NCBI GenBank assembly: GCA_025934775.1
Contig: JAICWO010000008.1
Span: 62,001 to 126,000 of the forward strand
DNA length: 64,000 nucleotides
DNA from: Gemmatimonadaceae bacterium
GTDB lineage: Bacteria > Gemmatimonadota > Gemmatimonadetes > Gemmatimonadales > Gemmatimonadaceae
Reading direction: 5' to 3'
The notes beneath the pieces are model-generated. The model saw only the letters and a program-made list of their open reading frames with translations, had not been told where the DNA came from and ran no database searches. Below are positions 1-64,000 of this stretch, piece after piece. The position numbers and the translations under genes were made by a program. Position 1 is the first letter of the stretch. The number at the start of each line of letters is the position of its first letter.

Positions 1-1291
1 CGAGCGTCAGCGTGGAGCCATGCTCGTCGGCGAGCGGCCGCACGGTGACGAAGAGATCCTCGATCACTCCCGGGAATTCCACCGGCTGCAGGCGGAGCTC
101 GATCTTGCCCGCCTCGATCTTCGAGAGGTCGAGCACGTCGTTCACCAGCTCGAGCAGGTGGCGGGCGGCCTTCTGGGTGCGCTCGATGCCCTCGGTCTGT
201 TTCTCGTTGAGCGGGCCGTATATACCCTCTAATAACAAAGTACTATACCCGAGCACCGCGTTGATCGGCGTGCGGAGCTCGTGGCTCATCGAGGCGTAGA
301 AGCGGCTGCGGGCGGTCATCGCGCGCTCGAGATCGATCTGCCGCCGGTGCAGCTCCTCGTTCAGCGACTGCAGGTCCGCCGCCGACTTCGCGAGCGACTC
401 CGCCTGCTGGCGCAGCGCCTCCTCGTGTCGCACGCGCTCCGAGATGTCGCGCACGATGAGCGTATAGGTGCGGCCGGCCGGCGTGTCGAGGCAGGACACG
501 GAGGCCTCGATGGGGAATGAATCGCCGCTCGCGCGCCGCGCGGTGAACGCATGCGGCGTCGGCGGCGCCGAGAGCGCGCTCACCTCGCCGCGCTCGCGCT
601 CCGCGTTCGTGCAGATGGTCGTCATCGCCTCGTGCCCGACGTCGTCCGGGAAGAGGCTGGTGACTGGCCTGCCGAGTGCCGCGCCGGCCGTCGTGCGAAA
701 CATACGCTCGGTCGCGGCGTTGACGAGCGTGATCTCGCCGCCGGCGTCGAACACGACGATCGCGTCCATCGCCGAGTCGACGATCTCGCGGAACCTCGCC
801 TCCGACTGTAGCAGCTCGTGCATGTGCCGCAGCTCCAGATCCTGCCGCTCGACTTCGCGCAGCCGCTGCTCCTGCTCGGCAATCCGGCGGCGCTGGCGAT
901 ACAGATCGACGAAGACCTGAACCTTTGAACGAAGGATCGCCGGCTGGAACGGCTTGAACATGTAGTCCACCGCGCCGACCGAATATCCCTCGAACACGTA
1001 CTCCTCGTCCTTGCTGATCGCGGTCAGGAAGATGATCGGCACGTGGCGCGTGCGCTCGCGCGCCTTGATCAGCTTCGCCGTCTCGAAGCCGTTCATTCCT
1101 GGCATCTGCACGTCGAGGAGGATCACGGCGAACTCGCGATCGAGCAGACAGCGGAGCGCTTCCTCGCCCGATGACGCGCGTACGAGGCGCTGGCCGAGCG
1201 GCTCGAGGATCGCCTCGAGCGCGAGCAGGTTCTCTCGCCGATCGTCGACGAGCAGAATGTCGACCTGCTGTTCGGTCGCCGGCGCGGTCAT
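1..1291 (-). CDS. REC-PAS hybrid sensor histidine kinase, 3' end cut by window edge
   Basis: Cytoplasmic two-component sensor; 430 residues are visible and the C-terminal ATPase part lies outside the window. A receiver domain comes first (residues about 8-125, DVQMPGMNGFE around the phosphoacceptor Asp, later FKPF with the conserved Lys). A PAS domain follows (about 145-260), then a coiled coil and a HisKA helix with the H-box SHELRTPINAVLG. No membrane segment is seen. The ATG at 1291 overlaps the stop of the upstream CheB-type gene as ATGA, so the two are translationally coupled. It is the last visible gene of an operon with the HAMP-array kinase, CheR and CheB. The H-box codons lie in a short AT-rich patch (219-250) with rare codons. 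Its output partner is unknown. Confidence 0.9.
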   Translation of the reverse strand, partial: MTAPATEQQVDILLVDDRRENLLALEAILEPLGQRLVRASSGEEALRCLLDREFAVILLDVQMPGMNGFETAKLIKARERTRHVPIIFLTAISKDEEYVFEGYSVGAVDYMFKPFQPAILRSKVQVFVDLYRQRRRIAEQEQRLREVERQDLELRHMHELLQSEARFREIVDSAMDAIVVFDAGGEITLVNAATERMFRTTAGAALGRPVTSLFPDDVGHEAMTTICTNAERERGEVSALSAPPTPHAFTARRASGDSFPIEASVSCLDTPAGRTYTLIVRDISERVRHEEALRQQAESLAKSAADLQSLNEELHRRQIDLERAMTARSRFYASMSHELRTPINAVLGYSTLLLEGIYGPLNEKQTEGIERTQKAARHLLELVNDVLDLSKIEAGKIELRLQPVEFPGVIEDLFVTVRPLADEHGSTLTL

Positions 1292-1896
1292 TCACTTCCT
1301 CGCGTCGTGGAGCTCGTGCGCGCGGGCGCGGCGGGGAGGTCGCCGAGAGCGACCGCAATCTCGTGAATCGTGAGGAGGCGCGCGGCAGGGACGGCGTGCG
1401 CGGCCGCCGTTGGCATCGCCGGGCTCTCCGCGGTCTCCGGCCGCTGCACGAACGCGAGGCCGCCGCGTTCGTGAATGCGCTGCAGTCCGCTCGCGCCGTC
1501 GGCGTTCGCGCCGGTGAGGATCACGCCCACCGCGTTCGGACCGTACGCATCGGCCGCCGACTCGAAGGTGACGTCGATCGACGGTCGGCTATAGCGCACC
1601 GGCTCGTCGGTCGAGAGCGAGAAGAAGCCCTCCTCGATCAGCAGATGGTAATCGGGCGGCGCGACGTAGACGTTTTGCGGCTCGATGGGCGACTTGTCTT
1701 CGATGTCGCACACGCGGAGCGACGTGCGATCCTGGAGCAGCGGCGCAAGCAGGTGGTCCGATTCGCGATGCCGGTGCTGGACGACGACGAGTGGCAGCGC
1801 AAAGCCCGCGGGGAGTCCCGCGATCAATTCGCGCAGCGCGGACAGGCCGCCCCACGACGTGCCAATGAGCACGATCTCGTACGCCACGAACGCCAC
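1288..1896 (-). CDS. CheB-type protein-glutamate methylesterase, stand-alone catalytic domain
   Basis: Chemotaxis-type methylesterase/deamidase of 202 residues that would hydrolyse methyl-glutamate on a signalling protein. The catalytic triad is recognisable: Ser in GTSWGG near residue 12, His in VVQHRHRES, and Asp in TGANADGASG near residue 135. The receiver domain of classical CheB is missing, so control by direct phosphorylation is not expected. The start is a GTG at 1896 that shares one base with the CheR stop codon and has GGAAGG about 7 nt upstream. The stop overlaps the next kinase as ATGA. The neighbours suggest that CheR/CheB adjust one of the two kinases; this is inference. Confidence 0.9.
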   Translation of the reverse strand: MAFVAYEIVLIGTSWGGLSALRELIAGLPAGFALPLVVVQHRHRESDHLLAPLLQDRTSLRVCDIEDKSPIEPQNVYVAPPDYHLLIEEGFFSLSTDEPVRYSRPSIDVTFESAADAYGPNAVGVILTGANADGASGLQRIHERGGLAFVQRPETAESPAMPTAAAHAVPAARLLTIHEIAVALGDLPAAPARTSSTTRGSE

Positions 1897-2752
1897 TATT
1901 TGACCTTCCGGTACAACTTCTCTCGACGATCCAGCTTCTCGTAGCAATCCTCGTACTGCGAGAACCGCAGCGACTCCTTGCTGCCGAGCGCGAGCACACC
2001 GAACATCACGAGGCTCTCGTAGAAGAGCGAGTGAACGCGGTGCTGCAGCTCCCGATCGAAATAGATCAGGACGTTCCGGCAGAAAATGACGTTGAACTCG
2101 CTGAACGAGCGGTCGGTGACGAGGTTGTGCTGCGAGAAGACGGTGTTGCGCGTCAGCGACGGACTGAACAGCGCACCGTCGTACTTCGCCGTGTAGTACT
2201 CCGAGAACGATCGCTTGCCGCCGGCGCGGATGTAGTTCTCGGTGTACTCCTGCATCCGGTTGAGCGGGAAGATCCCGGCGCGCGCCTGCTTGAGCACGGC
2301 GTCGTTGATGTCCGTCGCGTAAATGCGCGTGCGCTCGAGGAGTCCCTCTTCCTCGAGCAGGATCGCCGTGGAGTACACCTCTTCGCCGGTGGAACAGCCG
2401 GCGTGCCAGACCCGGATGAACGGATACGTGCGCAGCAGCGGCACGACCTGCTCGCGAAACACCCGGTAGAAGCCGGGGTCGCGAAACATCGCCGTGACGC
2501 TCACGGACAGATCGAGCAGCAGGCGCTCCATCCCGGAAGGATCGTGGAGCACGAGCCCCTGCAGCTCGGAGACCGACCTCAATCCTTCGGCGTCGATGCG
2601 CTTCCACAGCCGACGTCGGATCGAAGCGTATGCGTACGATCGAAAATCAAAACCATAATGCCGAAAGATTCCCTCCAGGAGCAGCTCGATCTCGATCCGT
2701 TCGAGCTCGGCGTCATACGAGGCGGGCGGACCATGCAACGACCGGTTGTGCC

Positions 2753-2768
<16 letters not shown>
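1896..2768 (-). CDS. CheR-type protein-glutamate O-methyltransferase
   Basis: SAM-dependent methyltransferase of about 290 residues, the usual length for CheR. The N-terminal CheR helical domain (Arg-rich, residues about 30-80) is followed by the SAM-binding fold with the motif [14 protein letters not shown] near residue 120. The [12 protein letters not shown] strand-loop typical of CheR is near residue 235. I chose the ATG at 2768, which overlaps the end of the HAMP-array kinase by 16 bases; an in-frame extension upstream lies wholly inside that kinase. Substrates would normally be MCP glutamates, but no MCP is present here. The kinase with tandem HAMP units is the obvious candidate partner (inference). 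Confidence 0.92.
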
Positions 2769-8872
<6,104 letters not shown>

Positions 8873-9005
8873 GGGCCGTTCCTCTGCGTTGAACAGTCGA
8901 TGACAGCGGCCGCCATGTGATGTGGCGGTCGCGGGGGGAATCGATGACGGGCGTGCGCCGCAATCCGGTCTGATCCGGTCGGCGCGCGCCATTATGGTAT
9001 GTGGG

Positions 9006-9402
9006 CTACTTCAAGAGTGATGCCGGCCTCGGGCGGGCTCGGATCACAAAGTCAGGGCACGCGCGCCACGGTGTCGCGTAGTCGGTGATCTCGATCTCCA
9101 CGTCACCGAGCCCGCAGCCGTACGCCGGGCACGACCGGATTCCAGTCGAGCCCGGCAATCGTCACGTTCTCGCCAGCGGCGCCGGGCGAGAACGCGTGTC
9201 CCCCGGCAGCCAAGGCGTCGATCAGCTCGACCGCGTACAGCGTCGGCGCGCGGCCTGGTCCGCCGTGATACTTCAGGTTTCGCTGCGCGTCGCCTTCCAT
9301 TCCGTCGCGCGTGACTCGCGCGAACGGCACCGGCGATTTCGGAATGCCGCCAAGCGAGCGATTCAGCGAGACGATCCGCGCCTCGCTCGCCTCCATCGTC
9401 AC
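9006..9402 (-). pseudogene. MOSC-domain protein, frameshifted near 9111
   Basis: The first 99 codons from the GTG at 9402 read as a MOSC-type protein (RVTRDGMEGD, KYHGGPGRA, AGENVTIAGLDW, VVPGVRLR) and then hit TGA at 9103. MOSC domains normally continue there with a G-D-V-E-I-E-I-T stretch. Removing one G of the GGG at 9111-9113 restores RLGDVEIEITDYATPWRACP and a frame that runs to TAG at 9006. The break is therefore a one-base insertion in a G run, either a real inactivating mutation or a sequencing error. MOSC proteins bind sulfur or molybdenum cofactor sulfur groups. The start overlaps the stop of the upstream DUF1259 gene. Confidence 0.75.
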
Positions 9403-10304
9403 TTGCGACTATGCGCTGATCCCATCGCGGTCGCGTTCAGCGCGGACCGAAGCCCGCTCGCGAGCTTCGCCGCGCTGTCGTTCCCCCAGAAGTGCATGAA
9501 CAGCACGTGTGGCTCTTCGCCGATCAGATGGCTGTGCAGCGCCGTCACGCCGATCCCATTCATCGTCAGCGCCTGAATGACGCCGTTCACTTCACTCGGC
9601 AGAAGCACGAAATCGCCGGTCGTGACCGCGGAGTCGCCGCTGGTCGGCTGAAAATTCATCGACGTCGCGACGCCCATCGCTGGTGGAATGACTTCACCGT
9701 CATCGCGAAGCGTCTCGGGGCGCGGCACGCCGATCTGATACACGCCGCCCGAGACCGTGCCATGGAGGCCGAGTGCCGCGACCACGGCGGTAGTATCCAG
9801 CGTGAGTCGCAGCGGCGTGATCGCCGGCGGCCGCGCGAGCGGCGTCGCGGACATCGCGAGCGCGTCGTGGATGCCGCGCGCCAGCTTCACCGCGTCACCG
9901 GTGGCCATGATGTGCATGTACATCACGTGGGGCGATTCGCGCAGCAGGTGGTTGTGCAGCGCCGTCTGCTGGATCCCGGCCGCGCGCAGTGCGCGCATCA
10001 CCGGCGCGATCTCGTTCTCGAGCAGCACCAGGTCGCCCATGACCATCGCCTGCGCGGGCGTCGTGCGCTTGAACGCCACCCAGCTGCCGAGCGCGAGCGC
10101 CGGGTGAATCGCCACGCCGTCGAGCGTCACGTGGAGGTCGCCGCGGGGGAACCCGTACTTCTGCACGCCGCCAGCGAGCGACGCGCCGGGCCGGCCGAGC
10201 GCGCTGTCGACCGCCGCCCAACTCTGCGCGGCAGCGCTATTCGTATTCACGAACGAGCATACCAGCACGCACGCCAGTGCCGCGACCGATTGATTCATCC
10301 TCAT
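9399..10304 (-). CDS. Exported DUF1259 (LppY/LpqO-type) protein
   Basis: Predicted secreted protein of 301 residues with a signal peptide (hydrophobic VAALACVLVCSF core, likely cleavage after SAAAQ). It holds two homologous halves, each with a GDLHVTLDG/GVYQIGVP-type start, a conserved MGDLVLLENE/TGDFVLLPSE segment and an xALHxHLxxExPHVxxMH motif. This duplicated His-rich arrangement is characteristic of DUF1259. The biochemical function is not established; metal binding by the clustered His residues is plausible. The ATG at 10304 overlaps the upstream methyltransferase stop and is preceded by GGAGGGG. Confidence 0.85.
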   Translation of the reverse strand: MRMNQSVAALACVLVCSFVNTNSAAAQSWAAVDSALGRPGASLAGGVQKYGFPRGDLHVTLDGVAIHPALALGSWVAFKRTTPAQAMVMGDLVLLENEIAPVMRALRAAGIQQTALHNHLLRESPHVMYMHIMATGDAVKLARGIHDALAMSATPLARPPAITPLRLTLDTTAVVAALGLHGTVSGGVYQIGVPRPETLRDDGEVIPPAMGVATSMNFQPTSGDSAVTTGDFVLLPSEVNGVIQALTMNGIGVTALHSHLIGEEPHVLFMHFWGNDSAAKLASGLRSALNATAMGSAHSRK

Positions 10305-11485
10305 GCCGCCCCTCCGCGTGATTCGTCCGAGAGCGCCGTTCCCACCATCAGATGCACCGGAATGCCGCCATTCTTCGTTCGGAACCGCTCGTGCAGCTCC
10401 ATCCGCAGCTGCTGCTCGAGCTGCCGGTCCGCCGTGAGCAGCGCGACGGTCCAGCCGTCCAACTTCGTCCGCGCGACGTTGCCGATCTGCGCGTACAGGT
10501 TGCGCAGCCGGTCGGCGTCACCAATCCGCACGCCGTACGGCGGGTTCGACGCAAGCACCCCGGGACCACTCCGCCCCGTCACCGCTGAAATCGGCTGCAC
10601 GCACCACTCGATGTCCGATGCGACGCCGGCGCGTTCCGCATTCGCCGTCGCGGCGGCGATCGCGCCTTTGTCGCGATCGGAGCCGGCGATCGCGACCGGC
10701 GACGACGCCAGCTCGCGCGATCGCGCATCGTCGACAAGCGAGGTCAGGAGCGCTTCATCGGTGCCGGGCCACCGCGTGAACGCAAAGTCGCGGTCGCGGC
10801 CCGGCGCGATTCGGCGGGCGAGACGCGCCGCCTCGATTGGAATGGTCCCCGAGCCGCACATCGGGTCGACGAGCGGCACGTCGCCCGCCCAGTCCGCGCC
10901 GAGCAGAATCGCCGCGGCCAGGGTTTCGCGGAGCGGCGCCTTTGCGACCGCCTGCCGGTACCCGCGCAGGTGCAGCAGTGCGCCGGACGAATCGATGCTC
11001 ACCGTGCACTCGTCGTGCAGAAAGCGGACGATGAAGAGCTGGCGGTCGGCGCCGGCCGTTTCCTCGTCCACGTCGCCCTTCGCGGAGCCGATCGTCACGC
11101 CCGCGACGCGCTTCGCGAGCGCCTCGGCGAAGCGCTGCGCGACCGCGTCGCTATGATAGAGTTTTGATTTGCGGCACGTCACGCGAAACTCGACCAGCGC
11201 GTTCGGCCGCACGAACCGCTCCCACGGGATGCGCTTCGCCTGCATCTCGAGCTCGTAGAACGCCAGCGCCCGGAACTCGGCGACGCGCACGATCACCCGG
11301 CTCGCCGTGCGCAGCCAGAGATTCGCGCGCGCCACGGATTGGAGATCGCCCGTCCACGAGACGCCGCCGTCCGCGGCGCGAGCTGGTAGGCCGAGTGCGC
11401 GCAGCTCCGCCGCGCAGAGCGCCTCGAGCCCGGGCGCGGTGACGGCGAACGCATCGAGCCGTTTGGGCGCGGTGGGTGATTTCAC
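10301..11485 (-). CDS. THUMP-domain class I RNA methyltransferase (RlmL/Trm14-like)
   Basis: SAM-dependent nucleic-acid methyltransferase of about 394 residues. The N-terminal part (about 1-170) fits a THUMP RNA-binding module (FAVTAPGLEALCAAELRALGL). The C-terminal half is the UPF0020 methyltransferase fold with VDPMCGSGTIPIEAARLA (SAM binding, about 205) and the catalytic tetrad SNPPYGVRIG (about 300), as in N2-guanine methyltransferases. The target is likely 23S rRNA or tRNA guanine, but which is not decided by sequence alone. I take the GTG at 11485 as start because the reading frame further upstream runs into msrQ. A short AT-rich patch lies near 11153-11170. Confidence 0.9.
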   Translation of the reverse strand: MKSPTAPKRLDAFAVTAPGLEALCAAELRALGLPARAADGGVSWTGDLQSVARANLWLRTASRVIVRVAEFRALAFYELEMQAKRIPWERFVRPNALVEFRVTCRKSKLYHSDAVAQRFAEALAKRVAGVTIGSAKGDVDEETAGADRQLFIVRFLHDECTVSIDSSGALLHLRGYRQAVAKAPLRETLAAAILLGADWAGDVPLVDPMCGSGTIPIEAARLARRIAPGRDRDFAFTRWPGTDEALLTSLVDDARSRELASSPVAIAGSDRDKGAIAAATANAERAGVASDIEWCVQPISAVTGRSGPGVLASNPPYGVRIGDADRLRNLYAQIGNVARTKLDGWTVALLTADRQLEQQLRMELHERFRTKNGGIPVHLMVGTALSDESRGGAA

Positions 11486-11516
11486 CCGAAGAAGACTAAC
11501 GACCTCGACGAGAAAC

Positions 11517-12134
11517 CTATGCCGCCCGCGACGCGTCGAGTCGTGAATGCGATACCGGCGATCGCCGGCGCATCGCGTCAATGACGCGATAGGCGAGCAG
11601 CATCGCGAAGATCGCCAGGTACACCGCGGGGAAGAACGTGTCCTTCTTCACCGCCCAGAGGTAATGAATGGTGCCGGTGATCGCCGCGACGTAGACCAGG
11701 CGGTGCAGCTTGGTCCAGCGCTTTCCGAGCCGGCGCACCGCGGCTTTGCTGGACGTGAGGGCCAGCGGGAGCATGATGAGCCACGTGAGCATCCCGATCA
11801 GGATGTACTTGTGCTTCACGATCTCGCGGCCCATGTCGCCCCACGCGAAGAACCAATCCACGCCGGCCCACATGCTCAGATGCACGCACGCATAAAAGAA
11901 TGTGAATAAGCCGAGCGTCCGGCGGTACTTGACCAGCCAGTTCCAGCCGGTGAGGCGGCGCGCCGGCGTCACCGACAGCGTGATGGCGAGAAAGCGCAGG
12001 GTCCACAGGCCCGTCTGGATCTCGCCTTCGCGGATCGGATTCGGGCCCAGCCGGTCGGTGAAGAACCGCCAGGCATTCCACGCCAGCGGAACGAGACAGA
12101 CGACGAAGACGACGGGTTTGTAGCCGCGGCTCAG
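11517..12134 (-). CDS. msrQ: MsrQ, haem-binding membrane subunit of the MsrPQ methionine sulfoxide reductase; probable CTG start
   Basis: Integral membrane cytochrome b-type protein (about 205 residues, several membrane helices) that passes electrons to periplasmic MsrP. Conserved His residues for haem binding are in [17 protein letters not shown] and TGTIHYLW. No ATG, GTG or TTG lies at the expected start. The only sensible position is CTG at 12134, which overlaps the msrP stop as CTGA and has GAGGAAG 5-6 nt upstream. Homologous N-termini begin at about this point. The frame upstream of it lies entirely inside msrP. Follows msrP in an obvious two-gene operon. Confidence 0.9.
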
Positions 12135-13051
12135 AAGTTCTTCCTCAGGTCCATGCCCGCGTACAGATGGGCGACCTGATCGGCGTAGCCGTTGAACATG
12201 AGCGTTTTGATACGACGGAACTGCCCGATGCGCCGCTCGCTCGCCTGCGTCCACCGCGGGTGGTCGACCTCGGGGTTCACGTTGGCGTAGAACCCGTATT
12301 CGTCGGGCGCCGCGATGTTCCAGGTGTTGCGCGGCTGCTTGTCGACGAAGGAGATCTTCGTGATCGCCTTGATGCCCTTGAAGCCGTACTTCCACGGCAC
12401 GATGAGCCGGAGCGGCGCGCCGTCCTGGTTGGGCAGCGTCTTGCCGTAGAGTCCCGTCACCATGAGCGTGAGCGGGTGCATCGCCTCGTCCATCCGCAGC
12501 CCCTCCACGTACGGCCATGGCAGGACGTTGCCCTTCTGCCCGGGCATCTGGTCCGGCGCGTAAATAGTCTCAAAACGTACATATTTCGCGCTCGGCAGCG
12601 GCTCGAAGCGTTGGATCATCTCGGCGAGCGGGATCCCGTTCCACGGAATCACCATCGACCACGCTTCGACGCAGCGAAAGCGATACGTGCGGTCCTGGAC
12701 CTTGTACGGTTTGACGAGATCCTCGAAGTGATAGTCGGCGGGCTTCTTCACGAGCCCGTCGACCCGCACCGTCCACGGCCGTGTGCGGAAGTGCTGCGAG
12801 TTCGCGGCCGGGTCGTCCTTGTCCGTGCCGAACTCGTAGTAATTGTTGTAATTCGTGATCTCTTCCCACGTATTCGGCTTGTCGTCGCCCGGCTGCGCCG
12901 GCGCGGGGCGAAGCACCGAGAGCAGGCGGCTCGTCCCCGCCACCCCCACCGCGGCGACCCCGGCGAGCGCGAGGAACTTGCGGCGATCGACGTAGTCGCG
13001 CTCCGGCGTGATCTCGGACGACCGGATGTCGTCGGGCTTCTTGATCAGCAT
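12131..13051 (-). CDS. msrP: MsrP, periplasmic molybdopterin methionine sulfoxide reductase catalytic subunit
   Basis: Sulfite-oxidase-fold molybdoenzyme (about 306 residues) that repairs oxidised methionines in envelope proteins. A twin-arginine signal is at the N-terminus ([10 protein letters not shown], residues about 24-33), consistent with folded export. The Mo-ligand cysteine is in [17 protein letters not shown]. Further family motifs are [14 protein letters not shown] and [15 protein letters not shown]. The ATG at 13051 has GGAGG 5 nt upstream; the frame continues further upstream but without features of the family. Electrons would come from MsrQ encoded directly downstream. Confidence 0.95.
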
Positions 13052-13101
13052 GGCGGCCTCCGGGCCGGATGACGGGTCTTCATCAAGATAAACGCGAGCC
13101 G

Positions 13102-13159
13102 CGAGAGAGTTCCGTTTGGCGGGACGCCAAGACTCCGCCCTCCCTCGGACGAACTCTCG
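13102..13159. promoter_or_regulatory. Nested inverted repeats between msrP and hsp20
   Basis: The divergent msrP/hsp20 intergenic region (13052-13340) has two nested symmetries. The inner one is TTGGCG-GGA-CGCCAA (13116-13130). The outer one is GAGAGTT (13105-13111) matched by AACTCTC (13152-13158). It does not match the CIRCE consensus. It could be a repressor site or an RNA structure in a leader; position suggests a shared control region. I found no convincing sigma-32 promoter here. Confidence 0.4.
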
Positions 13160-13340
13160 TTCATCCTGGCAGTTCCCGCTGTCACCTTGATCGACTCCGC
13201 CCATCGCGTTTGCCAAATGGACGCACTTCGACGGGCACGGCGGCTGCTTTTCTCAGGTTCGGCCGCGCCGGACACGGCCGCGGCGGTGACCACATGCACC
13301 CGCCCAATGGCGGCGCACTCATAGCCACAGGAGACATCCT

Positions 13341-13811
13341 ATGATCACCACTCGCTCTCTCAACTCCACCCTCGATCGCATGCTCACGGTGAATCGTGCG
13401 CTCGACGAGGCCTTCAATTCCGCCTGGAGCACGGGCAACCGGATCTGGGTGCCTGCGATCGACGTCATGGAGCGCAAGGACGCGTACGTGCTGTTCGCCG
13501 AGCTCCCCGGCGTGGATGCATCGCAGGTCGACGTCAGCTTCGAGCAGAACGTGTTGACGATCCGCGGCACCAAGCATCGCTCGATCGATTCGACGAAGGA
13601 CGGAGAGGTTCGCGTCTTCGCCGCCGAGCGCGTCACCGGCACCTTCGAGCGTTCGGTGCGGCTTCCGGAGTTCGTCGACGGCGACCGGATCAGCGCCGAT
13701 TTCAACAACGGCGTGCTGACCGTGACGGTGCCCAAAGCGCAGGCGGCGCAGGCACGTCGGATCGAGATCAAGTCGGCGTCGTCCAGCAGCGAAGTCGCGG
13801 CCGCGAACTGA
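13341..13811 (+). CDS. Hsp20 / alpha-crystallin small heat shock protein
   Basis: ATP-independent holdase of 156 residues, usual for the family, that binds unfolding proteins. The alpha-crystallin domain covers about residues 38-145: it begins VPAIDVMERKDAYVLFAELPG, contains a VSFEQNVLTIRGTK strand, and ends with the ADFNNGVLTVTVPK signature. The C-terminal tail lacks an obvious I-x-I motif but has RRIEIK. ATG at 13341 has AGGAGA about 6 nt upstream. It stands alone, followed by a strong hairpin. Confidence 0.96.
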   Translation: MITTRSLNSTLDRMLTVNRALDEAFNSAWSTGNRIWVPAIDVMERKDAYVLFAELPGVDASQVDVSFEQNVLTIRGTKHRSIDSTKDGEVRVFAAERVTGTFERSVRLPEFVDGDRISADFNNGVLTVTVPKAQAAQARRIEIKSASSSSEVAAAN

Positions 13812-13842
13812 GCGAGTCTCGGCGCGGCGATATGGACAGCGG

Positions 13843-13870
13843 CGGCACACCACGATTAGTTGGTGTGCCG
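13843..13870 (+). terminator. Perfect 10-bp inverted repeat after hsp20
   Basis: CGGCACACCA and TGGTGTGCCG flank an 8-base loop 31 bp after the hsp20 stop. No T run follows, so it may act as a Rho-assisted or bidirectional stop, or stabilise the 3' end of the mRNA. Confidence 0.5.
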
Positions 13871-13922
13871 TTCGCGTCGCCGCCGACGCGCCGCCCCCGC
13901 CCGCACTCTCTCAGCCCGCACA

Positions 13923-15452
13923 TTGCCTCGCACGCGCGAAACCGCGCTCATCATCGCGATCCTGTCGAGCCTGGCCATCTGGTTCGTCTGGGCGGCGATC
14001 GATCCGCTGCCGCTCGTCGAAGATGAATTCTCGTACGTCCTGCAGTCGCGGATCTTCGCGTCGGGGCACTGGACGGCGCCCTCGCCGCCGATTCCGGAGT
14101 TCTTCCAGCAGGCGCACGTGCTCACCGTTCCGGCGGTCGCGTCCAAGTATGCGCCGGGACACGCGCTGCTCATGAGCATTGGCTCATTCCTGGGCGCGCC
14201 GGCGCTCGTGCCGCTGCTGCTGACAGGGCTCACGGGCGCCCTGCTCTTTCTCCTCGTTCGACGCGTGAGCAACGAGCGGGTCGGCTTGTTGGCGTGGATC
14301 GTGTGGCTGAGCGATCCGACCAACCTGCGCTTTCGCGCCGCGTACTACTCCGAGGTTACGAGCGAAGCCATGCTGTTCATCGCATGGTGGGCGCTGCTCG
14401 AGTGGCGCGAGCGGCATGAGCGGCGCTGGCTGCTGGTGCTCGCGGCAGCGGTCGGGTGGGGGGCGATCACACGACCGCTCACGATGCTCGCGTTCGCCGT
14501 TCCGATCGGCGTGGTCGTGCTGCGTGACGTGATCCGCCGCCGGCGATGGACGGACTTCGCCGCCGCGTTCGCCCTCGGCACGCTCATGCTCGGCGTGCTT
14601 CCACTGTGGAGCGCCGAGACGACCGGAAATTGGCGCGTGACGCCGCAGGCGTTGTGGACCAAGCAGTACCTGCCGTTCGACCATCCTGGCTTTGGGGTGG
14701 ACACGACGCCGCCCGCGCGGCCGCTGCTCGCCGTCAACCGCGACACGTATCTCTCGTTCTACAAGTATCACGTGGACCACACGCCGGCACATCTGCCGCG
14801 CATCGCCTTCGAGCGCCTGTCCGCGATCGCGCGCGGCGAGTGGAGTGGGCCGCGGCTCGTGCTCGTGCCGTTCGTGCTCGTTGGACTCTTCGCAATGAAC
14901 GCGGCCGTGGGTTTTGCGCTCGGCTCGGCGCTCCTGCTCTTCGCTGCATATCTGAGCTATGGGCACTGGGCCGAGTGGACGCTGTATTACTTCGAGGGGC
15001 TGCCCGTTCTGTCGGTGCTCGCGGCGCTCGGGTTGTGGCGCGGCTACGACTGGCTCCTCGCGCGCGGGACCACCTCGGTCGTGCTGCGTCGGGCCGGCGG
15101 TCTGGCGGCGGCGGGGGTCGTCCTGCTCGCGGCATACGAGCTCGAGACGTGGCGATTCAACCGGGTGCGCATGGCGAGCTACGACGTCGCGTTTCGACAG
15201 TTGCTCGACAAGCTGCCGATGCACGGCGCGGTGCTGTTCGTTCAGTATGCGCCGCGCATCGGACCGCACTCGAACGTGGTGCAGAATTCGCCGGACCTGC
15301 GCGATGATCCGATCTGGGTGGTGAACGATCTCGGGGCGCGAGACACGGCACTCATGCGCTACGCCGGCCCGCGCATCCCGCTCAAGTTTTACGAAGACGG
15401 CGGCAAGATCGAGGTCTATCGAAGCCTGCTGCGGCCAACGACAGCTCGATGA
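13923..15452 (+). CDS. Integral membrane glycosyltransferase-like protein (PMT/ArnT superfamily)
   Basis: Multi-pass membrane protein of about 509 residues with 9-11 hydrophobic segments. After the first helix there is an acidic motif (LVEDEFSYVLQSRIF, near residue 33), the hallmark of GT-C glycosyltransferases that use polyprenyl-phosphate sugars. KYAPGHALLMSIG resembles the second luminal motif. A soluble C-terminal tail of about 100 residues follows. Sugar and acceptor cannot be told. The start is uncertain: TTG at 13923 precedes the first helix; TTG at 13860 lies inside the preceding hairpin. It may be an uncharacterised membrane enzyme rather than a true transferase. Confidence 0.7.
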   Translation: MPRTRETALIIAILSSLAIWFVWAAIDPLPLVEDEFSYVLQSRIFASGHWTAPSPPIPEFFQQAHVLTVPAVASKYAPGHALLMSIGSFLGAPALVPLLLTGLTGALLFLLVRRVSNERVGLLAWIVWLSDPTNLRFRAAYYSEVTSEAMLFIAWWALLEWRERHERRWLLVLAAAVGWGAITRPLTMLAFAVPIGVVVLRDVIRRRRWTDFAAAFALGTLMLGVLPLWSAETTGNWRVTPQALWTKQYLPFDHPGFGVDTTPPARPLLAVNRDTYLSFYKYHVDHTPAHLPRIAFERLSAIARGEWSGPRLVLVPFVLVGLFAMNAAVGFALGSALLLFAAYLSYGHWAEWTLYYFEGLPVLSVLAALGLWRGYDWLLARGTTSVVLRRAGGLAAAGVVLLAAYELETWRFNRVRMASYDVAFRQLLDKLPMHGAVLFVQYAPRIGPHSNVVQNSPDLRDDPIWVVNDLGARDTALMRYAGPRIPLKFYEDGGKIEVYRSLLRPTTAR

Positions 15453-15515
15453 GTCGGTAGCGGCCTCACGCATACTGGATCACCGCATTCGGCCCGCTTC
15501 CTGCCTGATGTTGCC

Positions 15516-17027
15516 GTGATGCCTCCGACGCTTCGGACCAAGGCGCGCAAGGTGCTCGTGAGCCGCTTTGGTCATAAGGATTTTCAAAAGGGTCAGTGGG
15601 AACCGATCCGCGCCGTGCTCGAAGGCGAGGATGCGCTCGTCGTGATGCCGACGGGAAGCGGGAAGTCGCTGGTGTATCAGCTGCCGGCGCTCATGCTTCC
15701 CGGCCTCACCGTGGTCGTGAGCCCCTTGATCGCGCTCATGAAGGACCAGCAGGACAAGCTCGCGGCACACGGCGTGGACGCGCTCGCGATGCACTCGCAT
15801 CTCTCGGACAAGCAGGCGCAGCACCTCGCGCAGCGGGTCGAGGAGGGCGGCGGCGAGATTCTCTATCTCACGCCGGAGCGCTTCAAGGATCGCGATTTCT
15901 TCGAGCGGCTCCTCACGCGCACGGTGAGTCTCTTCGTCATCGACGAAGCGCACTGCGTGAGCCAGTGGGGGCACGATTTCCGGCCGGACTACCTCACGCT
16001 CGGCTCGGTCGTGAAGCGCCTCGGCCGGCCGCCGATTCTGGCGCTCACGGCGACGGCGACCGAGGAAGTGCGGGCCGACATTGCGCGGCAGTTGGGGATG
16101 GAAGATCCGCACATCACCGTCACCGGCTTCGCGCGGCCGAACCTGCACTTCGAGGTGCAGCGTACGGTCAATCAGGCGATGAAGGACGCCGCGCTCGACG
16201 AGTTGCTGCGCGAGAGTCCGGGCGTCGGCGTCGTGTACGTCGCGACCGTGCGCGAGGCGGAGCGGCTGTACGAGCAGTTCGCGCCGCAGTTCCCGATCGG
16301 CCTCTATCACGGGAAGATGGCCGGACCGGATCGCAAAGAGACGCAGGACCGGTTCATGGCCGACGAGTTCAAGGCCATCATCGCCACGAACGCGTTCGGC
16401 CTCGGGATCGACAAGGGCGATCTGCGCTTCGTGATCCACTACCACTTCCCCGGATCGGTCGAGTCGTACTATCAGGAAGCCGGGCGTGCCGGCCGCGACG
16501 GCTTGCCGGCTCGGTGCACGCTCTTCTACCGCGTGGAGGACAGCCGCGTGCAATCGTACTTCCTCGGCGGCAAGTATCCGGACGTGGAAGAGGCGGCGCG
16601 CGTGGCGATCGTGCTCGAGCAGTACCCGGTGGGCGAGACCGTGCTGCTCGACGAATTATCCGAGCGGTCGGGCGTGGCGCGGCGGAAGACGCGCATCGTG
16701 CTCGTCCTGCTCAAGCGCCACGGCCTCGTGCGCGAGTACCGCGGCGGGAGCTGGGAGCGGTTGCAGAGCAAGCTCACGTCGGTCGATCTGAGCGCGGATC
16801 TCACCGACTATGAGCAACGTCGTATTCAAGATCGCGCAAAGCTGCGCGCGATGATCAACTACTGCCAGAGCGCGCAGTGCCGCACGCGCTTCATTCTGGA
16901 GTATTTCGGGGAAGACGTCGAGCCCGGCTGGCAATGTGGGAACTGCGACGTCTGCGAGGGCACGCTGCTGGTGACGCGGCGGCGCGTATCGCGGCCCAGC
17001 GGCGAGGAGACGAGCATCGCGGTGTGA
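15516..17027 (+). CDS. recQ: RecQ-family ATP-dependent DNA helicase
   Basis: 3'-5' DNA helicase of recombination and fork repair, 503 residues. Motif I MPTGSGKSLVYQ (about 44), Ia VVSPLIALMKDQ, motif II VIDEAHCVSQWGHDFRPDY (about 140), III ALTATAT and motif VI YYQEAGRAGRDG (about 320) are all present. A C-terminal zinc-binding part uses Cys in CQSAQCR and CGNCDVC. The HRDC domain is missing and the protein ends soon after the zinc module, so it is a short RecQ. Start is GTG 15516 or ATG 15519. Confidence 0.95.
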   Translation: MMPPTLRTKARKVLVSRFGHKDFQKGQWEPIRAVLEGEDALVVMPTGSGKSLVYQLPALMLPGLTVVVSPLIALMKDQQDKLAAHGVDALAMHSHLSDKQAQHLAQRVEEGGGEILYLTPERFKDRDFFERLLTRTVSLFVIDEAHCVSQWGHDFRPDYLTLGSVVKRLGRPPILALTATATEEVRADIARQLGMEDPHITVTGFARPNLHFEVQRTVNQAMKDAALDELLRESPGVGVVYVATVREAERLYEQFAPQFPIGLYHGKMAGPDRKETQDRFMADEFKAIIATNAFGLGIDKGDLRFVIHYHFPGSVESYYQEAGRAGRDGLPARCTLFYRVEDSRVQSYFLGGKYPDVEEAARVAIVLEQYPVGETVLLDELSERSGVARRKTRIVLVLLKRHGLVREYRGGSWERLQSKLTSVDLSADLTDYEQRRIQDRAKLRAMINYCQSAQCRTRFILEYFGEDVEPGWQCGNCDVCEGTLLVTRRRVSRPSGEETSIAV

Positions 17028-17077
17028 GACGCGTTAACAGCTCGCGGTGAGCACCCGCGCTGTGAGAGATGCGAGAT

Positions 17078-17089
17078 TATAATACTGAC
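17078..17089 (+). promoter_or_regulatory. -10 element TATAAT directly before a start codon (possible leaderless mRNA)
   Basis: A perfect TATAAT at 17078-17083 ends 6 bases before the ATG at 17090, so transcription would begin at or next to the start codon. No clear -35 is visible at 16-18 bp. Confidence 0.5.
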
Positions 17090-17677
17090 ATGCGAAGCCG
17101 CGCCTTCCTCCTCGCACTGGCACTCACCGTCCCGGTGCACGCGCAGACGCCCGCGGCGCTTGCGCGTGGCTCGACGCACCACACCGTTCCGCCGGACCTC
17201 TCGCTCGACATTGCCGCGGGCGGGGGCGCACACACGCTGCACACGCCGTCGGGGTATTACCGGCCCGACCGCGCGGCGATCTTCCGAGCGTCTGCAATCG
17301 TCGCGCTTGGGCCGCGCCGAGCGATTCGCCCGGTCGTCGTCGTGGACGCGACGTCCGGCTGCCTCGGCTTTCTCTGCGCGCAGGACGACGTCTGCGCCAT
17401 CGCGCCAGACAACACGTGCGAGAATAACTTTCGCGCGCCGGGCGGCGTCGCGGTTGGCGTCGGCGCGTCCGGCGCCTGGTCGCGATATCTCGTCGGCACG
17501 GTGGAGGGCGGCGTCGGCTCGCCCTCGCGGCACACGGCGTTCGTCGGCGCGAACCTCGCCGTTCGCCTGTCATCACACTTCGCGCTGACCGGCGATGTGA
17601 GGCAGTATCGCTTCACCAACGAGCACGGTGAGCGCGTCTGGGTCGCGCCGTTCTCGGCGGGCGTCCGCGTCTACTGA
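17090..17677 (+). CDS. Exported protein of unknown function
   Basis: I do not recognise a family. The 195-residue product begins with a clear signal peptide (MRSRAFLLALALTVPVHAQ, cleavage after HAQ). The mature part is rich in Gly, Ala and short alternating hydrophobic strands. Four Cys are clustered in the centre (SGCLGFLCAQDDVC, later NTC). The C-terminus GVRVY ends in an aromatic residue, as outer-membrane beta-barrels do. An outer-membrane or surface protein is plausible. The ATG at 17090 is chosen because it starts the signal peptide and is placed at the expected transcript start; an upstream ATG at 17069 is less likely. Confidence 0.65.
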   Translation: MRSRAFLLALALTVPVHAQTPAALARGSTHHTVPPDLSLDIAAGGGAHTLHTPSGYYRPDRAAIFRASAIVALGPRRAIRPVVVVDATSGCLGFLCAQDDVCAIAPDNTCENNFRAPGGVAVGVGASGAWSRYLVGTVEGGVGSPSRHTAFVGANLAVRLSSHFALTGDVRQYRFTNEHGERVWVAPFSAGVRVY

Positions 17678-18147
17678 CCGCCGCCGAACGCGCTCGGCGC
17701 CAGCACCACCAGCTCCCCGTGCATCATCGGTATGTGGGACGGTACGCTGCACGTGAACTCGTAGGTCCCCGGCGCCTTCACCACATACGTCGTGTCGATC
17801 TTGCCTTGCGGCGGAATCTTCACGAAGAAGTCGTGCAGCACGAACGAGTGGTCGTCGTCTTCGGGATTGATCAGCGTCAGTCTGAGCGTGTCACCGGCGA
17901 CGGCGGTGATGGTGCTCGGGGAGAACGCGTACACTTCCTTGCCCTCCAGCACGCCGCCCTTGGCGAAATCCCTGGCGAGGAACGGATACGTCTTCGCCAG
18001 TTCTTTCACGAGCAGCGGGACGGTCGTGATCGTGACGTTGCGGCTGTGCGGTTGATACGCCGCCGCGCCAGGTCGCGCCGGAGCGGCGGCTCGCGTTCCG
18101 CAGCCCGCCGCGACGCAGAGCGCCGCGCAGAGGATGAAGTCTCGCAT
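17671..18147 (-). CDS. Cupredoxin-type blue copper lipoprotein
   Basis: Envelope lipoprotein of about 158 residues. The signal ends in a lipobox LCVAAGC near residue 16, so the mature protein would be lipid anchored. A plastocyanin/azurin-like domain occupies about residues 70-155. Its candidate type 1 copper ligands are His in DDDHSFVLHDF, Cys in YEFTCSVPSH, the following His, and Met in PMMHGEL. It probably carries electrons; the redox partner is not encoded nearby. ATG 18147 is chosen because it starts the signal peptide; the frame continues upstream without signal. Stops are convergent with the preceding gene and overlap by 7 bases. Confidence 0.85.
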   Translation of the reverse strand: MRDFILCAALCVAAGCGTRAAAPARPGAAAYQPHSRNVTITTVPLLVKELAKTYPFLARDFAKGGVLEGKEVYAFSPSTITAVAGDTLRLTLINPEDDDHSFVLHDFFVKIPPQGKIDTTYVVKAPGTYEFTCSVPSHIPMMHGELVVLAPSAFGGGQ

Positions 18148-18243
18148 GATTCCGTGGTGGTTTCGTGGTGAACGTACGCCCGTTGGCGTCCCCTCGCGAC
18201 CACCGTACGCGGGGCTAGCCGGCTTCGTTATCATTTAGGCACC

Positions 18244-19353
18244 GTGACCGTCGAATTCTCCGCCGCCGCGCAAGTGCCGGACGTCATCGACACGCTGGTC
18301 CTTCACAACTCGCTCAAGGCGTGGCTCACGGCCGTGATCAGCGCGGTCGTGCTCTTCGTGCTGCTGCTCCTCCTGCGGCGGCTGCTCGTCTCGCGGCTCG
18401 GCGCGCTCGCCGCGCGGACGACGAATCAGTTCGACGACATGGCGGTCGAGCTGATCAAGCGAACGCGCACGTGGGTGCTCGTCGCGGTCGCGTTGTTCTT
18501 CGGCCTGCGCGGCCTCACGTGGCCCGACACGTTCTCGCGCTACCTCGACAGCACCGCGCGGCTCGTGCTCCTCTGGCAGGTCGGGCTATGGGGCGCCGCG
18601 GGGATCAGCTTCTGGGTCAAACATTATCTCGGCGAGCGCGCCACGACGAGCGACCGCACGAGCGTCGCGATGATCGGCGCGATGAGCATTGGCGCCAAGG
18701 TGATCCTGTGGGTACTGATCATCCTCACCGCCGTGCGGTCGGTGTTCGGGATCGAGATCACGGCGCTGATCACGGGCCTTGGCGTCAGCGGCATCGCCGT
18801 CGCGCTCGCGGTCCAGAACATCCTCGGCGACCTGCTCGCCGCGCTGGCGATCGTGTTCGACAAACCGTTCGACGTCGGCGACACGATCGGCGTGGATCAG
18901 ATCACCGGCACCGTCGAGCACATTGGCCTCAAGACGACGCGGCTCCGCAGCATCGCGGGCGAGCAGGTGATCATCGGCAATGCCGATCTGCTCAAGAGCC
19001 GCGTGCACAACTATCGCCGGCAGTACCAGCGGCGGGTGGTGCTGAATTTCGACGTCACGTACGACACCAAAGCCGACGTGCTGGCGAAGCTGCCGAGCGT
19101 GGTGCAGGAGATCGTGACCGCGCAGTCGCCGGTAAAGTTCGATCGCGCGCACGTGTCGAGTCTCGGCGAGTCGGCGATACGGATCGAGACCGTGTACTAC
19201 GTGCTCGATCCGGACTATCTGCGCCACATGAACGTTCAGCAGGCGATTCTGTTGGAGGCGCTGCGGCGGTTCACGGAGCTCGGCGCGAGCTTCGCGTTCC
19301 CGAGTCGGACGGTGTATGTGGAGGGGATGGCGGTCGCTGACGCGAAGAAGTAG
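18244..19353 (+). CDS. MscS-family mechanosensitive ion channel
   Basis: Membrane channel of 369 residues that would release solutes on osmotic downshift. N-terminal helices at about 25-48, 72-92, 100-120 and 138-160 precede the pore helix, with GLGVSGIAVALAVQNILGDLLAALAI at about 180-205 (Gly/Ala-packed TM3). The beta domain starts FDKPFDVGDTIGVD, the family signature after TM3. A C-terminal alpha/beta domain follows. Start is a GTG at 18244. Single gene, flanked by oppositely oriented genes. Confidence 0.93.
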   Translation: MTVEFSAAAQVPDVIDTLVLHNSLKAWLTAVISAVVLFVLLLLLRRLLVSRLGALAARTTNQFDDMAVELIKRTRTWVLVAVALFFGLRGLTWPDTFSRYLDSTARLVLLWQVGLWGAAGISFWVKHYLGERATTSDRTSVAMIGAMSIGAKVILWVLIILTAVRSVFGIEITALITGLGVSGIAVALAVQNILGDLLAALAIVFDKPFDVGDTIGVDQITGTVEHIGLKTTRLRSIAGEQVIIGNADLLKSRVHNYRRQYQRRVVLNFDVTYDTKADVLAKLPSVVQEIVTAQSPVKFDRAHVSSLGESAIRIETVYYVLDPDYLRHMNVQQAILLEALRRFTELGASFAFPSRTVYVEGMAVADAKK

Positions 19354-19374
19354 GGTCGTTCGCTGGCGCCGCCC

Positions 19375-20166
19375 CTACACGAGCCCCTTGATCCACCCGC
19401 CATCCACCGCAATCGACTGCGCCGTGATATAGCTCGCCCGCTCTGACGCCAGAAACGCGGCCAGCGCGGCGAATTCCTTCGGCTCTCCCAGTCGATGCAT
19501 CGGGATCTCGCGCTCGAACCGCGCGAGAATCTCGGCGGGCGCGACACCTTCCTTCTTCGCGTTCGCCTGCGCGAGCTGCTCCACGCGCTCGGTGCGCGTG
19601 TAGCCCGGAAGGATGTTGTTGACCGTGATCCCGTCGGTCGCGACTTCATTCGCGAGCGTGCGCGCGAAGCCAGTCACGGCGGCACGGATGCTGTTGGACA
19701 GGATGAGATTGTCGACCGGCTGCTTGACCGTGATCGAGGTGACGTTGATGATGCGGCCCCACTTGCGCGAGCGCATTCCGGGGAGCACCGCGCGGGTCAG
19801 CTCGACCGCGCTGCGAAGCGTGAGATCCACGGCGCGCTGCCACGCGTCCCAATCGTGCGACTCGAACGGACCGGCGGGCGGACCGCCGGCGTTCGTCACC
19901 AGAATGTCGACGTGTCCGAACGCGAATTGCGCGCTCGAGACCACGCGATCGATCCCCTCGCGCGTCGACAGGTCGGCGGCAACAGCGTGGACCGCGGCGC
20001 CGGTCGACGCGGCGATCTCGCCGCGAGCGGCGTCGAGCGGCTCCTGTCCGCGCGCGCAGATGACGAGCTGCGCGCCTTCCTGCGCGAGCTCCTGCGCGAT
20101 CGCCCGACCCAAGCCGCGGCTCGCCGCGGCGACGATCGCGACGCGGCCGCGAAGACCGAGATCCAT
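19375..20166 (-). CDS. SDR-family oxidoreductase lacking the classical Tyr-x3-Lys pair
   Basis: Rossmann-fold oxidoreductase of 263 residues, typical for classical SDRs. Cofactor motif AAASRGLGRAIA (TGxxxGxG type) near residue 14, NAGGP near 90 and the catalytic Ser in INVTSITVK near 142 are present. At the place of YxxxK the protein has LILSNSIRAA, so Tyr and Lys are both replaced. A FabG-like SDR subgroup shares this LSNxxR arrangement. Calling it a 3-oxoacyl-ACP reductase is therefore unsafe. It lies 3 bp after the cupin gene and probably forms an operon with it. Confidence 0.88.
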   Translation of the reverse strand: MDLGLRGRVAIVAAASRGLGRAIAQELAQEGAQLVICARGQEPLDAARGEIAASTGAAVHAVAADLSTREGIDRVVSSAQFAFGHVDILVTNAGGPPAGPFESHDWDAWQRAVDLTLRSAVELTRAVLPGMRSRKWGRIINVTSITVKQPVDNLILSNSIRAAVTGFARTLANEVATDGITVNNILPGYTRTERVEQLAQANAKKEGVAPAEILARFEREIPMHRLGEPKEFAALAAFLASERASYITAQSIAVDGGWIKGLV

Positions 20167-20169
20167 ACG

Positions 20170-20550
20170 CTATTTCCGGAGGTACGCGTCGGTCTTGTTG
20201 AGCCAGTCCTGACGCGGCGGATCGAAGATGTCCACGTCGAGCGTGTCCTCGAGCGCCTCCGCCTTGTGAAAGACCATCGACGGGATGTGCAGCACCTCGC
20301 CCGCGTGAACGACGACTTCCTCCGACTCGTCCTCGCCAATCCAGAATCGCAGCGCGCCCTCGAGGATGTACGTGAGCTGCTCGTTCTCATGCTGATGCTT
20401 GGGGACGATGCATCCCTTTTTCAGATAGACGTGCGCGAGCATCATGCGGTCGCCGGTGATGAGGCGGCGATCGAGCATGGTCGAGACATTCTCCTTGGGC
20501 ATCTGGTCCCAGGCGTACCAGGTGACGGAGCGTTCGCCGGTCGTTGACAT
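20170..20550 (-). CDS. Single-domain cupin protein
   Basis: Small beta-barrel protein of 126 residues with both cupin motifs: PKHQHENEQLTYILEGALRFWIG (residues about 53-75, metal-binding His, His, Glu) and LHIPSMVFHKAEALED (about 90-105, second His). It may bind a metal and a small ligand, act as an isomerase/dioxygenase, or be a sensor. ATG 20550 is the first methionine before the conserved part; the frame extends upstream only through unrelated sequence. Likely co-transcribed with the SDR gene downstream. Confidence 0.88.
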   Translation of the reverse strand: MSTTGERSVTWYAWDQMPKENVSTMLDRRLITGDRMMLAHVYLKKGCIVPKHQHENEQLTYILEGALRFWIGEDESEEVVVHAGEVLHIPSMVFHKAEALEDTLDVDIFDPPRQDWLNKTDAYLRK

Positions 20551-20678
20551 ATGTGGTGTGGAGTGTGGGATCGCGAAGCGTTGAGTAAGCCTCGCGCTCG
20601 CGAGGCGCCGGATCAAGTGCCGTGCACCAGCTCCACGGCTGCGCCAAGAGGTGATGCCGCGAGCGGCGGTGCGCGCAC

Positions 20679-20707
20679 TTGACGTGCGGTCCCCTGCGAT
20701 AAACATT
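20679..20707 (+). promoter_or_regulatory. Putative sigma-70 promoter TTGACG-17-AACATT
   Basis: TTGACG (20679-20684), a 17-base spacer, then AACATT (20702-20707). The ATG at 20713 begins 6 bases after the -10, so the message would be leaderless or nearly so. Confidence 0.5.
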
Positions 20708-20712
20708 TGGCA

Positions 20713-21018
20713 ATGATGACGGCGCACGACTCGAGCTTCGACTCGAGCGCTCTGTCCGACGAGACGATCGAAGCGGTTCGATCCGCGCTCGTGTTTTACG
20801 TCGACGAGCCGTCTCGCCGCGAACGCCTGCGCGAGACGCTGCATGCCATGGCCGCGGAGGCGCGAGCCAACGCAATGCGTGCCGAGCAGTTGCTCGTAGT
20901 GCTGAAGGACATCTGGTATTCACTGCCCAGCGTGCGGAGAATCGCCGATCCGGCCGAGCAGGTGCGCCTGTTGCAGCGCGTCGTGACGATGTGCATCAAG
21001 GAGTACTACTCGGAGTAG
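20713..21018 (+). CDS. Small helical protein of unknown function
   Basis: 101 residues, no family recognised. Sequence is mostly alpha-helical with regular charged positions (SRRERLRETLHAMAAEARAN, RAEQLLVVLKDIWYSLPSV) and ends MCIKEYYSE. No signal peptide or membrane segment. The preceding promoter and high-quality codon use support a real gene. Two adjacent ATG codons (20713 and 20716) are possible starts. Divergently placed against the cupin/SDR pair. Confidence 0.6.
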   Translation: MMTAHDSSFDSSALSDETIEAVRSALVFYVDEPSRRERLRETLHAMAAEARANAMRAEQLLVVLKDIWYSLPSVRRIADPAEQVRLLQRVVTMCIKEYYSE

Positions 21019-21097
21019 CCTCGGCCGTCGCGCCGCGGGGCACCGCCTTCCCCCGCGGGTTTCGTGAATCAGAATAACAATATCGTCACCACGCGGC

Positions 21098-21526
21098 TCA
21101 GGACACGAGCGTCGCCTTGACCTGGATGTCGGGGATGCCCGCGAGCGCCTGCGAGACCGGGCAGCCGTCCTTCGTCGCCGACGCGATCGCCTGAAACTTG
21201 GCGTCATCGATGTTCGGCACGCTCGCGCGCACCTCCAGGTGCATCTTCGTGATCTTGAAGCCCTCGCCCGCCTTCTCCACCGTGCACTGCGCGGTCGTGT
21301 CGACGCTCCGCGCCGGCGTGCCGTTCTTCTCCAGCCCAGCGCTCAGCGCCATGCTGTAGCACGCGGCCTCCGCGGCCGCGAGCAGCTCCTCGGGATTCGA
21401 GCCCGGGCCGCTCTCGAAGCGCGACGAGAAGTTGTATTGACCGTTCAGTCCCGTCGCTCCTTTGAAGCTGCCGCGGCCATCCTTGAGACCGCCCTCCCAT
21501 TTCGCGCTCGCGCTGCGTGTCGGCAT
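21098..21526 (-). CDS. OsmC-family peroxiredoxin (OsmC/Ohr type)
   Basis: Thiol-dependent peroxidase of 142 residues that reduces organic hydroperoxides. The first catalytic Cys is in LAAAEAACYSMALSAG (about 57) and the second in KDGCPVSQALAG (about 123), the pattern of OsmC. The start SASAKWEGGLKDGRGSFK also matches OsmC. ATG 21526 has GGAGAG about 4 nt upstream. The same frame stays open far upstream, but that part is antisense to sufE and the epimerase and is not coding. Confidence 0.93.
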   Translation of the reverse strand: MPTRSASAKWEGGLKDGRGSFKGATGLNGQYNFSSRFESGPGSNPEELLAAAEAACYSMALSAGLEKNGTPARSVDTTAQCTVEKAGEGFKITKMHLEVRASVPNIDDAKFQAIASATKDGCPVSQALAGIPDIQVKATLVS

Positions 21527-21562
21527 CGTGCTCTCCTTTCGTCGTATTGCCCGTGTGCTGAC

Positions 21563-21591
21563 TTGACGCCGCCCGCCGGTCCCACTTGTAT
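21563..21591 (+). promoter_or_regulatory. Putative sigma-70 promoter TTGACG-17-TTGTAT for sufE
   Basis: TTGACG (21563-21568), 17 bases, TTGTAT (21586-21591). The sufE ATG at 21599 lies 8 bases downstream, again with almost no leader. Confidence 0.45.
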
Positions 21592-21598
21592 GCCGGGC

Positions 21599-22042
21599 AT
21601 GAGCGATGCGACGTCCTCCGGCCAGCTGCCTCCTGCCATCGCGCGCGTGCTGTCGCGCTTCGCCGCGATGAGTCGAGAAGAAAAGATGCAAGCGCTGGTG
21701 CACTACTCCAAGAAGCTCGAGCCGCTGCCCGAGCGACTTCAACCATTGGACCGCAGCAACTTCACCGTGCCGGAATGCCAGACGCGGGTCGATCTCTTTC
21801 CGGAGCACCACGACGGCGTGATGCACTACTACGCCGACGTCAACGTGCGTCAGTCGCCCACGATCGCGGCCTTTCTCGCGATCGTGTTCGGCGCGATCAA
21901 CGAGCAGCCGCCGTCCACCACGCTCGCCATTCCCAACGATTTCGTGCAACACCTGATGGAAGGCATCGGACTCGCCGGCCGCGAAACGGGGCTCACGGCG
22001 ATGATCGACCGCATCAAGCGGTACGCGCGCGCCGTGAAGTAA
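21599..22042 (+). CDS. sufE: SufE-family sulfur-acceptor protein
   Basis: Cysteine desulfurase partner for Fe-S cluster assembly, 147 residues, usual length. The active Cys sits in TVPECQTRVDLF near residue 57, where SufE accepts persulfide from SufS. HYYADVNVRQSPTIAAFLAI and SLTAMIDRIKRY-like C-terminal segments fit the family. No sufS/sufBCD neighbours are in the window. ATG 21599 is preferred over the ATG at 21590 because of the promoter spacing. Divergent from osmC. Confidence 0.92.
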   Translation: MSDATSSGQLPPAIARVLSRFAAMSREEKMQALVHYSKKLEPLPERLQPLDRSNFTVPECQTRVDLFPEHHDGVMHYYADVNVRQSPTIAAFLAIVFGAINEQPPSTTLAIPNDFVQHLMEGIGLAGRETGLTAMIDRIKRYARAVK

Positions 22043-22060
22043 CGTCCGCCGACGCGCTCG

Positions 22061-23074
22061 ATGACTGAAGCGGAGCTCGAGGACCTGCTCTCCACACCGC
22101 GTCCGGCCACGGTCGACGCGCTCGTGCAGTCGCCGGGCGATGTCATCGTGCTCGGCGCGGGTGGCAAGATGGGACCGACGCTCGCCCGCATGGCCGCGCG
22201 CGCCGCGAGCGCCGCTGGCGGCGCGCGCCGCGTGCTCGCCGTCTCGCGCTGGTCCTCGTCGGCGGCCGAGCGCGCGCTGCACGACGCAGGCGTCGAGACC
22301 ATCCGCTGCGATCTCCTCGACTCGGACGCGGTGCGGAGGCTCCCCGATGCGCCGAATGTGATCTTCATGGCCGGCCAGAAATTCGGCACCAGCGGCGCGC
22401 CCGCGAACACCTGGGCGATGAACACCGTCGTCCCGACGCACTGCGCGGAGCGCTATCACGAATCTCGCATTGTTGCATTCTCGACTGGAAACGTGTATCC
22501 CCTCACGCCGATCACGTCCGGCGGATCGAAGGAGACGGACGCGCTCGGCCCAATCGGCGAGTACGCCGCGTCGTGCGTCGGCCGGGAGCGCATCTTCGAG
22601 CTGTTCGCCGACCGGTACGGCACGCCGGTCGCCATCGTCCGGCTGAACTACGCGATCGATCTTCGCTACGGCGTGCTCGTGGACGTCGCGCTTCGCGTGC
22701 GGAACGGCGAGCCGGTGCCGCTCGAGATGGGCTACGTGAACGTGATCTGGCAGGCGGACGCGAACCGCATCGCGATCGAATGCCTGTCGCGCGCGAGCAC
22801 GCCGCCGTTCATCGTCAACGTCACCGGCGCGGAGCGCCTCTCCGTGCGCTCGGTCGCCGCGTGGTTCGGGACGCGATTCGGAAAGGAGGCGCGCTTCGTC
22901 GGACAGGAAGGTCCCGACGCGCTGCTCAGCAACACCGGGAAAATGCGGTCCGCCTTTCCGCCGCCGGAAACCTCGACCGAGCAGATGTTCGAGATGATCG
23001 CGGATTGGGTGGAGCACGGCGGACACGTGCTCGGCAAACCGACCAAATTCGAGGCGCGTGATGGCCGATTCTGA
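22061..23074 (+). CDS. NAD-dependent epimerase/dehydratase-like protein
   Basis: Extended SDR of 337 residues. The nucleotide-binding motif is VIVLGAGGKMGPTLARMAA (about 28), STGNVY (about 142) holds the Ser/Thr position, and EYAASCVGRER appears where YxxxK normally sits: Tyr is present but the Lys position is Gly/Val-like, so catalysis is uncertain. Substrate unknown. It overlaps the next gene by 14-17 bases, and the pairing with a DHDPS-family gene suggests a small sugar or sugar-acid pathway (inference). Confidence 0.8.
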   Translation: MTEAELEDLLSTPRPATVDALVQSPGDVIVLGAGGKMGPTLARMAARAASAAGGARRVLAVSRWSSSAAERALHDAGVETIRCDLLDSDAVRRLPDAPNVIFMAGQKFGTSGAPANTWAMNTVVPTHCAERYHESRIVAFSTGNVYPLTPITSGGSKETDALGPIGEYAASCVGRERIFELFADRYGTPVAIVRLNYAIDLRYGVLVDVALRVRNGEPVPLEMGYVNVIWQADANRIAIECLSRASTPPFIVNVTGAERLSVRSVAAWFGTRFGKEARFVGQEGPDALLSNTGKMRSAFPPPETSTEQMFEMIADWVEHGGHVLGKPTKFEARDGRF

Positions 23075-24119
23075 TCGCCCACGCGACGAGAGCATTCGCG
23101 AGCATCTACGCGCGGGACAGGTGATCCCGGCGCACCCGCTCGCGCTCACGGCCAACCGCCGCCTGGACGAGGCGCGTCAGCGCGGGCTGACGCGGTACTA
23201 CATCGATGCCGGCGCAGGCGGCATCGCGGTGGGCGTGCACACGACGCAGTTCGCCATTCGACGCGAGTCGATCGGACTGTTTCGCCCGGTGCTTGAACTG
23301 GCGATCGACGAGGCGCGCGCTGCGCTCGGCGATGATCCACGTCCATTCGCGATGATCGCCGGCGTGTGCGGGCACACGGCGCAGGCGCGCACCGAAGCGG
23401 AGATCGCCGCCGCGCTCGGGTACGACGCGGGCCTGCTCAGCCTCGGCGACTGGCGCACCGAGAGCGAGGACGAGCTGCTCGAGCACTGCCGGATCGTCGC
23501 CGAGACGATTCCGTTATTCGGGTTCTATCTCCAACCGGCGGTCGGCGGCCGCGTGCTATCGTACCGCTTCTGGCGCGAGTTCGCGGAGATCCCGCGTGTC
23601 TGGGCGATCAAGATTGCACCATTCGACCGCTATCGAACGATCGATGTCGTTCGCGCGGTCGTGGAGTCCGGACGCGACGACATCGCGCTCTACACGGGGA
23701 ATGACGACAACATCGTCGCCGACCTGTCGACGCCGTTCGCGTTCCTCGCGGCCGGCACGCGCGTGACGCGCTGGATCGACGGTGGGCTGCTCGGCCAGTT
23801 CGCCGTGTGGACGCGCGCCGCCGTCGCGCTGTTCGGCGAGATCAAGAGCGCGCGCGAAGGCGGGCTGATGCCCCCCACGCTGCTCTCGCGAGGCGCGGCG
23901 TTGACGGACGCGAATGCGGCCGTCTTCGACGTCGCACACGGGTTCGCGGGATGCATTCCCGGAATTCACGAGGTGCTCAGACGCCAGGGACTCCTCGACG
24001 GCACGTGGTGCCTGAATCCCGACGAATCGCTCTCGCCCGGGCAGGAGGATGAGATCTCGCGCGTCGAGCGCAGCTATCCGATGCTCACCGATGCCGGCGT
24101 GAGCGCGACCAGCCGCTGA
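23061..24119 (+). CDS. Dihydrodipicolinate synthase / N-acetylneuraminate lyase family protein
   Basis: TIM-barrel aldolase-like protein of about 352 residues, longer than DapA (about 290). IPAHPLALTANRRLD replaces the usual TPF start; YYIDAGAGGIAVG resembles the DHDPS GGxxGL segment. A Lys in VWAIKIAPFD sits at the expected Schiff-base position. YTGNDDNI follows. It is therefore probably a lyase or dehydratase on a keto-sugar acid and not DapA; the substrate is unknown. GTG 23058 directly before ATG 23061 is an alternative start. Translationally coupled to the epimerase. Confidence 0.8.
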   Translation: MADSDRPRDESIREHLRAGQVIPAHPLALTANRRLDEARQRGLTRYYIDAGAGGIAVGVHTTQFAIRRESIGLFRPVLELAIDEARAALGDDPRPFAMIAGVCGHTAQARTEAEIAAALGYDAGLLSLGDWRTESEDELLEHCRIVAETIPLFGFYLQPAVGGRVLSYRFWREFAEIPRVWAIKIAPFDRYRTIDVVRAVVESGRDDIALYTGNDDNIVADLSTPFAFLAAGTRVTRWIDGGLLGQFAVWTRAAVALFGEIKSAREGGLMPPTLLSRGAALTDANAAVFDVAHGFAGCIPGIHEVLRRQGLLDGTWCLNPDESLSPGQEDEISRVERSYPMLTDAGVSATSR

Positions 24120-24120
24120 C

Positions 24121-24633
24121 TCAGCGCGCGGCGCCGGACGTCTTGCCGCGCAGCAGCGACGCGGTCCATGCCGCGCCCGCTGGCACCTCGAACTTTGCTC
24201 GCCAGCGCGCGGCGTCGGTGAGCGTGGTGTCGAACACCGGCGTCGATGCGTCGATGTCGCCACGATTCGCGCGCGCCGCAAACTCCTCTCGCGACACCGT
24301 CACGATGTCGTCTGCCGCGCGATAAAACAGACGCCCGCCGCCGACGAGCCGCGATCCGATCACGTGCTCGAGCTGCTGAAGCTCGCGAAACAGACCGTCG
24401 ATCGAACAGCCGGATGCGTTCTCCGCGGTGACGTCGACGCCGATCGCGAGAAATCGATCGTCCCGCCAGTCGCGCGCGCCGCGAAGGGGCACGCCGTGCG
24501 CTTTCCATCCGGCGAGGAACTGATCGACGGCCGCGAGCAGCGTGTCGGCCGCGGCGCCGGCGAGCGGGCTATCGCTGGCGAAGACCCAGACTCGCGCCGA
24601 ATCAGGCAGCGCGTCGAACGGTACGATCGGCAT
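24121..24633 (-). CDS. Conserved hypothetical protein (family sometimes mislabelled ABC transporter ATPase)
   Basis: 170-residue cytoplasmic protein without Walker motifs. The pattern IVPFDALPDSARVWVFASD, FLAGWKAHGVPLRGA and ASGCSIDGLFRELQQLE resembles a family known mainly from Bacteroidetes whose databases label (ABC transporter ATPase) is not supported by motifs. The single Cys in SGCSID is the most conserved point. Function unknown. Confidence 0.75.
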   Translation of the reverse strand: MPIVPFDALPDSARVWVFASDSPLAGAAADTLLAAVDQFLAGWKAHGVPLRGARDWRDDRFLAIGVDVTAENASGCSIDGLFRELQQLEHVIGSRLVGGGRLFYRAADDIVTVSREEFAARANRGDIDASTPVFDTTLTDAARWRAKFEVPAGAAWTASLLRGKTSGAAR

Positions 24634-24660
24634 ACGCGAAAGCTAATTCGCGCGGCAATC

Positions 24661-25098
24661 TCAATCCGGCTCTGTTCGGTGCCGGTGCGCCTGGTGCGAG
24701 ACCGGTGTGTACGACGGCGACGTGCGCGCGAACCGGCGGTCGATTTCGGCGAGCAGCTTGGCGGGCGGGATCGGCTTCGCGAGATATCCGTCGCACCCGG
24801 CCGCGATGCTGCGCTGCTCGTCGCCGGGGAGCGCATGCGCGGTGACGGCAATGATGGGAATGTGCCGCGTCAACGGATCGGCCTTGATCACGGCCGTCGC
24901 TTCCCAGCCGTCGAGCTCCGGCACGGAGATGTCCATCAGCACGAGATCGGGGCGCGCCGTGCGCGCGCATTGCACGCCTTCGGTTCCCGTCACCGCCTCG
25001 ACCACTTCGTACCCCGCGAAGCGCAGCGCCGTCGCGTAGATGATCCGATTGTCCTCGTTGTCTTCGACGAGGAGAATGGTCTTCGGGGAATCGACCAC
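24661..25098 (-). CDS. Single-domain response regulator
   Basis: 145 residues: one receiver domain and a short basic tail without DNA-binding fold. ILLVEDNEDNRI (acidic pair), LVLMDISVPELDGWEA (phosphoacceptor Asp about 57), AVTAHALPGDE (Thr) and YLAKPI (Lys) are all intact. GTG at 25098 with GGAG 5 nt upstream gives a sensible start. It resembles receiver modules split from hybrid kinases; no kinase is adjacent, so its partner is unknown. Confidence 0.9.
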   Translation of the reverse strand: MVDSPKTILLVEDNEDNRIIYATALRFAGYEVVEAVTGTEGVQCARTARPDLVLMDISVPELDGWEATAVIKADPLTRHIPIIAVTAHALPGDEQRSIAAGCDGYLAKPIPPAKLLAEIDRRFARTSPSYTPVSHQAHRHRTEPD

Positions 25099-25317
25099 AG
25101 TTGCTCCATGGCATACCGTCAGCGCGCTCGCTGCTTCGCCACCGCGCGCTGAATCCAACATACACGTTGCACCAGCGCGCGGAACCCCGCGTGCGGAGCC
25201 GGGATCACTATCCCTTGCGGGCACCGGCGGCGCGCGGTAGGGATTAGGCCGCTGGCGCGCGCGCTCTGCCATCGCGCCCGGCACGACCCTCCGCACTCGA
25301 CCTCATCCCTCCCGGAC

Positions 25318-27165
25318 ATGTCCGAAAAGACGACGTACGACCGCCGGGCCTTCATGGCCTATTTCTCCACGATCGGGCTCGGATCCACGCTGCTGCCTGG
25401 CGTCCTCTGGTCGCAGCTCCAGCAACCGCAGCAGCCGACTATCACGCCCGAGATGGTCGCGGGCGCCGAGGAGATCGCGGGATTGCACTTCACGGAAGAG
25501 CAGCGGACCGCGATCGCGCAGGGGCTGCGCAGCCTGGGGAACGAAGTCGCCGAGCTGCACAAGGAGCCGCTCGACATGAGCGTCTTTCCCGCGATCGTGT
25601 TCGAGCCCGTCCCACCCGGAGAGAAGCTGGCGCACAAGACCAAGGCCGCGATGCAGCGGAGCCACGCTCCGGTGATGGCGCGGCCCGGCAGCGTCGATGA
25701 GCTGGCGTACGCGCCGGTGACGCAGCTCTCGGAGCTCGTGCGCACGCGCAAGGTGAAGCCGTCCGAGCTCACGGAGATGTATCTCTCGCGGCTCAAGCGA
25801 TACGACTCGCAATTGCATTTCGTCATCACCCTCACCGAGGATCGTGCGCGGCAGCAGGCGAAGGATCTGGATGCGGAGATTTCGCGCGGGCACTACCGCG
25901 GACCGCTGCACGGCATTCCCTGGGGCGCGAAGGATCTGCTCGCGGTGAAGGGCTACCCCACCACGTGGGGCGCCGCGCCGTACAAGAACCAGATGCTCGA
26001 CTACGATGCCACTGTCGTGAAGCGTCTCGACGAGGCGGGCGCGATTCTGCTCGCGAAGCTCACGCTCGGCGCGCTCGCGCAGGGCGACATCTGGTTCGGC
26101 GAGCGGACGCGCAACCCGTGGAATCCCGCGACCGGGTCGAGCGGCTCGTCGGCCGGACCGGCGTCGGCGACCGCGTCGGGGTGCGTCGGCTTCTCGATCG
26201 GCTCGGAGACCAACGGCTCGATCACGTCGCCATCGCGCACGTGCGGCGTCGCCGGCTTCCGGCCCACCTTCGGCCGCGTGCCGCGCACCGGCGCGATGGC
26301 GCTCTCGTGGACGACCGACAAGCTCGGGCCCATCTGCCGGAGCGCGGAAGACACGGCGCTCGTCTTCAACGCGATTCATGGCCCGGACGGTTATGACTAT
26401 TCTGTAAAGGACTACCCGTTCAACTGGAACGCAAACGTCAAGCTCTCGTCGCTGCGGATCGGCTACTTCAAGATGAGCGGGCAGCGAAACCTGTTCGAGC
26501 GCCGGAACGCGCAGGGTGAGACGGAGCCCAACACCGAGGCGCTCAACTTCATCAAAGTTCTCGAATCACTCGGCGGCAAGCCGGTGGAGGTCGAGGATCC
26601 GACGCCAAATGCCGGGTATCTCGACGATTTCATTCTGCACGCGGAAGCGGGCGCCGCGTTCTCCGCGCCCGCGCTCGCGGGCGATCTGGACATCATGATG
26701 CGGAGCCACACGGAGTTCTACAGTACGTGGCCGGATTACTTCCGCGTCTCGCAGTTCTATCCCGCCGTCGATTACGTCAACGCGAATCGGGCGCGCACGC
26801 TGCTCTGCCAGAAGTGGTGGGACCTGTTCAAGAAGTACGATGTGATCTTCACGCCCCAGGAGAACACCTCGGTCACGAACGTGACCGGAACGCCCTCGAT
26901 CGTGGTGCCCACGGGCTTCGAGGTGCCGGTGCCGTTCAATGGACGAGGCGGGCGTGGCGGAGCGGCCGGCGGTGGCGGCCGCGGGGGGCGGGGCGAATCG
27001 GCTGCGCCCGCGGGTCCCCCGCCGGCGCCCATTCCGTCGCTTCCGCTGCCGACATGGATGTACATCATGGGGCCCATTTATCAGGATGAGAAAATCCTAA
27101 CGGTCGCGCACGCTTTTCAATCGGCGACCAGTTTCCACACCAAGCACCCGCCGCAATTCCCGTAA
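25318..27165 (+). CDS. Tat-exported amidase-signature hydrolase
   Basis: 615-residue amidase of the GatA/AS family. A Tat-like signal is at the N-terminus (DRRAFMAYFSTIGLGSTLLPG). An extra region of about 100 residues precedes the amidase fold. Catalytic Lys is in HGIPWGAKDLLAVKG (about 205), cis-Ser in TGSSGSSAGPASA (about 280) and the nucleophile Ser in GSETNGSITSPS (about 303). Near residue 540 there is a Gly/Arg-rich then Pro/Ala-rich insertion (about 35 residues). Substrate is unknown; export suggests a scavenging or peptide-amide role. Followed by a strong terminator. Confidence 0.93.
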   Translation: MSEKTTYDRRAFMAYFSTIGLGSTLLPGVLWSQLQQPQQPTITPEMVAGAEEIAGLHFTEEQRTAIAQGLRSLGNEVAELHKEPLDMSVFPAIVFEPVPPGEKLAHKTKAAMQRSHAPVMARPGSVDELAYAPVTQLSELVRTRKVKPSELTEMYLSRLKRYDSQLHFVITLTEDRARQQAKDLDAEISRGHYRGPLHGIPWGAKDLLAVKGYPTTWGAAPYKNQMLDYDATVVKRLDEAGAILLAKLTLGALAQGDIWFGERTRNPWNPATGSSGSSAGPASATASGCVGFSIGSETNGSITSPSRTCGVAGFRPTFGRVPRTGAMALSWTTDKLGPICRSAEDTALVFNAIHGPDGYDYSVKDYPFNWNANVKLSSLRIGYFKMSGQRNLFERRNAQGETEPNTEALNFIKVLESLGGKPVEVEDPTPNAGYLDDFILHAEAGAAFSAPALAGDLDIMMRSHTEFYSTWPDYFRVSQFYPAVDYVNANRARTLLCQKWWDLFKKYDVIFTPQENTSVTNVTGTPSIVVPTGFEVPVPFNGRGGRGGAAGGGGRGGRGESAAPAGPPPAPIPSLPLPTWMYIMGPIYQDEKILTVAHAFQSATSFHTKHPPQFP

Positions 27166-27240
27166 CGGCACACCCGATGCGTTGACGGCCGGCGGATGGC
27201 TGCCAGGGGGGCGAGGGTCCCCCGGCCATCGACCACGGAG

Positions 27241-27274
27241 AACCCCTTCGGCGACGGCGCCGAAGGGGTTCTTT
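27241..27274 (+). terminator. Intrinsic terminator after the amidase gene
   Basis: A 13-bp perfect stem (AACCCCTTCGGCG / CGCCGAAGGGGTT) with an ACGG loop, followed by CTTT. It ends the amidase transcript. Confidence 0.8.
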
Positions 27275-27353
27275 CGTGCATCCTGCCTCATGACTTTACG
27301 AATCCGCGACACACCCGCGCAGCGATTCGAGCACCCTCGGCCGTAGTTCAAGT

Positions 27354-27365
27354 GTCCAATTGGAC
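27354..27365. promoter_or_regulatory. 12-bp perfect palindrome upstream of the LytS-type kinase
   Basis: GTCCAATTGGAC lies 72 bp before the kinase start, in a region without coding. Its symmetry and AT-rich centre suit a dimeric regulator, possibly the LytTR regulator itself or another factor. Confidence 0.35.
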
Positions 27366-27436
27366 GCCGGCGGTGAAGAAACCACCGGCTCCCGGCGCGG
27401 GTAATCGTTCGAGGACTCTCTTGCCCCGCCCGCCAC

Positions 27437-28690
27437 ATGCCGCTGCGCAAATTCATGTCATTGCGATCTCTCGCCGAGCTCGACGTGGTCTCGGGACGCG
27501 CCAACGGGCGCTTCTCCGGCCCGTCGCGCACTGTCCCGAGCGGCGAGGCGCTGGCGCAGACGGGCGAGTACAGCATTTTCGGACTCACGCGCGCGGCGGA
27601 CCAGGCGGCCGTCCGCGAACGGCAGGTCGGCTTCACGCTCGTGATCTTCGGCGTCGCGACGATCATCGCGGTGCTGTACTCGATCGAGCAATTCTTCTAT
27701 AGCCGACTCGCGGGCACGCCGGTGTCGATCACCGAGCTCGTGCCGGCGGAGCTGATCTTCACGTACGCATGGGCGCTGCTCACGCCGGTCGTGATGGCGG
27801 TGGCGCGCCGGTTCCCGGTGTGGGGGCGGCAGCGGACGCGAAACTGGGTCGTCCAGATCGGCGCGATGGTGAGCTTCGTGCTCGTGCACGTGGCGATCCT
27901 CACGACGATCAGCGCGGTGCTCGGGCCGGGGCTTCACGCGGCGCCGACGCTGTTCGGCCAGGGGCTGCTGTCATGGACGGTGCTCGACAGCATCGTGTTC
28001 TGCACGCTCGTGGCGATCCATCACGCGGTGGTCTACTACCGCGTGTCCAAGGATCGCGCGATTCGCGCGTCGCAGCTCGAGGCGCGGTTGGCGCAGGCGC
28101 AGCTCCAGATGCTTCGCATGCAGCTCCAGCCGCACTTCCTGTTCAACACGCTGCACTCGATCTCGGCGTTGATGCACAAGGACGTGCGCCGCGCCGATTC
28201 GATGGTCGCCGCGCTGAGCGATCTCCTGCGCATGTCGCTCAAGCACATCGGCGCCCAGGAAGTGCCGCTGCAGTCGGAGCTCGATTTTCTGCAGCGCTAT
28301 GTCGAGATCATGACCATTCGCTTCGGCGACCGGCTCACGGTCTCGATCGACGTCGACCCGGAGACGCGAGACGCGCGCGTGCCGAATCTCTTCCTGCAGC
28401 CGCTGGTGGAGAATTCGTTCCGGCACGGATTCAGTGACGTGACCCAGGGGTCGGTGCAGATCACCGTGCGTCGCGACGGCGACATGCTTCGCTGCGACGT
28501 GATGGACAACGGCCGCGGCCTTCCGGCCGGACACAAGGAAGGCGTCGGGCTCGCGAGCACGCGCCAGCGATTGGCGCATCTCTACGGCGACCAGCAGACG
28601 TTCGCGATTCGCGGCGCCCCCGGCGAAGGCGTACACGTCACGATGGCCATCCCATTTCAATCCTTTGATCAGACGGTGCAAGACGCATGA
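27437..28690 (+). CDS. LytS/YehU-type membrane sensor histidine kinase
   Basis: 417 residues. Four hydrophobic segments (about 65-90, 103-122, 133-160, 172-198) form a membrane sensor, followed by a coiled coil and the His_kinase domain with the H-box LQPHFLFNTLHSISALM (about 235) and an ATPase part with PLVENSFRHGF and MDNGRGLP. The stop overlaps the start of the LytTR regulator gene as ATGA, so the two form a two-component pair. Input signal unknown. An internal ATG at 27455 is an alternative start. Confidence 0.93.
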   Translation: MPLRKFMSLRSLAELDVVSGRANGRFSGPSRTVPSGEALAQTGEYSIFGLTRAADQAAVRERQVGFTLVIFGVATIIAVLYSIEQFFYSRLAGTPVSITELVPAELIFTYAWALLTPVVMAVARRFPVWGRQRTRNWVVQIGAMVSFVLVHVAILTTISAVLGPGLHAAPTLFGQGLLSWTVLDSIVFCTLVAIHHAVVYYRVSKDRAIRASQLEARLAQAQLQMLRMQLQPHFLFNTLHSISALMHKDVRRADSMVAALSDLLRMSLKHIGAQEVPLQSELDFLQRYVEIMTIRFGDRLTVSIDVDPETRDARVPNLFLQPLVENSFRHGFSDVTQGSVQITVRRDGDMLRCDVMDNGRGLPAGHKEGVGLASTRQRLAHLYGDQQTFAIRGAPGEGVHVTMAIPFQSFDQTVQDA

Positions 28691-29457
28691 CCGAATCCAA
28701 GACCATCCGCGTCCTCGTCGTTGACGACGAGGAGCTGGGCCGCGACCGTTTACAGTCGCTGCTCGAGGAGCAGCCCGACGTGCAGCTCGTGGGCGTGTGC
28801 GCCGACGGGCAGAGCGCCCTCGATACGATCGAGCGCGAACGGCCCGACCTCGTCTTCCTCGACGTGCAGATGCCGGGGATGGACGGCTTCGAGGTGATCG
28901 AGAGTATCGAGCCGGACAAGCTGCCGGCGGTCGTTTTCGTCACGGCGCACGACGGACACGCGATTCGCGCGTTCGAGATTCACGCGCTCGATTTTCTGCT
29001 CAAGCCATTCGATCAGAACCGCTTCGAGAAGGCGCTCGACCGGGCGCGCAGCCAGCTCGCCCGTCGCGCCGGCCCGATCATCGATCAGCGGCTCGTCTCG
29101 CTGCTCGAGGAGCTGCGCGAGGAGCGCAAGTACTCCGATCGGATGATCGTCAAGTCCGGCGGCCGCGTGTTCTTCGTCCGGACCGACGACATCGACTGGG
29201 TCGAAGCGTCGGGCAACTACGTGCGCATTCACACGAAGAACGAAGCGCACCTGCTGCGCGAGAGCATGAAGAACATGGAGGCCAAGCTCGACCCCAAGAT
29301 CTTCGTGCGCATCCATCGTTCGGCGATCGTGAACATCGACCGGATCAAGGAGCTCGAGCCGTGGTTCCACGGCGAGTACATCGTGATCATGCGCGACGGC
29401 ACGCGGCTGACGGCGAGCCGGGTGTTCAGTGACCGGCTGAGTGCGTTGATTGCGTAG
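28687..29457 (+). CDS. LytTR-family response regulator
   Basis: 256 residues: receiver domain (VLVVDDEELGRDR, LVFLDVQMPGMDGFE, VTAHDGHA, DFLLKPFD) and a C-terminal LytTR DNA-binding domain (about 150-255; FFVRTDDIDWVEASGNYVRI, LRESMKNMEAKL, FVRIHRSAIVNIDRIKEL). It should bind direct repeats in promoters of target genes. Cognate partner of the kinase encoded just upstream. Confidence 0.95.
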   Translation: MTESKTIRVLVVDDEELGRDRLQSLLEEQPDVQLVGVCADGQSALDTIERERPDLVFLDVQMPGMDGFEVIESIEPDKLPAVVFVTAHDGHAIRAFEIHALDFLLKPFDQNRFEKALDRARSQLARRAGPIIDQRLVSLLEELREERKYSDRMIVKSGGRVFFVRTDDIDWVEASGNYVRIHTKNEAHLLRESMKNMEAKLDPKIFVRIHRSAIVNIDRIKELEPWFHGEYIVIMRDGTRLTASRVFSDRLSALIA

Positions 29458-29463
29458 GGAGGC

Positions 29464-29616
29464 GGAGGCTGGAGAGTAGAGAGGGGAGAGTCGAGAGTCG
29501 AGAGTAGAGAGTAGAGAGTAGAGATTTGGAATGCAGATATATTAGTGAGCAGTTCCCAACCTCCAACCTCTAACCTCCAGCCTCTCTCTACTCTCCACTC
29601 TCTACTCTCCCCTCTC
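29464..29616. repeat. Heptamer tandem repeat inside a long imperfect inverted repeat
   Basis: Between two convergent genes lies a purine-rich arm with five heptamers (GAGAGTC or GAGAGTA, 29487-29521) and a pyrimidine-rich arm that is its reverse complement in blocks. GAGGGGAGAGT at 29481 pairs with ACTCTCCCCTC at 29604; AGGCTGGAG at 29466 pairs with CTCCAGCCT at 29575. A loop of about 45 bases is AT-rich. It may end both transcripts; its pyrimidine arm runs into the 3' end of the next gene. Confidence 0.75.
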
Positions 29617-30558
29617 GCCGCGCACCGCCCCCTCCAACGTCGGATACCCAAACTCGAATCCCGCCTCGAGCAGTCGCCGCGGCCGCATGCGTTGACTCGC
29701 CAGCACGGTCTCGTCGGCCATGCGACCGAACGCGAGCTCGAGCGCCAGCGCCGGTACCGGCACCACCGCCGGCCGGCCGAGGACTCGCGCGAGCACGCGT
29801 GTGAACTCGGCGTTCGTCACCGGGTTCGGCGACCCGATGTTGACGGCGCCGGAGATGCCGTCCTCGCGCAGCACGAAGAGAATCGCGGCGATCGCGTCCG
29901 GTAAGGCGATCCAGCTCATCCACTGCCGTCCATTCCCCATGCGGCCGCCGATGCCGAGTCGAAACGCCGGCAACATCCTGGCGAGCGCACCGCCGTGTCG
30001 TGCGAGGACGAGCCCCGTGCGGAGATGCACGACTCGCACACCGGCATCCGACGCCGGCTCGGTCGCGCGCTCCCACTCCTGGCATACGTCAGCGGCGAAT
30101 CCTCGGCCCGGCGTGCTCGATTCGTCCAGAATTTCGTCGCCGCGATTCCCGTAGATGCCCATCGCCGATGCGCTCACGAGCACGCGCGGCCGTGCCGCGG
30201 CGGAGGCGATCATGCGCGCGATGAGCGACGTGCCCTCGACGCGGCTCGAGCGGATGCGCCGGCGGGCCGCGCGCGTCCAGCGCTGATCGAGCGGCTCGCC
30301 CGCGAGATTGATCACGGCATCGATCCCATCGATCGCGCTCGAGTCGGTCGCCCCGTGCGCGGGATCCCACGACGCCTCGTCCGGGCCGTGTGCGTCGCGC
30401 CGAACGAGACGGCGCACGGTATGACCAGCCTGCTCGAGCGCGCGGACCAGCGCCGAGCCGATCAATCCGCTCGATCCCGTGATCGCGATCGTCAGTGCGG
30501 GACCGCCTTGGTGCGATCCGCTCTCACGCCCCGGAATGATTGGCACACCCATGGTCAT
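29602..30558 (-). CDS. TIGR01777-family NAD(P)-dependent epimerase (YfcH-like)
   Basis: Extended SDR of up to 318 residues. IAITGSSGLIGSALVRALEQAGH near residue 25 is the nucleotide-binding turn; SASAMGIYGNRGDE carries Ser and Tyr at catalytic positions; LRTGLVLARHGGALARMLP and MSWIALPDAIAAI are typical of this family. Biological substrate unknown. The last residues RGERGE come from the repeat that covers its 3' end. The start at 30558 is not certain. Confidence 0.88.
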   Translation of the reverse strand: MTMGVPIIPGRESGSHQGGPALTIAITGSSGLIGSALVRALEQAGHTVRRLVRRDAHGPDEASWDPAHGATDSSAIDGIDAVINLAGEPLDQRWTRAARRRIRSSRVEGTSLIARMIASAAARPRVLVSASAMGIYGNRGDEILDESSTPGRGFAADVCQEWERATEPASDAGVRVVHLRTGLVLARHGGALARMLPAFRLGIGGRMGNGRQWMSWIALPDAIAAILFVLREDGISGAVNIGSPNPVTNAEFTRVLARVLGRPAVVPVPALALELAFGRMADETVLASQRMRPRRLLEAGFEFGYPTLEGAVRGERGE

Positions 30559-30645
30559 GTCCGCGACGCTCGAGTGCGAAAACGACGATTGCGCGCTCGC
30601 AGCCGCGAGACGCGCAATGCCAATGCTACTCGGGTTCAGGCGGTC

Positions 30646-30662
30646 GGCGCGAGAGTCGCGCC
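30646..30662 (-). terminator. Short hairpin downstream of cheZ
   Basis: GGCGCGA-GAG-TCGCGCC, 7-bp stem and 3-base loop, 7 bp after the cheZ stop. No T run; a weak terminator or mRNA end. Confidence 0.35.
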
Positions 30663-30668
30663 TCGTGC

Positions 30669-31346
30669 TCAGGCGGTCTTGCGCTTTCCGAAGATCTCGT
30701 CGGCGACGGCCTGGCGGTCTGCCGCGTTGTTGAGCGCCGCGGTCGCATTCGGGTCGAAGTGCGTGGGCACCGGCTCGTCCTTCGCGAACGACACCATTGG
30801 CGGCGAGAAAATCGTGACGATCTGGGTGATCCGGCGACGCATCTCGGTGAGGAGCCCCGCGATGTGCCCGAGTTGCTGCGCGGTGATGTCCTGGAACTGC
30901 AGATGGTTCATCACGCCGCCCAGCTCGTCCTTGAGCTGCGCGATGCGGAGCTTGCGCGCGACTTCGTCCGCCGAGTCGGCATCGAGCTCCTCGACCAACT
31001 GCACGGCGCGTCCGAGGCAGTCGAGAATGTCGGTGGTGGCGGTCTCGGTGGCGGATGAGACTTCGTGCAAGCTGCCGTGCATCTGCTGGAGCTTGTCCAC
31101 GCCCTGGTTGTCGAGCATGCCGCAGCTTTCACGCAGCCGCACCACGATGCCGACCGTCTCGGCGTACGCGCGGAGCAGCGTGCGCGAGAGCTCCGCGAAG
31201 CCGCCGGGCTGCGCCATCACGTGCTCGAGAAAGCCTTTGGCTTCGCGATCGAGCGTGGCGCCCGAGGTGCTGAGCTCCTCGATCGCGTGATCGACCAATC
31301 GTAACGAGGCTTCCGAGTCGTAGAGCAACTGTTCCGGCGGTCTCAT
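30669..31346 (-). CDS. cheZ: CheZ-type CheY-P phosphatase
   Basis: 225-residue helical protein that speeds dephosphorylation of CheY. The active helix LQFQDITAQQLGHI (about 145-158) keeps Asp and Gln of the DxxxQ catalytic motif. The C-terminus (DRQAVADEIFGKRKTA) may serve as the CheY-binding tail. A long coiled-coil hairpin precedes the motif, as in CheZ dimers. Ten bases separate it from cheY, so both are made together. Confidence 0.9.
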   Translation of the reverse strand: MRPPEQLLYDSEASLRLVDHAIEELSTSGATLDREAKGFLEHVMAQPGGFAELSRTLLRAYAETVGIVVRLRESCGMLDNQGVDKLQQMHGSLHEVSSATETATTDILDCLGRAVQLVEELDADSADEVARKLRIAQLKDELGGVMNHLQFQDITAQQLGHIAGLLTEMRRRITQIVTIFSPPMVSFAKDEPVPTHFDPNATAALNNAADRQAVADEIFGKRKTA

Positions 31347-31356
31347 GGGAGGATCC

Positions 31357-31734
31357 TTATGCCGCGGCGCCGATGCCAGCCATCAGGCGATCGATCTTTT
31401 CCTTCAGCACGGACGGCGTAAATGGTTTGAGGATGTAGTTGTTCACGCCTGCTTCGACAGCGGCGATGATGTCTTCCCGCGCGCCGCGAGTGGTGACGAG
31501 GAGGATCGGAACCGACTGTCCGGCTGGCGTCGCGCGAACCGCGCGGGCGAAATCGAGCCCGCTCATATTCGGCATGTTCCAATCGGTAATGATGAACCGC
31601 ACAGACGCATCGAACTTGGCGAGCGCTTCGAGGCCGTCGGCGGCTTCGAGCGTGTCGGTGTACCCGATGCGCTGGAGGGCATTGATGATGATTCGTCGCA
31701 TCGTGACAGAGTCATCGACGACGAGGAACTTCAT
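31357..31734 (-). CDS. cheY: CheY chemotaxis response regulator
   Basis: 125-residue single receiver domain. LVVDDSVTMRR (acidic pair), IITDWNMPNMSGLDF (phosphoacceptor Asp about 54), LVTTRG (Thr) and YILKPFTP (Lys) match CheY closely; the W-N-M-P segment is diagnostic for CheY rather than other receivers. It would bind FliM (and possibly FliN, see below). Part of the flgM-cheY-cheZ operon under a sigma-28 promoter. No cheA/cheW in the window. Confidence 0.93.
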   Translation of the reverse strand: MKFLVVDDSVTMRRIIINALQRIGYTDTLEAADGLEALAKFDASVRFIITDWNMPNMSGLDFARAVRATPAGQSVPILLVTTRGAREDIIAAVEAGVNNYILKPFTPSVLKEKIDRLMAGIGAAA

Positions 31735-31767
31735 GGCGACGCGACCTCGAGAGAGAGGCGAAGGGGG

Positions 31768-32079
31768 TTACAAATCCCCGGAGTCGAGGAGCCGGCGCGA
31801 CACCGCGTCGACTACCTCCAGTGTGTCGTACGCACCGCTGAGGATCCGGCCGCGAATCCGGTCGGCCCGCGCGGGGTCCATCGAGGTCGCGCCGGCCGTG
31901 TCGTCGCGCGCGGCGAGTGCACGTCCAGCGTCCGAGATCTCGACCTTGTCGGAACGGTCGGCGCTCGCCGGCGTCGGAGCCACCCGCTGGATCGGACGGT
32001 CGTCCGAGGCATCGGTTGCCGGCGCGGTGCGAGTCGTATCCGGACCGATCGGGCCGGTGTTCTTCGGGTAGATGTACAT
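31768..32079 (-). CDS. flgM: FlgM anti-sigma-28 factor
   Basis: 103 residues. The N-terminus is Pro/Asp-rich and disordered; SDKVEISDAGRALAA and ADRIRGRILSGAYDTLEVVDAVSRRLL match the helical sigma-28 binding part of FlgM. It would hold FliA inactive until the hook is finished and FlgM is exported. ATG 32079 with GGAGGAAA 4-5 nt upstream. A sigma-28 promoter lies directly before it, giving feedback. Confidence 0.85.
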   Translation of the reverse strand: MYIYPKNTGPIGPDTTRTAPATDASDDRPIQRVAPTPASADRSDKVEISDAGRALAARDDTAGATSMDPARADRIRGRILSGAYDTLEVVDAVSRRLLDSGDL

Positions 32080-32098
32080 TGATTTCCTCCGCACCCGA

Positions 32099-32125
32099 GT
32101 ATCGTCCCTTCCCGCCGCAACTTTA
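32099..32125 (-). promoter_or_regulatory. Sigma-28 (FliA) promoter of flgM-cheY-cheZ
   Basis: On the minus strand: TAAAGTTG (32125-32118), 11 bases, GACGATAC (32106-32099). Consensus is TAAAGTTT-N11-GCCGATAA. It sits 20 bp before the flgM ATG. Confidence 0.8.
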
Positions 32126-32167
32126 GCGGCGTACGACACTCGACCTGCGCGACATTGGAATCCGGCC

Positions 32168-32506
32168 CTAGGCAGCCGTCTGCGTTCCGTACCAGGACTG
32201 TCGTAATGATGTAATCATGTCGCGAAGATGTGCCAATTGAGCACGATCTCCTGTCCTTCCAACCTGGAGAAGCTCGTTCGCGATATACCCGTACAACGCA
32301 GCGAGCCGGGGCACCAACTCGCCGCCGCTCTTGAAGTCCAGGCTGTACAGCAGATCGAACACGATCCCGGACGCTTCCTCGAGATGCCCGCTACGGCCAC
32401 CCTGCCCCTCATCGAGCTCGCGGTCGGCGTGGGTCAGCTTGGCCAGCAACAGCTCGTACTGATCCGGGATGGTCGGCTCGGCGACCGCGTTTGAGGTGTC
32501 GCCCAT
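32168..32506 (-). CDS. FliS-like flagellar chaperone paralogue
   Basis: 112 residues. LEEASGIVFDLLYSLDFKSGGELVPRLAALYGYIANELLQV corresponds to helices 2-3 of FliS, but the typical N-terminal Y-binding segment (SPGRLVVLVYD) is changed to IPDQYELLLAKLTHADR. It is thus a diverged second FliS. It could serve a different export substrate or flagellin region. It ends the fliD-fliS-flgN operon, 6 bp after flgN. Confidence 0.75.
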   Translation of the reverse strand: MGDTSNAVAEPTIPDQYELLLAKLTHADRELDEGQGGRSGHLEEASGIVFDLLYSLDFKSGGELVPRLAALYGYIANELLQVGRTGDRAQLAHLRDMITSLRQSWYGTQTAA

Positions 32507-32512
32507 GGGCGC

Positions 32513-32947
32513 TCACCCCGTCGCCGAGAACACCGGACCGCGCATGGGCTGGAACGCGCCGGCGTACCTGTTCGCGAGCCGGTCAGGCTCGTTGTGTCGA
32601 TGCAACAACGCCGCGAGCCGATCCCGCTCCATGCGCGTACGCGCGAGCAGATTCTCATGTGCCTCGAGCGCCGCCGCGGCCACGCGCGCGACTTCCACGA
32701 GCAACGGCCGCGTCTCGGCGTCGGACTGTTGCTGCGGCTCGACGCCGTCCGCGCGCTGCGCGATCGCTTCGACCACACCGCCGAGCTCCTCGAGCACGCG
32801 CTCGCGTTCATTCACCGCGGCGATGAACTCCGTGCCGTTCCGGCCGAGCGCGTCGACGGCGCTCTGCGCGTGCTGCTCCAATTCCTGAAGCAGCCGCTTT
32901 GCGGCCTCGACATGCACGGCGATGGAGTCAGCGCGGGCGGTCATCAT
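32513..32947 (-). CDS. FlgN/FliT-like flagellar export chaperone
   Basis: 144-residue, almost wholly helical protein with coiled-coil character (LLQELEQHAQSAVDALGR, NERERVLEELGGVVEAI, AHENLLARTRMERDRLAALLHRHNE). Size, helix pattern and the NR-YxGAF-x9 tail fit FlgN, which escorts FlgK and FlgL to the export gate. FliT is the alternative, given the position after fliS. Homology is too weak to choose, hence moderate confidence. Confidence 0.65.
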   Translation of the reverse strand: MMTARADSIAVHVEAAKRLLQELEQHAQSAVDALGRNGTEFIAAVNERERVLEELGGVVEAIAQRADGVEPQQQSDAETRPLLVEVARVAAAALEAHENLLARTRMERDRLAALLHRHNEPDRLANRYAGAFQPMRGPVFSATG

Positions 32948-32949
32948 GG

Positions 32950-33339
32950 TCAGGCCGCCGTGACGTGACGGTGCTCGGAGATCGCGGCAAACGCGCCGCG
33001 CAGATCGGCCAGCATGCGCGTGACGCGCTCGAGCCGGTCCGGCTGCGGACGGCGTCCGAATTCCTGCAGCTCGCTGAGGAAGTATCCATACAGATTCTTC
33101 AGGCTCTTGCCGACGTCGCCTCCGCGCTCCGCATCCACGGTCGCGAGGAGCTCGAACAAGCCGGCGCGCGCCTTGGCTACGGCGTGCACCCGCTCTTCGA
33201 TCTTGCCAGTCTTGTGGGCGAGCACCGCGCGCGTGAGCTGCGCGATGACGTGATCGTAGACCAGAACGACGAGGCGTCCCGGACTTGCGGTCTGAACCTC
33301 GCGCGTGCGGTACGCGCTGGCGGCATGTTGGTAGCTCAT
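32950..33339 (-). CDS. fliS: FliS flagellin export chaperone
   Basis: 129 residues, usual for FliS. SYQHAASAYRTREVQTASPG begins the protein, then RLVVLVYDHVIAQLTRA, and NLYGYFLSELQEFGRR, all conserved FliS segments. It would cap the C-terminus of flagellin before export and, in many bacteria, contact FliW. ATG 33339 has AGGA close upstream. It starts 17 bp after the fliD stop. Confidence 0.93.
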   Translation of the reverse strand: MSYQHAASAYRTREVQTASPGRLVVLVYDHVIAQLTRAVLAHKTGKIEERVHAVAKARAGLFELLATVDAERGGDVGKSLKNLYGYFLSELQEFGRRPQPDRLERVTRMLADLRGAFAAISEHRHVTAA

Positions 33340-33356
33340 GTTCCTAACTATCGGCA

Positions 33357-36125
33357 CTAGTTGCTGGAACCTGAGATCTGGGCCGTCGTCAGTAACGAAT
33401 TGATCTGGTTGGTGAGGGCGGCGCTCTGCGATTGGAGTTTGCTCAACGCCGTCTCCATCGCCGTGAACTGCTGCGTGAGCGCCGTCCGCTTGGCGTCGAG
33501 CCGCGCCTGGACGGCCTGCGCCTGCGTATCGAGATCGCTGATCTGCTGCTGCAGCGTCGAGGTCTGTTGCACGACCACTCCGTCTCCGGGGCGGCTGAGC
33601 TCATCGCTGAGCGCGCCGAGCGCGCCGCCGAGTCCTTCCGTGAACGACAGCGTGCTCGATGCGGAGGCCGCCGCGCCGGTGTACGTCACGGCGAGTCCGT
33701 TCGTATTTCCCGCCGTGCCGGTCAGCACCTGCCCAACGCCCGTCGCGGCGAGGTGCGTGGCCCCGTCCTGATCGAGGAAGGATCCGGCGACGTCGAGGCC
33801 GTTCTGGACCGTGCCGGCCGCGATGCCGAGCATGCCGGCGACGTCGTTCGCGGCCGATGACGCGTACGTGATGCTGAACGTGGGCGCATGTCCGTAGCTC
33901 GCCGCGCCGATCGCGAGCGTGCCGTTCGCGCTCGTGGCGCTCAGGCGCATGCTCTGCGCGGCAAAGAGCGCGTTGAGCTTCTGCGCGACCGAATCGGGCG
34001 TGTCGCCGGTCACGAGGTTGATCGAGCCTGACGCTCCGGACGCCGAGTCGCTGATCGTGAGCGAGTCCGTCGAGCTTCCCGCGGCATACGTGAAGTTCGC
34101 GGCGGTGCTCGAGATGGACGCCTTCGTTGCGGCTTGCGTGATCTGCGCCGTGTAGTTGCCGCTGGCCGTGGACGGCGTGGAGCCGATGTACGCGAAATCG
34201 CTGCTCGAGGTGGTCGCCATGGTCGCGAACAGCGACTTCACGGCCTGCGCGTTCGTGGACAATGCCGTGTTGAGCGCGGCGGTGTCGAGCGAGAGCGTGC
34301 CGGTCGAATCGAACGTGAGGCCCACGAGCGCGGCATTGTTGTACGGCGTGCCGCTCGGTAAACCGGCGACGTCGGAGAGCAGCGAGTCCTTGATGCTCTG
34401 CATCGACTGTCGCATCGAGCTGTTGAACTGCAGCGCGCCGCCGCTCGCCGTCGACGACTTCGCGAACGAGTTCATGCTGTTGTACGCCGACACGAACTGC
34501 TGCAACGCGCTCGCGGTCTGACTCGTGTCCTGCGCGATGCTGACGTTGACCGTGGTGCCGGCTTCCGCCTGATTGAGCGTCAGCGTGACGCCGGTGATCG
34601 CGTCGGAGATCGTGTTCGACGGGCGCGTGAACTGCACGCCATTGACGACGAGGCGCGCGTCGCTGCCGGCCGCGAGCTGCCGCTGGCGTCCGACGACGTT
34701 CACCGAGGCGGCGCCAAAGCTCAGGCTCGCGCCGTTGGTGGGATCGGAGACGCCGCTCTCATTGTTCGCGGCGATCGAGAAGGAGAGCGCCGAGTCGCCG
34801 CCGGCGTCGTCGGTGAGCTGAATCTGCCCGTTGACGATCGACGCGCTCACATGGCGATTGGTCGCGCTGAACGCGTTGCTCAAATCACCGAGCAGATCGC
34901 CGACCGTATTCGAGGCGCCGACCGTCTCGGTGAACGAAGCCGTGGTTCCGTCGGGTTTGGTGCCGTTGATGGTGAAGGTGTCGCCCGACTGCGCGCCGTT
35001 GCCGCCGGCAATCTTCAATCCGGCGAGCGCCGTGCTCGACGTCGCGGTCGTGCCGTCGCTCGCGAGCAGCGCGTTCGCCGTCGTCACCTGCTGCGCGACG
35101 ATGCCGGTGGTGCCGCGCGTCAGGCCGAGCAGGTCGAGCGTCGGCGCCGACGCGCTGTCGGCGCTCGCCGCCACGCTGCCTGAGATCTTCAGCCGATAGC
35201 TGGTCGTCGTTCCGCTCGCGACGCTCTCCACGGACGCGCTGTTCGGCGACTGCGCGTTGATCGCGGCGGCAATGTCCGTGAGGCTCTCTGTCTGGACGTT
35301 CACGGCGACCGAGCGGCCGTTGACGAGAACGGTCGTCGCGGCCGGCGGAGTGGTGATGCCGGCCAGCTGCCCGGCGACCGCGCTGGTGCTGCTGCCGAAC
35401 GTGGCGCTGCGCACCGCGCCGTCGCTCGCCACGTTCGGCGTCGAGCCGTCGGCGAAGCCGAGCTGCGCGAGCAGGCTCGCATCGCTCGTGCTCGAGCGCA
35501 CGTCGCGGAGATCGATTCCCGCCGCGCCGCCGACGTCGCTGGTGAGGATGAGCCGCGCCGACGAGCTGCCGCTCATCAGGACCGACGCCGAGACCCGCGA
35601 CGGACTGTCGCCCGCATCGAGCGCGTTGATCTTGTCGCGGATGCCATTCAGAGAATCAGTATTAGCGATCGTGACGAGCTTGCCGCCGACCACGACCTGG
35701 CCGCTCAGACTCATCGCCGCGGCGGGGTCGCTCACGATGTTGCCGCTCAATTGCTGCGCCTGGGCGAGCGAGAGCACCTGCACGCCGTAGCTCCCCGGCG
35801 CCGCCGATGCCGTCGCGCTGGCCGAGACGATCGACGCGCCGCTCACCGGGCTGGTGCCGCCGCTCACCGAGAACGCGTTGAACGCCGCGCCGTTCGAGAG
35901 ATTGAGCACCGCGCTGTTCAGGCTCGACGCGAGCTGGCCGTACGTCGTCCACGCGCCGGACGCCGCGGTATCGGACTTCTCCGTGTCCTGCAGAGGCGTG
36001 AGCTGATTCGCGGTATCCGCCGCGATCAACTGATCGATCAAATCCTGCCATTGAATGTTGCTGGCAAGACCCTGGATGCTGGTCACCGGCGTGCTGCTGC
36101 TGCCGCTGCTGCTGATGCTGGCCAT
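33357..36125 (-). CDS. fliD: FliD flagellar filament cap / hook-associated protein 2
   Basis: 922 residues, far longer than the typical 450-700. The N-terminus (ISSSGSSSTPVTSIQGLASNIQ, IQWQDLIDQLIAADTA) and C-terminal coiled coil (LQQQISDLDTQAQAVQARLDAKRTALTQQFTAMETALSKLQSQ) are typical. Several flagellin-IN motifs occur in the middle (VLVNGRSVAVNVQTESLTDIAAAIN; GDTFTINGTKPDGT). Extra length is in the middle, the exposed cap domains. It would form the cap under which flagellin folds. Followed by fliS, flgN and a second fliS. Confidence 0.93.
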   Translation of the reverse strand: MASISSSGSSSTPVTSIQGLASNIQWQDLIDQLIAADTANQLTPLQDTEKSDTAASGAWTTYGQLASSLNSAVLNLSNGAAFNAFSVSGGTSPVSGASIVSASATASAAPGSYGVQVLSLAQAQQLSGNIVSDPAAAMSLSGQVVVGGKLVTIANTDSLNGIRDKINALDAGDSPSRVSASVLMSGSSSARLILTSDVGGAAGIDLRDVRSSTSDASLLAQLGFADGSTPNVASDGAVRSATFGSSTSAVAGQLAGITTPPAATTVLVNGRSVAVNVQTESLTDIAAAINAQSPNSASVESVASGTTTSYRLKISGSVAASADSASAPTLDLLGLTRGTTGIVAQQVTTANALLASDGTTATSSTALAGLKIAGGNGAQSGDTFTINGTKPDGTTASFTETVGASNTVGDLLGDLSNAFSATNRHVSASIVNGQIQLTDDAGGDSALSFSIAANNESGVSDPTNGASLSFGAASVNVVGRQRQLAAGSDARLVVNGVQFTRPSNTISDAITGVTLTLNQAEAGTTVNVSIAQDTSQTASALQQFVSAYNSMNSFAKSSTASGGALQFNSSMRQSMQSIKDSLLSDVAGLPSGTPYNNAALVGLTFDSTGTLSLDTAALNTALSTNAQAVKSLFATMATTSSSDFAYIGSTPSTASGNYTAQITQAATKASISSTAANFTYAAGSSTDSLTISDSASGASGSINLVTGDTPDSVAQKLNALFAAQSMRLSATSANGTLAIGAASYGHAPTFSITYASSAANDVAGMLGIAAGTVQNGLDVAGSFLDQDGATHLAATGVGQVLTGTAGNTNGLAVTYTGAAASASSTLSFTEGLGGALGALSDELSRPGDGVVVQQTSTLQQQISDLDTQAQAVQARLDAKRTALTQQFTAMETALSKLQSQSAALTNQINSLLTTAQISGSSN

Positions 36126-36167
36126 TACGAATACCTCGTTGCCGGATCAGTGAGGATCCCTTCAGCA

Positions 36168-36175
36168 GTATCGGC
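36168..36175 (-). promoter_or_regulatory. Sigma-28-like -10 element before fliD
   Basis: GCCGATAC on the minus strand, identical to the flagellin -10, 43 bp before the fliD ATG. The -35 position (GTTTGCTT at N11) does not fit the consensus. Confidence 0.4.
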
Positions 36176-36201
36176 AGCCAACTCCGAAGCAAACTCCGAA
36201 A

Positions 36202-36226
36202 GGCGGAGCGCCAAGGGCGCTCCGCC
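36202..36226 (-). terminator. Terminator after the flagellin gene
   Basis: GGCGGAGCGCC and GGCGCTCCGCC form an 11-bp stem with a 3-base loop, 32 bp beyond the flagellin stop; on the minus strand TTTCGG follows. Confidence 0.75.
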
Positions 36227-36257
36227 GTTCGGATCCGACGATCCAGCGAAGACTTGA

Positions 36258-37976
36258 TTACTGGAGCAGCTTGAGGACACTGGATCCGAGCTGGTTGGCC
36301 TGCGCCAACATCGCCGTGCCGGCCTGCGAGAGAATCTGTTCCTTCGAGAAGTTCGTCATCTCCGACGCCATGTCGACGTCGCGGATGGTGGACTCGGCGG
36401 CCGTGAAGTTCTCGATCGCCGTCTTGACGTTGCTCGAGGCGTACCCGATCCGGTTTTCGGCCGCGCCGATCGAGCCGAGCGCCGTGCCGACCGAGGTGAT
36501 CGCGCTGTCGATCGAGGTCAGCGCCGACTGCGCGCTGCTCGCGGACGTGAGGCTGATCGACGTCGTGTCCACGCCGAGCTGCGACGCGGAGAGGTTGATC
36601 GCATCCAGGTTGATCAGGTCGTTGCCCGAGTAGTTCTGCGACGCGCTGACCAGGAACTCCGCCTGATGGTCCGTGGTGCGCTGGATCGTGTTGTGGCTCG
36701 CCGCGAAGTCCGTCTTCAGATTGTCGGCCGTGGCGCTGCCCGAGAGGGTGACCGTGAGGCCGAGCTGGCTGAAGCCGAGGTTCTGGCTCGCCGGGTTGGC
36801 GTCGAGGTTGATCGCCTGCGACGTGGCGCCAGAGGTGAGCTTGAGCTGATCGTTCTCCGTCACGCCGATCGCCTTGCCGCTGAATCCCGACGCGGCGCCC
36901 GTGTTGACCTGGAAGCTCAGGCCGTAGCTGCCGAACGACGCCGTCTGGGCCGAGCCATCATCCGCGATCGACGCATCCTGGCCGGCGCTCACGCCGCCGC
37001 CGGCAGCGTGCAGGGTGTAGTTCTGCACGAGCTTGACGCTCTTGGTATTGAGCGCGAGGACCGAGCCGCCGCCAACCGTCAGCGTGATGCCGCCGGCCGA
37101 CACGGAGGTCGCGTTGTCGGCAACCGTCGCCGAGAAGGTCGTGCCGCCATTCGTGAAGGTGACGTCGGTCTTGGTGTTGTCGACCCCGTTCACCGCCGTC
37201 GTGATCGCGTACGTACCGGCCGTTTCGGCCTTGGCGGTCGCCTGCGTCGAGACCGACGCGGCCGTGAGGACCGAGTCCGTCGTCGCGCTCAGGCTGGCGT
37301 TGTTTTGCGTCACGCTGCTGATCGAGACGGCGCTCGACGCGTCGAGCGAGTCGACGGTCGACTGGCTGGTGACCGTCAGCGCCACGCCGCTGTTGAAGTT
37401 CGCGCCGAGGGTGTTGCCGGTCTTCTGCACGCTGGCGGTGATGTCGGCGCTCAAGCCCGCGAGCTTGGACGCATCGGAGACGGCCACGTTGCCGACGTGC
37501 GCCTGGTAGATCGAGGAGCCGGCATCGACCGCGCCATTCGAGACCGACTTGCTGCCGAACGTGCCGTCGAGGAGGTTCGCGCCTTCGAACTTCGTGGTGT
37601 CGACAATGCGATCGAGCTCGCCGCTCAGCGACCCGAACTCGTTGTTGATCTTCGTGCGCGCGGAATCGTCGACCGTGTCCGATGCGGACTGGGCGGCGAG
37701 CTCCTTCATGCGCTCGAGGATCGACTGAATGTTCTGGGTGGCGCCGTCCATGATCTGCAGGACCGAGCTCGCCTGGTCGGCGTTGTTCGCCGCCTGCTGC
37801 ATCGCGCCGATGTCGCCGCGAAGCTGGTTCGCGATGCCGAGACCGGCCGCGTCATCGCCCGCCTTGTTGATGCGGAAGCCCGATGAGAGTTTCTCCATCG
37901 AGCTGCTCAGTTGATCCTGCACCTTCGACAAGTTGCCGTAGGCGTTGATCGCACTGATGTTGGTGTTGATACGCAT
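36258..37976 (-). CDS. fliC: Flagellin
   Basis: 572-residue filament subunit. D0/D1 N-terminus MRINTNISAINAYGNLSKVQ, then SSGFRINKAGDDAAGLGIANQL; C-terminal helix RDVDMASEMTNFSKEQILSQAGTAMLAQANQLGSSVLKLLQ. The centre (about 170-430) is Thr/Ser/Val-rich beta-structure and would face outward. Single flagellin gene here. ATG 37976 with GGAGGAA 8 nt upstream inside an RNA hairpin. Transcribed from a clear sigma-28 promoter and probably repressed by CsrA (see below). Confidence 0.97.
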   Translation of the reverse strand: MRINTNISAINAYGNLSKVQDQLSSSMEKLSSGFRINKAGDDAAGLGIANQLRGDIGAMQQAANNADQASSVLQIMDGATQNIQSILERMKELAAQSASDTVDDSARTKINNEFGSLSGELDRIVDTTKFEGANLLDGTFGSKSVSNGAVDAGSSIYQAHVGNVAVSDASKLAGLSADITASVQKTGNTLGANFNSGVALTVTSQSTVDSLDASSAVSISSVTQNNASLSATTDSVLTAASVSTQATAKAETAGTYAITTAVNGVDNTKTDVTFTNGGTTFSATVADNATSVSAGGITLTVGGGSVLALNTKSVKLVQNYTLHAAGGGVSAGQDASIADDGSAQTASFGSYGLSFQVNTGAASGFSGKAIGVTENDQLKLTSGATSQAINLDANPASQNLGFSQLGLTVTLSGSATADNLKTDFAASHNTIQRTTDHQAEFLVSASQNYSGNDLINLDAINLSASQLGVDTTSISLTSASSAQSALTSIDSAITSVGTALGSIGAAENRIGYASSNVKTAIENFTAAESTIRDVDMASEMTNFSKEQILSQAGTAMLAQANQLGSSVLKLLQ

Positions 37977-37982
37977 TGCGGT

Positions 37983-37996
37983 GTTCCTCCGTGAAC
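37983..37996 (-). promoter_or_regulatory. CsrA-type hairpin overlapping the flagellin ribosome binding site
   Basis: On the mRNA: GTTC-ACGGAG-GAAC. The loop holds ACGGA, which contains the GGA core of CsrA sites, and the hairpin includes the Shine-Dalgarno. Binding would block ribosome entry. Confidence 0.6.
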
Positions 37997-38003
37997 GGTG
38001 ATC

Positions 38004-38019
38004 GGAGCGTCCGTGCTCC
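38004..38019 (-). promoter_or_regulatory. Second CsrA-type hairpin in the flagellin leader
   Basis: On the mRNA: GGAGC-ACGGAC-GCTCC, again presenting ACGGA in a 6-base loop. It lies 18 bases upstream of the first site in the leader; two sites suit one CsrA dimer, as in Bacillus hag. Confidence 0.6.
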
Positions 38020-38057
38020 AGAGCGATGGCTTGCTAGGTAGTCGTCGCTGGAGTTCA

Positions 38058-38084
38058 GTATCGGCGATCACACGTCCGACTTTA
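38058..38084 (-). promoter_or_regulatory. Sigma-28 promoter of flagellin
   Basis: TAAAGTCG (38084-38077), 11 bases, GCCGATAC (38065-38058) on the minus strand. Nearly the full FliA consensus. The transcript would start near 38050, giving a leader of about 75 nt. Confidence 0.88.
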
Positions 38085-38100
38085 ACGGAGGCTCGCGCGC

Positions 38101-38580
38101 TCAGGTCTTGAGGCGCGCGAGATCGATCGGGCAGCGCACGCCGTAGTCCGTCTCGCTGACCACGATCTGCTTGCCGCAGCGCGTCGCGAAGTTGATCGCG
38201 ACGGGCCCCTGGAGGTTCGCCGTCGGATGCTGGCCAGCCGTCGCCGGGAGCGTGACGATCGCGAGCAGCGCCACGTCCGAGGGGCGGTGCGGCCCGAGCT
38301 CCATGAGCTGCGACGGCCCAATCTCTATAGAATAGTCATTCGCAACTTCGAATGGATCCACGAGCAGGAACACGAGCGTCGAGTAGTCGTGCGACTGGAG
38401 CCAGAACAGCCCCTCGTGCGCGGCGCGCACGAGCGCGAACCGCCGGCATTCGGGAAAGCCGAGGAGCCCGGAGGGAAACGTGAGCAGCTCGTCGCTCCGC
38501 ACGCGCAGCGCGCCGAGCAGGTCCGACTTGACGTCCACGAACTCCGGCTCGGCGGCGTTCACCAGCGTCAATCCACTCAT
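38101..38580 (-). CDS. fliW: FliW flagellar assembly factor
   Basis: 159-residue protein that binds either flagellin or CsrA and so couples flagellin synthesis to its use. LTFPSGLLGFPECRRFALV and FWLQSHDYSTLVFLLVDPF are characteristic, as is FATRCGKQIVVSETDYGVRCPI at the end. Its ATG overlaps the flgL stop as ATGA. csrA, which usually follows fliW, is not here. An AT-rich patch lies at 38325-38345. Confidence 0.94.
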   Translation of the reverse strand: MSGLTLVNAAEPEFVDVKSDLLGALRVRSDELLTFPSGLLGFPECRRFALVRAAHEGLFWLQSHDYSTLVFLLVDPFEVANDYSIEIGPSQLMELGPHRPSDVALLAIVTLPATAGQHPTANLQGPVAINFATRCGKQIVVSETDYGVRCPIDLARLKT

Positions 38581-39482
38581 TTCAGATAATCTGTGAGGGT
38601 GAGACCCATGACTTTCGAGGTCGCGAGCATCGCGGCCTGATATGCCATCTGCCGATTGGTCAGCTCGGTGACCGCTTGCTCGACGTCCGCGTCGGAGAGG
38701 TTCGACTTGAACGTCGTGAGATTGGTTTTGTACGCGTCGAGATTCTGCTGCGTGACGTCGAGCTGCTGCGCGGTCGCTCCCACGTCGCCGACGACGCCCT
38801 GGATGGATGTGAGCGCCTGATCCACCGCCGTCATCGCGCTGCCGATGCCGTCCTGCCCGTACGTGCTCGACGCCGGATCGAGCGCGTGCGCGAGCTGCTT
38901 CACGGCGTCGAGGACGCCGGTGTCCTGCAGGAGCTGCTTGCCCGTGTGGGAGATCTGGAGCGTCTGGCCGTCGCCGGTGTCGATCGACCGGGCGCCCTGC
39001 GCGTTCGTCGCCGTGTAGTCGAGTGTGGCGCCTGCGCCGCTGGTGGCGAACGGCTCGGTCTGCGACTGATCGCCGCCGAAGACATACTCGTCGCCGAATT
39101 TCGTATTGCCGATCGAGATGATCTGCTGAAACAGCTGATTGACCTCCGCGGCGGCGCTCGAGCGCGTCTGATCCGTGGCGGTCGCGGTGGCCTGCTGCAC
39201 GCCGATCTGCTTGGCGCGAGAGAGAATGTCGTTGAGCTGCTGAAGCGCGCTGTCCTCGGTCGAGACGCGGCTCGACGCGCGCTGCACGTTCGTGAGATAC
39301 TGATCGAGTGCGGCGAGCGACGAATTCGTGGCGACGATCTGCGTCGCCGCGGCGGGATCGTCGGACGCGGCTTGCAGCCGATTCCCGGAACTGACCTGCG
39401 CCTGCGACTTCATGAGCGCCGTCATGTTCAGCGACAGGCCCGTGAGTTGAGCCTGGGCCATCATGTTATTCGTAATTCGCAT
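38577..39482 (-). CDS. flgL: FlgL hook-filament junction protein 3
   Basis: 301 residues. MRITNNMMAQAQLTGLSLN is the flagellin-like D0 N-terminus; TKFGDEYVFGGDQSQTEPF is an FlgL hallmark and TNRQMAYQAAMLATSKVMGLTLTDYLK the C-terminal helix. Start ATG 39482 with GGAGC upstream. flgK is not adjacent; it is probably beyond the right edge. First gene of flgL-fliW. Confidence 0.94.
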   Translation of the reverse strand: MRITNNMMAQAQLTGLSLNMTALMKSQAQVSSGNRLQAASDDPAAATQIVATNSSLAALDQYLTNVQRASSRVSTEDSALQQLNDILSRAKQIGVQQATATATDQTRSSAAAEVNQLFQQIISIGNTKFGDEYVFGGDQSQTEPFATSGAGATLDYTATNAQGARSIDTGDGQTLQISHTGKQLLQDTGVLDAVKQLAHALDPASSTYGQDGIGSAMTAVDQALTSIQGVVGDVGATAQQLDVTQQNLDAYKTNLTTFKSNLSDADVEQAVTELTNRQMAYQAAMLATSKVMGLTLTDYLK

Positions 39483-39553
39483 AGCCGCTCCGTTGCGGAT
39501 GGCGCGGGACCCGGCAATTGTTGCCGCCGAATACACCCACGCGTCATTCCGCA

Positions 39554-39581
39554 GTATCGACCCCACCCCGCCGCGACTTGA
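39554..39581 (-). promoter_or_regulatory. Sigma-28 promoter candidate of flgL-fliW
   Basis: TCAAGTCG (39581-39574), 12 bases, GTCGATAC (39561-39554). One mismatch per half to the flagellin promoter and one extra spacer base. Confidence 0.55.
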
Positions 39582-39602
39582 GCGGTCGGCCGAAATCATT
39601 CA

Positions 39603-41045
39603 ATGGCAACGATTCTCTGTCTCGATGATGAGCCAGCGATCGGGCTGATCCTCCAGGACACGCTCGAGCGCGCCGGACATCAGACGATCTCCGCTCACAA
39701 TGTCCCGCAGGCTCTTCAGGGGCTCTCGGGCGGCGCGGTCGACCTGATCATCTCCGACTACCGCATGCCCGGGCTCACGGGGCTCGAATTCCTCGCGCTG
39801 CTCAGGCAGGAGGGATACGACACGCCGCTCATCATGCTCACGGGCTACGGGAGCATCGAGCACGCGGTGGCGGCGATCAAAGCCGGCGCGATCGACTACA
39901 TCACCAAGCCCGTGCGGCCGGAGCAGCTCGAGCTCGCGGTGAATCAGGCACTCGAGGTAGTGCGGCTGCGGCGAGAGAACGAGCGCCTGCGGCGCGAGGT
40001 GATGGAGTTTCGGAACGAGCGCCAGGTCATTGGCGACAGCCCGGCGATCCGGCGCGTGCTGCAGACCGTGGCGACCGCCGCGCCGACGCGCGCCACCGTG
40101 CTGCTCGAGGGCGAGTCGGGCACGGGCAAGGAATTGTTCGCGCGCGCGATCCACGCGCAGAGCGAGCGGCGCGACGCGCCATTCATCAAGCTCAATTGCG
40201 CCGCGCTGCCGGAAGGGCTCGTGGAGAGCGCGCTTTTTGGCCACGAGAAAGGCGCATTCACGGGTGCGATCAAGCGGGTGGAAGGCGCGTTCGAGCGTGC
40301 GCACGGCGGAACGCTGCTGCTCGACGAAATCTCGGAGATGCGCCTCGACCTCCAGGCCAAGCTGCTGCGCGTGCTGCAGGAGCAGGAGTTCGAGCGCGTT
40401 GGCGGATCAGCGGCCATCAAGGTCGACGTCCGCATCATCGCGACCACGAACCGCGACCTCGCGGCATTCTCGGCGGCCGGCCATTTCCGGCAGGACCTCT
40501 ACTATAGATTGGGCGTCATCCCGGTCCGGCTGCCGCCGCTCCGCGAGCGCAAGGAAGACATCCCGCTCCTCGCGTATCGGTTCGCGACGCACTACGCGCA
40601 GGAGATCGGCAAGGAGATCACCGGCATGTCGCCGCGCACGCTCGAGCTGTTGCAGGGCTACGACTGGCCGGGTAATGTCCGCGAGTTGCAGCACGCCGTG
40701 GAGCGCGCGGTGATTCTCACGGGCGAATCGATGATTCCGGTGCACGCGTTCGACGGCCAGCGGTTCGGGTTGAGCGGCGCGTGGAGCGGCCCGACGCCGG
40801 CACGGATCTCGGGCGAATTCATGGCGGTGATGAACGGTGCGGCCGCAGCGACGCAGTCGGTTCCCGAAGGGGCGGTGGTGCTCACGTCGCTGAACGTGAC
40901 GGAAGCGGAAGGCAAGCTGATCGAGCGCGCGCTCGTCGTGTCCGGCGGCAACCGCACCAAAGCGGCGGAGCTGCTGGGAATTAGTGTCAGAACGTTACGA
41001 AATAAGCTCAACGGATCAAAGACCGAAGCCGAAGACGGAGGATGA
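39603..41045 (+). CDS. Sigma-54-dependent response regulator (NtrC/FlgR type)
   Basis: 480 residues: receiver (LCLDDEPAIG, IISDYRMPGLTGLEF, ITKPVRP), AAA+ domain with ESGTGKELFARAIH (Walker A), GAFTGA (sigma-54 contact) and TLLLDEISEM (Walker B), and a C-terminal Fis-type helix-turn-helix (GNRTKAAELLGISVRTLRNKL). Position at the head of the flagellar operon, divergent from flgL, suggests it activates class II flagellar genes as FlgR/FleR do. A good sigma-54 promoter is found near the far end of the island. Cognate kinase not in the window. Confidence 0.93.
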   Translation: MATILCLDDEPAIGLILQDTLERAGHQTISAHNVPQALQGLSGGAVDLIISDYRMPGLTGLEFLALLRQEGYDTPLIMLTGYGSIEHAVAAIKAGAIDYITKPVRPEQLELAVNQALEVVRLRRENERLRREVMEFRNERQVIGDSPAIRRVLQTVATAAPTRATVLLEGESGTGKELFARAIHAQSERRDAPFIKLNCAALPEGLVESALFGHEKGAFTGAIKRVEGAFERAHGGTLLLDEISEMRLDLQAKLLRVLQEQEFERVGGSAAIKVDVRIIATTNRDLAAFSAAGHFRQDLYYRLGVIPVRLPPLRERKEDIPLLAYRFATHYAQEIGKEITGMSPRTLELLQGYDWPGNVRELQHAVERAVILTGESMIPVHAFDGQRFGLSGAWSGPTPARISGEFMAVMNGAAAATQSVPEGAVVLTSLNVTEAEGKLIERALVVSGGNRTKAAELLGISVRTLRNKLNGSKTEAEDGG

Positions 41046-42229
41046 GCGGCATGCGCATGCAGACGCGGAGCGTGGCGGGTGGGGTGGTTGCGAGCGGGGT
41101 GTTGGCACTGGCGGGATTCGGGTGTCGCACCCCGTCGACCGTCGTGGGGAGTCCGATGCCGCAGGGCGCGGCGGCGCGGGCGCGCGACGGCGCGAACGTC
41201 GCGTGGCCCGCGCCCGCGATCGGAAAGACCTATCAACTGCTGCCCACGCCGCAGACGGTGGCGTGGGGTTGGTACGACGCCGCCGGCACTCCGGTGCTGC
41301 ACGTGAGCTCCGGCGACGAGGTGATCGTGCGCGCGCTCTCGACGTGCAGTCCGACCTCGCTCGTGCGCGCAGGGCTGGACTCGAGCCGCGTGGAGCCGGT
41401 AGCGAAGGCGATCTACGCCGCGCGCTCGTCAATGAAGGTCGGACCGGGCGGACACATTCTCACCGGGCCGATCTACGTCGACGGCGCGGACTCGGGCGAC
41501 GTGCTCGAGGTTCGCTTCCGTGCGATAAAGCCGGCGATCGACTACGCGTGCAACTCGTTCGGGCCGCGGAGCGGCTACATGCGCGCGGATTTCCCCGGCA
41601 CGTCGCGCAGCAAGATCATCGAGCTCGACACCGTGCGCTGGGTCGCGCACTTCCCGGTCGGCGCGTCGACGATGCAGCGTACGAGCGACACGGCGCAGAC
41701 GATCACGATTCCACTGCATCCGTTCTTCGGCAGCGTCGGCGACGCACCGCCGGCGTCGATGGGGCGCGTGAACAGCGCGCCGCCTGGCATCTTCGCGGGG
41801 AATCTGGACAACCGCGAGCTCGTGGCGGGATCCTCGCTCTACATCCCCGTCTGGACCAAGGGCGCGCTGCTCGAGATCGGCGACGGCCACGCGGGCCAGG
41901 GGAACGGCGAGGTGGACATCACGGCGATGGAGACGTCGCTGATCGGTGACGTGCAGCTCGTCCTGCACAAGAACATGCACTTCGGCTGGCCCCGCGCCGA
42001 GACGCCAACGCACTACATCGCGATGGGGATCGATCAGGATCTCGCGCAAGCCACGACGATCGCGATCCGGAACGCGATCGAGCTGTTGCAGCAAGAGAAA
42101 GGGATGACGCGCGAGGACGCGTATCAGCTTCTCAGCGTGGCGGGCGACGTGGACGTGACGCAGCTCGTGGATGGCCCGTACGGCGTGCACGTGATGATCC
42201 CGAAGGCGATCTTCACCGGACGGAAGTGA
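41042..42229 (+). CDS. Acetamidase/formamidase-family lipoprotein
   Basis: 395 residues of the FmdA/AmdA family. The signal ends with LALAGFGC (lipobox), so it is probably a lipoprotein. SSGDEVIVRALSTC, LTGPIYVDGADSGDVLEV, GNLDNRELVAGSSLYIPVW and IGDGHAGQGNGEVDITAMET (metal-binding His/Asp region) are recognisable. It would hydrolyse short amides. Overlaps the FlgR-type gene by 4 bases, an odd partner in a flagellar locus. The N-terminal start may also be the ATG at 41051. Confidence 0.9.
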   Translation: MSGMRMQTRSVAGGVVASGVLALAGFGCRTPSTVVGSPMPQGAAARARDGANVAWPAPAIGKTYQLLPTPQTVAWGWYDAAGTPVLHVSSGDEVIVRALSTCSPTSLVRAGLDSSRVEPVAKAIYAARSSMKVGPGGHILTGPIYVDGADSGDVLEVRFRAIKPAIDYACNSFGPRSGYMRADFPGTSRSKIIELDTVRWVAHFPVGASTMQRTSDTAQTITIPLHPFFGSVGDAPPASMGRVNSAPPGIFAGNLDNRELVAGSSLYIPVWTKGALLEIGDGHAGQGNGEVDITAMETSLIGDVQLVLHKNMHFGWPRAETPTHYIAMGIDQDLAQATTIAIRNAIELLQQEKGMTREDAYQLLSVAGDVDVTQLVDGPYGVHVMIPKAIFTGRK

Positions 42230-42262
42230 CACGGGCGGCGAATTGTCGCTGAGCGCGGTGTA

Positions 42263-42291
42263 TTGGTGAGAATCGGGCGGCGGCGTACATT
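42263..42291 (+). promoter_or_regulatory. Putative sigma-70 promoter of the coiled-coil gene
   Basis: TTGGTG (42263-42268), 17 bases, TACATT (42286-42291), about 34 bp before the ATG. Confidence 0.5.
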
Positions 42292-42324
42292 GATGTTGCG
42301 GGATCAATTTCGAGGAGATACTCG

Positions 42325-42879
42325 ATGTCGATCCCGCCCAAGCTGTCGCGCAAGCTCCACGAGATGCTGGGCACGGAGGCAGCCGACGCCATGAGCGACT
42401 GGATGAACCAGATCGATGGTTCGCATTCCGCGCTCCGCGGTGATATCGCGGAGCTTCGGCACGAGATGGACGCGCGATTCACGGCCATCGAAGCCAAGAT
42501 GGACACGCGGTTCACAGCCGTCGAAGCCAAGATGGACGCGCGGTTCGGCAGCGCGGACGCCAACATGGAGGCCGGGTTCACGGGCCTCGAGGGTCGGATC
42601 GCGGCGCTCACCGACGAGATGCGTGCTGGCTTCGCCAATGCCGATGCGAAGCTTTCCCTCGGTCTCGCGCATGCCGACGCGAAGATCGCCGTCGGACTGG
42701 CCAGCGCCGAAACGAAGATCGTCGCGCTCGCGGAAGAAATGCGCGTTGGATTCGCGAACGCCGATGCCAAGCTCTCGCAGCGCAATTTCGAGCTGATGAA
42801 GTGGGCGTTCGGCTTCTGGATCGCCTCGCTCACGATGGTGAGCGCCGCGATGGCGCTCGCGGTCCACATCGGCCGCTGA
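42325..42879 (+). CDS. Tail-anchored coiled-coil protein of unknown function
   Basis: 184 residues. Repeats of the type RFTAIEAKMD and FANADAKL form a long amphipathic coiled coil (about 35-150), ending in one C-terminal membrane helix (WAFGFWIASLTMVSAAMALAV, about 158-180). It resembles bacterial DUF1640/CCDC90-like proteins. GAGGAGA lies upstream of the ATG. Own promoter and terminator show it is an independent unit inside the flagellar locus. Function unknown. Confidence 0.75.
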   Translation: MSIPPKLSRKLHEMLGTEAADAMSDWMNQIDGSHSALRGDIAELRHEMDARFTAIEAKMDTRFTAVEAKMDARFGSADANMEAGFTGLEGRIAALTDEMRAGFANADAKLSLGLAHADAKIAVGLASAETKIVALAEEMRVGFANADAKLSQRNFELMKWAFGFWIASLTMVSAAMALAVHIGR

Positions 42880-43041
42880 ATCGACCCGAACGCGCCGCAC
42901 CGCACGGCAATCGCTTCCGACAGAAATACTCGGCAAAATCTGCCTGGTTGGAGGTTTTTGCCGACGGCGGCAGGCGGAGCTTGCAGGTCGGACGGCGGAG
43001 GGGAACCGGCTGCTAAGTAATTGATAATGAGAATGTTACGT

Positions 43042-43073
43042 GCGGCGCTCCGTTCGCGGAGCGCCGCTTTTTT
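43042..43073 (+). terminator. Strong intrinsic terminator
   Basis: GCGGCGCTCCG-TTCG-CGGAGCGCCGC, 11-bp stem with a TTCG tetraloop, then six T. It separates the accessory pair from flgB. Confidence 0.93.
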
Positions 43074-43087
43074 CATGCGTGCCAGGC

Positions 43088-43103
43088 TGGTCCACGGCCT
43101 GCC
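43088..43103 (+). promoter_or_regulatory. Weak sigma-54-like element before flgB
   Basis: TGGTCCACGGCCTGCC: GG and GC spaced by 10 bases as in -24/-12 promoters, but poor at other positions. A similar element occurs before fliL. Confidence 0.3.
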
Positions 43104-43157
43104 TTAGCTGTGGTCCGCGTCACAGGAACGTCCCGCCTCTCTCCAATCTCCGCCGTC

Positions 43158-43454
43158 ATGCTGTTCGGCATCATCGGCCGCACCACCAACGCCACGGATC
43201 TCAAGGACGCGCTCGATCTGAGCGCGCAGCGGACGCGCGCCATCGCGAGCCGCGTGGCGCAAGCGTCGTTGAACAACGGCAACGGGTTCGCGCTGCCGGT
43301 CGATCCAAGCACTGGCCAGCCCGCGCCGGGCAATCAGGAAGACCTCGAGAACGACATGACCGCGCTGGGCGACGAGCAGGTGCGGTTCGACGCGACCGAG
43401 AAGCTGCTCGAGAAAGCCTACGCGCAGCTTCGCACGGCCATCAAAGGTCAATAA
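43158..43454 (+). CDS. flgB: FlgB-like proximal rod protein, short and divergent
   Basis: 98 residues against about 130 in most FlgB. LKDALDLSAQRTRAIASRVAQASL corresponds to the FlgB N-terminal helix, and LGDEQVRFDATEKLLEKAYAQLRTAIKGQ to its C-terminal helix. The normal ANNxANANTPGYK signature is replaced by ASRVAQASLNN. Identity rests on those helices and on its place directly before flgC. ATG 43158 is chosen over an upstream GTG. Confidence 0.78.
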   Translation: MLFGIIGRTTNATDLKDALDLSAQRTRAIASRVAQASLNNGNGFALPVDPSTGQPAPGNQEDLENDMTALGDEQVRFDATEKLLEKAYAQLRTAIKGQ

Positions 43455-43467
43455 AGAGCACTGACGA

Positions 43468-44067
43468 ATGCCCCTCCCGCCGATCGCGACACCCGCCACG
43501 CCAACACCGCCGCAGCGCCCCGACGCGCCGCGTCCGATGTTCAGTGCGCTCGCGATCGCGGCGAGCGGCCTCTCCGCGCAGCGCGTTCGCATGGACGTCG
43601 TCGCGCAGAACATCGCGAACGCCGAGACGACGCGCACGCCGGAAGGCGGTCCGTACCGGCGGCGCCTCGTGAATTTCGCGGCGATCGCTCCCGATGGGAC
43701 GGCGACGGACGCCAACTCGGCGACCGCGCCGGCCACGCCGGCCGGGACGGCCGCCGCCTCGAGCACCTCGACCACGTCGAGCGCATCGACCACCGGCGCG
43801 GCCGCCCCGTCGGGCGCGAACGACGTGGACGGCGCGGATGTCACGGGCGGCGTCCGCGTCGCTTCGATCACTGAAGACACGACTGCGGGGCCGCTGGTCT
43901 ACGACCCCGCCAACCCCGACGCCGACGCGACGGGATACGTCCGCATGCCCAACGTGAACATGACCGACGAACTGATGGACATGATGAACGCCCGCCGCAT
44001 CTACGACGCCAACGCCACGGTCTTCCAGGTCGCGCGCGCGATGCTGCACAAGGCGATCGACATTTGA
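43468..44067 (+). CDS. flgC: FlgC rod protein with a low-complexity insert
   Basis: 199 residues, longer than the usual 135-150. FSALAIAASGLSAQRVRMDVVAQNIANAETT is the rod signature and VNMTDELMDMMNARRIYDANATVFQVARAMLHKAIDI the C-terminal helix. About 40 residues of Ala/Thr/Ser/Pro repeat (about 75-120) are inserted. A Pro-rich 23-residue lead precedes the signature, so the ATG at 43537 is an alternative start. Confidence 0.9.
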   Translation: MPLPPIATPATPTPPQRPDAPRPMFSALAIAASGLSAQRVRMDVVAQNIANAETTRTPEGGPYRRRLVNFAAIAPDGTATDANSATAPATPAGTAAASSTSTTSSASTTGAAAPSGANDVDGADVTGGVRVASITEDTTAGPLVYDPANPDADATGYVRMPNVNMTDELMDMMNARRIYDANATVFQVARAMLHKAIDI

Positions 44068-44120
44068 CATTAGCGTTTTCTCATCTTCATTCTCGTTTCT
44101 CCACTCTCCCATTTCGCAGC

Positions 44121-44471
44121 ATGGCTATCTACGGCGTCACCGGCTCGAACATCTCTCGGCCTACCGGACAGCCTGGGATCCGCGACAATGCGCGGACCCC
44201 CGGTCAGCGGCCCGCGCCGGCCTCCCCGCCGGCGGCGAATCCGCTCGCGCCGCACACGCCGAAGGCGGCTCCCGGCGCGCAGCAGGCAGTTCCGGCCGAG
44301 CCGCCGCCGGGCACCGATCCCGCGCTCTGGAGCGTGCTCTCGAGCGATGAGCGCGCTTATTTCGCGAAGGTCGGCGCCATGGGGCCGCTCACCTATGGGC
44401 GGGCGCTCCAGGAGCTGAATGCCGCGCCACTGCCAAGCGCCCGCGGCGGCCGCTTGGACGTGAAGATCTGA
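44121..44471 (+). CDS. Small Pro-rich protein of unknown function between flgC and fliE
   Basis: 116 residues, no family recognised. The N-terminal part is Pro/Ala-rich and probably disordered (about 10-70). A short C-terminal module DPALWSVLSSDERAYFAKVGAMGPLTYGRALQEL (about 71-104) is helical and looks conserved. Tight spacing to fliE and consistent codon use argue for a real flagellar gene. It could be an export, rod or basal-body assembly factor. ATG 44121 is preferred; an upstream start overlapping flgC is possible. Confidence 0.65.
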   Translation: MAIYGVTGSNISRPTGQPGIRDNARTPGQRPAPASPPAANPLAPHTPKAAPGAQQAVPAEPPPGTDPALWSVLSSDERAYFAKVGAMGPLTYGRALQELNAAPLPSARGGRLDVKI

Positions 44472-44481
44472 GAACGCTCAT

Positions 44482-44817
44482 ATGACGGCTCCGATCGGCG
44501 GATTCGGCGGCGCGATTAGCGGAGGCCCGAAGGGGCTCCGCCTCGACATCGCGGGGGAGAACGGTCTCTCCCGGCTGTCGCAGCCGTCGAGCGGCAACGG
44601 TCCGTCGTTCGGGGACGCGCTCAAGCACGCGTTGGGTGAAGTCTCGCAGGCGCAGGACACGGCGCAGGACTACGTGCAGCGCTTCGTTCGCGGCGAACCG
44701 GTGGAGCTGCACCAGGTGATGGCCGCCGCCGAAGAAGCGCAGCTCTCGCTCGAGATGCTGGTGGAGCTTCGAAACAAGCTGATGGACGCCTACAAGACCG
44801 TGATGAACCTGGGATGA
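44482..44817 (+). CDS. fliE: FliE MS-ring/rod junction protein
   Basis: 111 residues, usual length. The C-terminal two thirds match FliE: SFGDALKHALGEVSQAQDTAQ, FVRGEPVELHQVMAAAEEAQLSLEMLVELRNKLMDAYKTVMN. The N-terminus is Gly-rich. It connects the MS ring to the rod and is an early export substrate. Followed 8 bp later by fliF. Confidence 0.95.
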   Translation: MTAPIGGFGGAISGGPKGLRLDIAGENGLSRLSQPSSGNGPSFGDALKHALGEVSQAQDTAQDYVQRFVRGEPVELHQVMAAAEEAQLSLEMLVELRNKLMDAYKTVMNLG

Positions 44818-44825
44818 TCCAATAG

Positions 44826-46292
44826 ATGAACGAGCTGCTCTCTCCCCTGTTCGACCGCATCGGCGGTCCGAAGCGCGCGCTGATCCTCGTGGTCGGCCTC
44901 GCCGCCGCGGGCCTGATCTTCGCCATCTCGCAATGGGCCAGCGCCCCGACGTGGGTGCCCGCGTTCACCGGCGTGCCGCTGGAAAGCGTCTCGGCGATGA
45001 CCGACAAGCTCGATCAATCGGGCGTGAAGTACCGCCTGGAGCGCGGCGGCGCCGACATCATGGTCGCGGCACAGGATCTCGCGAAGGCGCGCGTTGCGCT
45101 CGCGAAGGGCGGCCTGCCGAACAGCGGCCGCCCGGGGTTGGAGCTGTTCGACCAGCCGTCGTGGGGGATGACGGATTTCACGCAGCGCATCAACTACGTG
45201 CGCGCCCTCGAGGGCGAGCTGGAACGCACGATCGGCAAGATGGACGGCATCCAGTCCGCGCAGGTGCATCTCGTGATGCACGAGACCGACGGATTCGGCG
45301 CCGCCGAGAAGCCGAATGAAGCGAGCGTGGTGCTCAAGCTGAAAGGCGATGCGGATCCCGCGGTCGTGAAAGGGATCGCGCATCTGGTCGCGTCGAGCGT
45401 GGAGTCGCTGTCGAGCGATCGCGTGACGATCGTCGACGACACGGGCCGGCTCCTCTCCGAAGCGGTCGAAGACAACTCACCGACGGGACTCACGAGCCGC
45501 CAGCTCGAGATGCAACGCGAGCTCGAGACGTATCTCCGCGACAAAGCGGAGAAGATCGTGGCGCAGATGGTCGGCGCGAGCAATCTCCGCGTGCAAGTCT
45601 CGGCACCGATGAGCTTCGATCAGGTGCAGCGCACGACGGACGCCGTCGATCCAGACAAGCAGGTGGTGGCCGCCGAGCAGAAGGCGCAGATCGTGCCCGG
45701 CGCGCAGGGCGGCGCGGGGCAGAACAACACCTCGACGACGTACGAAAACAGCAAGAGCACCGAGAGCTTCACCTCCGCGCCGGGAACGATCAAGCGGCTC
45801 ACGGTCGCGGTGCTCGTCGCGGATCGTCCCGCTCCTGCCGGGAGCAAAGCGCAGCCCACGCCGCGTTCCGCCGCGGAGCTCGCGCAGATCGCGACGCTCG
45901 TGCGGAGCGCCGTCGGCGCCGACAGCACGCGCGGCGACGTCGTCTCGGTCGTGAGCGTACCGTTCGCGCCGACGATCGTCGCCGCACCGACAGTGCCCGC
46001 GACCGACATGGTTCGCGTCGTGGAGACGGCGCAGCGCCCGCTGCTCGGTGTGCTCGGCCTGGTGCTGATCATCGTCGTCGCCCTGCTCAGTCTCAAATCG
46101 CTCAAGCAGACGACCTCCACCTCGCCGGTGCTGGCGCTGCCGCGCGGCGACATGGTGCAGGCCGCGCTGGCCATGCCGGCCGCACCACTCGTGATGCCGA
46201 CCGATGGCGTCCGTCATCGCGTCGCATCGAGCATCGAGCAGCAGCCGGATGTCGCGGCGCGCGTCGTCCGCGCGTGGTTGAAGGAGGCGTAA
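44826..46292 (+). CDS. fliF: FliF MS-ring protein
   Basis: 488 residues with an N-terminal membrane helix (about 14-35) and a C-terminal one (about 400-420). ALAKGGLPNSGRPGLELFD, MTDFTQRINYVRALEGELERTI and VHLVMHETDGF are conserved ring-building motifs. The C-terminal tail (SIEQQPDVAARVVRAWLKEA) is the FliG-binding segment. It forms the membrane ring of the basal body. Three bp before fliG. Confidence 0.97.
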   Translation: MNELLSPLFDRIGGPKRALILVVGLAAAGLIFAISQWASAPTWVPAFTGVPLESVSAMTDKLDQSGVKYRLERGGADIMVAAQDLAKARVALAKGGLPNSGRPGLELFDQPSWGMTDFTQRINYVRALEGELERTIGKMDGIQSAQVHLVMHETDGFGAAEKPNEASVVLKLKGDADPAVVKGIAHLVASSVESLSSDRVTIVDDTGRLLSEAVEDNSPTGLTSRQLEMQRELETYLRDKAEKIVAQMVGASNLRVQVSAPMSFDQVQRTTDAVDPDKQVVAAEQKAQIVPGAQGGAGQNNTSTTYENSKSTESFTSAPGTIKRLTVAVLVADRPAPAGSKAQPTPRSAAELAQIATLVRSAVGADSTRGDVVSVVSVPFAPTIVAAPTVPATDMVRVVETAQRPLLGVLGLVLIIVVALLSLKSLKQTTSTSPVLALPRGDMVQAALAMPAAPLVMPTDGVRHRVASSIEQQPDVAARVVRAWLKEA

Positions 46293-46295
46293 GCG

Positions 46296-47327
46296 ATGGC
46301 GATCACACTCGCGCGCACGCACCAACTCGAGCAACTCAGCGGCGCCCAGAAGGCGGCGATCCTGTGCATGGTGCTCGGCTCCGAGTCGGCGTCGCTCATC
46401 ACGCAGAAGCTCGGGCAGGAAGAAGTCGAGCAGATCTCATTCGAGATCGCTCGCATGGATCGCGTGAGCAACGAAGCCACGGAAGCGGTGCTCGCCGAGT
46501 GGCTGGACGTGATGCTCGCCGCGGACTCGATCGCGTCAGGCGGTCTGGAGTTCGCGCGCGAGGTGTTGGAGAAGGCGTTCGGCAATCAGAAGGCGCAGGG
46601 GATGCTCAAGCGCATCCAGGCGCAGATCTCGGAGACGGCGGGGCTGCATCGACTGCGCAACGCCGATCCGCAGCAGTTGGGAAACATGCTGCGCGGCGAG
46701 CATCCGCAAACGGTCGCGTTGATTCTCGCCCACCTCGAGGCGCAGCACACGGCGTCGGTGCTCAAGGAGCTCGATCCGACGTTCGGCGCCGAAGTCGTGC
46801 TGCGCATGGCACGCATGGAGAAGGTCTCGCCCGACATGCTCGTGCTCATCGAGCGCTCGATCCTCACCGAAACGGATCTCGCGCCGGCGCAGGGGCTCAC
46901 GACGTCCGGCGGCCCGGCGGTGGTGGCCGAGGTGCTCAACCTCGTCACGCCCTCGCTCGAGAAAGCGATCATGCGCGGCGTGGAGGACAAGGATCCGGCG
47001 CTCTGCGAGCAGATTCGCAATCTCATGTTCGTCTTCGAGGACGTCGTCAGCCTCGACGAACGCTCGCTCCAACGGCTGCTGCGCGAGATCGACGTCAAGG
47101 AGCTCGCGCTCGCGCTCAAGGCGGCGAGCAACGAAGTCAAGAACAAGATCATGGGCAGCATGTCGCAGCGCGCGTCGTCGGCGCTGAAGGAAGAGATCGA
47201 GATGCTCGGTCCCGCGCGCAAACGCGACATCGAATCGGCGCAGACGGCGATCGTGGCGATGATTCGCAAGCTCGAGGACGCGGGCGAGATCGTGGTCGGC
47301 GGAGGCGCGGATGACCTCATCGTTTAG
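46296..47327 (+). CDS. fliG: FliG rotor/switch protein
   Basis: 343 residues. N-terminal FliF-binding domain (LSGAQKAAILCMVLGSESAS), middle domain with EHPQT (LRGEHPQTVALILAHLEA) and C-terminal torque domain with conserved charges (LDERSLQRLLREID). It couples FliF with FliM/FliN and interacts with the stator. Overlaps fliH by 17 bases. Confidence 0.97.
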   Translation: MAITLARTHQLEQLSGAQKAAILCMVLGSESASLITQKLGQEEVEQISFEIARMDRVSNEATEAVLAEWLDVMLAADSIASGGLEFAREVLEKAFGNQKAQGMLKRIQAQISETAGLHRLRNADPQQLGNMLRGEHPQTVALILAHLEAQHTASVLKELDPTFGAEVVLRMARMEKVSPDMLVLIERSILTETDLAPAQGLTTSGGPAVVAEVLNLVTPSLEKAIMRGVEDKDPALCEQIRNLMFVFEDVVSLDERSLQRLLREIDVKELALALKAASNEVKNKIMGSMSQRASSALKEEIEMLGPARKRDIESAQTAIVAMIRKLEDAGEIVVGGGADDLIV

Positions 47328-47988
47328 AGCGACGGGTCACGCCTCCGTTCGACAGACGCCACCGTCCGCCGCGGCGCCGGTCGATGCCTGGTCGCTCGCC
47401 GAATTGGCCGCGTCCGATATCGAGGGTTCATCAAAGGCAGCGATCGCGAACGCGCAATCTGCGCCCTCGGCGGAAGAGCGCGCGCGTCTCGTTGACGAAG
47501 GGTATGCTCGCGGACTCGTCGACGGGGAGCGCCGCTCGCTCGCCGCCGCGCAGTCGCGCGTGGATCAGGCGCTCGCGGTCGTCGCCGACCTCAGCGAGCA
47601 GCTGCGCGAGGCCGCGTCGCTCGCGCCCGCCGTGCTCGAGGAGAACATCGCCGCGCTCGCGGTGATCGTCGCACGGCAGATCGTCGCGCGCGAGGTGAGC
47701 CTCGATCGAGAACTCGTGGCGGAGTTGGTGCGTCGCGCGCTGACGGAGTTTCCGATCGAGCAGGGCGTGCGCATTCGCGTGCACCCGCTCGATCTCGCCG
47801 CGCTCACCGTGAACGCGGCGGAGACGACGGCGCCGATCACCGGCGGCCGCGACGCGAGCTGGCTCGCGGACGCGCGCGTGGCGCGCGGCGGCTGTTTGGT
47901 CGAGGGACGTGATCGCATCGTCGATGGGCGCGTGGATGCCGCGCTCGAGCGGGCGTACCGTCGCATGTCGCAGATCGATGCTTCGTAA
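47311..47988 (+). CDS. fliH: FliH regulator of the flagellar export ATPase
   Basis: 225 residues. Ala-rich N-terminus, coiled-coil middle (about 60-110) and C-terminal FliH/V-ATPase E-like domain (VARQIVAREVSLDRELVAELVRRALTEF, RIRVHPLDLAAL, GGCLVEGRDRIVDGRVDAALERA). It binds FliI and holds it at the export gate. The end overlaps fliI by 11 bases. Confidence 0.93.
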   Translation: MTSSFRATGHASVRQTPPSAAAPVDAWSLAELAASDIEGSSKAAIANAQSAPSAEERARLVDEGYARGLVDGERRSLAAAQSRVDQALAVVADLSEQLREAASLAPAVLEENIAALAVIVARQIVAREVSLDRELVAELVRRALTEFPIEQGVRIRVHPLDLAALTVNAAETTAPITGGRDASWLADARVARGGCLVEGRDRIVDGRVDAALERAYRRMSQIDAS

Positions 47989-49312
47989 TCGCCTCGCGTC
48001 GCGCATCGGCGACCTGCCGCGCATCTACCGCCTGGGACGCGTCACGCGCGTCGTGGGACTCGTCATCGAGGCCGCGGGTCTCGACGTCGGGCTCTCGGAG
48101 CTGTGCCGGATCACGAGCTTGTCGGAGGACAAGTCGGTGCTCGCCGAAGTCGTGGGCTTTCACGAGCGCGGCGTGCTGCTCATGCCGCTCGGCGAGATCG
48201 ACGGTCTCCACCCCGGCTCGAGCGTGACGCCGCTCGGCCGCAGCTTTGGCGCGGACGTCGGCCCCGGGCTCTTGGGCCGGGTGCTCAACGGCCTCGGTCA
48301 TCCCATGGATGGCAAGGGGAGCATCGATCACGCGCAGCGGATGCCGCTCTCCGCCGAGCCGCCGCATCCGCTCGAGCGCCAGATCATCAGCGAGCCGCTC
48401 GAGACGGGCGTGCGGGCGATCGACGGATTCCTGACGCTCGGGAAGGGCCAGCGCGTCGGTATCTTCGCCGGCTCCGGCGTGGGCAAGAGCACGCTGCTCG
48501 GGATGATCGCGCGCCAGGCGAAAGCCGACGTGAACGTGATCGCGCTGCTCGGCGAGCGCGGCCGCGAGGTCCGCGACTTCATCGAGAACTCGCTCGGCGC
48601 CGAGGGACTTTCGAGATCTGTGATTGTCGTGGCGACCGGCGATCAGGCGGCGCTCGTTCGCGCGCGCGGCGCGCTCGTCGCCACGTCGATCGCCGAGTAT
48701 TTCAGAAATCAGGGCAAGGAAGTGTTGCTGATGGTCGACTCGGTGACGCGCGTCGCGATGGCGTGGCGCGAGATCGGCCTCGCCGTGGGCGAGCCGCCGA
48801 CGACCAAGGGTTATCCGCCGTCCGTCTTTGCCGCGCTGCCGCGGCTGCTCGAGCGCGCCGGCACGGACGAGAAGGGAAGCATCACCGGCGTCTACACCGT
48901 GCTCGTGGACGGCGACGACTTCAACGAGCCGATCGCCGACGCGAGCCGTTCGATCCTCGACGGGCACATCGTGCTCACGCGCAAGCTGGCCGGCGCGGGA
49001 CACTATCCGTCGATCGACGTGCTCGAGAGCAAGAGCCGCGTTCGCGATCACGTCATCTCCCCCGAGCAGCGCGCCGCGGCGAACGCGGTGGCGCGCCTCG
49101 AAGCCGCATATCGCGAGAAGGAAGACCTGGTGCTGGTGGGCGCGTATCACGAGGGCAGCGACCCCATGGTCGATGCCGCGCTCAGGCTCCGGCCCAAGGT
49201 CCTGGAGTTCCTACAGCAGCTTCCCGAAGAGAGCACCGCGTTCGACGCGTCGAGACGTGCGCTCGTCTCGATCGCGGCACGGATCGATCAAACGACGAGG
49301 AGGTCGTCATGA
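47978..49312 (+). CDS. fliI: FliI flagellar type III export ATPase
   Basis: 444 residues, homologue of F1 beta. Walker A GIFAGSGVGKSTLLG (about 165), catalytic region ALLGERGREVRDF, Walker B VLLMVDSVTRVAMAWREIG and SITGVYTVLVDGDDFNEPIADASRSILDGHIVL are all present. ATG 47978 lies within fliH; an earlier in-frame start is inside fliH and less likely. Powers release of chaperone-substrate complexes. Confidence 0.97.
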   Translation: MLRNRLASRIGDLPRIYRLGRVTRVVGLVIEAAGLDVGLSELCRITSLSEDKSVLAEVVGFHERGVLLMPLGEIDGLHPGSSVTPLGRSFGADVGPGLLGRVLNGLGHPMDGKGSIDHAQRMPLSAEPPHPLERQIISEPLETGVRAIDGFLTLGKGQRVGIFAGSGVGKSTLLGMIARQAKADVNVIALLGERGREVRDFIENSLGAEGLSRSVIVVATGDQAALVRARGALVATSIAEYFRNQGKEVLLMVDSVTRVAMAWREIGLAVGEPPTTKGYPPSVFAALPRLLERAGTDEKGSITGVYTVLVDGDDFNEPIADASRSILDGHIVLTRKLAGAGHYPSIDVLESKSRVRDHVISPEQRAAANAVARLEAAYREKEDLVLVGAYHEGSDPMVDAALRLRPKVLEFLQQLPEESTAFDASRRALVSIAARIDQTTRRSS

Positions 49313-49782
49313 GCGCTTTCAAATTCCGGCTCCAGCAAGTACTCGAGCTGCGCGAGCAACACGAACAGCAGGTTGCCGCCAAGCTCGCGGAGGCGGAGAC
49401 CGCCGCCGATGAGGCGCGGGTCGCACAGAAGGCGCTCGAGGCCATCCGCCAGAGCGGCTCGCAAGCGCTGCGCAACGCGCACGCCGCGGAGCCGACGATC
49501 GGACAGCTCAAGACGATCGGGTACGTGATCGAGCAGCTCAATCATCACATCATCGACGCGCAGTCGCGCGTCGAGATGGCGGAGCAGCTCGTGACGCAGG
49601 CCCGCACCGATCTCACGTCGGCGCTCCAGGCGCGCCGCGTCCTGAGCCGGCTCCGCGATCGGCATTTCGAGAGCTGGCGCGCGGAAGACAACGCCCAGGA
49701 GATGCGCGCGATGGACGAGCTCGCGCTCTCGCGCTACACGCGCCGAGAGGGCGATGGCGACTCCGGAGCGGCGACGGCATGA
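49309..49782 (+). CDS. fliJ: FliJ export stalk protein
   Basis: 157-residue coiled-coil protein, usual FliJ size. FKFRLQQVLELREQHEQQVAAKLAEAE is the FliJ N-terminal helix; the second helix spans about 60-140. It fits in the FliI hexamer like gamma in F1. ATG overlaps the fliI stop as ATGA and its own stop overlaps the next gene. Confidence 0.9.
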   Translation: MSAFKFRLQQVLELREQHEQQVAAKLAEAETAADEARVAQKALEAIRQSGSQALRNAHAAEPTIGQLKTIGYVIEQLNHHIIDAQSRVEMAEQLVTQARTDLTSALQARRVLSRLRDRHFESWRAEDNAQEMRAMDELALSRYTRREGDGDSGAATA

Positions 49783-50309
49783 GGGCGATCGTCGTATTCG
49801 TGCTCACCTTCGTCGTCGGCATCGCCGCGGCAAGCGGAGCGAAGATCGCGATGACCAAGTCGCCGGCGGCGAAAGTCGCCGACAGCGGCGCGGTCGCCGG
49901 CGACTCCGCCACGAGCGCCGCGAAATCGGCGCACACCGACACCGCCATAGCCGCCGCGACGACGCCGGTCACGCCGCCCGGCGACACGCTTCCCGTTGCC
50001 GCGGCGAAGAAGCCGCTCACATTCGACAGCGCTGCGTCGAAAGCGGCGCCGCCCTCGGGAGCGACGCCACCGGCGATCCCTCCGCAGAGCGACTCCGCCG
50101 TCAAAGAGCGCGAAGGCCGTCTCGCCAAGGTGTTCACGTCGATGGACGCGAAACAGGCCGCGAAGGTGCTCGAGCACATGAGTGATGGCGACGTGCAGAT
50201 CATCCTCGGCTACGTCGGGCCCCGGCAAGCCGCGGCAATTCTCGCCGAGCTGCCGCCCGAGCGAGTCGCGCTGATCAGCAAGCAGACCATCCAGGGAGGG
50301 AAGCGATGA
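49779..50309 (+). CDS. MotE-like protein (MgtE N-domain type)
   Basis: 176 residues with one N-terminal membrane helix (IVVFVLTFVVGIAAASGA, about 4-21), an Ala/Thr/Pro-rich linker and a C-terminal MgtE-N/MotE-like helical repeat (LAKVFTSMDAKQAAKVLEHMSDGDVQIILGYVGPRQAAAILAELPPERVALI). MotE is a chaperone for the stator protein MotC in other bacteria; motC is not present here. The place between fliJ and fliK is usual. Confidence 0.82.
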   Translation: MRAIVVFVLTFVVGIAAASGAKIAMTKSPAAKVADSGAVAGDSATSAAKSAHTDTAIAAATTPVTPPGDTLPVAAAKKPLTFDSAASKAAPPSGATPPAIPPQSDSAVKEREGRLAKVFTSMDAKQAAKVLEHMSDGDVQIILGYVGPRQAAAILAELPPERVALISKQTIQGGKR

Positions 50310-51745
50310 TCCAGTCCGTGGGCGCGCGCGGGATCGCCGCGCAGGACACGACAGCGGCGCGCGACGCACAGGACGATGCCGCGCCGGGAGCGTTCGCGGG
50401 AATTCTTGCCGGCGTGATGAACGCCGCCGCGCCGGCGATCGACGCGAAGCAGAAGCCCACAGGAACGTCGGAGCTCGACGGCAAAGGGGATGACGACGCG
50501 CCGGACGGCACCGCGTCAACGAGCGGCAGCACGAGCGACCCAAAGGCCGGGACATCGGCGACGACGGCGACCACCTCCGTCACCGATGTCGTGCGCTCGA
50601 TCGCCGCGCTCGATCCGCAGCTCCAAGCCAAACTCGCACGCGTGATGGACCGCATGCGCGCCGAGACAGGCCACGACGTGCACGTCGTCGAGACCTATAG
50701 AAGCCAGGCGCGCCAGAACGCGCTCTATGAGCAAGGGCGCGAGACGCCTGGACCCGTCGTGACGTGGACGCAGAGCTCGAAGCACACGCAAGGGCGAGCG
50801 GTCGACGTGACGCTCGACGGCGGCGCCGCCGGTCCGGACGCCTACGCCGCGCTCCAGCGCATCGCGCGCGAAGAAGGGTTGCGCACGCTCGGCGCGCGCG
50901 ATCCGGGGCATCTCGAGCTTTCCGGAACGACGGGCGCGGCGAATGACGCGTCGGCGTCCATTCCCAATAGGCCGGTTGACGCGACAGCTCAGGGCGATGG
51001 GCGTGTGCCGATCACGAATCTCTCAAAGTTCGCGCAGGTGTCGCGCGTCGCCGCCGTGGCGACGACGGCGGCGGTGGCACAGCCGGCGCGCGTCGCGAAC
51101 GTCGCCAAACCGACATCGGCGACCGCGGTGGCGCCCGTCAACGATTCGAAATCTCACACGAGCGGCGGCGGCGCCCGCTCGGACACGAGCGATCGCGGCG
51201 CCTCGGGACAGCCGCAGGCGCGCACGCCGTACAGCGCGCTCGGCACCACGATCGCCGCACGCGGATCAACGACGTTCACGCCGGCGGCCACAGGCAGCGA
51301 CGTCGGTTCGACGGCCGCCGCGAGGGCCGAGAAGATTCTCGCGGCGCTCGACAGCGCGCCGGCGCGCCCGGTCACACAAATCACGATGGCCGTCGACACC
51401 GGCAGCGGCGCGAGCGATCGCGTGCAGGTCGCGATGCGCGGCTCGGCCGTGAACACGACCATCGACGCGGCGGACCCACGCGCGGCGCAGGCGATGAGCA
51501 CGCGCGCCGACGAGCTGGTGCGGGCGCTCAACCGCGACGGCATCGAGGTGGATTCGCTGCGCGTACGCGCGGCGAGCACCGGTGCATCAACCGTGGTCCA
51601 GGCGGGACAGAACGGCTCCGGCCCCTCGATGAACTCGCGCTTCGAGCGCGGAAGCGCGTGGGACCAGAGCAGGCAGCGGTCGCAGGACGGCCGCCGACAG
51701 CACAATCGCGAACAGCGCGAACAGCGCGGAGGCAGAAAGCAGTGA
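50306..51745 (+). CDS. fliK: FliK-type hook-length protein with embedded M15 zinc peptidase domain
   Basis: 479 residues. Residues about 93-205 read as a peptidase M15 (L-Ala-D-Glu or D-Ala-D-Ala peptidase type). They contain HDVHVVETYRSQARQNALYEQG, the metal motif SKHTQGRAVDV (SxHxxGxAxD, about 157-168) and DPGHLEL (second His, about 200). Residues about 355-435 match the FliK C-terminal hook domain (ITMAVDTGSGASDRVQVAMR, AMSTRADELVRALNRDGIEVDSLRVR). Between and around are Ser/Thr/Ala-rich linkers; the tail is Gln/Arg-rich. Position before flgD is that of fliK. The protein may therefore control hook length and cut peptidoglycan after export. FliK with a peptidase is not a standard arrangement. 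Confidence 0.82.
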   Translation: MIQSVGARGIAAQDTTAARDAQDDAAPGAFAGILAGVMNAAAPAIDAKQKPTGTSELDGKGDDDAPDGTASTSGSTSDPKAGTSATTATTSVTDVVRSIAALDPQLQAKLARVMDRMRAETGHDVHVVETYRSQARQNALYEQGRETPGPVVTWTQSSKHTQGRAVDVTLDGGAAGPDAYAALQRIAREEGLRTLGARDPGHLELSGTTGAANDASASIPNRPVDATAQGDGRVPITNLSKFAQVSRVAAVATTAAVAQPARVANVAKPTSATAVAPVNDSKSHTSGGGARSDTSDRGASGQPQARTPYSALGTTIAARGSTTFTPAATGSDVGSTAAARAEKILAALDSAPARPVTQITMAVDTGSGASDRVQVAMRGSAVNTTIDAADPRAAQAMSTRADELVRALNRDGIEVDSLRVRAASTGASTVVQAGQNGSGPSMNSRFERGSAWDQSRQRSQDGRRQHNREQREQRGGRKQ

Positions 51746-52506
51746 TCAACTCGATTCCAACATCGTTGCGCTCGGCGGTGAGCAGCTTTCTGCCGGCCGT
51801 GCGCATGGACGCAACGACCGGCGGCAGCACCGCGGCCCCCGTGAGCACCGCGACGACGGCGAGCGCCGCCGCGGCGGCATCGGCGCAAGCGGCGGGGCCG
51901 GGCGGCGCGCTCGGCAAGGACGAATTTATGAAAATGCTCATCGCCCAGCTGCAGAATCAGGATCCGCTCGATCCCATGCAGGGCGATCAGATGGCCACGC
52001 AGCTCGCGCAATTCTCGAGCCTCGAGCAGCTGCAGGACATCAATACTTCGCTCACCGACCAGCAGACGTCGCAGTCGTCGCTCCTCGGCGCGATCCAGGC
52101 GAACGCCGCGGTCGGGATGATCGGGCACACCGTGGTGGCGCAGGGCAACGAGGTGCAGCTCGGCGGGTCGAACGGCGCGTCGAACGTGACCGTCAACCTC
52201 GCGAGCGCGGGCGTCTCGGGCACGCTGCACATCTACGACGCGAGCGGGCGCGAGGTCGGCTCGCGCGCGGTCGGCGCGCTCAGCGCCGGCAAGCAAACGA
52301 TCGACATCGGCTCGGCGGCCGACGGCCTGCCCGACGGCTCGTACACCTACTCGCTCGACGTGAAGAGCGGCGCGGGCACCGCCGTGGACGTGTCCACGTA
52401 CACCGTCGGCAAGGTCGACGGCGTGAGCACCGGCACGAACGGGCTCGTACTCACCGCGGGCGGGCTCACGATTCCGTACGCGAACGTCACACAGATCCTG
52501 AACTGA
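51742..52506 (+). CDS. flgD: FlgD hook cap / hook assembly scaffold
   Basis: 254 residues. LGKDEFMKMLIAQLQNQDPLDPMQGDQMATQLAQFSSLEQL (about 72-110) is the FlgD N-terminal signature; VGMIGHTVVAQGNEVQL and a FlgD Ig-like domain (GTLHIYDASGREVGSRAVG) follow. The start is a GTG at 51742 overlapping the FliK stop as GTGA, with GGAGG upstream. Caps the growing hook. Confidence 0.94.
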   Translation: MINSIPTSLRSAVSSFLPAVRMDATTGGSTAAPVSTATTASAAAAASAQAAGPGGALGKDEFMKMLIAQLQNQDPLDPMQGDQMATQLAQFSSLEQLQDINTSLTDQQTSQSSLLGAIQANAAVGMIGHTVVAQGNEVQLGGSNGASNVTVNLASAGVSGTLHIYDASGREVGSRAVGALSAGKQTIDIGSAADGLPDGSYTYSLDVKSGAGTAVDVSTYTVGKVDGVSTGTNGLVLTAGGLTIPYANVTQILN

Positions 52507-52557
52507 CCCTCCGCTCGCTCGACTTCGTTCTCTTCTTCTCTCCCCTCAGGAGTATCC

Positions 52558-53880
52558 ATGCTTCGCTCGCTGTCATCGGCCGTATCCGGCCTTCGGAATC
52601 AGCAGACCAAAATGGACGTCATCGGCAACAACGTGTCGAACGTGAACACCGTCGCGTTCAAGGCCGGCCGCGTCACGTTCAAAGAAGGGTTCTCGCAGCT
52701 CGTCGAGAGCGCGAGCCGCCCGGTGAACGGCTCCGGGGGCACGAACCCGCTCGAGGTGGGCCTCGGCTCGCAGATCGGCAGCATCGATACCGTGTTCACC
52801 CAGGGCAACCTCGAGATGACTGGTCAGAACACCGATCTCGCGATCCAGGGGAATTCGTTCTTCGTGCTGAAGAACGGCAACGAGTCGTTCTACACGCGCG
52901 CGGGCAACTTCCAGGTGGACGGCAGCGGCATGCTCGTCTCCGGCAACAACGGCTACGCCGTGCAGGGCCGCCTGGCGACCGACGGCAAGCTCGATCCGCA
53001 GGTGACGAGCCTCCGCATTCCGATCGGCCAGACGTCGCCCGCGAACGCGACGACGAAGATCACGATCGACGGCAATCTCGACGCGTCGGCGGCCGCGTTC
53101 GACAAGGGCGGCGCGGCGGCCGTCGATCCGCTCGACCCCACGCAGCGCGCGCTGCCGCAGAACGCGAACTCGTTCAAAGATCTCTCAATTACCGCGTACG
53201 ACTCCCTCGGCAGCAAGCACGAGGTGAAGCTCGTGATGTGGAAGACGGGCGCGAACCAGTGGGATTGGAAAGCCGATCCGTCGGGCATGGACATCTCGAG
53301 CGCCGGCATCACCGAGGTGAAGGGCACGCATCCGATCACATTCAAGAGCGACGGCACCGTCGATACGAGCACCGGATTCACGATGCCGGAGGTCAAGTTC
53401 ACCCCGAAGGACGGCGCGGCCGATGTCGACGTGAAGCTGGATCTCGGCTCCGACGTCAATGGACTGACGCAGTTCGCCGGATCGTCGAACGCGGTGATGC
53501 GCGATCAGGACGGCTACACCAACGGCACGCTTCAGAGCTACACGATCGATACGACCGGCACGATCAACGGCTCGTTCAGCAACGGGACCTCGCAGGTGCT
53601 CGGGCAGGTGCTGCTCGCCGATTTCAACAATCCGACCGGCATGGCGACCGCCGGCGACAACATGTATCAACCGACGGCCAACTCCGGCGCGGCGGTCGCG
53701 GGCTACTCCGGCGAGGGCGTCAACTCCACGATCGCGAGCGGCGCATTAGAGATGTCGAATGTCGACCTCGCGCAGGAGTTCACGAACATGATCGTCGCGC
53801 AGCGCGGCTTCCAGGCCAACGGCCGCGTCATCACGACGAGCGATCAGATGCTCCAGGATCTGGTGAACCTCAAGCAGTAA
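52558..53880 (+). CDS. flgE: FlgE flagellar hook protein
   Basis: 440 residues, normal for FlgE. N-terminus LRSLSSAVSGLRNQQTKMDVIGNNVSNVNTVAFKAGRVTF, internal AIQGNSFFVLKNG, and C-terminal helix ALEMSNVDLAQEFTNMIVAQRGFQANGRVITTSDQMLQDLVNL. Variable middle domain between about 150 and 330. GGAG upstream of the ATG. Ends this operon; a terminator follows. Confidence 0.97.
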   Translation: MLRSLSSAVSGLRNQQTKMDVIGNNVSNVNTVAFKAGRVTFKEGFSQLVESASRPVNGSGGTNPLEVGLGSQIGSIDTVFTQGNLEMTGQNTDLAIQGNSFFVLKNGNESFYTRAGNFQVDGSGMLVSGNNGYAVQGRLATDGKLDPQVTSLRIPIGQTSPANATTKITIDGNLDASAAAFDKGGAAAVDPLDPTQRALPQNANSFKDLSITAYDSLGSKHEVKLVMWKTGANQWDWKADPSGMDISSAGITEVKGTHPITFKSDGTVDTSTGFTMPEVKFTPKDGAADVDVKLDLGSDVNGLTQFAGSSNAVMRDQDGYTNGTLQSYTIDTTGTINGSFSNGTSQVLGQVLLADFNNPTGMATAGDNMYQPTANSGAAVAGYSGEGVNSTIASGALEMSNVDLAQEFTNMIVAQRGFQANGRVITTSDQMLQDLVNLKQ

Positions 53881-53909
53881 GCTCGGCGCGCGAGCGGGGA
53901 GCACGCGAT

Positions 53910-53958
53910 CGGCGGCGGGAGACCGGAACGATTCGGTCTGCCGCCGTCTCGTTTTTTT
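53910..53958 (+). terminator. Intrinsic terminator after flgE
   Basis: A GC-rich hairpin (CGGCGGCGGGAGACCG pairing imperfectly with CGGTCTGCCGCCG) followed by seven T at 53952-53958. Confidence 0.88.
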
Positions 53959-54132
53959 GAAGGCATCGAATCCGGCAGAAGCGACCGGCAATTCCGTCCC
54001 GATTCGGCGGGGAAAATTCTGCCGAGAGCCACTCCGGAGGACGAAACTTCCCCGTCGCACCGAGCGCTCGGCCAGCCCCGCAAATCATTGTCATACAAAG
54101 CGTTGAATGACAGAACGCGGCGAGCTGCGGCA

Positions 54133-54148
54133 TGGTATGGCCCCTGCC
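54133..54148 (+). promoter_or_regulatory. Weak sigma-54-like element before fliL
   Basis: TGGTATGGCCCCTGCC, with GG and GC spaced by 10 bases. It shares TGG-T and CCTGCC with the element before flgB. About 83 bp before fliL. Confidence 0.3.
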
Positions 54149-54230
54149 TTTGCCCGTCGCGTCGTTTCTCGCTCGCAGTCGCACCCCGCCGTTCCGGTCC
54201 CTCGTCCCTCCCGCACCACCACTCCCGCCC

Positions 54231-54731
54231 ATGGCGACACAGGCCATCGAACAAGCCGCCGGATCAGAGCCCGGCGCCGCGGCACCCAAGCGCAGGCGTC
54301 CGATCGTGCTGATCCTCGCGATCGTCGGCATTCTCGCCGGCGGCGGCGTTGGACAGTTCCTCGTCGGACCGGTGCTCGCGAAAAGGCGCGCGGCCGCGCC
54401 GGCCGCGAAGAGCGCCGAGTCGTCGGGGCCGTCGATCGTGCATCCGATCGAGAATCTCGTGTTGAATCCGGCGGGCAGCGGCGGGACGCGCTTCCTCATG
54501 GTCACGGCCACGTTCGAGCTGCGGGACGGCAGCGTCGATCAGGCGATGAAGGATCGTGAAGCCGAAGTGCGCGACCACATCCTCGCGCTGCTCGGCAAGA
54601 AGACGGTCGACGAGCTCACGGACTTCACGAAGCGCGATTCGATCAAGGCCGAAGTGCTCCACGAAGTGCAGTCGCTCTTTCCACAGGGCGACGTCCGGCA
54701 GGTCTTCTTTCCGCAGTTCGTGATCCAATGA
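54231..54731 (+). CDS. fliL: FliL basal-body-associated protein
   Basis: 166 residues, one N-terminal membrane helix (IVLILAIVGILAGGGVGQFLV, about 22-44) and a periplasmic domain (HPIENLVLNPAGSGGTRFLMVTATFELRD, DHILALLGKKTVDELTDFTKRDSIK). Family motifs fit FliL, which supports the stator. ATG 54231 lies directly before the conserved region; an upstream in-frame start is not supported. Overlaps fliM by 4 bases. Confidence 0.92.
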   Translation: MATQAIEQAAGSEPGAAAPKRRRPIVLILAIVGILAGGGVGQFLVGPVLAKRRAAAPAAKSAESSGPSIVHPIENLVLNPAGSGGTRFLMVTATFELRDGSVDQAMKDREAEVRDHILALLGKKTVDELTDFTKRDSIKAEVLHEVQSLFPQGDVRQVFFPQFVIQ

Positions 54732-55762
54732 GCACTCCGCGCGCGCCCCGCACCTCGGAGCAACTGTCGCAGACGGACATCGACCGGCTGATGTTGGGCA
54801 CGCCGCCCGAGCAGCCGGTGATCCAGCATCGCGGCACGCCCGACGTTCAGGTTTACGATTTTCGCCGGCCACACCGCGTCTCGCGCGACCGCCTGCGGAC
54901 GCTCGAGGCGATGTACGGCCGGCTCGTGAAATCGCTCGAGGGCTGGTTGATGGGCCGCGTGCGCGGCGTGGTCGACCTGCACCTGGTGAGCGTGGAGCAG
55001 ATCTCGTTCGGCGAGTACGTGCTCTCGCTGCCGGCGAGCTGCAATTCGTTCATCCTCGACATCAAGGATCAGGGCGGCGACGACGCGGTGGGCGAGCAGG
55101 CGGTGGTCGACATCGGCCGCGAGCTCGCGTTCTTCCTCGTCGATCGACTGTTCGGCGGCGGCTCGGATTCGACGATTCTCGATCGCGCGCTCACGCCGAT
55201 CGAGCGCCTCGCCGTGCGCGTGGTCGCCGAGCGGATCATGTCGCTCGTGCACGAGATCTGGGAAGATCACATCGAGCTCGATCTCAACCTCACGGGCTTC
55301 GAGTCGATCCCCGAGATCATCCAGGCGGCGGCGCGCGAAGCGCCGGTGCTCGTCACGAACATCGACGCAAGCTTCGCGGGCACGTCGAGTCTCATCTCCG
55401 TCTGCCTGCCGCTCTCGGTGCTCGAGAAGTTCTTCGTGCAAGGCACCAGCTCCAAGGCGATGCAGCACGTCGCCCGGCGCGAGCTGCCGGGCCAGCGCGT
55501 GGTCACCGAGAACGCGCTCCGCCGCACGCGCATCGAAGTCGCCGCGCGGCTGCCGGAATTCCGGCTCTCGATGCGCGACATCGCCGGCCTCACCGCGGGG
55601 AGCATGCTGTCCACCGGCATTCCCGTCGACACGAACGTGCAGCTCCTCGTCGGCGATCAGCCGCGCTTCACCAGCGCGCCAGGCCGCGTTGGACGCAAGC
55701 TCGCCGTGCGCGTGCTCGACACGCTCTCCGCCGCTCCCCTTCCCGCAACTCTCGACGAGTAG
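54728..55762 (+). CDS. fliM: FliM switch protein
   Basis: 344 residues. LSQTDIDRLMLG near the N-terminus (about 12-23) is the CheY-P binding motif; the middle domain has VYDFRRPHRVSRDRLRTLEAMYGRLVKSL; the C-terminal SpoA domain (VAARLPEFRLSMRDIAGLTAGSML) pairs with FliN. Component of the C-ring that sets rotation direction. Confidence 0.95.
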   Translation: MSTPRAPRTSEQLSQTDIDRLMLGTPPEQPVIQHRGTPDVQVYDFRRPHRVSRDRLRTLEAMYGRLVKSLEGWLMGRVRGVVDLHLVSVEQISFGEYVLSLPASCNSFILDIKDQGGDDAVGEQAVVDIGRELAFFLVDRLFGGGSDSTILDRALTPIERLAVRVVAERIMSLVHEIWEDHIELDLNLTGFESIPEIIQAAAREAPVLVTNIDASFAGTSSLISVCLPLSVLEKFFVQGTSSKAMQHVARRELPGQRVVTENALRRTRIEVAARLPEFRLSMRDIAGLTAGSMLSTGIPVDTNVQLLVGDQPRFTSAPGRVGRKLAVRVLDTLSAAPLPATLDE

Positions 55763-55765
55763 ATC

Positions 55766-56122
55766 ATGAACCAAGCCGACATCGACGCCCTGACCGCCTC
55801 CGCGCAGTCGCAGCGCGCGCCCGAATTGAACGAGCTCGGGAGCGGCGTCACCAGCACCGCCGAAGTGCCGCTCGCGATGCTGATGGATCTCACGCTGCCG
55901 CTCTCGATCGAGCTGGGACGCACGCGCATGACGGTGCAGGACATTCTCCGGCTCGGCCGCGGATCGGTCGTGCAGCTCGAGCGCCTGGCCGGCGAGCCGA
56001 TCGATCTCTACGTCGCGGACCGCCGCTTCGCCGAGGGCGAAGTCGTGGTGCTCGGCGAGCATTTCGGCGTGCGCATCACGCGCATCATCTCGAATCTCGC
56101 CGCCGCCGAGGGCACCGCGTGA
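55766..56122 (+). CDS. fliN: FliN switch protein
   Basis: 118 residues. C-terminal SpoA domain (PLAMLMDLTLPLSIELGRTRMTVQDILRLGRGSVVQLERLAGEPIDLYVADRRFAEGEVVVLGEHFGVRITRI). The N-terminus MNQADIDALTASAQ resembles the LSQxEIDAL motif by which FliM or FliY bind CheY-P, which most FliN lack. Overlaps the fliO-fliP gene by 4 bases. Confidence 0.94.
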   Translation: MNQADIDALTASAQSQRAPELNELGSGVTSTAEVPLAMLMDLTLPLSIELGRTRMTVQDILRLGRGSVVQLERLAGEPIDLYVADRRFAEGEVVVLGEHFGVRITRIISNLAAAEGTA

Positions 56123-57300
56123 CGTTTGGCTCGATGGTGGGCGTGCTGCTCACGCTGGGATTCGTCCTCGCGCTGCTCGGCCTCGCCCTCAAGCTGCTCA
56201 AGCGATTCGCTCCCGTCGCGACGGGCTCGGCGCGGCTCCGCATGGAGATCGTGCAGCGGCTGGCGCTCGGCCCCAAGCAGGGGATCGCGGTGATTCGCGT
56301 CGGCGAGCGGATCGTGGCGGTCTCGGTCGGTGAAGGCGGTGTGAATCGGTTGTTCGAGCTCGAGTCGAACGAGCTCCGCGACGCGGCGGAGGCCGCGCAC
56401 GATGCAGGTGAACGCAGCGAAACTCGGCCGAACTCGCCGCTCGACTTCCGGTCGGCGTTGAAGGGCGCGCTCAAGACGGCGGGGCTCGTGGTGGCGTTCG
56501 CGCTCGTCTCGCTGCCAACATCGCACGTCGCGCGAGCGCAGACGGCTTCCGCCAAAGCGCCGGCGGCGATGGTGCAGAAGCTGGCAAGCAGCGCGAGCCT
56601 GAAGGCGGCCGCGCCGGCCGGCCCGGCGGGCATTCCGAATCTCGACCTCCGCGTCGGCAACGGCGACGGTCTGCATCTGAGCGGGACCGTCGGCGTGGTC
56701 GTGATGATGGGCATGCTCACGCTGCTCCCGACGCTGCTGCTGATGATGACGGGTTTTACGAGAATCCTCATCGTACTCAACTTTCTGCGGCAGGCGCTCG
56801 GGACGCAGAGCGTGCCGCCGACACAGCTCGTGGCGGCGCTCGCCCTGCTGCTCACCGGGTTCGTGATGGCGCCGACGCTGAGCGAGTTCAATCGCACGGC
56901 GCTCACGCCGTGGATGGACGGGCAGATCGATCAGAGTCAGATGATGCAGATCGGCGCGAAGCCGTTTCGCGCGTTCATGCTGCGCCAGACGCGGCGCAAC
57001 GATCTCGAGACGTTCGTCCGGATGGGCGGCGGCCCCCAGCCCGCCACGGTCGGCGACGTGCCGCTCGTGACGCTGACGTCGGCCTTCGTGATCAGCGAGC
57101 TGCGCACCGCGTTCCAGATCGGCTTCGCGCTCTTCCTCCCGTTCATCGTGATCGACGTGGCCGTGTCGTCGGTGCTCATGAGCATGGGCATGTTCATGCT
57201 CCCGCCGGCGATGATCTCGCTGCCGTTCAAGCTGCTGCTGTTCGTGCTGGTGGACGGCTGGTCGTTGATTGTGCAAAGTCTCATTACAAGTTTCAAATAA
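56119..57300 (+). CDS. fliP: FliO-FliP fusion of the flagellar export gate
   Basis: One uninterrupted 393-residue frame. Residues about 1-105 are FliO-like: a membrane helix (VGVLLTLGFVLALLGLALKLL) and a cytoplasmic domain with EIVQRLALGPKQGIAVIRVGERIVAVSVGEGGV. Residues about 118-142 look like an internal cleavable FliP signal (GLVVAFALVSLPTSHVARAQ). FliP follows (LTLLPTLLLMMTGFTRILIVLNFLRQALGTQSVPP, FVISELRTAFQIGFALFLPFIVIDVAVSSVLMSMGM). Maturation at the signal might release FliP from FliO. FliP is the pore core; FliO helps it assemble. Confidence 0.93.
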   Translation: MTFGSMVGVLLTLGFVLALLGLALKLLKRFAPVATGSARLRMEIVQRLALGPKQGIAVIRVGERIVAVSVGEGGVNRLFELESNELRDAAEAAHDAGERSETRPNSPLDFRSALKGALKTAGLVVAFALVSLPTSHVARAQTASAKAPAAMVQKLASSASLKAAAPAGPAGIPNLDLRVGNGDGLHLSGTVGVVVMMGMLTLLPTLLLMMTGFTRILIVLNFLRQALGTQSVPPTQLVAALALLLTGFVMAPTLSEFNRTALTPWMDGQIDQSQMMQIGAKPFRAFMLRQTRRNDLETFVRMGGGPQPATVGDVPLVTLTSAFVISELRTAFQIGFALFLPFIVIDVAVSSVLMSMGMFMLPPAMISLPFKLLLFVLVDGWSLIVQSLITSFK

Positions 57301-57303
57301 CCC

Positions 57304-57573
57304 ATGTCCCACGCCCTCGTCGTCGACCTCGCGCGCAACGCCATCATGCTCGCCCTGCTCATCGCCGGGCCGATGCTCGCCGTCGCCCTGCTCGTCGGGC
57401 TCACGGTCAGCGTGCTCCAGGCCGTGACGCAGATCCAGGAACAGACGCTCGCCTTCGTGCCCAAGCTCGTCGGCGTGAGCGCGGTGTTCCTCCTCGCGCT
57501 GCCGTGGGTGCTCCAGCTCCTCGTGAAGTACACGACGGAGCTCTTTCGCAGCCTGCCGTCGCTCATCTCCTGA
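57304..57573 (+). CDS. fliQ: FliQ export gate protein
   Basis: 89 residues, two membrane helices (about 14-40 and 55-77). LIAGPMLAVALLVGLTVSVLQAVTQIQEQTLAFVPKLV is the family signature. Four to five copies surround FliP and FliR in the gate. Three bp after fliP. Confidence 0.96.
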   Translation: MSHALVVDLARNAIMLALLIAGPMLAVALLVGLTVSVLQAVTQIQEQTLAFVPKLVGVSAVFLLALPWVLQLLVKYTTELFRSLPSLIS

Positions 57574-57579
57574 CCGGCG

Positions 57580-58356
57580 ATGCTCGACCTCTTCGCTCCC
57601 GGCTCGCCCCAGACCCTCGTGCTCCTGATCGCGCGCATCGGAGGGCTGGTGCTCATCGCGCCCGTCTTCTCCACGCAGACGATTCCGGCAACGGTGAAGA
57701 CGTCGATCACGATCCTGCTCGCCGTGCTGCTGCAGCCCATGGCGCTGGCCCATGCGACGGCGATCCCGCAGATCACGCCCGAGACGTTCGTGGGCGAGAT
57801 GATCGTCGGCCTCGCGCTCGGCTTGGGCGCCGCGCTGCTCGTCGGGGCGGCGAGCGTCGCCGGCGACCTGATCGGCATGCAGATCGGCCTCTCCGGCGCC
57901 GCGGTGCTCGATCCGATGAACAACTCGTCCGAGAACGTCCTCGGCACGTTCGCCAATCTGTTCGCGGTCACCGTGCTGCTCGCCGTCGATGCGCACATCG
58001 TGATGATCGACGCCGTCGCGCGGAGCCTGCGCGCGCTTCCGATCGGAGGCGGGCTCCACGCGGAAGGGCTGCACGCGATGGTGAAGAGCGCGAACGTGCT
58101 GTTCGCGCTCGGCCTCCAGTTCGCCGCGCCCGTGGTGGCGGCGGTGCTCGTCGCCAACACGGCGCTCGCCATCCTGAGCCGCGCGGCGCCGCAGTTCAAC
58201 ATTCTCTCGGTCGCGTTCCCGGTGCAGATCGGCATCGGTCTGGTGGCCCTCGGCGCGTCGATCCCCTTCATCGGCGCGTTCTATCACGGCTTCAGCGGCG
58301 TGTACAGCGCGTCGCTCGACCACGTGTTCACGGCGTTCACGCGCGGAGCTCCCTGA
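57580..58356 (+). CDS. fliR: FliR export gate protein
   Basis: 258 residues, multi-pass membrane protein. LIARIGGLVLIAPVFSTQTIPATVKTSITILLAVLLQP and IGLSGAAVLDPMNNSSENVLGTFANLFAV fit FliR. One copy completes the pore with FliP5FliQ4. Its stop TGA shares an A with the flhB ATG. Confidence 0.95.
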   Translation: MLDLFAPGSPQTLVLLIARIGGLVLIAPVFSTQTIPATVKTSITILLAVLLQPMALAHATAIPQITPETFVGEMIVGLALGLGAALLVGAASVAGDLIGMQIGLSGAAVLDPMNNSSENVLGTFANLFAVTVLLAVDAHIVMIDAVARSLRALPIGGGLHAEGLHAMVKSANVLFALGLQFAAPVVAAVLVANTALAILSRAAPQFNILSVAFPVQIGIGLVALGASIPFIGAFYHGFSGVYSASLDHVFTAFTRGAP

Positions 58357-59447
58357 TGGCCGAGCACGACGAAGCCGAACGCACGGAACAGGCGACCCCG
58401 AAGCGGCGCGAGGACGCGCACAACGACGGTCGCATTCCGCGGAGCCAGGAGCTCACGATCGCCGTGTCGCTGCTCGGCAGCGCGATGGTCGTGAGCGCGC
58501 TCGCACCCGTGGCTGGCCGGAGCATGTTCGACATCATGGGCCACGCGCTCTCGTCGATCGGCGGCACGGAGCTCAACGTCGAATCGGCGACGCTGCTCGT
58601 GCGCGACACGGCGTCGCGCGCGTTCGCGGGCACGATCGGCCTGGTGCTCGCGCTCACCGGCGGATCGTTCGCCATGGCCGCGCTGCAGGCCCGCGGCGTG
58701 ATGTCGCTCAAGCCCATCACGCCGCAGTTCTCGCGCATCAGTCCTCTCTCGAACGCGAAGAATCTCTTCGGCGCGCGGCAGGTCGTGGAGCTGATCAAGT
58801 CGCTCGGCAAGCTCGCGATCATCGGCGGCGCGGTGTACGCGTCGATCAAAGCGGCGCTCCCCGACGCGATCGCGCTCTCCCAGGAATCGCAGATCGGCTT
58901 CCTCTACGTGGTGAAGCGCTATTCGGTGCGGATGTTCGCTACCGCCGGCGCGGCGTACCTCGCGCTCGCCGCGGGCGACTACATCTGGCAGTGGTGGCAG
59001 CACGAGAAGTCGCTCCGCATGACCAAGGACGAGATCAAGCAAGAGATGAAGCAGAACGACGGCGACCCGCACGTGAAGCAGCGCCGCCGCTCGATCGCGC
59101 GCTCGTACGCGCGCCGGCAGATGATGAAGGACGTCCCGAACGCGGACGTCGTGATCGTGAATCCCACGCACATCGCGATCGCGATCAAGTACGACCCGAA
59201 CGTCGCGTCGGCGCCATACGTGCTCGCGATCGGGATGAACAAAGTCGCGGAGCGCATCAAGGCGATCGCCTACGACGCGGGCGTGCCGATGGTGGAGAAC
59301 AAACCGCTCGCCCGCGCGCTGCTCAAGACCGCGAAAGTCGGAACGCTGATTCCCTACGAGCTCTATATGGCGGTTGCTGAAGTTCTCGCCTTCGTGCTGC
59401 GCACGCGCGGCCGGCTGGGCGCCCCGCAGCTGAGCGTGCGCGCATGA
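58356..59447 (+). CDS. flhB: FlhB export switch protein
   Basis: 363 residues. ERTEQATPKRREDAHNDGRIPRS at the N-terminus, four membrane helices, and cytoplasmic domain with the self-cleaving NPTH site (VIVNPTHIAIAIKYDP, about 268). It switches export from hook to filament proteins on a signal from FliK. ATG 58356 overlaps the fliR stop; the frame upstream is antisense or out of frame to fliP-fliR and not coding. Confidence 0.97.
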   Translation: MAEHDEAERTEQATPKRREDAHNDGRIPRSQELTIAVSLLGSAMVVSALAPVAGRSMFDIMGHALSSIGGTELNVESATLLVRDTASRAFAGTIGLVLALTGGSFAMAALQARGVMSLKPITPQFSRISPLSNAKNLFGARQVVELIKSLGKLAIIGGAVYASIKAALPDAIALSQESQIGFLYVVKRYSVRMFATAGAAYLALAAGDYIWQWWQHEKSLRMTKDEIKQEMKQNDGDPHVKQRRRSIARSYARRQMMKDVPNADVVIVNPTHIAIAIKYDPNVASAPYVLAIGMNKVAERIKAIAYDAGVPMVENKPLARALLKTAKVGTLIPYELYMAVAEVLAFVLRTRGRLGAPQLSVRA

Positions 59448-61531
59448 GCACCGCCGTCGTTCCGATGCCGGTGCTGCAGGGCACGGGCAAGCGCAACGCC
59501 GAGATCGGCCTCGCGCTCGCCGTCGTGTTCATCGTGGCGCTGCTCATGGTGCCGCTCCCCGGCGTCATGCTCGACCTCCTACTCGCGACAAGCATCGGCA
59601 GCTCGCTCGTCGTGCTGCTCGTGGCGCTGTACACGACCACGCCGCTCGAGTTCAGCAGCTTCCCGTCGCTGCTGCTCCTGCTCACGCTGTTCCGGCTCGC
59701 GCTCAACGTGTGCAGCACGCGGCTGATTCTCTCGCAGGGTCACGCCGGCGCGGTCATTCAGTCGTTCGGCGAGTTCGTGATCGGCGGCAACTACGCCGTC
59801 GGGCTCGTGCTCTTCCTGATCCTCATCGGCATCAACTTCATCGTCATCACGAAGGGCGCCGGCCGCGTGGCGGAAGTCGCCGCGCGTTTCACGTTGGATG
59901 CGATGCCCGGCAAGCAGATGGCGATCGACGCCGATCTGAGCGCGGGACTGATCGACGAGAAGGAGGCGCGCCGCCGCCGCGAAGAGATCTCGCGCCAGGC
60001 CGACTTCTACGGCGCGATGGACGGATCGTCGAAGTTCGTGAAGGGCGACGCGATTGCCGGCTTGCTCATCACGGCGATCAACATCTTCGGCGGCATCTTC
60101 ATCGGCGCGTTCCAGCGCGGCCTGCCGATCAGCCAGGCGCTGTCGCAGTACACGATTCTCACCGTCGGCGACGGTCTCGTCACGCAGATCCCGGCGCTGA
60201 TCGTCAGCACGGCCGCGGGCATCATGGTCACGAACTCCGCCGGCGGCTCGCGGATGGGCGTCACCCTCGCCACGCAGCTCGGCTCGCAGCCGCGCGCGAT
60301 GTACATCGCCGGCGCCGTGCTCGGCGCGTTCGGCCTCGTGCCCGGCCTGCCGAAGATGCCGTTCCTGCTCCTCGGCGGCGGCATCTCGGCGCTCGGCCGC
60401 GCGGCGCAGACGGCGGAGAACAAGCGCATCGCGGCCGCGGCCGCGGCGCACGAGGCCGCGCAGCCCGCCGCGCCGACCGCCGACCCGATGAGCGATCTCT
60501 TACAGATCGATCCGATCGAGCTGGAGGTCGGCTACGCGCTGATTCCGCTCGTCGATGAAAAGCAGGGCGGCGATTTGCTCGAGCGCATCTCCATGCTCCG
60601 CAAACAGTCGGCGCAGGAGCTGGGCATCCTCGTACCGGCCATTCGCATCCGCGACGACATCCGGCTCCCTGCGAACGAGTACATCATCAAGCTCCGCGGC
60701 GCGGAGATCGCGCGCGGCGAAGTGATGCCGCGCTTCCTCCTCGCCCTCGACACCGGCCGCGTATTGAGCACGATCGACGGCATCGATACGATCGATCCGA
60801 GCTTCGGCATGCCGGCCAAGTGGATCGCGACCACCAAACGGGTCGAGGCGGAGTCGCTCGGCTACGTCGTGGTCGAGCCGACGACGGTCGTGGCGACGCA
60901 TCTCATGGAGAAGCTCAAGGGCTCGGCGGCGGAGCTGCTCGGCCGCCAGGAAGTCCAGGAGATGATCGCCACGCTCAAGAAGACGCACCCGGCGCTCGTC
61001 GACGACGTGATCCCGAACAAGATCACCCTCGGCGTACTGCATCGCGTGCTTCAGCGTTTGCTCAAGGAGCGCGTGCCGATCCGCGATCTCGTCACGATCC
61101 TCGAGGCGGTGGCCGACGCCGCCGAGCAGTCCAAGGATCCCGAGGTGCTCACGGAGCACGCGCGGCGCGCGCTGTCGAACACCATCGCCCACCTGTTCAT
61201 GGACGAAGGCGGCGCGGTGCGCGGCATCACCGTGGGTCCGCGGCTCGAGGCGGCGCTGCTCGGCCTCTTCAGCCCGCGCCCCAATCAGAGCCCGGCGACG
61301 ATGCTCACGCCGGACAGCCTCGGCGCGCTGCTGCGCGAGCTCGATCAGATGTCGAGCTCGAACATGGTCGAAGGCCGGCCGCTCCCGCTGCTCGCGCCGC
61401 CGTCGTTGCGCGTCGGGGTGCGCCGGCTCGTCGAGCCGGTGCTGCCGAATCTTCCGGTGGTCTCGCTCGCCGAGCTGCCGCCGTACGTGAAGTTGAGCGC
61501 GACCGCGACGTGGGAGGTGGCGCATGCCTGA
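59444..61531 (+). CDS. flhA: FlhA export gate protein
   Basis: 695 residues. Eight N-terminal membrane helices, the FHIPEP-like region (SSFPSLLLLLTLFRLALNVCSTRLIL; FVITKGAGRVAEVAARFTLDAMPGKQMAIDADL), and a large cytoplasmic domain binding chaperone-substrate complexes. Overlaps flhG by 8 bases, so no flhF lies in between. Confidence 0.97.
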   Translation: MSTAVVPMPVLQGTGKRNAEIGLALAVVFIVALLMVPLPGVMLDLLLATSIGSSLVVLLVALYTTTPLEFSSFPSLLLLLTLFRLALNVCSTRLILSQGHAGAVIQSFGEFVIGGNYAVGLVLFLILIGINFIVITKGAGRVAEVAARFTLDAMPGKQMAIDADLSAGLIDEKEARRRREEISRQADFYGAMDGSSKFVKGDAIAGLLITAINIFGGIFIGAFQRGLPISQALSQYTILTVGDGLVTQIPALIVSTAAGIMVTNSAGGSRMGVTLATQLGSQPRAMYIAGAVLGAFGLVPGLPKMPFLLLGGGISALGRAAQTAENKRIAAAAAAHEAAQPAAPTADPMSDLLQIDPIELEVGYALIPLVDEKQGGDLLERISMLRKQSAQELGILVPAIRIRDDIRLPANEYIIKLRGAEIARGEVMPRFLLALDTGRVLSTIDGIDTIDPSFGMPAKWIATTKRVEAESLGYVVVEPTTVVATHLMEKLKGSAAELLGRQEVQEMIATLKKTHPALVDDVIPNKITLGVLHRVLQRLLKERVPIRDLVTILEAVADAAEQSKDPEVLTEHARRALSNTIAHLFMDEGGAVRGITVGPRLEAALLGLFSPRPNQSPATMLTPDSLGALLRELDQMSSSNMVEGRPLPLLAPPSLRVGVRRLVEPVLPNLPVVSLAELPPYVKLSATATWEVAHA

Positions 61532-62366
61532 CGCGTTCGGCGGCCGGACGCTGCTCGTCGCGAGCGGCAAGGGCGGCGTTGGCACGTCGGTGGTCGCATC
61601 GCTCGCGGCGATCGCCGCGGCCGAGCGCGGCGAGCGAACACTCCTGGTCGACGCGACCGAAGCGGGGGGCTCGCTGCACCATCTCTTCGGACTCCGGCCG
61701 GCGGCGAGCCTCTGGTCGCTCGCCGATCACCACACGCAGCCGGCGGACGTCGCCATCGCGATCGACGACCGGCTGTCGCTCGTCGCGGGCGGCACCAGCG
61801 GATCGGCCGCCGTACCGGCGACCGATCACGAGCGCCGGTCGGCAATTACCAAATTGGTATACTTGTTCGAGTACTATGATTCTGTGATTATCGACGGCGG
61901 CAGCCGGCTCGACACGATCGCCGCCGTGCTGGAGCTGGCCGACCCGGCGCTGCTCGTCGTGACGTCGGCCGACCGGCTGGCGCTCGCGGCCAACTACGCG
62001 CTCGTGAAATCGACGCGGGCCCGGCGCGCCGAGTCGGTGGTCGCGGTGATCGCGAACCGGCACGGGGAGTCCGTCGCCGCCGACGCCTGCGAGTACCTCG
62101 CGGGCGCGTGCGCGCACTTCCTCGGCCGCACGATCGAGGTGGTCGGCAGCATCCCGGACGATCCGTGTCTGCAAGCCGCCGTCGGCGCCGGGATGACCGT
62201 GCGCGACGCACTCGATGGTTCGCCCGCCGCGGATGCGATGCGCGGCGCACTCGCTCGTGTTCTTCCTCCCGTTTCCCCTCCGGCCGGCGCGCCTCGCGCG
62301 CCGATGGCCATGGCCGGCGCTTCCCTCCCACCGCTTCCTCTTCCCTTCTCCCGACGCTGGAGCTGA
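61524..62366 (+). CDS. flhG: FlhG/YlxH-type MinD-like protein with altered Walker A
   Basis: 280 residues. LLVASGKGGVGTSVVASLAA (about 9-28) is a deviant Walker A in which the second Lys (KGGVGK-T/S) is Thr. The signature first Lys stays. LLVDATEAGGSLHHLFGL and VIIDGGSRLDTIAAVLELADPALLVVTSADRLALAANYALVK follow the MinD pattern. Usually FlhG controls flagellar number and position with FlhF; flhF is absent from this window. An AT-rich patch is at 61841-61892. The C-terminal tail is Pro-rich. Confidence 0.87.
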   Translation: MPDAFGGRTLLVASGKGGVGTSVVASLAAIAAAERGERTLLVDATEAGGSLHHLFGLRPAASLWSLADHHTQPADVAIAIDDRLSLVAGGTSGSAAVPATDHERRSAITKLVYLFEYYDSVIIDGGSRLDTIAAVLELADPALLVVTSADRLALAANYALVKSTRARRAESVVAVIANRHGESVAADACEYLAGACAHFLGRTIEVVGSIPDDPCLQAAVGAGMTVRDALDGSPAADAMRGALARVLPPVSPPAGAPRAPMAMAGASLPPLPLPFSRRWS

Positions 62367-62367
62367 T

Positions 62368-63120
62368 ATGGATTCCCGAGACACCTGGCAGGCGTTCGCC
62401 GCCGGCGACCTCGCCGCGCGAGACGCGCTCCTCACCGAGAATCTGAGCCTCGTTCATCACGTCGCGCGGCAGCTCGAGCGCAAACTCACGAACGAGCTCG
62501 ATCACGACGAGCTGGTGAGCGCCGGGACGCTCGGTCTCATGTCGGCGATGTCGGCGTTCGATCCCGATCGCGGGCTGGCGTTCAGCACGTTCGCCGTGCC
62601 GCGCATTCGCGGGTCGATCCTCGACGAGCTCCGCCGGCAGGATCACGTGCCGCGCTCCGTGCGGCGCAAGACGCGCGACATCCAGACGGCGCGCAATCAG
62701 CTCGCGTCCAAGCTCTGTCGCATTCCCGACGATCAGGAAGTCGCCGAGGCGCTCGGCGTCGACGTGCAGACGCTCTGGCGGTGGGAATCGGACGTCGAGG
62801 GCGCGATCCGCGTTCCGCTCGACCGGCCGGCCAACGATCGCGGCGAACCGCATTCGTCGCCGCTCGACCTGCTGCACACCGATCCGGATCACGGCATCGA
62901 CGCGCAGCTTGGCCGCGAGCAGGAAGTGGCGATGCTCCGCGAAGCGATCATGAAGCTCAAGGAGCAGGAGCGGACCGTATTAGCACTCTATTATTTCGAG
63001 GAGCTCAAGCTGCACGAGATCGCGGAGATCCTCGGGCTCACCGAGTCGCGCGTCTCACAGATCCGGTCGAAGGCGCTCACGCGGTTGCGGGCGACGATCG
63101 GCGTGGCGTTGGCGTCGTAG
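62368..63120 (+). CDS. fliA: FliA sigma-28 factor
   Basis: 250 residues. Region 2 (NLSLVHHVARQLERKL, ELVSAGTLGLMSAMSAFDPDRGLAFSTFAVPRIRGSILDELRRQDHVPRSVRRK), region 3 and region 4 (LKEQERTVLALYYFEELKLHEIAEILGLTESRVSQIRSKALTRLR) are intact. It should read the promoters listed for flagellin, flgM and flgL. ATG 62368 has GGAG 5 nt upstream. Confidence 0.96.
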   Translation: MDSRDTWQAFAAGDLAARDALLTENLSLVHHVARQLERKLTNELDHDELVSAGTLGLMSAMSAFDPDRGLAFSTFAVPRIRGSILDELRRQDHVPRSVRRKTRDIQTARNQLASKLCRIPDDQEVAEALGVDVQTLWRWESDVEGAIRVPLDRPANDRGEPHSSPLDLLHTDPDHGIDAQLGREQEVAMLREAIMKLKEQERTVLALYYFEELKLHEIAEILGLTESRVSQIRSKALTRLRATIGVALAS

Positions 63121-63154
63121 CGGCGCGGATTCCGCCCGGCAAATCCCGCCGCAG

Positions 63155-63169
63155 CGGAAAGTTTTTCCG
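63155..63169 (+). terminator. Weak hairpin after fliA
   Basis: CGGAAA-GTT-TTTCCG, 35 bp after the fliA stop. It is small and has a T-rich centre but no T run after it. Confidence 0.3.
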
Positions 63170-63258
63170 TAGCCGCGCCGCAGCGGCAGCGGCGCTCGCT
63201 GACAGGCAAGGCGTTCTCTAATAAGGAGTTATCACCGTAGTACAGGAACCAGCTGACA

Positions 63259-63274
63259 CGGCACCTCGGTTGCT
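63259..63274 (+). promoter_or_regulatory. Sigma-54 promoter before the flgF/flgG gene
   Basis: CGGCAC (63259-63264), 5 bases, TTGCT (63270-63274), nearly the full -24/-12 consensus. It lies 103 bp before the gene and suits activation by the FlgR-type regulator. Confidence 0.75.
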
Positions 63275-63376
63275 TTTGCAGCGGCACGCAGACCAGCAGT
63301 CTCTCGATCGACTTCCCTCCTCGCGATTCCCAACTCCCTCCCCCGACCAGTGCCTCGAACGCCCATTCTCAATGGT

Positions 63377-64000
63377 ATGGACAGCGCCGCGAGCGCTCTT
63401 CGGTACTGGGAGCGCAAGCAGGAGGTCGTGGCGAACAACCTTGCCAACGTGTCGACCGACGGCTTCAAAGCGCAGCGCGTGTTCGCGCGGCTGCTCGACG
63501 GCATCAAGCCAGTCGCGGAAGCGACGTCGGATCTCTCGACGGGAAACCTGAAGCAGACGGGGAACGCGATGGATGCCGCGATCGACGGCCCGGGCTTCTT
63601 CGTGGTGCAGACGCCGAGCGGCGAACGCTATACCCGCGGCGGCAGCCTGCGACTGGACGAGAAGCACCAGCTCGTCGACGGAGACGGACGTCCGCTCCTC
63701 GGCGTGAAAAAGAACGGCCCGCTCGTGCTGACCGACGCGCCCGTGGAGATCACGAGCGCCGGCGACGTGAAGCAGAACGGCCAGGTCGTGGACCGGCTGC
63801 GGATGGAGCAGGCGCCCAAGGGCGCCGAGCTCTCGCGCGAGGGCGAATCGCTCTGGGTGCCGCCGCAGAATCGGCAACCCGTCGCGCCGGCCGACCGCAA
63901 CGTGAAGCAGGGCTTTCTCGAGGAAAGCAACGTGAACTCCATGACCGCGCTCGTCGACATGGTCGCGGTGCAGCGCGCGTACGCCAACGTCCAGAAGTCC
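63377..64000 (+). CDS. flgF: FlgF/FlgG-type rod protein, cut by the window edge
   Basis: 208 residues are visible. DSAASALRYWERKQEVVANNLANVSTDGFKAQRVF is the rod signature; AIDGPGFFVVQTPSGERYTRGGSLRLDEKHQLVD matches FlgF/FlgG; QGFLEESNVNSMTALVDMVAVQRAYANVQKS begins the C-terminal helix. The expected gene order (flgF, flgG) makes FlgF more likely, FlgG not excluded. ATG 63377 is chosen as it starts the signature. Confidence 0.85.
   Translation, partial: MDSAASALRYWERKQEVVANNLANVSTDGFKAQRVFARLLDGIKPVAEATSDLSTGNLKQTGNAMDAAIDGPGFFVVQTPSGERYTRGGSLRLDEKHQLVDGDGRPLLGVKKNGPLVLTDAPVEITSAGDVKQNGQVVDRLRMEQAPKGAELSREGESLWVPPQNRQPVAPADRNVKQGFLEESNVNSMTALVDMVAVQRAYANVQKS

Follow-up and report, generated by a model that had tools for sequence, protein, structure and literature searches.

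The flagellin locus

The 64-kb stretch of DNA analysed here (the window) comes from a Gemmatimonadaceae genome of 4.88 Mb that is 99% complete. It carries a flagellin gene, the predicted target of the regulation discussed below, preceded by fliW and by a flgL-like gene (Table 1). A preliminary description of this DNA placed fliW two genes upstream of flagellin; it is instead the next gene, directly upstream across a gap of 124 nt. The fliW product matches FliW as solved in complex with CsrA (PDB 5dmb, E 5.5e-16), as well as PDB 2aj7. The flgL-like gene overlaps the start of fliW by 4 nt; its own start is uncertain, an ATG near 39482 being likelier than the listed 39599. The window also encodes FliS, which in known systems partners with both flagellin and FliW, and a second FliS-domain protein near it.

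The preliminary description noted that csrA is missing from the window and staked its reading on the gene being found elsewhere in the genome. We identified a single genomic copy (E 2e-19), located 5.3 kb beyond the window end. It belongs to a flagellar cluster, behind genes that read as flgI, flgJ, FlgN-like and flgK; these four were named by reading their sequences, whereas csrA was named by Pfam.

A sigma-28-type promoter lies between fliW and flagellin. Given its position, transcription of flagellin probably starts near 38051, yielding a leader of about 75 nt, the length that had been predicted earlier. Matches to a T(A/C)AAGT...CCGATA-like promoter occur at an equal distance before the flagellin genes of most relatives (a simple pattern finds them in 70 of 105 leaders). 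Three hairpins are predicted in the leader, namely a 5' stem-loop (SL1) and two candidate CsrA sites (BS1 and BS2).

Table 1. Features of the flagellin locus. Positions are those of the window; csrA, beyond the window end, is given with its genome and contig handles.
Feature	Position	Strand	Details
Second FliS-domain protein	32168-32506		E 8e-13
fliS, flagellin export chaperone	32950-33357	minus	Pfam FliS, E 1.5e-24
Flagellin gene, predicted target	36258-37976	minus	572 aa; Flagellin_N and Flagellin_C domains; ATG at 37976
BS2, predicted CsrA site	37983-37996	minus	hairpin GTTC[ACGGAG]GAAC: GTTC 37996-37993, loop ACGGAG 37992-37987, GAAC 37986-37983
Shine-Dalgarno sequence	37986-37990	minus	GGAGG; in BS2 loop and 3' arm, 9 nt before the ATG
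BS1, predicted CsrA site	38003-38020	minus	hairpin GGAGC[ACGGAC]GCTCC: GGAGC 38019-38015, loop ACGGAC 38014-38009, GCTCC 38008-38004; additional closing U-G pair 38020/38003
SL1, 5' stem-loop	38022-38049	minus	between promoter and BS1; loop without ANGGA; in the minimum free energy fold
Sigma-28-type promoter	38058-38084	minus	TAAA 38084-38081, 15-nt spacer, GCCGATAC 38065-38058
fliW	38101-38580	minus	159 aa; predicted CsrA antagonist and flagellin-binding protein; Pfam FliW, E 2.2e-33
flgL-like hook-filament junction gene	38577-39599	minus	flagellin-family domains
csrA	G000:C35:131267-131422		Pfam match, 72 bits; one copy in genome

Rarity of the hairpin pair

The two hairpins with ACGGA loops, one of them over the ribosome binding site, had been described with exact sequences and coordinates, and both are present in the minimum free energy fold of the 77-nt leader, folding being a check proposed at that time. 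BS1 alone is strong (-7.3 kcal/mol, z -3.5). The leader overall is as stable as its shuffles (z -0.33) and BS2 in isolation is weak (-3.0 kcal/mol, z -0.18); thus, folding energy by itself provides no evidence.

The arrangement is nevertheless rare. The window contains 326 ANGGA motifs on both strands, of which 15 sit in hexaloops on a stem of 4 bp or more, so single hairpins of this kind could be expected to arise by chance in a GC-rich leader. Pairs of them are another matter: when each stem must have 4 bp or more and the two hairpins must lie 15-40 nt apart, the pair in the flagellin leader is the only one on either strand of the window, and two such hairpins appeared in none of 20,000 dinucleotide-preserving shuffles of this leader. 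When the whole genome is scanned with a covariance model of both hairpins, the flagellin leader scores 55.6 bits and the next-best place 24.2 bits. Together with the phylum-wide covariation described below, the unique pair and the shuffles leave a chance arrangement with virtually no probability, and we regard it as already refuted.

Several other candidates were considered and rejected. The second match of the model precedes a small glyoxalase-like gene (named by reading its sequence) and has a Shine-Dalgarno hairpin, TTC[ACGGAG]GAA, but its upstream hairpin has no GGA. The third was also rejected as a CsrA site; it falls within a coding frame that is xylanase-like. The strongest single plus-strand hairpin (19684) is within a gene, on the opposite strand. 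In a read-through transcript, CCUCCGU after the fliW stop codon pairs with ACGGAGG of BS2, which includes the Shine-Dalgarno sequence (37974-38100, z -2.5). We rejected this pairing as a conserved feature because two leaders of the same genus (L004 and L007) have no such complement and because it involves sequence upstream of the inferred transcription start.

Conservation and covariation across the Gemmatimonadota

Of 112 leaders of flagellin-family genes gathered across the phylum, 105 have an upstream ANGGA hexaloop whose stem is 4 bp or longer; its distance to the start codon is in nearly all cases 32-47 nt. All seven stem pairs of BS1 show double changes (among GC, AU, CG and UA). The covariation score is 0.647, compared with 0.252 for shuffles and at most 0.222 when the pairing partner is slid, and 107 cells are altered on both sides (39 in shuffles). 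To enter this analysis a row had to show an ANGGA loop on a stem of 4 bp or more, and to enter that of BS2 a stem of 3 bp or more; such selection biases the percentages of paired cells and hardly affects the double changes, since for BS1 it dropped only 7 of the 112 leaders.

For BS2, in leaders with both hairpins, 89.9% of helix cells are paired (a figure subject to the selection bias just mentioned) and double changes occur at all four pairs. Allowing loops of 6-9 nt, the stem reaches at least 3 bp in 80% of leaders and at least 4 bp in 47%, as against 41% and 15% in a shuffled-flank control. Counting against control by CsrA, BS2 is weak alone and its stem has at most 2 bp in about one fifth of leaders.

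These patterns bear on whether the hairpins might be purely structural, tuning ribosome access or mRNA stability without any protein, with the GGA of BS2 being simply the Shine-Dalgarno sequence and BS1 a chance look-alike. The GGAGG of BS2 would be conserved anyway as a ribosome site, and the lack of unusual stability in the leader as a whole fits such a role. BS1, however, is no ribosome site, yet across 57 distinct sequences the A and GGA of its loop never vary and each pair of its stem does. A hairpin serving only as structure would not fix its loop while freeing its stem, so we consider this explanation highly improbable and favor recognition of the loops by CsrA.

BS1 is missing from some flagellin copies or paralogues in one distant family, which also counts against control by CsrA. 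Four genomes (G203, G204, G205 and G207) encode two csrA genes and several flagellin copies each; in this set the copies L139, L140, L142 and L144 have no BS1 and other copies retain it. The flagellin copies may therefore be regulated differently. Two near-identical leaders, L168 and L182, differ in BS1 by a change from GAGGC[ACGGAT]GCCTC to GAGGA[ACGGAC]TCCTC; L182 has neither the Shine-Dalgarno site nor the start codon.

A hairpin at the position of SL1 is also predicted in most leaders of relatives, with a mean z of -2.1 over 67 leaders (57 of them below -1). Its sequence is free, and RNAalifold covariation was obtained for the inner three pairs only, in one group. SL1 perhaps protects the 5' end or prevents misfolding of BS1. 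Five leaders of one family (f5: L119, L120, L123, L124 and L125) have two tandem upstream ANGGA hexaloops, giving a total of three predicted CsrA sites. The first of the two in L119 may correspond to its 5' stem-loop.

Conservation of CsrA

The CsrA encoded in this genome has 80 amino acids and contains R44, N55 and a C-terminal extension. R44 and N55 are needed for RNA or FliW binding in other CsrA proteins (PMC7652899, PMC7829508). FliW binding requires N55 in Geobacter, and both N55 and the C-terminal extension in B. subtilis and C. jejuni (PMC7829508, PMC13407953). In our alignment L4, R6 and R44 are invariant; all 21 genomes encode R44 and 19 of them N55, and the proteins are 75-100 amino acids long. 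The B. subtilis and E. coli rows of this alignment agree with PDB 1t3o and 1y00 over the stretches compared. In two relatives threonine replaces asparagine at position 55 (loci L045, genome G027, and L052, G022), although fliW is present; this counts against the proposed switch.

Co-occurrence and genome-wide specificity

Among 59 relatives, the 21 genomes with csrA are also the ones with fliW and the ones with an orthologous flagellin. All three are absent from three genomes belonging to the genus of the window. Across 298 genomes of the phylum, csrA was detected in 78 and fliW in 74: both genes in 73, fliW only in 1, csrA only in 5 and neither in 219. A flagellin-family protein was found in 77 of the 298.

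This distribution is relevant to an alternative in which CsrA represses the leader and FliW is mainly a flagellin chaperone, so that control by CsrA would lack the FliW feedback arm. The threonine at position 55 in two relatives and the five genomes with csrA and no detected fliW are in keeping with such a view, as is the fact that the FliW-CsrA contact is here a prediction. However, fliW and csrA occur together in 73 of the 79 genomes having either, several of the genomes with csrA only are incomplete, N55 is retained in most CsrA sequences, and most of this organism's FliW can be aligned to the FliW in the solved CsrA complex. We thus judge control without the feedback arm to be very unlikely and prefer the complete CsrA-FliW-flagellin circuit.

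At a threshold of E at most 0.01, the covariance model gave matches in 16 of the 21 csrA-bearing relatives, 15 of these at flagellin genes, and in none of the 38 others. Two csrA-less controls have leaders without the hairpins: the flagellin of G164 is of a different type, looks alphaproteobacterial and is possibly contamination, and the match in G315 looks like FlgL. As neither is an orthologous flagellin, these controls say little.

The model also matched loci of other lineages. At a Candidatus Tectomicrobia locus (L233 3673-3716, JACPUC010000007.1) it matches the leader of an apparent csrA upstream of fliW, which suggests autoregulation by CsrA there. Weak two-hairpin matches were found approximately 0.5-0.7 kb downstream of fliW in L208, L253 and similar Phycisphaerae loci. 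In L208 and L253 they lie directly before flagellin-like genes; the Shine-Dalgarno hairpin is strong, for example ACAATC[AAGGAG]GATTGT, and the upstream hairpin is different.

Comparison with known systems

In the Bacillus and Campylobacter precedents, CsrA blocks the ribosome, FliW removes CsrA, and free flagellin titrates FliW (PMC7652899, PMC6070490, PMC6529632, PMC4894983). Two CsrA sites in the leader, one of them over the Shine-Dalgarno sequence, are also described for B. subtilis hag (Yakhnin 2007, Mukherjee 2011/2016, as recounted in PMC7652899, PMC6070490 and PMC6529632), and the same sources attribute to B. subtilis a CsrA with a C-terminal extension and N55, together with FliW. The Bacillus fliW and csrA genes lie side by side and their translation is coupled, whereas here fliW precedes flagellin and csrA is found behind flgK, at a distance of about 31 kb. 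The leader described here also has a 5' stem-loop ahead of BS1.

The C. jejuni flaA leader is likewise short and has two stem-loops, each with ANGGA in its loop, of which the second covers the ribosome site; further likenesses are the compensatory changes seen between species and the separation of fliW from csrA (PMC4894983). The flaA leader measures 45 nt and has two stem-loops, while the one described here has about 75 nt and an additional 5' stem-loop. C. jejuni CsrA has many targets; in contrast, the genome search with the covariance model places a double site at flagellin only.

The CsrA fold, R44 and an ANGGAN hexaloop target are shared with gammaproteobacterial Csr/Rsm systems, the hexaloop being the RNA ligand of solved CsrA-family structures (PMC7652899). 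E. coli CsrA has lysine at the position of N55 and no extension, and is controlled by CsrB/C RNAs, in contrast to the N55 and extension seen here. An Rfam search of the window returned no family above threshold, hence no CsrB/C or RsmY/Z-type match within it.

Proposed regulation of flagellin

Given the unique hairpin pair, its covariation, the co-occurrence of the genes and the conservation of R44 and N55, we propose a partner-switch feedback of CsrA, FliW and flagellin as the best explanation, and assign a probability of about 0.92 to its controlling this leader. The preliminary description had offered this reading, which is now strengthened by the presence of both csrA and fliW, the covarying hairpins and the shared retention or loss of csrA, fliW and flagellin; the regulation itself we infer from the genome and from the analogy. 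Sigma-28 would direct transcription of a flagellin mRNA with the short leader. A CsrA dimer would then bind the ANGGAN loops of BS1 and BS2, and with one of its two pockets on the Shine-Dalgarno hairpin it would block the ribosome. FliW, encoded directly upstream of flagellin, may bind the N55 and C-terminal region of CsrA, so that CsrA leaves the RNA. An excess of flagellin in the cytoplasm would bind FliW and free CsrA, switching off flagellin translation, and export of flagellin would reverse the shut-off. Binding, repression, antagonism by FliW and the feedback are taken from the Bacillus and Campylobacter systems, and are predicted here by analogy.

We also speculate that CsrA of the Gemmatimonadota could be a regulator of nearly a single target, flagellin, and that the lineage-specific three-hairpin leader (with its 5' stem-loop and the BS1 duplication of one family) could alter dimer bridging or the number of dimers loaded. 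This idea is tentative and we consider it rather doubtful. A CsrA with nearly one target would be predicted by the proposed ancestral role of this protein.

Significance

Our search of the open-access literature returned no paper linking FliW, CsrA and flagellin in the Gemmatimonadota. The analysis extends the known CsrA-FliW-flagellin switch to this phylum, with RNA covariation across it, and judging from its genome, the switch against flagellin over-production known from Bacillus and Campylobacter very probably operates in this bacterium too. The almost strict joint presence or loss of csrA, fliW and flagellin, even within a genus, and the one strong target support the idea that CsrA originally served to control flagellin. 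The Gemmatimonadota may offer a clean system for testing that idea.
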